Part shown: positions 1 through 43,631 of the stretch, piece by piece
How the letters are laid out: every line of letters begins with the position of its first letter
Position numbering within the stretch: the stretch's first letter is position 1
Assembly (NCBI GenBank): GCA_023381555.1
Contig: JAMCRV010000093.1
Span: forward strand, 1-43,631
Source: Chloroflexota bacterium
Lineage (GTDB): Bacteria > Chloroflexota > UBA4733
Length of the DNA stretch: 43,631 nt
Direction: 5' to 3'
Notes under the pieces: model-generated
What the model was told of the DNA's origin: nothing
What the model saw: only the letters and a program-made list of their open reading frames with translations
Databases searched by the model: none
Program-made: the position numbers and the translations under genes

Positions 1-364
1 GCTGATAGACCGGCATGTTCGCGTGCTTGCCCTTGATGTCCCAGAGAGCCATGTCGACACCGCTCAGGGCATTGCCAAGGACCGGGCCATTGCGCCAGTA
101 GGAGCTCACGAACGAAGATTGATAGATGTCCTCGATTCGTTCGGGGTCTTTGCCGATGAGGAATGGGCGTAGATAGTCGTTCACGGCACTGGCCACTGCG
201 AGTGGTCGCTGAGTGAAGGTCGCGCACCCCCAGCCATAGAGACCTGGTTCGCTCGTTTCCACCTTGACGACGGCGAGCCGGATGCTATTTGGCGCGGTCA
301 GTACGACCTTCACATCGGTGATCTTGAGATCTGGCACTCCTCGTTCGCTCACGTCCCACTCCAC
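1..364 (-). CDS. Mandelate racemase/muconate lactonizing enzyme (enolase superfamily, galactonate/mannonate dehydratase-like), N-terminal part, truncated by the window edge
   Basis: Minus-strand reading from GTG at 364: [82 protein letters not shown]...[20 protein letters not shown], a typical N-terminal lid domain of the MR/MLE family. The frame is open to the edge. Confidence 0.82.
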
Positions 365-662
365 CCTTCGAGCACTTCACCGTTCTGACCCGCACTGTCA
401 AGACCGATTGTAGTGACCGTATGACCTTCCTGCGAGAGCAGCGCCACGGCGATCGCCCACGTGCCGGCAAAGTAGTGAATAGGCAGTCTTCTTACAATCG
501 GCGGCGCTGCCCGGCGCTCATGCCACGCACGATACTTGCCGGCGTATCTTTTACCGTGTCTTCAACCCAGATGCAGGATAGTCACCAAGGTGTACTGCAC
601 AGTGCGGAGTGGCACTTTTCAGAAGTGCACGCACGGCGCGAAGTCTGTGAAAGGAGTTCACT

Positions 663-1928
663 ATGAGTGCCACTGGAGTCCCCAGGGCGGTTGTTCTTGG
701 CGGTGGCTTTAGTGGTTTGGAGGCAGCATTTCTCCTCCGTCAGCGGCTTGGTGACAAGGTGGACCTGACGCTGATCTCCGATCAGGAGGAGTTCATCTTC
801 AAGCCCAACACCATCTACATTCCGTTCGGCTTGGATCCACGCTCACTTGCCATTCCTCTGGCGCTGCCATTGAAGCGGAAGAAGATCCAGTTCGTGCAGG
901 CGCACGCTCACGAAGTGGACCCCGTCGCAAAGCGCGTGGAAGCCGACCACGCTGCCTACCCGTACGACTACCTCATCGTCGCCACGGGTGCGACGATGCG
1001 TCCTGAGGAGATCCCAGGCCTCGGAACATACGCGAAGACGATCTTTACTCCCACCGCGATGCTTGAGCTGCGACCTGCCTTCCACGACTTGCTCACCGCG
1101 GCTGTGGAAGGCAAGCGCCAGCGGGTGCTCTTCGTTGTGCCGCCCAACAACAAGTGCTCCGGACCACTCTATGAGATGATTATGATGCTCGATTCGTGGC
1201 TCCGTAAGCACGGCGCGCGGGGGCACGTCGACCTTATCTGGACGACGTACGAGCACTCCTTCATCCAGGCATTCGGACCGCGCCTGCATACGACCGTGCT
1301 CGGCGAGTTCACACAACGCAAGATCGAGGGGCATACGGATTTTGTGGTAGAGAAGATCGAGCAGGGCAAAGCAATCTACCGCAATGGTGAAGAGGTGCCG
1401 TTCGATCTCCTGGTGTCTTTCCCTCCATATGCGGCGGCTACGGCTTTTCCGGGGTTGCCTGCTGATGAGCGCGGGTTCCTCCAGACCGATCAGGACACCC
1501 GACAGGTTCGCGGTTTTCCGGAGATCTATGCCGTTGGTGATGCCGGCGACTTTCCTGTCAAGCAGGCCTTCCTGGCATTTCTCCAGGGCGACGTAGCCGC
1601 CGAGCGGATTGCAAGTCTGGTGCAGGGGCGGATTCCCGAGGTGACCTTTGATCCGGTGAGCATGTGTGTCATGGAGGAGTTCAATCGGGCGACTTTTGCG
1701 CAAGTGCCCTTGCGCGTCACAGGCAGGCCTGATCTCCCTGTGGAAGTCCGGCCAGAGGCAATGGGAGACTATCGCGTAGGAACGTCACGAGCCTGGCGTG
1801 CCGGCAAGGCGATGCTTGGCATGTACCTTCCGTGGCGTTTCCGGGCTGGAAATCCTTTCCATAGCGGCTTGCCGTGGAGAGGCATGGAGCTGGGCCTCAA
1901 GGTGATGTCCACTGTGCTGGCAAGCTGA
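663..1928 (+). CDS. FAD/NAD(P)-dependent oxidoreductase, sulfide:quinone reductase-like
   Basis: 421 aa; N-terminal VVLGGGFSGLEAAF dinucleotide-binding motif, YDYLIVATGA, EIYAVGDAGDFP; AAAGGAG ribosome-binding site upstream of ATG. Confidence 0.85.
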   Translation: MSATGVPRAVVLGGGFSGLEAAFLLRQRLGDKVDLTLISDQEEFIFKPNTIYIPFGLDPRSLAIPLALPLKRKKIQFVQAHAHEVDPVAKRVEADHAAYPYDYLIVATGATMRPEEIPGLGTYAKTIFTPTAMLELRPAFHDLLTAAVEGKRQRVLFVVPPNNKCSGPLYEMIMMLDSWLRKHGARGHVDLIWTTYEHSFIQAFGPRLHTTVLGEFTQRKIEGHTDFVVEKIEQGKAIYRNGEEVPFDLLVSFPPYAAATAFPGLPADERGFLQTDQDTRQVRGFPEIYAVGDAGDFPVKQAFLAFLQGDVAAERIASLVQGRIPEVTFDPVSMCVMEEFNRATFAQVPLRVTGRPDLPVEVRPEAMGDYRVGTSRAWRAGKAMLGMYLPWRFRAGNPFHSGLPWRGMELGLKVMSTVLAS

Positions 1929-1978
1929 CAGCCCATCTGGCGATGCTCTTCTTTCGTCAGTTACGGGCCGGCGGTGAT

Positions 1979-2009
1979 AGCGGGGAAAACCTCAGGGGTT
2001 CTCCCCGCT
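1979..2009. terminator. Hairpin terminator between convergent genes
   Basis: AGCGGGGAAAACC-TCAG-GGTTCTCCCCGCT, near-perfect stem; no strong T-tract. Confidence 0.6.
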
Positions 2010-2082
2010 TAGCCCTGGATGTACTTTCGTGGTGCGGGTAATCCGTGCTGACGACAGCAACGGTACGGTGTCAACAGATGTC

Positions 2083-2685
2083 TCACGCGTTGGCGCGTGG
2101 CTCAGCGATCACTGCGTACGTAGGCTCGATGCTTTGCGGGGGAGGAGACCCGGGAAAGAAGGTGGGAGCGAAGGCCGTGAACCCTGCGGCTGCAGCTTCA
2201 GCGACCACAACTCCGGGCGTGAGCCGGTGCGGCGATGGATCGTCTCCAGGCACGTGCCACTCGATGACGAGGAGTCTACCATTCGGGTGTAGCACCCGCC
2301 GGACCTCTGTCAACACGAGTATGCGCACGGGAGGTGTGAGGTCGTGGAGGAGCAAGGCGACGATCGCGGCATCGAGTGAGTGGTCCTTGAGGGGCAGGTT
2401 TGTAGCGCTGGTCTCCACGACCTGGACGTTGCCGAGCCCTCGCTCGCGTGCCTTCGCGGCGACGTAGCGGGTCATGGCAGGCTCTTGATCGATTGCCCAG
2501 ACAGTCCCCTTAGGGCCGACGCGCTCGGCGGCGGGCAGCGTTAGGAATCCCGGCCCGCATCCAATGTCACCAACGGTCGCTCCTGCGGCGATCCGGACCA
2601 ATGACAAAAGAGAGTCAGGCGGCGACAATCGTTCTCGATCAGAGCCGCTCAGTTTCTCGATCCACTCCTGGTCAAAACGGGGCAT
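2083..2685 (-). CDS. Class I SAM-dependent methyltransferase
   Basis: 200 aa; GATVGDIGCGPGFLTLPAAERVGPKGTVWAIDQEP motif I region and LVIEWHVPGDDPSPHRLT. Confidence 0.85.
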   Translation of the reverse strand: MPRFDQEWIEKLSGSDRERLSPPDSLLSLVRIAAGATVGDIGCGPGFLTLPAAERVGPKGTVWAIDQEPAMTRYVAAKARERGLGNVQVVETSATNLPLKDHSLDAAIVALLLHDLTPPVRILVLTEVRRVLHPNGRLLVIEWHVPGDDPSPHRLTPGVVVAEAAAAGFTAFAPTFFPGSPPPQSIEPTYAVIAEPRANA

Positions 2686-2690
2686 GCTGC

Positions 2691-3659
2691 TTAGTCCTCC
2701 TCCACGCGTGAACGCGACTTCTTTGGGGTTAGCACTGGCTTTGACCGGTCAGGCCGGGGCAGAAGTTCCGCTCCTTCCACTACGTGGGGAATCGCCTTGC
2801 TCCAGTTGATAGTCATGAGGTGGACGCCGGCAACTCCAGGTATCGAACGGAGGATACGAACGGTTTCAATTGCGAGCTTGATCCCTTCTCCCGCAGGATC
2901 TGGGGCATTGCGCAGGCGCGCGATCACTTGATCGGTGATACCGATACCGTTGACGTGCTCTCGCATATATAGGGCTGACTCCACAGAACGTACGAGCATC
3001 ACACCAGCGAGTACCGAGGACCGCTCTGTAATGCCCAGCGACTGGGCATCCTTCATCCAGCATTCGAAGCGAGCCACATCGAAGACTGGTTGCGTCTGGA
3101 TGAATTGAGCACCGTGCTCGATCTTTCGTAACGTACGATCGGGAGATTCGATGTTCGGGTTGGCGACGGCACCGACAAAAACCTGAGGTGGCTCGCGAAG
3201 GGGGGTTCCCGATGAGAAGGTGGCTTCATCACGCATCGTACGCAATGCTTCGAGGAGCTTGAACGAGTTGAAATCAGGAACGTTGCGGGCATCGGGGTGA
3301 TCGCCGAGCTTCGGCGGATCTCCAAGTAGCGCGAGGATATTGCGGACGCCGAGAGAGGCCATCGAGAGCACGTCTGACTGTAGAGCGATGCGATTGCGGT
3401 GCTGGCAGGACATTTGTACGACGGCCTCATAGCCGTGCTGTTCGAGGATGATGCCAGCTCCCCAACTGGACATGCGCGCCAGACCACGCTGATTGTCGGT
3501 TACATTGATAGCGTCGACAAAGCCGTTAAGATGGCGTGCTGACCGAACGACTAAATCGCTACTGGCGCCCTTCGGAGGAGCGATCTCGCCAGTGACGACG
3601 AATGCGCCAGCCCGGAGTAAGCTCTGCAGGTGACTGACGGGTGCAGGATCTCTAGTCAT
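2691..3659 (-). CDS. metF: 5,10-methylenetetrahydrofolate reductase (MetF family)
   Basis: 322 aa; VTGEIAPPKG, DAINVTDNQRG, SLGVRNILALLGDPPKLGDHP, GAQFIQTQPVFD. Start overlaps the glcF stop (ATGA). Confidence 0.85.
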   Translation of the reverse strand: MTRDPAPVSHLQSLLRAGAFVVTGEIAPPKGASSDLVVRSARHLNGFVDAINVTDNQRGLARMSSWGAGIILEQHGYEAVVQMSCQHRNRIALQSDVLSMASLGVRNILALLGDPPKLGDHPDARNVPDFNSFKLLEALRTMRDEATFSSGTPLREPPQVFVGAVANPNIESPDRTLRKIEHGAQFIQTQPVFDVARFECWMKDAQSLGITERSSVLAGVMLVRSVESALYMREHVNGIGITDQVIARLRNAPDPAGEGIKLAIETVRILRSIPGVAGVHLMTINWSKAIPHVVEGAELLPRPDRSKPVLTPKKSRSRVEED

Positions 3660-4966
3660 ACGGAGCGGTAGGCTTCATCGAGCAAATCCACAATGTGCAG
3701 AACGCGCACGCGCTTGCCTTGCTCGCGTAAGCCAGATGCGACCTGCATAATGCAGCCAGGGTTCGCCGAAATAATGGTATCGGCCCCGGTCTGCAGGGCA
3801 TTCTTGAGCTTGCGCTCCAGCAGCCGCCGGGAAAACTCGGGCCGGATGACGTTGTAAATGCCAGCAGAGCCGCAGCAGAGCGAAGACTCTTCCATCTCTA
3901 CAAGACGGACCCCGGGAATCTTGGCGAGAAGTCGTCGCGGTGCTGCTGTGATTCGCTGAGCGTGTGCCAGGTGGCAGGGCTCTTGATAGGTCACGACCCG
4001 GTCGAGGCGTCCGGGTGGCACGAGGTCAAGCGTGTCCAGGAACTCGCTGACGTCGCGAACAGATGCGGAGAAGCGCTCGGCGCGCCTGGACCACTCAGGA
4101 TCGCCGTGGAAGAGGTGACGGTACTCCTTGAGTGCAGCACCACAACCTGCTGCATTGACGATGATGGCATCGAGCTCGAGCCGCTCGAAAGCCACAATGT
4201 TCCGCTTGGCATTCTCACGACCGGTGCCGGCTTCTCCAGCGTGAAGGGCTAAGGCGCCGCAGCAGCCCTGATCGGGAACGGCGACAACCTCGCAGCCGTT
4301 GCGCGCCAGCACACGTGCGGTGGCCTCATCGGTAGGGGCAAACGCCGTAGACATGATGCAGCCGGTGAAGAGCCCGACGTGGTGATGGGGGCTACCCTGC
4401 GGTTGCCAGCGCTGGCCCGAGGGGATGACGAAGCGCAGAGGCACCTCGGGCAAGAGCGCATCTTGTTTGTCGAGCCCCAACAGCTTGAGCATCCCTGTCC
4501 TGCGTACCAGAGTCCGCAGCCCGGAGTGCTGGTAGAGGGCGATGGCGCCAGAGGCGAGGCGAAACATCCGCATGTCTCCGAAGACTCTGACGAAGATGAA
4601 GGTGCGGAACATTCGCTGCCAGAGGGGGCGCGGATGCGCTTGCTCTATCTGGGCACGGGCCGGCTCGACAAGCTGGCCATACTGTACTCCAGATGGGCAC
4701 ACAGCTTCACAGGCGCGACAGTTGAGACACTGATACATCTGCTCGCGAACGACGGCCGCGCGCAGATCAAGCCGGCCGTCCGAGACGGCTCTCAGCAAAT
4801 GAATACGCCCTCTTGGTGAGGACGCCTCACTGAAGGTCAACTGGTACGTAGGACAAGTCGGCAGGCAGAATCCACATTGGACACACCGGTCGATGATGCT
4901 CCGTGGCGGAGCATCGATCTCTGTGAAACCCATCGCCTTTGCTGTTGGGGCCGTCACTATTGCCAT
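3656..4966 (-). CDS. glcF: Glycolate oxidase iron-sulfur subunit GlcF
   Basis: 436 aa; two 4Fe-4S motifs (CVQCGFCLPTCPTY, CLNCRACEAVCPSGVQYG) and two CCG domains (DQGCCGALALHAGE, SSLCCGSAGIYNV). Confidence 0.92.
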   Translation of the reverse strand: MAIVTAPTAKAMGFTEIDAPPRSIIDRCVQCGFCLPTCPTYQLTFSEASSPRGRIHLLRAVSDGRLDLRAAVVREQMYQCLNCRACEAVCPSGVQYGQLVEPARAQIEQAHPRPLWQRMFRTFIFVRVFGDMRMFRLASGAIALYQHSGLRTLVRRTGMLKLLGLDKQDALLPEVPLRFVIPSGQRWQPQGSPHHHVGLFTGCIMSTAFAPTDEATARVLARNGCEVVAVPDQGCCGALALHAGEAGTGRENAKRNIVAFERLELDAIIVNAAGCGAALKEYRHLFHGDPEWSRRAERFSASVRDVSEFLDTLDLVPPGRLDRVVTYQEPCHLAHAQRITAAPRRLLAKIPGVRLVEMEESSLCCGSAGIYNVIRPEFSRRLLERKLKNALQTGADTIISANPGCIMQVASGLREQGKRVRVLHIVDLLDEAYRSV

Positions 4967-5006
4967 CCGTCTCCCCTTGTCCGCACTGCATCGCTATCCA
5001 TAGTGT

Positions 5007-6305
5007 CTAAAGGTGGCCAATGAAGCGGCCCCGATTGAGTAGGCGGTGGGGATCGAACTCTGCCTTGATGCGTCGCATGAGATCGAATCCAGAGGGCAGC
5101 TGACCCCAAAGGTTGACCTCGCCTTTCAGGTTGCCGGGTGCTGCCAGAATGAGCGCATTCGCGTGTCCTTGTGTGAGAGACTCCCATAGCGGCCGGAATG
5201 CTGCCGTGAGATCGCTGCCAGCCAATCGGGCGAAGAGGGTACCATCGCCCGCGTGAGCCACCACGCTGCAATCCAGGTTGTTGCTATGGGCCAAACTTGT
5301 GACTGTACTGACAAGGTTTGACAATCCACTGGGCTGAACCGAGATGCGGATCAGCACTCCTTCGTTGCTGGCAGTTCCCGGACTGATGAATGAAGCACAG
5401 TCTTGCCACAACTCTTGCGCTTCTGTAGCACCTAGCGTTGTCGTACGACATCCGTGAGAGTCAGCCAGACGGTGAAGGTCGGTGAGCTTGCGCTGAGCAC
5501 CCGCTTGTGACCCCGTGATTCGCTCCGCGAGGCGCCAGTCGGTGGCTTCATCGCGAAGTGACGAAGGGCCCAGCAGCTCGATGCTATCCAGTGAGAGCTG
5601 CGAGGTTGCTAAGGTCGCCGCCAGTGACAGAAGTGCGTTCAGAGGACCTGTTATAACAGTCGTGATGTCGACGGGTCGCTGGGTGAGCACCTTGAAGTTG
5701 AGCCGGAGGAGAACTCCCAGTGTCCCTAAGGCTCCGAGATGGAGCTTCATCAAGTCGTAGCCTGACACGTTCTTGACGACCTGACCGCCCGCCTTCGCAA
5801 CCGTTCCGTCAGCGTAGGCGATCACTACGCCAATGAGGAGATCACGATAGCTACCAGTCCCAAATCGGCGCGGCCCTGTCAGATTGGCTGCTACGAGACC
5901 ACCGATAGTAGCCCGATCGGTGCCGGCCGCATCGAACGGGAGCATCTGACCGTGCGCCGCAAGTGCAGCACTGATCTGAGCGAGGGTGCAACCTGCCTGA
6001 ACGGAGATCGTGAGATCTGCTGGCTCGTAGGTGATGATCCTATTCAAGCCGCGCGTCGATAGGACGATGTCAAGCACCTCGGGAGGGTACCCAATCTCTT
6101 GCAAGGTCCCGCCCCCGTACGGAGCGAGCGTCAGCTGACGAGCGCTGGCAGCTTTGAGAGCGGCCGCGACCTCCTCCTCAGTGGTGGGGAGGAGCACAAC
6201 CCTCGGGGCGACGCCTTGAATCGAAAACTGCTCGGTGGCCGCGCCAGACAGCGAAGGACACCCAAAATCCGTGAGATCGAAGGGAGGTGTGGCCTCAGAC
6301 GGCAT
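5007..6305 (-). CDS. glcE: FAD-binding oxidoreductase, glycolate oxidase subunit GlcE
   Basis: 432 aa; FAD-binding type 4 domain (TLAPYGGGTLQEIGYPPEVLDIVLSTRGLNRIITYEPADLTISVQAG); located between glcD and glcF. Confidence 0.88.
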   Translation of the reverse strand: MPSEATPPFDLTDFGCPSLSGAATEQFSIQGVAPRVVLLPTTEEEVAAALKAASARQLTLAPYGGGTLQEIGYPPEVLDIVLSTRGLNRIITYEPADLTISVQAGCTLAQISAALAAHGQMLPFDAAGTDRATIGGLVAANLTGPRRFGTGSYRDLLIGVVIAYADGTVAKAGGQVVKNVSGYDLMKLHLGALGTLGVLLRLNFKVLTQRPVDITTVITGPLNALLSLAATLATSQLSLDSIELLGPSSLRDEATDWRLAERITGSQAGAQRKLTDLHRLADSHGCRTTTLGATEAQELWQDCASFISPGTASNEGVLIRISVQPSGLSNLVSTVTSLAHSNNLDCSVVAHAGDGTLFARLAGSDLTAAFRPLWESLTQGHANALILAAPGNLKGEVNLWGQLPSGFDLMRRIKAEFDPHRLLNRGRFIGHL

Positions 6306-7794
6306 AGATCCCCTCTTTGGCCAGCCGGGCGGCTACTCGCTGATCCCGCACTTCACCACAGCCGCGCAATGGAGGAAAGATCTTGTCCGGGTTGAATAGC
6401 TGACGCGGGTTGAAACAGTCTCTCAGCCGGGCCATCACTGCGAGGTCTTCTGTCGTGTACAGGAAGGCTATGTGTTCCCGCTTTTCGAGGCCGATACCGT
6501 GTTCGCCCGACACAACACCACCCTTTTCGACACAGAACCGCAAGATCTCCAAGCCACCACGGAGCGTTCGCTCGATGTTGGTCGGATCCTGGCGATCGAA
6601 GAGAATGTTGGGGTGGAGGTTGCCATCCCCCGCGTGGAAGACGTTTGCGATTGGGAGACGGATGTCGCGGGATACCTGTTCAACGAACTGAAGCGTCTCC
6701 GGAAGCTTGGTCCGTGGTACAACGCCGTCCTGGATGTAGTAGTTCGGTGCAAGGCGTCCGAGCGCCCCGAGCGCTCCCTTTCGCCCGGCCCACAGGGCAG
6801 CACGCTCGGCTGCGCTCCGCGCTCGTCTGACCTCGCCGGCACCGTGATTGCGACAGATGGTTGAGACTTGATCGACGAGCTCTTCGACGGCTTCGCGCAA
6901 GCCATCAAGCTCAACGAGCAGCACGGCGCCCGCATCAGGAGGGTAGCCGGCGTGATACGCAGCCTCGATCGCCTGACAACACAGCCCGTCCATCATCTCC
7001 AGTGCCGCGGGAATGATCCCAGCACCGATGATCGCTGAGACAGTGTTGGATGCCTCATCGACTGATCTAAAGATTGCGAGGAGCACTTGTGTATCTTCTG
7101 GCAGCGGCGTGAGCCGTACCGTGACCTCGGTAGCGATCCCGAACGTGCCCTCCGATCCCACAACCGTGCCTGTCAAGTCCAATCCGTGCTGATCGCCATC
7201 AGCTCCAGACGTATGGATGACATCTCCCGTAGGAAGGACTAGCTCGAGGTCGAGGATGTGATTAGTCGTTGCACCGTAGGAAAGGCAGTGAGGCCCCCCC
7301 GAGTTCTCAGCGACGTTGCCGCCAATGGTACACACCTTCTGACTTGAGGGATCGGGAGCGTAGAAGAAGCCCGCATGTTCCGTGTAATGAGTGAGATCAG
7401 CATTGATCACCCCGGGCTGGACGGTCGCCCGCCGATTCGCATAGTCGATTGACAAGATGTGGTTCATTCTGGTGGTGACGATGACAATGCCGCCTTTAAT
7501 TGCTATTGCGCCACCAGAGAGGCCGGTGCCTGATCCACGCGGCACTACTGGCAGGTCAAAACGGTTGGCGAGCTTGACGATCTCCACAACTTGCTGCGTC
7601 GTCTGAGGCAACACTACAGCAGCCGGGAGGTGACGGTCGAGCGAGGCGTCGTACTCATACACGAGCAACTCTGCAGGATGGCTCACGACACTGTCTGCAC
7701 CAACGATATTCTGGAGTTGAGAGATGAGATCATTGTGCACGGATTTGCTTTCCTCCAGGACCATTGTACTGAGCAGGCCGCGAACTTGCAGCAT
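6295..7794 (-). CDS. glcD: FAD-linked oxidase, glycolate oxidase subunit GlcD
   Basis: 499 aa; VVPRGSGTGLSGGAIAIKGGIVI, GNVAENSGGPHCLSYGATTNHIL, NVFHAGDGNLHPNILFD, GGVVSGEHGIGLEK. Confidence 0.93.
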   Translation of the reverse strand: MLQVRGLLSTMVLEESKSVHNDLISQLQNIVGADSVVSHPAELLVYEYDASLDRHLPAAVVLPQTTQQVVEIVKLANRFDLPVVPRGSGTGLSGGAIAIKGGIVIVTTRMNHILSIDYANRRATVQPGVINADLTHYTEHAGFFYAPDPSSQKVCTIGGNVAENSGGPHCLSYGATTNHILDLELVLPTGDVIHTSGADGDQHGLDLTGTVVGSEGTFGIATEVTVRLTPLPEDTQVLLAIFRSVDEASNTVSAIIGAGIIPAALEMMDGLCCQAIEAAYHAGYPPDAGAVLLVELDGLREAVEELVDQVSTICRNHGAGEVRRARSAAERAALWAGRKGALGALGRLAPNYYIQDGVVPRTKLPETLQFVEQVSRDIRLPIANVFHAGDGNLHPNILFDRQDPTNIERTLRGGLEILRFCVEKGGVVSGEHGIGLEKREHIAFLYTTEDLAVMARLRDCFNPRQLFNPDKIFPPLRGCGEVRDQRVAARLAKEGIYAV

Positions 7795-7818
7795 CGGAGA
7801 GCTTGTTGTCGTATTGCC

Positions 7819-9213
7819 TCATGCGCGAGTGGAATTCAGCACCCGCCAGAAGGCTTGGGCGTAGGCCTTGTAGCCAGTGTCGCTCGGATGGAAACCGTCG
7901 GCCGAGGCCAGATTGGGATGGGTAGGTAAGAGTTGCACCGAGGGAGTGTAGAGGTCGACGAGCAGCACGTGGTCCGCCTGAGCCTCTTGCGCAATGATGG
8001 TGTTATATGCCTGGACGAGTGCTTCCGCGGGAGCACGCAAGATCACTGGGATGGCGGGAGCGAGACCCAAGTCGGGCAAATTCGCCAGCGCCACGACTGC
8101 TGGATGAACAGCAAGGATGCCTTGCATCAGCAGATGGAGCTGCCGTTGGAACTCGTCTGGCGGAACGAGATCGAGGAGATCGTTGCCACCAGCGGTGACG
8201 GTCACGAGGAAAGGCGCAAGCTCGCGAAGCTTCGGCACTTCACTGGTTACCATCTGCGCTGTGGTTGCGCCGCTGATACCGAGATCATCTATCACGACCG
8301 CTGGGAAGACCCGTTGAAGATCACCGCCAAGCACAGCAGGGTAGCTGAGCTTCGGGGAAGAAGCTCCTATGCCCAGTGCGTCGCTCGCGCCGATCGCCAC
8401 ATACGTGAGCTGGGCCAGTTCATCGGCGCGGGCCGGTACCAGGGCAATGGATGGAACTGTGCCTGCTGCCTTGAGGATGTCGCCAGCGTTAGCAACTGTC
8501 ACTGTGTTCGCCGCGGCCCAGGGCTGCGCTGTCAGCCAGAGCTGGAGCACGGCACGCTGGCAACGGACAGCGAGTAGCGGGCCCTCGTCTGTCACTGGCG
8601 ACATTGGCAGACCGTACTGTGCGAGAGGGTCTGCAACCCGGTAGTAGGCCGCTTTCAGTGCAGGTGATGCGTCGAGAAAGCGCAGGTGTCGCGTTACTAC
8701 TTGTGGCCACTGGAGTCCGGAATCAGGAGCGGTCGATGCAGGTGGTGGAGTGAGCCAGCGTGTGGCAAGCCAGCTATCGAGCCCCTGATTGTGGAGCACA
8801 TCGAGAACGTTCGCGAGCTGCACAGTGTGGCCATCCCACTGCAAAACCCCCTTCTGTAGGATCTGGCTCGGAAGCCCTTGCCAGAGGAACACCTGGCTTA
8901 CTGGGTAGCCAAGCTGTGATACCCCGCCGTACTGCTGAAAGGCCGTCGCGAAAGGGATGCCGTGGGCGTCAGTCAGGGCATAGCCGGTGTTTCCAGCTCC
9001 CCCCTCTCCGTTCGCCTGCTGGTAAAAGTGCCCGTCTGGCAGGGGATAGCCGGCAGCGGCTGCCAAGGCTGAGGGTAATGAGAACATCGTGAGCAAGAGT
9101 GGCAGAAGCAAGGCTATGAGCCACCGCGCTACGATCTGTCCATCGCGATTCAGCCTCACTGACGCGTGATGGGGTTGACATCGTCGTAGAGGGAATCCAT
9201 TCGGGGCCGTCAT
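7819..9213 (-). CDS. Secreted SGNH/GDSL-type hydrolase with N-terminal signal segment and extracellular 'YGGVSQLGYPVS' module
   Basis: C-terminal SGNH blocks: VAIGASDALGIGASS, TVTAGGNDLLD, DGFHPSDTGY. Hydrophobic N-terminus after ATG at 9213-9211. The ORF track extends in frame to 9606 into an ABC-F remnant; the ATG at 9213 is the probable true start. Confidence 0.8.
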   Translation of the reverse strand: MTAPNGFPLRRCQPHHASVRLNRDGQIVARWLIALLLPLLLTMFSLPSALAAAAGYPLPDGHFYQQANGEGGAGNTGYALTDAHGIPFATAFQQYGGVSQLGYPVSQVFLWQGLPSQILQKGVLQWDGHTVQLANVLDVLHNQGLDSWLATRWLTPPPASTAPDSGLQWPQVVTRHLRFLDASPALKAAYYRVADPLAQYGLPMSPVTDEGPLLAVRCQRAVLQLWLTAQPWAAANTVTVANAGDILKAAGTVPSIALVPARADELAQLTYVAIGASDALGIGASSPKLSYPAVLGGDLQRVFPAVVIDDLGISGATTAQMVTSEVPKLRELAPFLVTVTAGGNDLLDLVPPDEFQRQLHLLMQGILAVHPAVVALANLPDLGLAPAIPVILRAPAEALVQAYNTIIAQEAQADHVLLVDLYTPSVQLLPTHPNLASADGFHPSDTGYKAYAQAFWRVLNSTRA

Positions 9214-10424
9214 TGTTGCACTGGCTCGTTCCTCAGTTGCACGTCTCAGCTTGGTTATGACGATATTCTCCAGAACTTCCTCTCCCTGCTCAACCACCGT
9301 CACTATTCCCCTAGTCAGCGCCCAGACCCGGGTCGAGGTGTGCTCCAGAAAGGCACGGTCGTGAGTCACGGTAATGCTGGTTCCTGGAAATTTCACGAGT
9401 GCCTCCTCTAGCCGCTCACGTGCCGGAGTGTCCAGATGGTTGAGTGGCTCGTCCAGGAGGAGCAGATTGGCACCTGAGAGCACCAGCAGAGCAAGCTGAA
9501 GGCGTTGCCGCTCACCAAGGCTGAGCTGCCGTACGGGCGTAAACACGTGGTCACTGCCAAACAGAAAGAAGTGGAGAGCCCATCTGACGCTCGAGGCGCC
9601 GCTCACGCACTTTTGCTTGGCGCGCTCCCTTCTTGGCTTTCTTGAGGATTACGAAGTCGATCGTCGAGGCTTCCGTGTGCCTAGCGCGCTCTTTCTCGCG
9701 CCGAATCTGGTCTTCAATGCGCTCACGCCAGCGTTGTTGCTGGTTGTAGCGTTGCCATTCCTCTTCCTGCTCTCGCTCTCTTGTACGCATCGTAGCCGCC
9801 GTGGTAACTCTTTAGCTCCGCATTCTCGAGAGCAAAGATGCGGCCGGCCACCCGATTGAGCAGAGTGCAGTCGTGTGACACGACGACCGCTGTCCCGTCG
9901 TAGCTCTGCAAGAACTGCTCGAGCCAGCGAACACCTGTGATATCGAGATGATTTGTTGGCTCATCGAGGAGTAGGAGATTGGCTTCTGAGAGCATCAGCG
10001 CAGCCAGTGAGAGTCTCGTCAGCTGACCGCCGCTGAGTGCCGCGAGGTCCGTCGTCGCATCCACGCTGTCAAGATCGAGCTCGTGAAGCGTGTGATGCAA
10101 CTGCGAGAGTGTTGCACCGGTAGCGGGGGCCCGGCGCTCCTTTGGGTTAAGCCAGTAGTATCCGAGCTCGCTGAACAGGCCGGCAGCAATGCCAGTCAAG
10201 CCGGATGCGTCTTGCGGGAGGTAGCCGATGATCGTTCCTGGTGCGAGGCTCACGGTCCCGCCGTCTATCGCTGTCAAACTGGCCAGTGCGCGCAGGAGGA
10301 TGGTTTTGCCGCTGCCGTTCGCTCCGACAATGCCCACTCGCTCGCGAGGACCAACTTTGAAATGGGTGCGGTCCAGGAGGACCCGCCCAGGAACCGACAG
10401 TGTCAGATTGTGCGCTTCAAGCAT
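9214..10424 (-). pseudogene. Decayed ABC-F type ATPase: first ABC domain, linker and second-domain remnant in three different frames, with a deletion
   Basis: Frame 1 (ORF 10505-9723): MLEAHNLTLSVPG...GANGSGKT...LSGGQLTRLSLAALMLSEANLLLLDEPTNHLD. Frame 2 (9790-9551): TREREQEEEWQRYNQQQRWRERIEDQIRREKERARHTEAST linker. Frame 3 (from 9606): VFTPVRQLSLGERQRLQLALLVLSGANLLLLDEPLNHLD. No Walker A or Q-loop is present for the second domain. Confidence 0.85.
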
Positions 10425-10871
10425 CAGGGGCCTCACATTGGACAGGGGTGCGCAGGTCAGTGGGGATAGGCTTGCGAAAGATACTCGATGCACGCGGTTG
10501 CGCACCCCATGAAGCCACGGCGACGCGGGAAGGACTCACCTCTCTCGCAACTGCCGCGCTTTAGCTCAACAAGAGTACGCCCACATCGCCCAGTCTGTTC
10601 TGCTCAGCAGGAGAAGACAGATCTGTCGCTGCTGTGCGCAGTGGGGCCTGACTGGTCGCGGTGGGCAATCGGCGGCGAGGTGAAACCTGCCAGACGTTGG
10701 GCTGAGCGAAGAGGCTACGGGGTCAAAGACAGCGCGGGAAGACACGGCGGCAGCCGCGTTCGTGTCTGCAACGACTACTGAGGCGAGAGTTGAGCGCACG
10801 AGAGCGGCATGGAGGTACGCATCGCCGTACAATGGCGTGCAGTACGAGGTCGGTGAAGGGATTATTCGTCC

Positions 10872-11903
10872 GTGAAGAAGTTACTCATCACTGGTGGGGC
10901 CGGGTTTATTGGCAGTAACTTCGTGCGGCACGTAGTTCAGAAGTCACCAGACTACCAGGTTACCGTGCTCGACAAGCTCACCTACGCCGGCAACCTCACT
11001 AACCTAGATGGCGTCCTCGATGGTGCCCGTGTCCGCTTCGTCCAGGGAGACATCTGTGATCCAGCGATAGTAGACCCGCTCGTGAGGGAGCACGATGCCG
11101 TTGTGAATTTTGCAGCGGAAACGCACGTCGACCGGTCGCTCCTGAACCCTGGCGCCTTTGTGCAGACGGACGTGTTCGGTACGTATGTGTTGTTGGAGGC
11201 GTGTCGTCGCGCTGGGGGGACTCGTATGGTGCAAGTGTCCACCGATGAGGTCTATGGTGACGTGCCGCCAGGAACGCAGTCACTGGAAACCGACCGCCTC
11301 AATCCACGCAGCCCGTACTCAGCCAGTAAGGGTGGTGGTGACTTGCAGTGCCTTGGCTTCTTTCACACGTACCAGGTTCCTGTGTCCATCACTCGGGCTG
11401 CGAATACCGTTGGACCGTTTCAGTATCCTGAGAAGCTCGTGCCTCTCATGAGCACCAATGCAATCCTGGGTCTACCTCTACCGGTATACGGTGATGGCCA
11501 GCAGGTGCGGGACTGGCTGCATGCATCTGATCATTGTGCCGCGATCGACCTTGTCCTGCATCGTGGAACTCCGGGGGAAGTCTACAACGTTGGTGTTGGC
11601 TATGAGCGTCCGAACGTCGAGGTCGTGGAGCTGATTCTCACAGAGCTGGGTGCACCACGGTCGCTCATCCGTCACGTTGCTGATCGGCAGGGGCACGACC
11701 GCCGCTACAGTCTCGACTGCCAAAAGGTGCGGGCGCTTGGTTGGTCCCCTACCTATACCTTTGAGCGCTGCATTCGCGAGACGGCGAGGTGGTATGCGGA
11801 GCACCGACCATGGTGGGAAGCCATCCGTGCACGAGTGGATTTTCAGAGTTACTATCGGCAGAACTATGAGCACCGATTGCAGCCGGCAGCGCCGCCTGCA
11901 TAG
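10872..11903 (+). CDS. rmlB: dTDP-glucose 4,6-dehydratase
   Basis: 343 aa; KKLLITGGAGFIGSNFVRH, VVNFAAETHVDRSL, VSTDEVYGDVP, SPYSASKGGGD. Confidence 0.92.
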   Translation: MKKLLITGGAGFIGSNFVRHVVQKSPDYQVTVLDKLTYAGNLTNLDGVLDGARVRFVQGDICDPAIVDPLVREHDAVVNFAAETHVDRSLLNPGAFVQTDVFGTYVLLEACRRAGGTRMVQVSTDEVYGDVPPGTQSLETDRLNPRSPYSASKGGGDLQCLGFFHTYQVPVSITRAANTVGPFQYPEKLVPLMSTNAILGLPLPVYGDGQQVRDWLHASDHCAAIDLVLHRGTPGEVYNVGVGYERPNVEVVELILTELGAPRSLIRHVADRQGHDRRYSLDCQKVRALGWSPTYTFERCIRETARWYAEHRPWWEAIRARVDFQSYYRQNYEHRLQPAAPPA

Positions 11904-11924
11904 CTGTTGTGATTGGCGGAGACG

Positions 11925-12701
11925 ATGCTGCTCGTTGCGGATATTGGGAACTCGCAGACGGTGTTTGGGCTCTATTCCGATGAGACGCTCGTGGAGCAGT
12001 GGCGGCTGCACACCGATCACCAGCGATTGCCGGATGAGTGGGGGGCTACTCTGCTCACTCTGATGTCGAGCGCTGGGTTGGTGCGCGAAGTCGTCGATCA
12101 TGCTGCAATCGCCAGTGTTGTTCCTCCAGTGACACCAGCCTTAACGGTAGCCTTGGAGCGGCACCTTCGCTGCGATGTCTGGGTGGTCACTGCGTGCGAT
12201 ATACCGTCAATCCGTCTCGATGTCGATGAGCCGCTTGCAGTTGGTATAGACCGTCTGGTCAATGTATTCTCCGCACGCCAGCTGGCTCGGGGACCGTTAA
12301 TCGTGGTGGACTTCGGGACCGCTACGACCTTCGATGTGCTTAGTGCTGATGATGCCTTTCTCGGAGGAGCCATTGCTCCTGGTCCGGGGATCGCGGCAGA
12401 GGCGCTGTTCTCGCGAGCGGCGTTGTTGCCCCGGATCTCGCTTGCTGCACCGCCGCGTGCTATAGGGCGCACCACGGTTACCAACATGCAATCGGGTCTT
12501 GTCTTAGGTTATGCCGCCCTGGTTGAAGGTTTGGTGACGCGTATGCTTGCAGAGCTCGGGCAACGTGCCACCGTGTTTGCCACAGGTGGTTGGGCGGAAA
12601 CACTCGCTCCGCTCTGCAACGGTATCGATCGTGTTGAGCCAACCCTTACGCTTCAAGGCTTAAGAACGCTCTGGGAGCGGTGCAAAGGTAGGCGGTCGTG
12701 A
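11925..12701 (+). CDS. coaX: Type III pantothenate kinase
   Basis: MLLVADIGNSQTVFGLYSDE, GIDRLVNVFSAR, LIVVDFGTATTFDVLS, GGAIAPGPGIAAEALF. The ORF track start at 11913 also possible. Confidence 0.93.
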   Translation: MLLVADIGNSQTVFGLYSDETLVEQWRLHTDHQRLPDEWGATLLTLMSSAGLVREVVDHAAIASVVPPVTPALTVALERHLRCDVWVVTACDIPSIRLDVDEPLAVGIDRLVNVFSARQLARGPLIVVDFGTATTFDVLSADDAFLGGAIAPGPGIAAEALFSRAALLPRISLAAPPRAIGRTTVTNMQSGLVLGYAALVEGLVTRMLAELGQRATVFATGGWAETLAPLCNGIDRVEPTLTLQGLRTLWERCKGRRS

Positions 12702-13921
12702 CGAGCTCGGTCGTAGGTTGCCGCATCGCGGTGGCTGTCTGCGGAGGCATCGCAGCTTACAAGGTTGCTAGCCTGGTCAGCCAGCTGGTGCGACTTGACG
12801 CACAGGTGGATGTGCTGATGACGGAGGAGGCGAAGCGATTCGTCTCTGCGCTGACATTTGGAGCACTGACGCATCGTGCTGTCCACGAAGATCCCTGGCA
12901 ACTCGATAACCAGGGAGAGATTGCTCACATTGCCCTCGCGCGGAGTATCGATCTCCTCGTTGTAGCCCCCGCCACGGCCCATACTCTTGCGCGACTCGCC
13001 CACGGCCTTGCTGACGATGTCGTGACCCTCATTGCGCTAGCGACGCCAGCGCCGGTTCTCCTAGCGCCGGCGATGGATGCTGGGATGTATGGACATCCGG
13101 CAGTGACGGAGAACGTCACGACGCTGCAACAGCGCGGTTATCACGTTGTGGGTCCCCGATCCGGCCGGCTTGCTTCAGGGCTAACCGGCTTGGGGCGGCT
13201 GGCCGAGCCAGATGAGATTGTTGCGGCCGTGGAGGCGCTGTTGCACTGGCGTCGAGACCTTGCTGGCGTCCGTATCGCAGTGACTGCGGGTGGTACGCAA
13301 GAGCCTATTGATCCAGTACGGTTCATTGGAAATCGCAGCTCGGGAAAGATGGGATACGCCATTGCCCAGGCCGCGGTGGAACGAGGTGCAAATGTCACAC
13401 TAGTCAGTGCTCCTACGTCACTCCCGGCGCCACCGCGAGTGACGCAGGTGGCGATTCAGACCGCACTCGAGCTGCGTGAGGCGCTTCATGGTCTCCTGGA
13501 TCAAGTAGATGTCATTATTCAGGCGGCCGCCGTCGCGGACTATAGGGTAGCGGACCCAGAGACCACCAAGATCAAGCGTTCCGGTGAGGCACTCGTGCTT
13601 GAGCTCGTGGAGAATCCCGACATCATTGCCGGGATTGGGGCGCTGCCGCAGCATCCGCTTCTTGTAGGATTTGCGGCCGAGACAGGTGCTCACCTGGATG
13701 AAGCGCGGGCAAAGCTGCGACGGAAGGGACTCGATCTGATCGTGTTCAATGACGTCTCGAAGCAAGGCAGTGGCTTTGGGTCTGATATGAATGAGGTGAC
13801 ATTAGTCCCTGCGCGCGGAGAGCCAGAAGTGCTCCCATTGCTGCCGAAGCTCGATGTGGCGCACCGGCTCCTTGACCGCGTGCGCGACATGCTCCAAGCG
13901 AGTGCCCGTAGCGTTTTGTGA
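12698..13921 (+). CDS. coaBC: Bifunctional phosphopantothenoylcysteine decarboxylase/phosphopantothenate-cysteine ligase
   Basis: 407 aa; CGGIAAYKVASLVSQL, APAMDAGMYGHPAVTEN, VTAGGTQEPIDPVRFIGNRSSGKMGYAIA; GTGA overlap with coaX. Confidence 0.94.
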   Translation: MTSSVVGCRIAVAVCGGIAAYKVASLVSQLVRLDAQVDVLMTEEAKRFVSALTFGALTHRAVHEDPWQLDNQGEIAHIALARSIDLLVVAPATAHTLARLAHGLADDVVTLIALATPAPVLLAPAMDAGMYGHPAVTENVTTLQQRGYHVVGPRSGRLASGLTGLGRLAEPDEIVAAVEALLHWRRDLAGVRIAVTAGGTQEPIDPVRFIGNRSSGKMGYAIAQAAVERGANVTLVSAPTSLPAPPRVTQVAIQTALELREALHGLLDQVDVIIQAAAVADYRVADPETTKIKRSGEALVLELVENPDIIAGIGALPQHPLLVGFAAETGAHLDEARAKLRRKGLDLIVFNDVSKQGSGFGSDMNEVTLVPARGEPEVLPLLPKLDVAHRLLDRVRDMLQASARSVL

Positions 13922-14009
13922 CGTGTGGCATACTAAGGAAGCGTGGGGTTCTAGAAGTACGGGATCCGGGCGACTGGGTAAGATGCTGCGAAGCTGAGGA
14001 GCAGAAAAA

Positions 14010-14201
14010 TTGGCTGGCAAGAGGGACGTTGCAACCTCCAAGACGAACGTAACTGCGCGTGACAAGTCTGCGCGTTCGACTGGCCATACGTGTAGCAAGT
14101 GCGCAAAGCCGATCACCGACCGTGATCTGCTGATTGTCAAGCAGCTTGGTGGTTGGACAACATCGACGTATCATCGCGATTGCTATCGTCTGGCGAGCTA
14201 G
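14010..14201 (+). CDS. Small (63 aa) putative zinc-binding protein
   Basis: TTG start with AGGAG 8 nt upstream. Lys-rich N-terminus followed by CSKCAKPITDRDLLIVKQLGGWTTSTYHRDC (CxxC...HxxC), followed directly by two hairpins. Confidence 0.6.
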   Translation: MAGKRDVATSKTNVTARDKSARSTGHTCSKCAKPITDRDLLIVKQLGGWTTSTYHRDCYRLAS

Positions 14202-14218
14202 ATTGGAAATCTAGCTCG
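14194..14218. other. Perfect 11-bp inverted repeat spanning the stop codon of the small ORF
   Basis: CGAGCTAGATT-GGA-AATCTAGCTCG; the TAG stop (14199-14201) lies inside the left arm. Confidence 0.7.
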
Positions 14219-14221
14219 AGG

Positions 14222-14253
14222 AGAGGCAGCTAAGGGTGCCCTTGGCTGCCTCT
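14222..14253. terminator. Bidirectional rho-independent-like terminator
   Basis: AGAGGCAGCTAAGGG-TG-CCCTTGGCTGCCTCT followed by TTGT; between convergent genes. Confidence 0.75.
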
Positions 14254-14338
14254 TTGTACTGTCCGCTACGTGCAGTGAAGCTGGACACTGAGTAAGCGCA
14301 CTCGCGTTGGCGCACCCCGTTCTGACCTATGAGGCGCC

Positions 14339-15769
14339 TCAGTGCGTGCTCTCCTGGCAAAGCAGAGTGACGGTCTCGATGTGGTACGTCTGAGGGAACA
14401 TATCGACGAGCTGGACCCATCGCACGGCCCAGCCACGGGACACCATGAGGCGGAGATCACGAGCGAGATGGGCAGGCTCACAGGACACGTAGACAAGCCA
14501 GCGAGGCGAGCCATGGGAGAGTGCCTCGATCAGCTCAGACGAGAGCCCGGAGCGGGGTGGGTCGATCACGGCGAGGTCGACCCCTTGGATCAGCTCTGGA
14601 GGGGGGCGAAGCGCATCTCCGCGATGCAATGAAACCTTCTCGTTGAGCCCGCGCTCAGCAAGCGTCATGCGTCCCAGGCGAACAGCTTCGAACGCGATCT
14701 CGATGCCGTCGACGTGGTCAACGAGTTCAGCAACACCCACAGCGAACAGTCCTACTCCACAGAAGAGGTCGAGGACTGTGCGGGCACCAGTTTCCTCAAC
14801 CGCTCGGCGCACGACCTCGAGCAGCGCCTGTGCTTGTTCAGTGTTCACTTGAAAGAAAGTTCGCGGGCCGACCGCGAACTGCTGCCGTCCGACGTCCTGA
14901 AGCAGTGTCGCCTCACCCATCAGCACGTCAACGTCTGGCTGGCGGTGCACCTTGGGCTCGTGGCGCGTGCCACTGAGCCGGACCACCCCTTGGACGAAGG
15001 GACATGCCTCTGCAAGAAGCTGAGCGAGGCGCTTGGATTGCCGGAGAATGCCAGTGGTTGCCCAGAAGATGACAAGCGCTCGTGCTTCTGTCGAGGTTGT
15101 CCCAATGCGGATCGCAATCTCCTCGATACCTGTTGATCTGTCGCGAAGAATGGCTTCAGCAAGTGGTGCTTGCAGGCTCCCGAGAGCACGGTTGATGAGA
15201 GGATGGCTGATGAGGCATTCCTGGATGGGAATGACGTCGTGCGCGTGGGACCTACGAAATCCCAGCTTGCCGCGCTCGTCAACGATGAATTGCGCGACCG
15301 ACCGGTAGTGCAGTGGATGAGTAGCTGCTACTGGTGGCAACACCGGGACACCGCTCAGGTGGCCCAAGCGCTGGAGCGTGTCGCGCAGAATCTGCTCTTT
15401 CTGACGCACTTGCTCGTCATAGGGCAAGTGCTGCCATTGACAGCCGCCGCATCCAGCTTCAACGTATGTGCACGGCGGCGTGACACGGAGTGGCGAAGGG
15501 TCGAGGAGTTGCACGATACGACCCCGAGCGGCGCCGCGGACCGTTGCTATGCCGCCAAGCTCGGCACGGTCGCCCGGAGCGCCACCTTCCACGAAGACGG
15601 CTTGTCCATTATCCAGCCGGAAAACAGCCTCGCCTCCCAGAGCCAGACCGCGAGCTGTTCCTATTGCCGTCTGCGCCTGCGGCGCATCATCACGTCGTGC
15701 TGGGATGTGGTGAGGGGAGTCGCTCACTAGGTCGACCCCCCTCGTGGTTGCTCTCGATGCTGTTGACAC
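14339..15769 (-). CDS. 23S rRNA (uracil-5-)-methyltransferase, RlmD/RumA/TrmA family
   Basis: 476 aa; CTYVEAGCGGCQWQHLPYDEQVRQKEQIL, FFQVNTEQAQALLEVV, VLDLFCGVGLFA, DLAVIDPPRSGL, YVSCEPAHLARDL. Confidence 0.92.
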   Translation of the reverse strand: MSTASRATTRGVDLVSDSPHHIPARRDDAPQAQTAIGTARGLALGGEAVFRLDNGQAVFVEGGAPGDRAELGGIATVRGAARGRIVQLLDPSPLRVTPPCTYVEAGCGGCQWQHLPYDEQVRQKEQILRDTLQRLGHLSGVPVLPPVAATHPLHYRSVAQFIVDERGKLGFRRSHAHDVIPIQECLISHPLINRALGSLQAPLAEAILRDRSTGIEEIAIRIGTTSTEARALVIFWATTGILRQSKRLAQLLAEACPFVQGVVRLSGTRHEPKVHRQPDVDVLMGEATLLQDVGRQQFAVGPRTFFQVNTEQAQALLEVVRRAVEETGARTVLDLFCGVGLFAVGVAELVDHVDGIEIAFEAVRLGRMTLAERGLNEKVSLHRGDALRPPPELIQGVDLAVIDPPRSGLSSELIEALSHGSPRWLVYVSCEPAHLARDLRLMVSRGWAVRWVQLVDMFPQTYHIETVTLLCQESTH

Positions 15770-15796
15770 GGTGTCATCTGCAGCACAGCATGAGCG

Positions 15797-17256
15797 CTAC
15801 GATTGCACGGTAGCGCGCCGTCGGTCCAGCGCTTGGCGCAGGAGATCCCGGACAATCGCGGGGTTGGCCTTACCGCGGGTCGCTTTCATGACTGGACCGA
15901 CGAATGAGTTGAATGCTGCCTCCTTGCCACTGAGGTAATCAACGAGCGCCTTGGCATTGGCGTCGATTGTCTCCTCGATGAGAGAGACGAGGGCGTGTGT
16001 GTCGCTCACCTGCGCCAGGCCCTCCGCCGCCACAATGGAGCCGGCTGATACATCCGTGTCCAGCATCTTGGCCAAGACCTGCCGCCCAATTGATGTAGAA
16101 ATTGTGCCGTTTTGGACGAGCGCGATGAGCGCAGTAAGGCGCGCCGGCGTGACTCGACTTGTCTCGAGTGACTCGCCCCGGCTATTGAGCAGTCCGAGTA
16201 GATCATTGAGGAGCCAGTTCGCTGCTGGCTTCGGAGGCGCTCCGTTGTGCACCAACTCGTCGTAGTAGCGAGCAAGCGAGACATCTGCTGCGATGACACT
16301 AGCGTCCCCGCTGCTGAGGCCAGCGGTCGAGATGAGTCTCTGCCGCCGAGCTTCTGGCAACTCAGGGAGTGAGGCACGCAGGGCATCGATCTCAGCCTGT
16401 GACAGTATGAGCGGTGGCAGATCCGGCTCCGGGAAGTACCGGTAGTCGTGAGCAAATTCTTTGGTACGCTGACTGACAGTGATACCGCGATCATCTAGCC
16501 AGCCACGAGTCTCCTGCACCAGGTGCTGCCCCTGTTCCAACGCTTGAGTCTGACGTGCGATCTCATACTCCAGGGCTCGCTGTACTGAACGGAAGCTGTT
16601 GAGATTCTTGATCTCGACCTTTGCCCCGAACTCGCTCTCGCTCTCTGCACGCAGGGAGATATTCACATCGAAGCGCAAAGCCCCTTCCTCCAGGTTGCCA
16701 CTCGCCACGCCGATAGTGACCAGCACGAGTCGGAGAGCCTGTAGATACTGGCGGGCTTCCTGAGGCGTACGTAGATCAGGCTCACTCACGATCTCCATGA
16801 GTGGGACGCCACTACGGTTGATGTCGATCAGGCTCTCGCCTTCGCCGAGCTCACCAGTGACGTGGGTGAGCTTTGCCGTGTCTTCTTCCAGGTGAATACG
16901 ACGGATTCGGACGCGGTGTGGCTCACCGTCTGTTGTGATGTCCAGATAGCCGTGAATGCAGAGCGGATTATCATACTGAGAGATTTGATAGCCTTTGACC
17001 AGATCGGGGTACGGATAGTTCTTGCGATCAAAGCGGCTAAAGGTGTTGATAGTACAGTTCAAGGCCAGGCCAGAGAGGATAGTGAAGCGGACCGCCTGAG
17101 CATTGATGACCGGCAGGACACCAGGAGCGCCCATGCAGACGGGGCACACGTGGGTATTTGCTAGCGCATCTGCGTAATGTGCCGAACAGCTGCAAAACAT
17201 CTTGCTGACCGTACGAAGCTGGACGTGGGTTTCTAAGCCAATGGTCGGGAGATAGC

Positions 17257-17260
<4 letters not shown>
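15797..17260 (-). CDS. gatB: Aspartyl/glutamyl-tRNA amidotransferase subunit B
   Basis: 487 aa; IGLETHVQLRTVSKMFCSC, GLALNCTINTFSRFDRKNYPYPDLVKGYQISQYD, HLEEDTAKLTH, EVKIKNLNSFRSVQRALEYE-type block (VEIKNLNSFRSVQRALEYEI). Confidence 0.96.
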
Positions 17261-18507
<1,247 letters not shown>

Positions 18508-18515
18508 GCACTTGA

Positions 18516-20201
18516 CTACACCTCGGTGAGGACGGGCAAGATCATGGGGCGCAGCCGGGTTCGTTGGTAGACGAACGCGGCGACGCTATCCTTCACTGCT
18601 TCAGCAAGAATCCGGATTTCTGGCTCGCGCTCGACCCAGCTTGTGAGCACGTGAGACACACGCCCCTCGGCATCGGCAAGGAACGAGCCATCCCGATCAA
18701 ACGGGAAGCCCCGAGCGAAAATCTGAGGCGAGCGGATCACTCGACCAGTTGAGCGGCTCAGAGCGGCGGCAACGACGAGGACGCCGTCGTTCGCAAGTGC
18801 GCGTCGGTCTCGAAGAACGATTCCATCGACCTCTCCAACGGTGAGTCCATCGACGAGCACAGCCCCAGACTCCACTGTTCGTCCGAGGCGAACAGTGTCG
18901 GGCTCTACTTCGATGGCGCGGCCAATCTCTGGAAGAATGACGCGGTCAGGATGAATACCGTGCTCTTCAGCAAGATAACGGAACAGCATCATCATGCGGT
19001 ACTCACCGTGCATCGGAACGGCATAGTGCGGCCGTAATAGGTCTAGGAGCTGGCCGATCTCCTGGCGCGAAGCGTGTCCGGATGAGTGCAAATTGGGTGT
19101 GACCGGCGGATAGAACACGCGGGCACCAGCGCGGAAGAGGTTATCGATAATAGCGCTCACTGTTGTCTGGTTGCCTGGAATGGGCGTGGCAGAGAGCACG
19201 ACCGTGTCACCCTTGCGCACACGCAGCTGACGGTGCTCTCCGATAGCCATCCGGCCCAATGCCGACGACGGTTCTCCCTGGCTCCCTGTAGTGAGGAGGA
19301 CCACCCGGTGCTCAGGAAGACGCTCTGCCCGCTCAATAGAAATAAGCAGTTCGTCCGGAACCGTGAGATAACCACCCTCCCTCGCAATGCTGATGTTGCG
19401 CTCCATGCTCCGTCCCGCGACAGCAATGAAGCGCCCCAGCTCATCGGCAGCGGTAAGCACGGAACCAATCCGCGCGAGGTTCGATGCAAAGGTGGTGAAA
19501 ATCACACGACCTTGCGCGCCTCTGAGGATGTCACGGAGCGAATCTGCGACGACACTCTCCGAGGGTGTCGGCTCGGGAGACTCGATGCGCACGGTGTCGG
19601 ATAGGAGAAGGTGCACGCCTTCGCGGGCGATCTGGCGGAGGCGACGCATGCCGAGACGTGGCATCTCTTCGAGCTTGAAATCGCTCGTATGAACGATGAT
19701 GCCTGCCTCGCTACGAATGATCAGACCGGCGGCATCCGGAATGCTGTGTCCGACCGGAAATAGCTCGATCGCGATGTGACCAAGCTGGAGGGTGGCACCG
19801 AAGTCCACCTCGTGGAGGGTGCACAGCTTTTCAGCCTTGTGCTCCTCGAGGCGGGCGCGTGCCATCCCGAGCACCAGGCGCGAACCGTACACGGGAATCG
19901 GCGTGCGGCTCCCTATCTGGTTGAGCACGTAGGGAAGTCCGCCGAGGTGATCTTCGTGGCCGTGGGTGATGACGATTCCGCGCAAGCGGGCCGCACGCTC
20001 TGCCAGGTAGGAAACGTCTGGAACAATGAGGTCAACACCAGGGAGCTCTTCATCGGGGAATTGAACACCAGCATCGATGAGGATCAGATCCTCACCGCAC
20101 TCGAGGAGGAGACAGTTCTTACCGACCTCTCCCACCCCGCCTAGTGGTATGAGTGAGTGCTTTCTCTTCACTGCATGGTTCCCCTCCTGTTTGGCGCACA
20201 T
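18516..20201 (-). CDS. rnj: Ribonuclease J family (metallo-beta-lactamase/beta-CASP)
   Basis: 561 aa; GGVGEVGKNCLLLECGEDLILIDAGVQFPDEELPGVDLIVPD, VITHGHEDHLGGLPYVL, HASRQEIGQLLDLLRPHYAVPMHGEYRMM. Confidence 0.95.
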   Translation of the reverse strand: MCAKQEGNHAVKRKHSLIPLGGVGEVGKNCLLLECGEDLILIDAGVQFPDEELPGVDLIVPDVSYLAERAARLRGIVITHGHEDHLGGLPYVLNQIGSRTPIPVYGSRLVLGMARARLEEHKAEKLCTLHEVDFGATLQLGHIAIELFPVGHSIPDAAGLIIRSEAGIIVHTSDFKLEEMPRLGMRRLRQIAREGVHLLLSDTVRIESPEPTPSESVVADSLRDILRGAQGRVIFTTFASNLARIGSVLTAADELGRFIAVAGRSMERNISIAREGGYLTVPDELLISIERAERLPEHRVVLLTTGSQGEPSSALGRMAIGEHRQLRVRKGDTVVLSATPIPGNQTTVSAIIDNLFRAGARVFYPPVTPNLHSSGHASRQEIGQLLDLLRPHYAVPMHGEYRMMMLFRYLAEEHGIHPDRVILPEIGRAIEVEPDTVRLGRTVESGAVLVDGLTVGEVDGIVLRDRRALANDGVLVVAAALSRSTGRVIRSPQIFARGFPFDRDGSFLADAEGRVSHVLTSWVEREPEIRILAEAVKDSVAAFVYQRTRLRPMILPVLTEV

Positions 20202-20252
20202 CTAGCGGCCGGGGTGAGAACGAGGTACGAGCTTCGCCTCAGGCTCACCGTC

Positions 20253-20283
20253 AGGTCACAAGCACAAGGCCCCGTCGTGACCT
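20253..20283. promoter_or_regulatory. Inverted repeat in divergent intergenic region (candidate operator)
   Basis: AGGTCAC-N17-GTGACCT between rnj (minus) and the PPM phosphatase gene (plus); a TATAGAT -10-like motif follows at ~20291. Confidence 0.3.
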
Positions 20284-20348
20284 TTCGTGCTATAGATGTA
20301 CCGTAGATTTGGTGTAAAGTGCCCTTTCGAGATTGGGGAAGACTCAGC

Positions 20349-21197
20349 TTGCACATAGCAGCCTACGGACTCTCTGAGCGTAACACCTCTCCTGACAAGC
20401 CGAACGAGGATGCGTTCACCATCCATCTGGACGGTAGACGTTGTGTGCTCGTTGTTGCTGATGGCGTGACTCGCTCACCTCGAGCGGACGGCTCGTATCC
20501 TCAGCCTTCGGGGGCACAGCTCGCTTCACGCATTGTTGCTCAGACACTCGCGGCCTATCTCGCGGATGTTGAGGAAGCACCCGACTTCCGGCGAGCATTC
20601 CAGGTGGCCAACATCGCCGTGGACCAACTCAACCGCACGCATCGTGTCTGGGAACGACTCGACTACGAGGAATACGACTTATTCGGCGCTGTGGCCACTG
20701 CGGTGGTCATACAGGGCCGCGACCTCTTCTGGGGGCACATTGGAGATTCGTGCCTTCTCGTCCATGATGAACGCACACCAGTGCAGCAGCTGACTCCTGA
20801 TCAGGTCCGGGCAGCGATGGACCGGCTCAACCGGCTGCAGTCTGATGAGCTTGATGGAAAAAGCCGGTTGTATTATAGCCGGGCCCGGCTACGGAATCAC
20901 CCCCAGGCCCAGGCATCGTACGGAGTTCTCACTGGTGAGGGCAACGCTCTGGCGTACGTAGACCACGGTCGTAGAACGCTTACTTCTGGAGCAACGGTGT
21001 TGCTCTGCTCCGACGCTCTCACCTGCTTGCGACGAGAAGACCCCACTGGGTGGCGAGAGATCCAACCTCTTCTCCAGGATATTTCCTGGGAGCAGATTGG
21101 ACCGAATCTGCTAGCGACTGCCCGGCAGCGTGAGAAAGACGGGCATCTACGATCCGATGACAAGACAGTCATTGTCGCTCGGGTGATCGCCGCCTAG
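20349..21197 (+). CDS. PPM/PP2C-type protein serine/threonine phosphatase-like protein
   Basis: KPNEDAFTIHLDGRRCVLVVADGVTRS, GHIGDSCLLVHDE, LLCSDALT, SDDKTVIVARV. TTG start with GGGGAAG upstream is favoured over the ORF-track start at 20319. Confidence 0.75.
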   Translation: MHIAAYGLSERNTSPDKPNEDAFTIHLDGRRCVLVVADGVTRSPRADGSYPQPSGAQLASRIVAQTLAAYLADVEEAPDFRRAFQVANIAVDQLNRTHRVWERLDYEEYDLFGAVATAVVIQGRDLFWGHIGDSCLLVHDERTPVQQLTPDQVRAAMDRLNRLQSDELDGKSRLYYSRARLRNHPQAQASYGVLTGEGNALAYVDHGRRTLTSGATVLLCSDALTCLRREDPTGWREIQPLLQDISWEQIGPNLLATARQREKDGHLRSDDKTVIVARVIAA

Positions 21198-21232
21198 CCG
21201 GCACGTGGACGTACACGCTTGCATCCAGCCAC

Positions 21233-21457
21233 TTAGTGATTGGACGATGTCGACCTATACCCTCCACCCCCTTGTGAGGGAGAGAAAGTTTCCGGACACG
21301 GCATGCAAGTCGTCACTGAGCCATCATTTCCCAAAGACACGTGCGAAGCGCAGGGGAGACAAATTGTCCACCTTCGAGAAGAAATGGGCTCGGCGATCTC
21401 GAATGCGGGATAGAGTGATGGACGCCCGCAACAATCACACGTCGAAAACCAACGCAT
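21233..21457 (-). CDS. Small Cys-rich putative zinc-ribbon protein
   Basis: ATG preceded by AAAGAGG; MRWFSTCDCCGRPSLYPAFEIAEPISSRRWTICLPCASHVSLGNDGSVTTCMPC...; paired cysteines. Confidence 0.4.
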   Translation of the reverse strand: MRWFSTCDCCGRPSLYPAFEIAEPISSRRWTICLPCASHVSLGNDGSVTTCMPCPETFSPSQGGGGYRSTSSNH

Positions 21458-21855
21458 AAAACTGACCTCTTTGTCAACGGTGAACGTCATAGCCTCTGAC
21501 AGAGGCTGAGTAACACGCCAATGTGATCCCTTGCTGAACGTCCTATCACCCATGATGCAGATTATCTGCCGGATCGCAAGTGTAGTACCGGTGTCCGCGG
21601 GACACAAATTCAAGCCGTTAGTACTGTCTAGCTTGCTTTTTATTATAACGCTGACAAATCAGTGCGTGCCGAGTAGTGATGGGGATGTGGGGGCAGGCGC
21701 TGCTCGCCTCCACTCGTGGGACCATAGCTGAGCTCGGGAATCGACCGTCGGTATCCATATTTTCAACGCCCGTCCTGACGCCTCGTCATCCGCTGGGTTC
21801 GGAGATGAGCGAGCTTCTCACCTCCTGAGACACATGTCACTCAAGTCAGGACGCA

Positions 21856-23238
21856 ATGAATGAGAGTCCTCGGGGTGACTGCTCTCCCACTCTAGTTAGC
21901 ACGTCGATAGCACATGCCGCACAATTGCAGCTTGCAGTGACTGCGTGGAATAGTGCACTGGTGCTCCATGCAGCGCATTGCTCCGTTGAGCGAGGCGACT
22001 GTGAAGGACAGAAAAACGTGGTAGCCAGGGTGGAGTGGCCTGCGGCAGTCGAGGCCTCGGATGGTAGGAGTATGACACTCCACTATCGATTCACTCCATT
22101 AGCGGTGGTTGAAGGGAGGGCGGCTCGCGAGCGTCAGCGCTGGCTGGTGAATCTGCGCCTGGTGATGTGCCTTGTCCTCGTGCTAACGGGGTCTGCCCTG
22201 TGGCTCCGAAGCAGCCGGCCGTCTACGGTCGACACGCCGATATCCGTCCAAGTGTCACGGCCGCACGATCCCAGCAAGGCTCTCATTACGGAGCTAGCAC
22301 CTCCTGAAGTGATCCCCAATCCTATTGTCGCGGGTCCAATTGAGTCTGGTGCTGGCCTTACAGACGAGCACCCTCTACGATCCCTCCTCATCCCTCACGA
22401 TCGCTCTCAGTCTGCGCGAGCGGCAGTTCATGCAAACAAGGTGGAGACCGCCCTGCAAGACTCCTCTGCAGCACCACCGCTTGACACTGCGGGCTTGAAG
22501 CAAGCGCTCGAAGCACTGTTGGCGACGACGAGCGGCACGTATCAGGTCAGTGTCGTCGACCTCACTACCGGCCAAGAGCTTGATATCGGCTCAGACGAAC
22601 CGACTGATGCCGCGAGTGTCAACAAAATGGAGATCATGGCAGCCGTCTTTCACGAAGCGGAGCTCGGACATCTCAGCTTGCAAGACCGCGTGACGATTAC
22701 GGCGAGCGACATGCAGAACTACGGCACGGGTGTGATCCGGTATCAGCCAGCGGGTGCCGCGTATTCGATCCAGGATTTGGTGAAGCTAATGATCGAGCAG
22801 AGTGACAACACCGCATCATACGTCTTGGCACAGCGCCTTGGCGTCGCGAATATCGACGCGCTCATTCGTCAATGGGGGCTCAAGGTCACCGATGTGGGCC
22901 CAGACGTGTCAACGGCGCGTGACGCGGCCCGTTTCCTGACGTTGTTGTACCGAAGGAAGCTTGCTACCGAGAGCGATACTGCAAAGATGCTAGACTACCT
23001 CGCGCACACGCAGTGGAATAGCCGTATCCCTGCTGGGGTGCCGAGCAGCATCGTTGTCGCACATAAGATCGGAAATCAGGTCAATGTCGAGAATGATGCA
23101 GGGATTGTCCTCTTGCCGCAGCGACCATACGTCTTGACTATTTTTTCGTCCGGTGTGCCCGGAGATGCTGCAGATCCTGTGGAGCAGCAGATTTCACGCA
23201 CCGTGTACACATTTGAGCAGCGAGCCCAGCGCGTCTAG
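21856..23238 (+). CDS. Membrane-anchored serine beta-lactamase-like hydrolase
   Basis: 460 aa; TM segment LRLVMCLVLVLTGSALWL; SVNK (SxxK), SDN and a KIG third motif (HKIGNQVNVENDAGIV). Confidence 0.82.
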   Translation: MNESPRGDCSPTLVSTSIAHAAQLQLAVTAWNSALVLHAAHCSVERGDCEGQKNVVARVEWPAAVEASDGRSMTLHYRFTPLAVVEGRAARERQRWLVNLRLVMCLVLVLTGSALWLRSSRPSTVDTPISVQVSRPHDPSKALITELAPPEVIPNPIVAGPIESGAGLTDEHPLRSLLIPHDRSQSARAAVHANKVETALQDSSAAPPLDTAGLKQALEALLATTSGTYQVSVVDLTTGQELDIGSDEPTDAASVNKMEIMAAVFHEAELGHLSLQDRVTITASDMQNYGTGVIRYQPAGAAYSIQDLVKLMIEQSDNTASYVLAQRLGVANIDALIRQWGLKVTDVGPDVSTARDAARFLTLLYRRKLATESDTAKMLDYLAHTQWNSRIPAGVPSSIVVAHKIGNQVNVENDAGIVLLPQRPYVLTIFSSGVPGDAADPVEQQISRTVYTFEQRAQRV

Positions 23239-25494
23239 GTGGAAGAAGGCATGTCTCGTCGAGTACTTTCTGGAGGTCTTCTCACTGTCGCAGGAATCCT
23301 CGTCTTATTGCTCGTCACCGGTGTCGCTTTGGAGGGAGCTCATCTCGGCCGGATCTATCCGGGTGTGTCCGCCGGAGGAGTTGGCGTCGGAGGATTGACG
23401 CCAGACCAGGCTACAGCCCGGCTCCAGACGTCAATTCGTGGACCTCTCGATAAGTCTCTAGCACTCTCGTACGGTAACCGTGTATGGCACGTATCGTTCT
23501 CCCAACTTGGGCTTCAATACAACGTAACCTCGACCGTGAATGCTGCCTATCGGGTCGGACGCAATGCAGGCTTCGTCGAGCGCATTGGCGCTCAGTTCTT
23601 GCTACCGGTTCTCCGCCCTAGTGTTCCTCTCAAGTACAGTGTGAACGAGACTGCGCTCCAGCGTGTTGTTGATATCCTTGCCCAGCAGATTGACCAGCCA
23701 CTTCAGGATGCCCGCGTCACATTGACAGGTGCAGACGTCAAGATCATTCCCGCTCAAGAAGGACGGCTGCTGAATCGCCAAGCGATGCTCACTGAGCTGC
23801 ATCAACGCTTGAGCACGTTATCAACGCAGCCGGTTGCGTTACCTGTCGCGGTGCAGCAGCCGGTGACAACAAACGCCGATGCGGGCAAAGCCGTAGCCAT
23901 TGTCAAGCAGTGGACGGCACACGACATCACGCTCGTGTCGCCCCGCGGGACTGCGACCTTGAATCGTGACAGCATTGCTGGCGCCATCAGGCTCGCGGCA
24001 CTGCGAGGGGCCGGGAGCTTGCAGCCTGAGATCGATACGGCAATCCTTCGACAGCTCCTCGCTCCACTAGCACAGCAGGTACACCAGCCACAAAAAGATG
24101 CGACGTTTGCCGTGACAGACGGTACCCTCACGATGACGCAGTCGGGACAAGATGGCGAGGCACTCGACCTCACCGCTGCGGTCCAGGCGATGACACAGGC
24201 GATCACGAGCGGCGCGACCTCGGTACAACTGCCCATTGTGATCCAGCATCCAGCGCTGTCGGGTCTGCAGAGCGTACAGAGTACGGCTACAGAGGTGGAA
24301 GCGCTGACGCATCAGCCGGTCGAGCTCAAAGCCGGTGATCAGTCGTGGACGTTGTCGCCAGCTGATCTCTCGCGATTCGTGACGCTTGCAGTGACCGGGC
24401 AGGGAGCACAAGAGCAGCTTACGGCGTCTGTCGATACCCAGAGGCTTCAGAGCTTTGTGAGGACGCTCGCTGGCAAGATCGACCAGGAGCCGCACGATGC
24501 GAGGCTTGCGTGGCAAAATAGCGCTCTCGCTGTTGTGACTCCATCCAAGGCTGGGCGAATGCTGGATGTTGCAGCGGCGGTAACCGCTGTCCAGCAGGCG
24601 ATGTCTGGCACACATCGCGTCGTTGACCTTCCCGTGACTGTCGTGCCGCCCAAGGTCAGTTCTGATCACCTCGATCAGCTTGGGATCAAGGAAGTCGTCG
24701 CCGCCGGCACCTCGAACTTCTCTGGCTCCAACACCTCGCGCTTGCAGAACATCCGGAGAGGCGCACAGCTCATCGATGGAATGGTGATCGCTCCTGGCGC
24801 TGTTTTTTCCTTTGATCAGACGGTCGGGGATATCTCTCCGGCGAATGGTTTCACCGACGGTCTCGTTATCCTCGGGCACCGTACAACTGAGGGCATTGGG
24901 GGTGGAATCTGTCAGGTGTCAACGACCCTGTTCCGCGCTGCGTTCTGGGCGGGACTGCCAATCGTTGAGCGGCACGATCATTCGTATGCCGTTCCCTACT
25001 ACACTCAAGGTGGCTATCCGGAAGGGTTTGATGCCACCATTTACTCACCAACCCTGGATCTGAAGATCAAGAATGACACGCCCGCCTATCTGCTCATCCA
25101 GACCAACATGAACGTGGCGACCAATATGCTGACCGTGACACTCTATGGCACGAAAGTCAACCGTCAGGTCAAGCTGATCGTCGGTCCGGTTACCAATCGC
25201 ATTCCGCACCCACCAGACCGGCGAGAGTACGATCCGAACTTGCCGAAGGGTGTGGTGAAGCAGGTCGACTGGTCGCACGATGGGTTTGACACATACATTG
25301 AGCGGGTTATCTATCAAGGCAGCAAACAGGTGAGCACCGACGTGTTCCGGTCTCATTACCTGCCTTGGCAGGCGGTGTACTTGATCGGTACCGGAGGAGC
25401 TCCTGCTCCAACAGGGGGCACAACGACCACGAGCACAACAACGCCCGCCGCCACACCATCTCGGGCTCGGGTTGGAACCAAGGTAACGCGATGA
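23239..25494 (+). CDS. VanW family protein with repeated peptidoglycan-binding-like modules
   Basis: 751 aa; N-terminal TM; three repeats around QIDQPLQDAR, QVHQPQKDAT and KIDQEPHDAR; VanW core GAVFSFDQTVGDISPANGFTDGLVI...GIGGGICQVSTTLFRAAFWAGLPIVERHDHSYAVPYY. Confidence 0.9.
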   Translation: MEEGMSRRVLSGGLLTVAGILVLLLVTGVALEGAHLGRIYPGVSAGGVGVGGLTPDQATARLQTSIRGPLDKSLALSYGNRVWHVSFSQLGLQYNVTSTVNAAYRVGRNAGFVERIGAQFLLPVLRPSVPLKYSVNETALQRVVDILAQQIDQPLQDARVTLTGADVKIIPAQEGRLLNRQAMLTELHQRLSTLSTQPVALPVAVQQPVTTNADAGKAVAIVKQWTAHDITLVSPRGTATLNRDSIAGAIRLAALRGAGSLQPEIDTAILRQLLAPLAQQVHQPQKDATFAVTDGTLTMTQSGQDGEALDLTAAVQAMTQAITSGATSVQLPIVIQHPALSGLQSVQSTATEVEALTHQPVELKAGDQSWTLSPADLSRFVTLAVTGQGAQEQLTASVDTQRLQSFVRTLAGKIDQEPHDARLAWQNSALAVVTPSKAGRMLDVAAAVTAVQQAMSGTHRVVDLPVTVVPPKVSSDHLDQLGIKEVVAAGTSNFSGSNTSRLQNIRRGAQLIDGMVIAPGAVFSFDQTVGDISPANGFTDGLVILGHRTTEGIGGGICQVSTTLFRAAFWAGLPIVERHDHSYAVPYYTQGGYPEGFDATIYSPTLDLKIKNDTPAYLLIQTNMNVATNMLTVTLYGTKVNRQVKLIVGPVTNRIPHPPDRREYDPNLPKGVVKQVDWSHDGFDTYIERVIYQGSKQVSTDVFRSHYLPWQAVYLIGTGGAPAPTGGTTTTSTTTPAATPSRARVGTKVTR

Positions 25495-26192
25495 GTGTCG
25501 TTAGCGATCGCGTGCAGGCTGTCCGGGAACGCGTTGCGGCTGCCTGTCATCGAAGTGGGCGATCTCCTTCCAGTGTCACCATCATCGCAGTCTCGAAGAC
25601 CTTTGCGCCCACTGCCGTGCGGCAGGTAGCAGAGTGCGACATCAAGGACTTTGGTGAAAACCGTGTGCAGGAAGCGCGTGCCAAGATCGTACAGCTTACT
25701 GACCTCGACCTACGGTGGCATATGATTGGGACACTCCAAGTGAATAAGGTCGCGACGGCACTGGGTTTGTTTCATCTTATTCACTCGATTGACGGCATTG
25801 ATCTCGCTCAGTATCTGAGCGAACGGCAGCAGCGGCGCGGCACGGCCGCTCACCCGGTGGACGTGCTGCTTGAGGTAAATGTCAGTGGTGAGACGACCAA
25901 GCACGGTTTTGCACGCAGGGCAGTGCGCACTGCATCTGAGAGCATCGCCCAGCTGCCAGGGCTGCGACTCCGTGGTCTCATGACAATGGCGCCGCCAGTG
26001 GCACGGCCTGAAGAGGCTCGCCCCATCTTCACAACGTTACGAGACCTCCGGGATGAGCTCAGTAGGATTCCTGGCCTAGAACGATGTGTCGAGCTGTCCA
26101 TGGGTATGAGCCAGGACTTTGAAGTCGCAGTCGAGGAAGGCGCGACGATGATCCGGCTGGGGACGGCCATCTTCGGACCGCGAACAGCGTAG
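25491..26192 (+). CDS. YggS family pyridoxal phosphate-dependent enzyme (PLP homeostasis protein)
   Basis: MSVVSDRVQAVRERVAAACHRSGRSPSSVTIIAVSKTF, GENRVQEARAKI, WHMIGTLQVNKV, LSMGMSQDFEVAVEEGATMIRLGTAIFG; ATGA overlap with the preceding gene. Confidence 0.93.
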   Translation: MSVVSDRVQAVRERVAAACHRSGRSPSSVTIIAVSKTFAPTAVRQVAECDIKDFGENRVQEARAKIVQLTDLDLRWHMIGTLQVNKVATALGLFHLIHSIDGIDLAQYLSERQQRRGTAAHPVDVLLEVNVSGETTKHGFARRAVRTASESIAQLPGLRLRGLMTMAPPVARPEEARPIFTTLRDLRDELSRIPGLERCVELSMGMSQDFEVAVEEGATMIRLGTAIFGPRTA

Positions 26193-26213
26193 TTGGAGAG
26201 GGGGTGTGGATAG

Positions 26214-27041
26214 GTGGTCGGCCGTTCAGAAGGTCAACAGTTTGATCTTGCTGTGATCGGCGGCGGAGCCATGGGAGAAGCATTCGTCGCTGGCCTCTTG
26301 CGAGAGATGGGGAGACAGGCGCCTGATCGAGTGCTCATGGTCGAGCCGGTCGATGCGCGGCGGGATCATCTCGCAAAGACACTAGGCGTTGCGGTACGAC
26401 GATCCATCGATGCGTCTGTCAGTAAAGCCGGGCTTGTGCTGCTGGCCGTCAAGCCGCAGCAGTTTAGGGCTGTGGCGGGGGAGCTCCAAACATTCGTGAC
26501 GGCGCAGCAGACCGTGCTCTCGTTGATGGCTGGGGTTCCACTGAGCAGCGTCTGTGATGCCCTTCACTGCGACCGCGGCGTACGACTAATGCCGAATGTG
26601 ATGTGCAGAGTGGGGGCAGGCATGATTGTGTGGATTGCTACCTCCAGTGTGCCTGAGCAGCATAAGCAGTTTCTTCGAGCGTCATTTGACCGGCTTGGCG
26701 CCGCGATCGAAGTAGCTGATGAAAAATATGTCGATATGGCGACAGCAGTTTCTGGAAGCGGACCAGCATTCGCTTTTCTCGTGCTGGAAGCGCTCACCGA
26801 CGCGGCCGTGCACGTTGGCTTCCCAAGGGATCAGGCGACGGTTCTTGCCCGGCAGACGGTGCTGGGAGCGGCAGTGCTGCTGCGCGAGACCGATCAGCAT
26901 CCAGCGGTTCTCAAGAACTCGGTCACATCACCAGGAGGGACGACCGCCGCGGGATTGCTCGTGCTGGAGCAACGAGGGGTCCGTGCTGCCATTGAAGAGG
27001 CTGTGCTCGCTGCCTATTCCAAGACGCAACATCTGAGGTAG
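26214..27041 (+). CDS. proC: Pyrroline-5-carboxylate reductase
   Basis: 275 aa; LAVIGGGAMGEAFVAGLL, LLAVKPQQ, RLMPNVMCRVGAGMI, AVSGSGPAFAFLVLEALTDAAV, SVTSPGGTTAAGLLVLEQRGVR. Confidence 0.93.
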   Translation: MVGRSEGQQFDLAVIGGGAMGEAFVAGLLREMGRQAPDRVLMVEPVDARRDHLAKTLGVAVRRSIDASVSKAGLVLLAVKPQQFRAVAGELQTFVTAQQTVLSLMAGVPLSSVCDALHCDRGVRLMPNVMCRVGAGMIVWIATSSVPEQHKQFLRASFDRLGAAIEVADEKYVDMATAVSGSGPAFAFLVLEALTDAAVHVGFPRDQATVLARQTVLGAAVLLRETDQHPAVLKNSVTSPGGTTAAGLLVLEQRGVRAAIEEAVLAAYSKTQHLR

Positions 27042-27073
27042 AGTGTAAGAGAGGACCTGCGAGTTCAGGAGGC

Positions 27074-27340
27074 ATGGAGATGCTCTTATTCGTGATCGCG
27101 CGTGCAGTGAGCTATCTCCTGCAGATACTCATGTTCGCCATCGTATGTCGCGCGCTACTCTCCTGGTTCATGCCCACAGTCGACAATCCCATCATGCGGA
27201 TTCTCTATGAGGTAACGGAGCCTATCCTCGCGCCACTGCGGAGAGTGATTCCCCTCATAGGCGCCATCGACATCACGCCTATTGTGGCACTCTTCCTCTT
27301 GCAGATCTTGCAACAGTGGTTGGCTCGGAGCCTCACCTGA
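27074..27340 (+). CDS. YggT family membrane protein
   Basis: 88 aa; CRALLSWFMPTVDNPIMRILYEVTEPILAPLRRVIPLIGAIDITPIVALFLLQIL. Confidence 0.92.
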   Translation: MEMLLFVIARAVSYLLQILMFAIVCRALLSWFMPTVDNPIMRILYEVTEPILAPLRRVIPLIGAIDITPIVALFLLQILQQWLARSLT

Positions 27341-27354
27341 GCGTGCACCGACCG

Positions 27355-27675
27355 ATGGCCCGGTTGGCTGGGACGAGCATCCCTACAAGCACCATCGCTG
27401 TTTTGGTTCATCCTATGAGTCCTCGCGCTGTGGTGTGCTGGCGCAGCGATGGAGCACTCAAAGTCGCTGTAAGAGAGCCGGCTCAGGACGGGCGGGCCAC
27501 CGCCGCAGCGTTGCGAGCGCTGAGCGACGCTCTCGGCGTCGACAAGAGCGCAGTGCGTCTCATCAGTGGGGCAGCGTCGCGCCGCAAAGTGGTGCGGGTG
27601 ATTGGGGTGACGCTGAAGGATCTCCACAGCCGCATCAGCGGGGTTCCGGCTGATGTCGCGGAAGAAGAGCGATGA
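27355..27675 (+). CDS. DUF167 (YggU) family protein
   Basis: DGALKVAVREPAQDGRATAAALRALSDALGVDKSAVRLISGAASRRKVVRV. Confidence 0.85.
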   Translation: MARLAGTSIPTSTIAVLVHPMSPRAVVCWRSDGALKVAVREPAQDGRATAAALRALSDALGVDKSAVRLISGAASRRKVVRVIGVTLKDLHSRISGVPADVAEEER

Positions 27676-28946
27676 TGTATCGCCGTCCTACTGGAACAGA
27701 AGATCTGCTTCCAAACCAACAACCGGCTTGGCGTTTTGTCGTCAGCACGGCTGAGGATACGGCTGCGCGCTTCGGATATGGCCGGATCGATACACCAACC
27801 TTTGAGGAGACGGCCTTGTTTGTCCGTGGCGTCGGTGAAGGGACCGATCTCATCGAACAGGAGACATATACGTTCGAGGACCGTGGCGGATCCAAGCTCA
27901 CGTTGCGGAGTGAGGGCACGGCACCGGCAATGCGCGCGTATCTCCAGGACGGCTTACAAAGCGCGCCCACTCCTGTGCGGTTGTACTACGTCACATCGAT
28001 CTTTCGCTACGACCGTCCCCAGCGCGGACGTCTTCGCGAGCATCACCAGTTTGGATCTGAGGCCATAGGGGAAGCCGATGGGGCGATGGACGTCGAGACT
28101 ATCAGCATGCTGGCGAGCTTCTACCGGAACGTTGGGTTGAGATCGGTGGCACTGCAGCTCAACAGTATCGGTGATGCGCTGTGCCGCCCAGCTTATGTCG
28201 AGTTATTGAAGCGCTACTATCGCCCGCACCTGGATGAGGTGTGCACAAACTGCCGGGTGCGGTTTGAGAAGAATCCACTGCGCTTGCTTGACTGCAAAGA
28301 GGATCGATGCCAGCCCATCATCGCTCAGGCACCGAAGCCAGCAGAGCATCTGTGCTCGGGTTGTCGGGACCACTTCGAGCGGGTGCAACGATTGCTCACA
28401 GCGCTCGGGCAGCCTTTCACGCTCAATGATCGACTCGTCCGCGGTCTCGGTTACTACACGCGCACCGTGTACGAATTCTACGGCACCCGCGAGGGCGCTC
28501 AGGCTGCCCTGGGCGGTGGAGGACGCTATGATGGCCTCATCGAGGAGCTTGGAGGAAAGTCGACACCTGCAGTAGGCTTTGGCTGCGGTTTGGAGAGGGT
28601 ACTGCTGACGCTGAGAGAAGAAGGGCATGAGACCATGGCGGCGCCTGGCATCGACGCTTACGTCTGCCATGTAGGGTCTGAAGCCCAATCGTGGGCGCTA
28701 CAGGTTGCGGGCCGGCTCCGCGACCACGGCTTGCGCGTGGTAACAACTCCTTCTGACCGCCGCGTCCCGGCGCAGCTGCGCCAGGCCGAGCACTATCGAG
28801 CACGATACGCCCTCATCGTGGGTGAAGAAGAAGCTCGAACTCATACCCTGTCGTTACGGTCAATGGCGACGCGCGAGGAGCGCCGCAACTTATCCCTGGA
28901 GTCAGTCACCCAGCTCTTGCTGAGCAGTGTGCCGGACCCGCAGTGA
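27672..28946 (+). CDS. hisS: Histidyl-tRNA synthetase
   Basis: 424 aa; PTGTEDLLPNQ, TLRSEGTAPAMRAYL, SIFRYDRPQRGRLREHHQFGSEAIGE, GLGYYTRTVYEFY, GGGGRYDGLIEELGG. Confidence 0.96.
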   Translation: MMYRRPTGTEDLLPNQQPAWRFVVSTAEDTAARFGYGRIDTPTFEETALFVRGVGEGTDLIEQETYTFEDRGGSKLTLRSEGTAPAMRAYLQDGLQSAPTPVRLYYVTSIFRYDRPQRGRLREHHQFGSEAIGEADGAMDVETISMLASFYRNVGLRSVALQLNSIGDALCRPAYVELLKRYYRPHLDEVCTNCRVRFEKNPLRLLDCKEDRCQPIIAQAPKPAEHLCSGCRDHFERVQRLLTALGQPFTLNDRLVRGLGYYTRTVYEFYGTREGAQAALGGGGRYDGLIEELGGKSTPAVGFGCGLERVLLTLREEGHETMAAPGIDAYVCHVGSEAQSWALQVAGRLRDHGLRVVTTPSDRRVPAQLRQAEHYRARYALIVGEEEARTHTLSLRSMATREERRNLSLESVTQLLLSSVPDPQ

Positions 28947-29917
28947 AGACCATCGTTGGCGACGTGCGCATCGTGCCGGTCAAAGTCGTCCTGCTGCTGC
29001 TCCTCAGTGGCTTGGCTCTCAGTGGCTGTGGCGCCCAGAGGTTAGTCGATCGGATTCTCCTGACTCCCACAGATGCGACACCGGGTACTGGCCAGCTCAT
29101 ACCAGTGGTGACTCCTCAGCCGACGCCGACTCCGTTTCCCATAGTGGCCCGGCCAATGGCCGTGAATCTGCTGCGCGAGAGCGTAAAGCCAGGAGAGGAT
29201 CAGCAGATCGAGGTCACTGGTACCCCCGAAATTTTCGTGAACATCATTGTCACCTATGCCAATGGAGATCAGCGCACGCCTGGCACACATCTGGGTGCAC
29301 AGCTCGATCTCAATGGCACGTTCCTTGATCGCTGGACGGTGGAGGAGCCCGTACCTGGCGGAACTGCGAGCGTCCTTGTGGAGAACGTCAGCAATGGTCA
29401 GACCATCACTGCTTCCTTCACGATCGATGCACCCAGCTGGGGATCACCACCGCGACAGGGACCCGCGCCAATCACAGGGTATGTGCCCTATGGCACTCCC
29501 GGAGCAGGGATTGTTGTGGTGACACCCGTGCCGGCTCCTCGTCTCGAGTCGTTGGTCACGCCTATAGCGACTGCCACCCCAAAAAATCAGGCCACGGTGT
29601 CTCCCAATGCCCAGCTTCACGTGATGGCGTCGGTAAGCTCTGCGATCGTTGCCAATGGCCAGCCGGTCACTGTGGTCGGACAGCTCGCCGATGCTGCTGG
29701 TCACGGTGTGAGCGGCGCCCACATGTTTGCGATTGGCCATCTACCTACAGGAGCGTCTTCTGTCTGGATTGCGAATGCTACGAGCGACAGTGCGGGCCGC
29801 GTAGCGGTAACGGGCAGAGTCACTGGCGTCAAGTCGGGATCACTGGTCACCGTCGACGTCTTCATGACCTATGGCGGGCGTAGCTACCGAGGAACTACTT
29901 CCTTTCACGTACGTTGA
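28943..29917 (+). CDS. Secreted lipoprotein with Ig-like/adhesion-type repeats, function unknown
   Basis: LSGLALSGCGAQ lipobox; proline/threonine linker (TPQPTPTPFPI); beta-rich repeated domains. Confidence 0.65.
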   Translation: MKTIVGDVRIVPVKVVLLLLLSGLALSGCGAQRLVDRILLTPTDATPGTGQLIPVVTPQPTPTPFPIVARPMAVNLLRESVKPGEDQQIEVTGTPEIFVNIIVTYANGDQRTPGTHLGAQLDLNGTFLDRWTVEEPVPGGTASVLVENVSNGQTITASFTIDAPSWGSPPRQGPAPITGYVPYGTPGAGIVVVTPVPAPRLESLVTPIATATPKNQATVSPNAQLHVMASVSSAIVANGQPVTVVGQLADAAGHGVSGAHMFAIGHLPTGASSVWIANATSDSAGRVAVTGRVTGVKSGSLVTVDVFMTYGGRSYRGTTSFHVR

Positions 29918-29968
29918 CTGTAGTGTCGCGCAGTTGCCGAGATCGGTTGCTCCGACTATGCTGCCGGG

Positions 29969-30961
29969 GTGAGCGCTGGTGAGTGGAGGGTGAACGTGAC
30001 CGGAGATTCCGAATTTCGACAGGCCGTCGTGCTTGGCACTGGACAAATGGGCCCGGGAATCGCTCTCACCCTCGCGCGGGGTGGACTTGACACTGTGTTG
30101 CTCAGCCGCACCCCTGGGGGCGCTGCCAGAGGCTTCAACGTGGTTCAGGGGCTCATTCGCTTCTGGACAGACGAGCGCATCATTGCGCCTGACGAAGCTG
30201 ATGCTGTGCTGCAACGCATCAGCACGAGCAGCGACCGTGATGCTGCCATTCGACCTGCTGACCTCGTAGTCGAGTCGATAGTCGAGGATCTGACCGTCAA
30301 GCAACAGCTCTTCACAGAGCTCGAGACACTGACTGGTCCTGCTGCAGTGCTCTGTTCCAACACGTCGGGACTGCGCATCAGCGATATCGCACAGCGCATG
30401 CACCGGCCACAGCGGGCCTTTACGACGCACTTCTGGAATCCGCCTCACCTGGTCCCACTCGTGGAGATCGTGCTTGGTGAACAATCAGATGCAGCCCTCG
30501 CACAGAAAGTGCGGGGGCTGCTCCAGAGATGCGGGAAGCGACCCGTGATTGTGCGGAAAGACGTTCCCGGACAGCTTGGCAACCGGCTCCAGCACGCGCT
30601 GATTCGTGAAGCGCTGTTCATGCTAGAGGATGGGATTGCCAGCGCCGAAGACATCGAAGAGGCACTGAAAGCGGGGCCCGGTCTGCGCTGGCCAGTCTAT
30701 GGTCCCTTCGAGCATAGTGATCTCGTGGGGCTTGACCTCACGCGGGCAGTGCAGGCAAGTGTGCTCCCGGCACTGGCACGAAATACCGAGCCTGCGAAGC
30801 TGCTCGACCGCTTGCTGGAGCAGGGCAAATCTGGGACGGGGAGCGGCGAGGGAATCTACTCGTGGAGACCAGGCGATGTCGCCCGCGTTGTGGCGCGACG
30901 CGATGCCTTTCTCGTCGAGCAGCTGCGCCGCAGCCGGACTGGAGATGAGGAGCGCACGTGA
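29969..30961 (+). CDS. 3-hydroxyacyl-CoA dehydrogenase family protein
   Basis: VVLGTGQMGPGIALTLARGGLDTVLLSR, ADLVVESIVEDLTVKQQLFTELE, SNTSGL, THFWNPPHLVPLVEIV, KDVPGQLGNRLQHALIREAL. Confidence 0.87.
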   Translation: MSAGEWRVNVTGDSEFRQAVVLGTGQMGPGIALTLARGGLDTVLLSRTPGGAARGFNVVQGLIRFWTDERIIAPDEADAVLQRISTSSDRDAAIRPADLVVESIVEDLTVKQQLFTELETLTGPAAVLCSNTSGLRISDIAQRMHRPQRAFTTHFWNPPHLVPLVEIVLGEQSDAALAQKVRGLLQRCGKRPVIVRKDVPGQLGNRLQHALIREALFMLEDGIASAEDIEEALKAGPGLRWPVYGPFEHSDLVGLDLTRAVQASVLPALARNTEPAKLLDRLLEQGKSGTGSGEGIYSWRPGDVARVVARRDAFLVEQLRRSRTGDEERT

Positions 30962-31533
30962 CGTCGACAGTGTCTCCGAATAGTGAAGCTTTTGCCGAGC
31001 GAGCGCAGCGTGCCGGATGTGTGATCGAGCGTCTGCTACCTGCTGAGAGCGGAGAGGCAGTCGCTGCTCAGCTTCTCGAAGTCTGCACGCGTCTGAGTGG
31101 AGTTTCCCGCCCTCGTTTTGCGTTTGCCCCGAGTGTAGCCCAGGACTATCCAGAACTCGTGGAGGCGCTTCGCGTCACGACCGCCGGACCTCACGGTGAC
31201 GTTGACGAGCTGCGGCAGGCTCACGTGGGACTCTGCGTTGCTCGCGCAGGTCTGATGGAAACGGGATCGGTGGTGCTTGCCGGCGAGGCTCCCGAGGAGC
31301 GCCTCGTCTGGCTTGTTCCTCGCATTGCTGTGGTATTGCTGGACGAGCTCAGCATCGTGCCCGGTCTGGATGAAGCGCTGACTCTGTTCGGAAGCCATCG
31401 GGAGTGGGGAGCTTTCACGCTAGTCACCGGACCCAGCCGCACGTCTGACGTCGAGCGCGTGCTCACTGTGGGAGTGCAGGGGGCGGAAACCTTCGTAATC
31501 GCCTTGGTCGCAGGCAGGAATGAGCAGAAATGA
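30958..31533 (+). CDS. lutC: LUD domain protein, lactate utilization protein C-like
   Basis: VGLCVARAGLMETGSVVLAG..., VVLLDELSIVPGLDEALTLFG, FTLVTGPSRTSDVERVLTVGVQGAE; ATGA overlap upstream and downstream. Confidence 0.87.
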   Translation: MTSTVSPNSEAFAERAQRAGCVIERLLPAESGEAVAAQLLEVCTRLSGVSRPRFAFAPSVAQDYPELVEALRVTTAGPHGDVDELRQAHVGLCVARAGLMETGSVVLAGEAPEERLVWLVPRIAVVLLDELSIVPGLDEALTLFGSHREWGAFTLVTGPSRTSDVERVLTVGVQGAETFVIALVAGRNEQK

Positions 31534-33731
31534 CGGCGGAAGCCAGAGACAGCCAGCCGTTCGCACAGCGATACGCTGCCGCTCTTCGCGATCGGCGCCA
31601 GCAAGGGAACCTGTTGCAGTTCCAACGCGCCTGGGCGCGGGACAGAGACGCGGCTTTCGCAGATCAGGATTTCTCGGTCCTGCGCGAGCGGCTCAAAGCT
31701 GCGAAGAATGCGGTACTGCGCGATCTGGATCAGTGGCTCGACCGCTACCAGGTCGCAGCAGAGGCCAATGGTGCCATAGTACACCGGGTTCGCGATGCCC
31801 GTGAGGCCTGTGAGCGCGTGCTCGCAATTTGTGCTCAGGAACACGTCTCAACGCTCGTCAAGAGCAAGAGCATGGTGAGTGAGGAAGTAGAGCTGAACGC
31901 GTTCCTCGGCGAGCACGACGTGACGGCCGTTGAGAGCGACCTTGGTGAGTGGCTGGTGCAACTTGCCGGTGAACGGCCGTCACACATGGTCCTCCCCTTC
32001 ATTCACAAGGATCGAAGACAGGCGGCGGCGCTCGTGCGCACTGCGACCGGAGGCAGCTTCGAGGGAGATGACGTCCCTGCAGTTGTTCATAGAGCCCGCG
32101 ATGCGATCCGGGAGCACTTCTGGACCGCAGGTGCCGGACTCACCGGCGCCAATGCTTTGGTAGCCGAAGATGGATCGGTCGTCCTCGTGACCAATGAGGG
32201 CAATGCCGATCTCACGGTGACAGTACCCCCTGTTCACATCGTTTTGGCGGGCATCGAGAAGATCATCCCGAGCCTCATGGATGCTGCGACGCAGCTGAGG
32301 CTGCTCGCTCGCAGTGCCACGGCGCAGCGGATTACAGTCTACACTACCTTCATTCGCAAGCCTGCACCAGAGCACCAACTGCACATCGTCCTCGTCGATA
32401 ATGGCAGAAGGACCATGGCGGCGGATTCGCGTTACCGTGACGCTCTCCGGTGCATCCGCTGTGGTGCGTGCGCCGATGCCTGTCCTCCGTATCAAGTCGT
32501 TGGTGGCCATGTATTTGGCCACATCTACTCTGGAGCGATCGGACTCGTCGTTACTCCTGCACATCACGGCCTTGCAGCTGATGCTGGGCCGCAGTCACTG
32601 TGCATCAGCTGCAACGCCTGCCAGACGGTCTGCCCCGTAGACATTCCCCTCCCCCAACAGATCCTTGACCGGCGGGCTGAGGTCGCTGCTGCTCAAGGGG
32701 CACCTGTGTCTTTGCGCGCCATGATCGAGCTGTGGAAGCATCCTGCAGTTCTTGATCGTGCGATACGCTCGGCCGGGCGAATTGCGGGTGTGGTCAGTAG
32801 GGGTGGGCAGTGGATTGACGTGCCGTCTTCACTGACGAGCATCCCCTTTCTCGCGCAACAAGCGAGCTGGAGAAGCCTACCCACTCCTGCCTCCCGACCA
32901 TTCCGGGACCGTCCTGAAGCTCGGACGGTCCCGGCTTCGAAGCCACAAGTCAAGTCCGTACTGGCCGGGAAGCGGATCGCCTTCTTTGCTCAGTGCTTGA
33001 CGGATCGCTTTTGGCCTGAGCAAGCAGTAGCTGTAGCTTCGACGCTGCGACTCTTCGGTGCGGAAGTGGTGTTTCCGCGCCATCAGCACTGCTGTGGCCT
33101 TCCAGCACTCGATGCGGGAGACAAGGCCGCAGCACGGCAGATGCTGCAGCAGACTATTGAGGTGCTCGAGTCCACTGGTGCCGACTTCATCGTGAGTGGT
33201 GCAGGCAGTTGTGTGGCGATGCTGACCTACGATGCTACCCACGTGCTCGAGAGCGACCCGGCTTGGCAGCGGAGGGCTGAGCGTCTAGCCAGGCGAATGG
33301 TGAGCTTCACGCACTTGCTTGCGTATGACGCAGAGCTCGTGCCTGGTTGCTGGGATGATGGTCAACGGCAGCCTGTTGTTGTGCATGACTTCTGTCAGGC
33401 TCGATACGTCTTGAAAGATGCCGAGGCGCCACGCCGGCTGCTCACCGGTTACCTTGGCTGCGAGATCTTGGAGCTGTCCGAAATAATGTGCTGTGGCTTC
33501 GGTGGCTCGCGGTCGGGCTTGTATCCTGACCTGGCGAAGGCAATCGGTGCACGCAAGCTCGAGAGTATCCGGCAGACCGGCGGCACGACCGTAGTGACTG
33601 ACAACCCTGGGTGTATTGCGCATCTCCGGTCGATGATCCGGAAGCAGGGTGGGTCGGAGCGCGTACTCCACATCGCTGAGTTCGTGTGGGCACGTATCAG
33701 CTCTCTTCCCTCGTCTACACCAAGGGCTTAG
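31530..33731 (+). CDS. Fused lactate utilization iron-sulfur protein: LutB (LUD + ferredoxin) followed by LutA (two CCG domains)
   Basis: 733 aa; LUD domain (FWTAGAGLTGANALVAEDGSVVLVTNEGN), 4Fe-4S (CIRCGACADACPPY, CISCNACQTVCPVDIPL), CCG domains (HQHCCGLPALDAGD; SEIMCCGFGGSRSGLYPDLA). The last two codons and stop lie in the inserted element. Confidence 0.9.
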   Translation: MTAEARDSQPFAQRYAAALRDRRQQGNLLQFQRAWARDRDAAFADQDFSVLRERLKAAKNAVLRDLDQWLDRYQVAAEANGAIVHRVRDAREACERVLAICAQEHVSTLVKSKSMVSEEVELNAFLGEHDVTAVESDLGEWLVQLAGERPSHMVLPFIHKDRRQAAALVRTATGGSFEGDDVPAVVHRARDAIREHFWTAGAGLTGANALVAEDGSVVLVTNEGNADLTVTVPPVHIVLAGIEKIIPSLMDAATQLRLLARSATAQRITVYTTFIRKPAPEHQLHIVLVDNGRRTMAADSRYRDALRCIRCGACADACPPYQVVGGHVFGHIYSGAIGLVVTPAHHGLAADAGPQSLCISCNACQTVCPVDIPLPQQILDRRAEVAAAQGAPVSLRAMIELWKHPAVLDRAIRSAGRIAGVVSRGGQWIDVPSSLTSIPFLAQQASWRSLPTPASRPFRDRPEARTVPASKPQVKSVLAGKRIAFFAQCLTDRFWPEQAVAVASTLRLFGAEVVFPRHQHCCGLPALDAGDKAAARQMLQQTIEVLESTGADFIVSGAGSCVAMLTYDATHVLESDPAWQRRAERLARRMVSFTHLLAYDAELVPGCWDDGQRQPVVVHDFCQARYVLKDAEAPRRLLTGYLGCEILELSEIMCCGFGGSRSGLYPDLAKAIGARKLESIRQTGGTTVVTDNPGCIAHLRSMIRKQGGSERVLHIAEFVWARISSLPSSTPRA
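33712..33721. repeat. Left copy of 10-bp direct repeat (putative target-site duplication) CGTCTACACC
   Basis: Identical to 36837-36846; 14 bp identity if the preceding CCCT is included. Confidence 0.8.
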
Positions 33732-33812
33732 CCATCACGACCTCCTCCACGCGGCCGCAGCCGTCCGACCGCCCCCAACTCTACCCGCTCACGCGGGTGA
33801 TGAAATTGCCCT
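33722..33812 (+). repeat. 91-bp miniature ISAs1-like end pair (left end joined to right end)
   Basis: Starts with AAGGGCTTAGCCATCAC and ends with GGTGATGAAATTGCCCT; the latter (17 bp) is identical to the right end at 36820-36836. Confidence 0.6.
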
Positions 33813-33948
33813 GCTGGCGTCCGAGGGCCTGCTCGTCCACGGCGCGAAGCGGCGGCCGTCCCGCCGCGGCCAGGTCACGCTCGCGGCCAGACAGGGCGGC
33901 GAGCACCTCGGCCCGCAGGTTCCCGACGAGCGCGTTGTCCGCGCTCAC
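33813..33948 (-). pseudogene. N-terminal fragment of an unidentified gene (possibly CpaF/TadA-like ATPase), cut at the IS end
   Basis: SADNALVGNLRAEVLAALSGRERDLAAAGRPPLRAVDEQALGRQ followed directly by the IS end (GNFITRVSG* is IS-derived). Confidence 0.35.
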
Positions 33949-34019
33949 CGTGCCCTCCCCAACCGTGGAACGCTCACTGCGATACCTCCTCGCACCTGCA
34001 GACCGCTTCCGGTCGGACG

Positions 34020-34122
34020 CGCCGTCGGGAGACTCGGGCAGGACCCCGAGGTCGACTGCCGCCTGATGGGTCATGCGGGCCAGCTGTCCTGCACCAATCA
34101 TCGCCACCTTGGCAGACGCTGT
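34020..34122 (-). pseudogene. PurK (5-(carboxyamino)imidazole ribonucleotide synthase) N-terminal fragment
   Basis: SAKVAMIGAGQLARMTHQAAVDLGVLPESPDG matches the conserved PurK N-terminus GGGQLARM...A..LG, then homology stops. Confidence 0.65.
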
Positions 34123-34217
34123 CCGACGGAAGCTCGCTCGAGATCTCGCCCGTGAGACCAGGTCGCTCTGGCTGTCCGGTACAGAATGCGGGACATGTCC
34201 CGGATCGCGGAGCATGG

Positions 34218-35711
34218 TCATTGCCCCTGACCGAGGGAAAATCCGGCCTTGCCGTCGAAGGTGAACAGTCCTTCGGTCTTGATGAAGGGGAGCCCGGCGG
34301 CAGCCAGACGGCTCAGCAGATCAATGACCTGTTCGTATGGCACGGGGCGGTCGGGTGAGTGACCCTGGAAGCGGCAGCGCCAGTGATCCACGCAGAAGGT
34401 TTCGGGAATACCACCCGGGTACACCTTCTGGCCCCTGTTAGTGATCATCACGAGCCTCAGATCCGGCCCAGCATTCGCTTCGAGAGCCTTGGCCAGCTCT
34501 TCGACCGACGCCTGCGAGTCGATAAACACGTCGATCCCAACCAATTCCTTTCGAGCACGTGAACGCTCCGAGACATGGACGGCAATCCTCTCTGAGTTGG
34601 ACGGATATCTGGCGGCCTTGAGCGTCTTCGGCATCTCTCCCAAGCGGGCGATGACCGCGTCTGCAAACTCGGCAGTGCCGACCCTTGCTCTGGAGACTGC
34701 CGGATCGTAGATGTCGTAGGTGTGCATGCCGTCCTCGATCGTGCGAAGCCAGGCGTTGTGGACCCGCGCAGCCGCCTCGGCTTGGCCGATATGGACGAGC
34801 ATCTGAACCGCCCCGAGTAGCAGGCCGGAGGGGTTGGCTACGTTCTGACCGGCTCGCCGAGGTGCAGAACCGTGGATCGCCTCGAACATGGCGATCTCGC
34901 CACCGATGTTCGCACTGCCGGCAAGCCCGACTGAGCCTGCGATCTGCGCTGCTACGTCGGAGAGGATGTCCCCGTAGAGGTTCGGCAGGACGATGACGTC
35001 GAAGGCCTCAGGGGTGTCGGCAAGCTTGGCAGCACCGATGTCTACGATCCAATGCTCGGACTCGAGGTCCGGGTACTCGGAAGCCACCTCGTCGAAGACC
35101 CGGTGGAATAGGCCGTCGGTCATCTTCATGATGTTGTCCTTGGTAAAGCAGGTCACCTTGGACCGTCCATAGCGGCGCGCGTACTCAAAGGCATACCTGA
35201 CGACCCGCTCGGTCCCCGGGCGGGTGATGAGCTTGAGGCACTGGGTGACGTCTTCGGTTTGGCGGTGCTCGATCCCGCCGTAGAGGTCCTCCTCGTTCTC
35301 GCGGATGATCACTACGTCCATGTCGGGATGCTTGGTCGCGACGAATGGGGAGTACGACGGGCAGGGCCTCACGTTGGCGAAGAGACCGAACGCCTTACGG
35401 ATAGTCACGTTCAGGCTCTTGAACCCTCCACCCTGGGGGGTCGTGATGGGAGCTTTCAGGAACACTTTGGTGCGCCGCAAGGACTCCCAGGCTTCCGGGT
35501 CGATGCCTGCGGTGTTCCCCTGCGCGTAGACCGCCTCGCCGATACGGATTGTCTCCAGATCGAGATCAGCGCCTCCGGCTGTGATGATCCGAAGGGTGGC
35601 CTCCATGATCTCCGGGCCGATGCCGTCGCCGTATGCGACGGTGATCGGAACCGGCTCAATGGCATCAATGCTCATCTTCTGCTCCTTGGTCATAGTCGGG
35701 TGTGCACTCAA
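34218..35711 (-). CDS. icd: NADP-dependent isocitrate dehydrogenase, long form with C-terminal extension (Thermus-like type)
   Basis: ITVAYGDGIGPEIMEATLRI, FLKAPITTPQGGGFKSLNVTIRKAFGLFANVRPCPSY, VVIIRENEEDLYGGIEHRQT, DVIVLPNLYGDILSD, EAIHGSAPRRAGQNVANPSGLL, plus a ~130-aa C-terminal extension. Start may be internal (35693 or 35675). Confidence 0.93.
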   Translation of the reverse strand: MSAHPTMTKEQKMSIDAIEPVPITVAYGDGIGPEIMEATLRIITAGGADLDLETIRIGEAVYAQGNTAGIDPEAWESLRRTKVFLKAPITTPQGGGFKSLNVTIRKAFGLFANVRPCPSYSPFVATKHPDMDVVIIRENEEDLYGGIEHRQTEDVTQCLKLITRPGTERVVRYAFEYARRYGRSKVTCFTKDNIMKMTDGLFHRVFDEVASEYPDLESEHWIVDIGAAKLADTPEAFDVIVLPNLYGDILSDVAAQIAGSVGLAGSANIGGEIAMFEAIHGSAPRRAGQNVANPSGLLLGAVQMLVHIGQAEAAARVHNAWLRTIEDGMHTYDIYDPAVSRARVGTAEFADAVIARLGEMPKTLKAARYPSNSERIAVHVSERSRARKELVGIDVFIDSQASVEELAKALEANAGPDLRLVMITNRGQKVYPGGIPETFCVDHWRCRFQGHSPDRPVPYEQVIDLLSRLAAAGLPFIKTEGLFTFDGKAGFSLGQGQ

Positions 35712-36166
35712 TGGCGGTCATCACGAAGCAGGCAGAGGGGAAAAGCTGGGATGCCCTCGAACTCTTCCAACTGGGCCAGCCGTGACCATCGCAGTGAAGC
35801 AGGTAAGCGGGTCAGGAGCTCCCAGATCGCTTCGTCGGTCATGTGGACGTCGTCGCGGCGGGCAGCGAAGCGCAACTGCAGCGCGTCGTCTTCTCTAGCG
35901 CGAAACGCTGTTTCGTCTAGCCCCTCTTCCAGGGCGGCTACTAGGCGCAGGTGGGTGGCGCTTGCCGCAGAGCGGGCCATTGCCAGCGCCTGGCCCTCGC
36001 CGCGTGGTCGTTCCATCCACAGGTCGATCCCCACTACTCGCCGCCGCCGACATGCTGCCCGCGTCGAGGCGCTCAGTTGGGTGCTGGGTCCGTCGAGGTT
36101 GTCCATCGTGCGCTCCATCACATACGAACTGTAACTCAGCATATCGGGTTCGCAGACGGCGAGCAA
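35708..36166 (-). CDS. Small protein resembling the C-terminal extension of the adjacent isocitrate dehydrogenase
   Basis: VVGIDLWMERP...THLRLVAALEEG...LQLRFAARRDDVHMTDEAIWELLTRLPASLRWSRLAQLEEFEGIPAF aligns collinearly with icd LVGIDVFIDSQ...PDLRLVMITNRG...WRCRFQGHSPDRPVPYEQVIDLLSRLAAAGLPFIKTEGLFTFDGKAGF. Probable start near 36106. Confidence 0.6.
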   Translation of the reverse strand: MLAVCEPDMLSYSSYVMERTMDNLDGPSTQLSASTRAACRRRRVVGIDLWMERPRGEGQALAMARSAASATHLRLVAALEEGLDETAFRAREDDALQLRFAARRDDVHMTDEAIWELLTRLPASLRWSRLAQLEEFEGIPAFPLCLLRDDRH

Positions 36167-36171
36167 GAATC

Positions 36172-36819
36172 GGGACTGCCGGTCAAGGACAATCAGCCCG
36201 CGCTGGAAGCCGGCATTGCCGGCGCTTTTTCCCCGCTGCTCGCGCTCACGCCTGATCCGACGGTGCCGCCGGTCCTGCCGATCTAGCGTAGCGCGCGTGG
36301 CAAGAGCGCGGCGCCACGCTTACCATCGCCGTGGATGCCCCGGCCAAGGCCCAGCACGGGCGCTTGGAACGGCGCATCCTCTGGGCGCTCGCTGATCCGG
36401 CCCAGAACGTCCGCGTGGGCGACATCGGTAGCCTCGGGGAGCCATGGTCGCACGTTCAGCAACTCTGCTTGATCGAGCGGCGGCGCATCCGCCAGACCAC
36501 CGGCGAGGTGGAGACGGAGGTCACCTACGCCGTCACCAGCCTCCCCAGCGACCGCGCGGACGCCACGGACTTGCTCGCCTTCGCGCGGAGCCATTGGGGC
36601 ATCGAGAAGAAGGTCCATGACGTCCGCGACGTCACCTTTGACGAGGATCGCTGCCACATCCGCGCCGGCGCCGCGCCCCAGGTCTTCGCCGCCTGCCGCA
36701 ATCTCGCTGTCGCCTTGCTCCGCCGCTGTCACCGTGGCAATATCGCCGCCGCCCTGCGCACGAACGTCAGCCGCCCCCACCGCGCCGTCCACCTCGTCTT
36801 CGCCCGCGGCCAACCCTGA
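36172..36819 (+). pseudogene. ISAs1 family transposase, 5'-truncated and frameshifted
   Basis: SGLPVKDNQPALEAGIAGAF in one frame (within ORF 35951-36286), then GRLERRILWALADPAQNVRVGD...IERRRIRQTTGEVETEVTYAVTSLPSDRADATDLLAFARSHWGIEKKVHDVRDVTFDEDRCHIRAGAAPQVFAACRNLAVALLRRCHRGNIAAAL in another. Confidence 0.85.
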
Positions 36820-36836
36820 GGTGATGAAATTGCCCT

Positions 36837-36846
36837 CGTCTACACC
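36837..36846. repeat. Right copy of 10-bp direct repeat CGTCTACACC
   Basis: Identical to 33712-33721. Confidence 0.8.
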
Positions 36847-36855
36847 TGACTAAGC

Positions 36856-36885
36856 TTGACGTGTAGACGGTGACACAGGTAGGAT
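36856..36885 (+). promoter_or_regulatory. Probable sigma-70 promoter of tRNA-Glu
   Basis: TTGACG-N18-TAGGAT ending 13 nt before the mature tRNA 5' end. Confidence 0.6.
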
Positions 36886-36898
36886 GCCAGAGCGTCGG

Positions 36899-36972
36899 GC
36901 CCCCATCGTCTAGCGGCCTAGGACATCACCCTTTCAAGGTGGAGATCGCGGGTTCGAATCCCGCTGGGGGTA
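36899..36972 (+). tRNA. tRNA-Glu (anticodon TTC)
   Basis: GCCCCCA acceptor pairs with TGGGGGT; anticodon arm TCACC-CTTTCAA-GGTGG; T-arm GCGGGTTCGAATCCCGC; discriminator A; CCA not encoded. Confidence 0.93.
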
Positions 36973-37181
36973 CTGCCACGCCGGTCAAGTGGTTGCCCTC
37001 TTCTGGAGGCACAGAGGTCCAGTCCCGCCTTCTGAGGGGGGCGGATCACTTGGTTGGCGCTCTAGAAACAGGAAACAGACGGTACCGGAGAGCACGCCTG
37101 AAGACCTGGCGCAGATTCGCGGTAACGAAGATGCTCGCCAGTCTGAGACGAACGGGCTAGTCCAGCGCTAGGCTCGTGAGT

Positions 37182-37463
37182 TTAGTAGTGGAAGCGTGCC
37201 TGTAAGAACTGGATCCGGTCCGCCTGGACCAGGTAGACCAGGCGGTGCTCCTGAGTCAGGCGGCGCGACCAGATATCCGGACCAAGGTGTTTCAGTGGCT
37301 CCGGCTTCCCGATGCCGCCAAAAGGGTCGCGCAGGATGGCTTCTATGAGCGTCAGCACGCGCAGAGCAACAGTGCGATTGGTCTCCACCCAGTAGGTGAG
37401 ATCCTCACGGAAGTCTGGTTGGAGCACGGCGTCCCGCTGCCGCAGTGAGGCCTTAGTCTCCAC
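37182..37463 (-). CDS. yoeB: Txe/YoeB family mRNA interferase toxin
   Basis: 93 aa; GKPEPLKHLGPDIWSRRLTQEHRLVYLV and terminal ARFHY match the YoeB core, including catalytic Glu, Arg and the C-terminal His-Tyr. Confidence 0.92.
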   Translation of the reverse strand: METKASLRQRDAVLQPDFREDLTYWVETNRTVALRVLTLIEAILRDPFGGIGKPEPLKHLGPDIWSRRLTQEHRLVYLVQADRIQFLQARFHY

Positions 37464-37734
37464 TCAGACCTAACTCTTCGCGGAGTTTCTCGACGGTGAT
37501 GACTTCCCCGGCACCCTGGCGCGCCTGCTCAATAGAGCGCAGCAGCCGCTCGGCATTCCGTGGCGAGCTGAGGAGATGGGCCGTCTCTTGGAGAGACGAC
37601 CATTCCTCTTCTGCCACCAGCACGACGGGTTGCTTACCACGCCGCTCGATCACCACGACCTCACGATCATTGACCGCCCGGTCAAGCAGTGCTGCGAGGT
37701 GTTCCCGCGCTTCGGTATAGCTCGTGCGCACCAT
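37453..37734 (-). CDS. yefM: Phd/YefM family antitoxin
   Basis: MVRTSYTEAREHLAALLDRAVNDREVVVIERRGKQPVVLVAEEEWSSLQETAHLLSSPRNAERLLRSIEQA; ATG at 37734-37732; overlaps the toxin start. Confidence 0.92.
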   Translation of the reverse strand: MVRTSYTEAREHLAALLDRAVNDREVVVIERRGKQPVVLVAEEEWSSLQETAHLLSSPRNAERLLRSIEQARQGAGEVITVEKLREELGLSGD

Positions 37735-37751
37735 GGTAGTTCTCCCTTTCC

Positions 37752-37769
37752 GTACAGATATACTGTACA
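37752..37769. promoter_or_regulatory. Candidate YefM operator palindrome
   Basis: GTACAG-ATATA-CTGTAC(A) inverted repeat immediately upstream of yefM, containing a TGTACA core. Confidence 0.6.
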
Positions 37770-37944
37770 GAACTGGGAGTAACAACGCAAGTAGGAAAAA
37801 GGAGAGATCATGCGCACCACGCCGGCAACGTTGTCCCTGGCCGCCCGCATCCACCACCCACGCAGCCAGGATCGCTGCACAGTTTGAGAGGAATCAGCGC
37901 TGGCACACCCCAGTCGCCTCGCAGTGTTGTGCGTCAGTAGATTG

Positions 37945-39051
37945 CTACACGTGACCGGTGGCGTGGAGGACCCGCTGGTACGCTTCGAAAGTGGTAGCAG
38001 CGCACTGTTTCCATGTGAAAGTCGCCGAGCGCTGTGCCCCTGCTTCCGCAAGCTCCGCTCGCTGCGCCGGATTCGTGGCGAGCTGGACGATGGCTTCGGC
38101 GAAGCCGGCCGGTGATTCATTGCCAACGAGCAGACCAGCGCCTCCAACCAGCTCGACAAGCGCTGTGCCGCTTGTCGCGATGACAGGCGTTCGCGACACC
38201 ATGGCATCGAGCGTTGGTAGTGAGAAGCCTTCGTAGGCAGAGGTCGTGACGTAGAGATCAGCGGCCGCGTAGAACGCGGGAAGGAGATCGCCTGACACGC
38301 CGTCGAAAAAGCGCACCGGCAGGTTGGGATGCTGCTGAAGGGCAGTGAGCGAGAGCCGGCGCCAGCGTTCGCTGCCAGCTCGCCCGACACGCCAGAGTCG
38401 GAGCTTCACACCGAGTCGCTGTGCATCAGCCAGGGCGTCCAAGAGGAGTGGAATGCGCTTGCGTGGCAGCTCGCTCCCCACGTTGAGCAACGTGATGGCC
38501 TCGCTCTCCGCTTCGCTGCCGATGACTGGCGCCAGGCGTGCTACGGCTTCAGCCTTGCCCCACACTCTGGAGACAGTTGGGCCTTCCGGCGTCACCTGAA
38601 CTTGCTTGTCTGTCCAGCCCAACCGGCGCACGAGCGTATCCTTCGTGAACTGACTAGGCGTCAAGATGAGCTGGCTTTGCCGGCGCATGAGCAGCAATGC
38701 CATACGGAACAGAGTGCGGTCCAGGAGGGTCGAATGAGCCCGATCGTACCGGCAATAGAGAGCTCCAAGGTCGTGCACCGTGGTCACGATGGGTAGAGCT
38801 TGCCAGGTGCGCCCGGAGCGTGGCAGCGCTCTGTGCAAGTGCGACGAGAGCACGTGTGCGAGCTCTCCACCAGGAGCCGGTGCGAGCACGGGCAGCAGTG
38901 CCGAGAGGTCACGTCCCAGCACCTTCTTCCCTTGCCGGGAACCGATTCGCTCCGGTGTCACGCGGGAGCCGAGTGCTCGCAGGAGCTGCTGTTCATACTG
39001 CCCGGTTCCGCTGTGGGGATTGAGTGGCAGTCCGACGTAGGTCACGCGCAC
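37945..39051 (-). CDS. GT4-type family 1 glycosyltransferase
   Basis: 368 aa; VTYVGLPLNPHSGTGQYEQQLLRAL, LLNVGSELPRKRIPLLLDALA, ADLYVTTSAYEGFSLPTLDAMVSRTPVIATSGTALVELVGGAGLLV. Confidence 0.9.
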   Translation of the reverse strand: MRVTYVGLPLNPHSGTGQYEQQLLRALGSRVTPERIGSRQGKKVLGRDLSALLPVLAPAPGGELAHVLSSHLHRALPRSGRTWQALPIVTTVHDLGALYCRYDRAHSTLLDRTLFRMALLLMRRQSQLILTPSQFTKDTLVRRLGWTDKQVQVTPEGPTVSRVWGKAEAVARLAPVIGSEAESEAITLLNVGSELPRKRIPLLLDALADAQRLGVKLRLWRVGRAGSERWRRLSLTALQQHPNLPVRFFDGVSGDLLPAFYAAADLYVTTSAYEGFSLPTLDAMVSRTPVIATSGTALVELVGGAGLLVGNESPAGFAEAIVQLATNPAQRAELAEAGAQRSATFTWKQCAATTFEAYQRVLHATGHV

Positions 39052-39174
39052 ATTGGAACTCCCCGGTGACCACTCCAGCCAAGCCTGCAGGGCGCTAGGC
39101 GCAAGGTGGGCTGGCTCGTCCTCTGACAGTGTAGCCGGAGTCTGGGAGACTGGTCTCGATAGTGTGGCACGGTG

Positions 39175-39840
39175 TCAGGGCCGGCGATTGCTGACCACAA
39201 TGGAGATGAAGCTGCGAGCGTTTTGAGTGATGGCTTCCCACTGCCCAGAGTTCACCAGCTCGGGCTTGACCAGGTTGCTGCCAACGGCTAGAGCGACGGC
39301 TCCGGCAGCTAGGAACTCCGCGGCGTTTTCGAGAGAGACTCCACCAGTGGGAACGATGCGGACCTGTGGAAGGGGAGCAAGAACCTCGCGGAGATAGCGA
39401 GGGCCACCCACGCTCGCCGGAAAGAGCTTGACCCAGTTCGCTCCAGCTTCCCATGCGGTGAGAATCTCAGTGGGTGAGAAGGCCCCACAGATGATTGCAA
39501 TCCCATAGCGACGGCAGAGCTCGATGGTAGAAAGGCGGAGAGTTGGCGTGACGACGAACTGTGCTCCGGCAGTGATCGCCGCGCGTGCACTCTCTGGATC
39601 GAGAACGGTGCCCGCGCCAATCAGCAGGCGATCGCCGTGGCTTGCAACAAGATTACCGATGACATCGATGGCATGGCGATTGGTCAGGGTGAATTCGACG
39701 CAGCGCACTCCACCTAACAGCAGGGCATCGGCCAGTTGCTGTGCGGAGCTCAAATCATCGAGGCGGACAACCGCAGTGATCCCCGTGTCTTCGATCCATG
39801 TGACGCTCGGTCGGTCCGCTTCGGAGAATTTATCTGCCAT
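39175..39840 (-). CDS. eda: 2-dehydro-3-deoxy-phosphogluconate (KDPG) aldolase family
   Basis: 221 aa; VRCVEFTLTNRHAIDVI, LIGAGTVLDPESARAAITAGAQFVVTP, WVKLFPASVGGPRYLREVLAPLPQVRIVPTGGV. Confidence 0.9.
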   Translation of the reverse strand: MADKFSEADRPSVTWIEDTGITAVVRLDDLSSAQQLADALLLGGVRCVEFTLTNRHAIDVIGNLVASHGDRLLIGAGTVLDPESARAAITAGAQFVVTPTLRLSTIELCRRYGIAIICGAFSPTEILTAWEAGANWVKLFPASVGGPRYLREVLAPLPQVRIVPTGGVSLENAAEFLAAGAVALAVGSNLVKPELVNSGQWEAITQNARSFISIVVSNRRP

Positions 39841-39850
39841 GCTTGCTCCC

Positions 39851-40820
39851 CTATCTCAGGACCTGACGTGCTCCGTGGGCGAGGAACTCGCTAAGCTCTT
39901 CGCGTGTGATGGTGCAAAACTCTCCTGGAATCGTATGTTTGAGTGCTGCAAGGGCAGCCCCTTGATTGAGTGCCAAGTGTAGGTCGTTTGTGAGCAAGCC
40001 GTCGATGAAGCCAGCAGCGAAGGCATCACCACCACCCAGCCGATCGGCGATCTCGAAGGAGATCAGCTGCGACCGATGGGTCCCTGCTCTTCCGGATGCC
40101 AGCGCGGCAATTGAGCCGCGCAATCCACCGTCTTCGCTGCGTTCTGTGAGGATCGTCCATTCGACGCCGAAGCGCCGGCAGAGTTCTTCAGCTGCAGCCT
40201 CCGGGGAGCCACGTAGATGGAAAAACGTCTCCAGCGCTTCCGCACTGGCAAACACTACCGAACAGTGCGGAAGCAAGCGCTCGTATGCTTGTGCCGCCTG
40301 GCTGGCGGACCACAATCGAGAGCGATAGTTGAGATCGAACGTGGTCGTGATCCCCTGTGAACGAGCAATACGCAAGGCGTGCTCTACCGTTGCGAGGCTT
40401 TCAGCGGACAGAGCCGCTGTGATGCCTGACGTGTGAAAGATGCGGCAAGTTGCGAGGACTACTTCCCATGCGACATCACGTGGATGCAACGTGCTCGCAG
40501 CGGAGCCAGCGCGGTCGTAGACGACTTGTGAAGGACGAGGCGCCAGGCCCTGTTCATAGAAGTAGAGCCCAAGACGCTCGCTAGACCACACCGTGTGCTC
40601 GACTTGGACGCCGTGCTCGCGCGCTGTGCTGGCGACGAGCCGTCCGAGAGGGGACGTCGGGAGCTTGGTGACGAAAGCGACACTCCTGCCGAGGTGGGCG
40701 AGGGCGGCAGCGACGTTCAGCTCTGAGCCGCCCACTACTACTTCAAACCTTGTTGCCGATTCGAGACGGCCGTAACCAGGAGGAGAAAGTCGCAGCATGG
40801 CTTCACCCAACGCCACAACC

Positions 40821-40828
<8 letters not shown>
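39851..40828 (-). CDS. PfkB family sugar kinase (2-keto-3-deoxygluconate kinase-like)
   Basis: 325 aa; VVALGEAMLRLSPPGYGRLE, GGSELNVAAALAHLG, TFDLNYRSRLWS, DRLGGGDAFAAGFI. Confidence 0.9.
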
Positions 40829-43056
<2,228 letters not shown>

Positions 43057-43149
43057 TCAGTGATACTGGTCCTCGCGCCGTGCGACGACGCAGGCAGTGT
43101 ACTGCCTCCCCGTAGCCATGGGCAATTATGGACGGTGAGTGCCACCAGG

Positions 43150-43631
43150 TCAGGGAATCCAGCGCACCCCCTCTTGGGGTACAGGTGATGCTTCGTTCAA
43201 ACGTCCTCGGTGGTCGCGATCGATGAGCAGCCTCTGTATGCCGGCTGCAAACGTTACTTCGGAGTCATCGACCGGCTCGTAACCGATCACCTCACGGGCA
43301 TTGGCGATGCTCCAGAAGGCTCGCGTATTGTTGGAGATGCCGTAAAAGATCTGGAAGGGCACACCCCAGCGGTTGCGAATGTCTCCAGTCTCGATGCTCT
43401 TGACCACCAGTTGCTGGAAGTCCCGATCGCTGATCCAGGCGCCGAGATCGCGCCGGTAACCGACAGGGTTATCTTCAAAGGCCGTAGGTGAGATGAGGCG
43501 GGGAGCGCCGATGCGTAGCATCACGGCTTCTACTGGCCGGCCAGTGATGCCACTGGCATAGACAAAACCGAGCTGTTCGATGGCTATTTTCGCCCACCCG
43601 TACCAGTTGTCGGAATAGGGAGGATCCTCCG
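43150..43631 (-). CDS. NAD(P)-dependent epimerase/dehydratase family (uronate dehydrogenase-like), truncated by the window edge
   Basis: Minus reading from the edge: EDPPYSDNWYGWAKIAIEQLGFVYASGITGRPVEAVMLRIGAPRLISPTAFEDNPVGYRRDLGAWISDRDFQQLVVKSIETGDI; YxxxK catalytic motif (YGWAK). Confidence 0.82.
   Translation of the reverse strand, partial: EDPPYSDNWYGWAKIAIEQLGFVYASGITGRPVEAVMLRIGAPRLISPTAFEDNPVGYRRDLGAWISDRDFQQLVVKSIETGDIRNRWGVPFQIFYGISNNTRAFWSIANAREVIGYEPVDDSEVTFAAGIQRLLIDRDHRGRLNEASPVPQEGVRWIP

Follow-up and report, generated by a model that had tools for sequence, protein, structure and literature searches.

In an IS-flanked composite transposon, cargo lies between IS-type ends and the whole is bounded by a target duplication, which in the ISAs1 family is about 8–10 bp long. 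ISEcp1-type systems mobilise DNA in a one-ended manner, using surrogate ends. Szuplewska and Bartosik 2009 are said to have described ISPmar4, a member of the ISAs1 family, in a mosaic of Paracoccus marcusii, under a title that speaks of an IS1247a-driven module. When central-metabolism genes are said to have crossed between phyla, the evidence usually consists of trees only. TIME-COMP elements, which derive from the Tn3 family, are non-autonomous mosaics of proven mobility in which miniature elements flank foreign genes and a 5-bp target duplication is made on moving (PMC4133298). Mosaics bounded by ISs or miniatures are already known; isocitrate dehydrogenase (IDH) as cargo is unusual, and a small search of the open literature returned no description of IDH as the cargo of an IS- or miniature-bounded mosaic element.

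Here, we describe a ~3.1-kb mosaic element that probably came into a Chloroflexota host as one unit, by way of its ISAs1-type ends, found in a window (the whole stretch of DNA analysed) of 43,631 nucleotides. Its cargo is derived from an acidophilic lineage of Acidimicrobiia. As in IS-flanked composite transposons, the cargo sits between IS-type ends within a target duplication, but a 90-bp miniature takes the place of the left copy, the right copy is half an IS without an active transposase, and the cargo is a central-metabolism gene together with gene fragments. The element resembles TIME-COMP elements in being a mosaic bounded by a miniature with a target duplication, although its ends are ISAs1-type, its duplication is 10–11 bp and its mobility is something we infer. 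With ISEcp1 it shares captured DNA between one true IS end and one imperfect end, but the IS family is another and the imperfect end sits in IS-derived rather than host DNA. An ISAs1-family IS is a component, as is said of the ISPmar4 mosaic. That the element moved as one unit, as we infer, is supported by three perfect ends, an exact repeat, an empty site in a relative (G001), an Acidimicrobiia-type IDH, the donor neighbours X, purK and a cpaF piece (89%), a contrast in GC3 and a comparable miniature elsewhere in Chloroflexota (L192). In the proposed course of events, earlier deletions and fusions would have joined the cpaF piece, the purK piece, the complete icd and gene X; transposition would have used, as outer ends, the imperfect one on the left (33723) and the true one on the right (36836); and the element would have landed in the short space that separates a lactate-oxidation gene from a tRNA-Glu promoter, duplicating 10–11 bp.

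Table 1 Features of the element and its flanks, in window positions.
Feature	Position	Strand	Basis or remark
lutB/ldhH-like lactate-oxidation gene	31530..33731	+	last codons altered by insertion
Left target-site duplication, CGTCTACACC	33712..33721	+	exact repeat; empty site in G001
Miniature ISAs1-derived element, 90 bp, outward ends on both sides	33723..33812	.	motif scan; compare L192 miniature
Outer left ISAs1-type end, AGGGCTTAGCCATCAC	33723..33738	+	motif scan; 11/16 bases as right end
Third (inner) ISAs1-type end, GGTGATGAAATTGCCCT	33796..33812	-	exact 17-bp copy of right end
CpaF/TadA-type ATPase gene, 5' fragment, acidimicrobial	33813..33992	-	89% nt to G302 and G306
23-bp piece	33993..34015	-	identical to G302 gene 1.26 kb upstream of cpaF
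purK-like gene, 5' fragment	34023..34221	-	L041, a donor-type locus, has the whole gene (408 aa)
icd, Thermus-type isocitrate dehydrogenase with PF18324 C-terminal domain	34218..35711	-	profiles, alignment
Gene X, small protein upstream of icd	35708..36166	-	resembles IDH C-terminal domain PF18324
ISAs1-family element, 3' part with right end	36167..36836	+	transposase C-terminus 36331-36819
Right ISAs1-type end, GGTGATGAAATTGCCCT	36820..36836	+	motif scan
Right target-site duplication, CGTCTACACC	36837..36846	+	exact repeat
tRNA-Glu(TTC)	36899..36973	+	promoter-like TTGACG-N18-TAGGAT at 36856-36885 left intact

The empty site is seen in G001, the single other genome of the same genus that was compared, where the lutB-like gene (69% aa), a ~30-bp spacer, the promoter-like TTGACG...TAGGAT, tRNA-Glu and eda follow one another with no insert, and where the flanks are conserved to both sides. 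When the flanks in the window are joined without the insert, the lutB-like reading frame closes as ...PSSTPD-stop. Given this layout and the joined frame, the insertion falls in the few bases between the lutB-like stop codon and the tRNA promoter. As in a composite transposon, the duplication flanks the whole element and the relative lacks the insert. The initial annotation had placed an insertion beside tRNA-Glu and proposed a search of relatives for an empty site, and both proved well founded.

The exact 10-bp direct repeat that it reported, CGTCTACACC, brackets 33722–36836, and the chance of an exact 10-bp match of this type at two named borders is roughly 1e-5. The left end starts at 33723, one base past the exact repeat, with 33722 as the mismatched base; we prefer to read the duplication as 11 bp, CGTCTACACCA / CGTCTACACCT, with 10/11 bases equal. 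Its size is consistent with the ISAs1 range, be it 10 bp exact or 10/11. That the exact repeat is one base off register at the left speaks against unit transposition. The motif AGGGC-N5-CATCAC occurs with zero mismatches at three sites only on the two strands of the 43.6-kb window, 33723 (+), 33812 (-) and 36836 (-), all of them inside the element and two at the repeat borders. The imperfect inverted termini of this form in the initial annotation are indeed present at 33723 and 36836, but the third end (33796–33812) had been overlooked. Read inward from 36836, the right end is AGGGCAATTTCATCAC; it and the inner end fit the end pattern of the relatives L133–L135, and the outer left end does so at 11/16 bases only. 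Both ends are present in the full-length ISAs1-family relatives L133 (1423 bp) and L134 (1361 bp), of the types AGGGCCTTTTCATCAG and AGGGTCTTTTCATCAG, and the two are nearly identical within each relative; compared with these, the agreement of our outer ends at 11/16 bases is a point against unit transposition.

Because of the third ISAs1-type end, we read the left part as a 90-bp miniature with an imperfect outer end (33723) and an exact copy of the right end as its inner end. In another Chloroflexota genome, a 136-bp miniature element (L192) has ends of a similar kind and is bordered on both sides by GGCTCCCACCC, an 11-bp repeat. The stretch 33723–33796 resembles a ribosome-binding site with ATG GCT AAG after it; read as the left end of a minus-orientation IS, it aligned with the corresponding ends of L133 and L134 no better than shuffles did, in either orientation. 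The left end comes without a full IS copy to assign it to, which also counts against unit transposition.

On the right, the open reading frame 36331–36819 is the C-terminus of an ISAs1 transposase (NF033564, 78.7 bits, cut-off 70). Homology to full-length transposases begins at ~36176 (LPVKDNQPAL), but somewhere between ~36284 and 36331 the frame is interrupted, and nothing remains of the N-terminal half. There is hence no intact transposase, and the element could be remobilised only if an intact one acted on its ends. The ISAs1-type transposase remnant annotated at the end of the element, which stops at 36836, is thereby confirmed; the wider description of an ISAs1-bounded composite holds in that a foreign IDH lies between ISAs1-type ends, but the element is no composite of two full ISAs1 copies: the left one amounts to a miniature of 90 bp and the right one lacks its 5' half.

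The closest relatives of the transposase that we found are from Chloroflexota (56–60% aa; 301 Chloroflexota genomes searched), whereas in the donor class it occurs in 4/296 genomes with a best match of 43%, and the best match on plasmids is 46%. No full copy close enough to the IS in the window was found in the 301 Chloroflexota genomes, the 296 donor-class genomes, plasmids or an end-motif scan of 399 genomes, in which matches were mostly chance-like and within coding sequence. Given that the nearest relatives are in Chloroflexota, and those in the donor class are rare and distant, the mobilising IS would more likely be a recipient-side element, and this keeps alive the main rival, an exchange into a resident IS copy. 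A single ISAs1 copy would have inserted first, making the duplication, and its middle would later have been swapped for the donor fragment. The exchange would have involved either homologous recombination, with a cargo copy that had ISs at its flanks, or an illegitimate event. We regard this as unlikely, although just the 90-bp left part and the 3' half are left of the IS, both outer ends could come from one plus-strand copy, and the identities above (56–60% aa in Chloroflexota against 43% in the donor class) allow for a recipient-resident IS. One copy does not explain why a third outward end separates the cargo from the left end, and mismatched outer ends are unusual within one IS copy. For these two reasons we favour a composite, and transposition via ISAs1-type ends is the best explanation of the locus.

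The cargo is itself a patchwork. In the donor group the gene order is X-icd-purK, with PurK complete at 408 aa in L041; the window has X and icd, followed by purK cut to its first part only. In G302, which like G306 is an Acidimicrobiia genome, cpaF and icd are on separate contigs. Gene X scored 24.5 bits against PF18324, just below the cut-off of 25, and a sigma-70-like promoter candidate for it at the fragment edge (TTGCTC-N17-TATGCT) stayed under the scan threshold. Since no fewer than two donor loci (cpaF; X-icd-purK) contributed to the cargo, the one-step capture suggested initially is disfavoured, all the more as X-icd adjoins a different IS remnant in L036 (below). The several joins of the patchwork show that illegitimate recombination did act on the segment, which might suggest that all of it came by IS-independent recombination, the repeat and end motifs being due to chance or to an older, unrelated insertion. 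We give this little credence, given that two perfect 11-base motifs exactly at the repeat borders, together with an empty site, are very unlikely to arise by chance.

The source genome is a metagenome-assembled genome (MAG) of 129 contigs that is 67% complete, and the element is known from this one MAG, with no second insertion found. Misjoins in such assemblies are typical at IS remnants, and the contig could in principle join the DNA of two organisms; this is highly improbable, as the host sequence to the left and right of the insert follows the order seen in G001, and a target duplication flanking the insert is not what a misjoin would produce. In the RpoB tree, G001 served as a stand-in, the RpoB of the window genome being split over contig ends. 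It groups with Tepidiforma, that is with Chloroflexota, and the host phylum is therefore taken to be Chloroflexota. By the same tree, the donor-type genomes and Aciditerrimonas group together (support 100/100), the genome of L038 (a MAG recorded as Chloroflexi) falls with Chloroflexota, and that of L036 (a MAG recorded as Bacillota) forms a long, separate branch.

The IDH has its closest match in L036 (98% identical; 94.8% nt across 34135–36166), followed by matches at 81–89%, mostly in MAGs recorded as Actinomycetes; the best match in the host's phylum is 68% (60 sampled genomes). In the IDH tree, the window sequence and L036 are sisters (100/100), nested in a clade of 12 rows (100/98) otherwise made up of Acidimicrobiia-type genomes and L038. 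The phylogenetic comparison proposed in the initial annotation thus places the IDH inside an Acidimicrobiia clade and the RpoB of G001 in Chloroflexota; neither outcome that it had named as contrary, every relative having the locus or the IDH tracking the host, was found. Base composition, a further check it had proposed, also sets icd apart from host genes (GC3 0.775 versus about 0.65 in the three tested). A native origin of the locus in the host lineage, with loss in G001, is refuted: Thermus-type IDHs do occur in other Chloroflexota at 64–68% identity, but the one in the window lies within the Acidimicrobiia clade, apart from these, donor operon pieces accompany icd, and the family's own icd is of a different type, beside sucCD.

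The upstream border of X-icd in L036 is within a few bases of that in the window. There, X is frame-shifted and the pair adjoins a transposase remnant of ISL3-like type (PF01610 at 21.3 bits, narrowly below the cut-off of 23); downstream of icd, an IS256-like interpretation found no Pfam support and was dropped. L036 is not the direct donor, because its homology stops at 34135 and donor-type sequence in the window runs to ~34023. The two loci could stem from separate captures, both out of one donor lineage, or from a single mobile unit handed on. Given a common upstream border but different IS remnants (ISAs1-type, ISL3-like), X-icd might, as a speculative reading that we rather doubt, be an itinerant cassette of acid-mine communities, with repeated IS-driven capture spreading a second IDH across phyla. 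The communities involved are presumably those of acid mines, going by the organisms and the isolate names.

The initial annotation had described the cargo as a full-length TCA-cycle enzyme, and this is upheld: the whole protein passes NF006673 (768.8 bits, cut-off 509), the equivalog for NADP-type IDH, and TIGR02924 (707.5 bits, cut-off 561), and its C-terminal domain passes PF18324 (137.4 bits, cut-off 25). It has 497 aa from TTG at 35711, or 485 aa from ATG at 35675, the likely start. The domain layout is that of Thermus thermophilus IDH (PDB 2d1c) end to end, C-terminal domain included, but the window gene has probably been mobile and its product has RR where 2d1c has KY (HGSAPRRAG versus HGSAPKYAG); these basic residues suggest NADP as the cofactor. 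SLNVTIRK, NVRP, RENEEDLYGG and TKDNIMKMTDG, the substrate-site motifs of this enzyme family, are all present, and the acquired icd looks intact. Ka/Ks against L036 is 0.096, which points to purifying selection somewhere on the path between the two, not necessarily in the Chloroflexota host. As the initial annotation had suggested looking for, a second icd of a different type lies elsewhere in the host genome, beside sucCD, cut by a contig end and 78% identical to that of G002, a member of the same family. Since the host keeps this native gene, the acquired enzyme would be a second isozyme, and icd probably yields a second IDH beside the host's own; expression of the cargo is presumed, as is any benefit to the host.

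At this one locus, vehicle, target duplication, empty site, donor group and redundant native enzyme can all be seen, which makes the route of transfer testable. The locus indicates that, among phyla with a common habitat, a TCA-cycle gene can pass from one to another on ordinary IS or miniature ends.

Between tRNA-Glu and eda there is a further difference from G001, the same-genus genome with the empty site: this interval holds approximately 2.1 kb in the window, with YoeB/YefM toxin-antitoxin genes and a glycosyltransferase gene, versus approximately 190 bp in G001. At L036, the locus of a MAG recorded as Bacillota, an ISL3-like transposase remnant adjoins the X-icd unit, and the border of the unit there lies at approximately the same place as in the window. 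A miniature element of 136 bp in the Chloroflexota genome G339 (locus L192) has AGGGCCATTTCATCACC perfectly at both ends and is bordered by the 11-bp repeat GGCTCCCACCC.

Features and their coordinates.
Feature	Location	Coordinates	Context
Gene X (PF18324-like)	Window	35708-36166	Directly upstream of icd
YoeB/YefM toxin-antitoxin and glycosyltransferase genes	Window	37000-39270	Between tRNA-Glu and eda
ISL3-like transposase remnant	L036	7150-7516	Adjoins X-icd unit
Miniature element	L192	about 1878-2013	

The Acidimicrobiia genomes G302 and G306 contain numerous paralogous cpaF-like gene starts (L221-L226, L230, L231), which suggests that each genome has several tad-type loci. IDHs of the window's type also occur in archaeal MAGs (Thermoplasmatota and Nitrososphaerota; L057, L058, L059, L060, L063, L065) and fall in the actinobacterial part of the IDH tree (support 100/97), suggesting either inter-domain transfer or binning errors. 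The IDH of a MAG recorded as Porticoccaceae (L102) clusters with that of Tepidiforma, a Chloroflexota genus (100/99), through transfer or, alternatively, wrong naming or binning.

Gene X resembles PF18324, the domain at the C-terminus of the neighbouring IDH, with a score of 24.5 bits, below the cut-off of 25. Homologues are found at L036, L038, L041, L042, L045, L046, L050, L051 and L055, and the position upstream of icd is retained across many Acidimicrobiia-type loci. Gene X may serve the IDH as a partner or a regulator.
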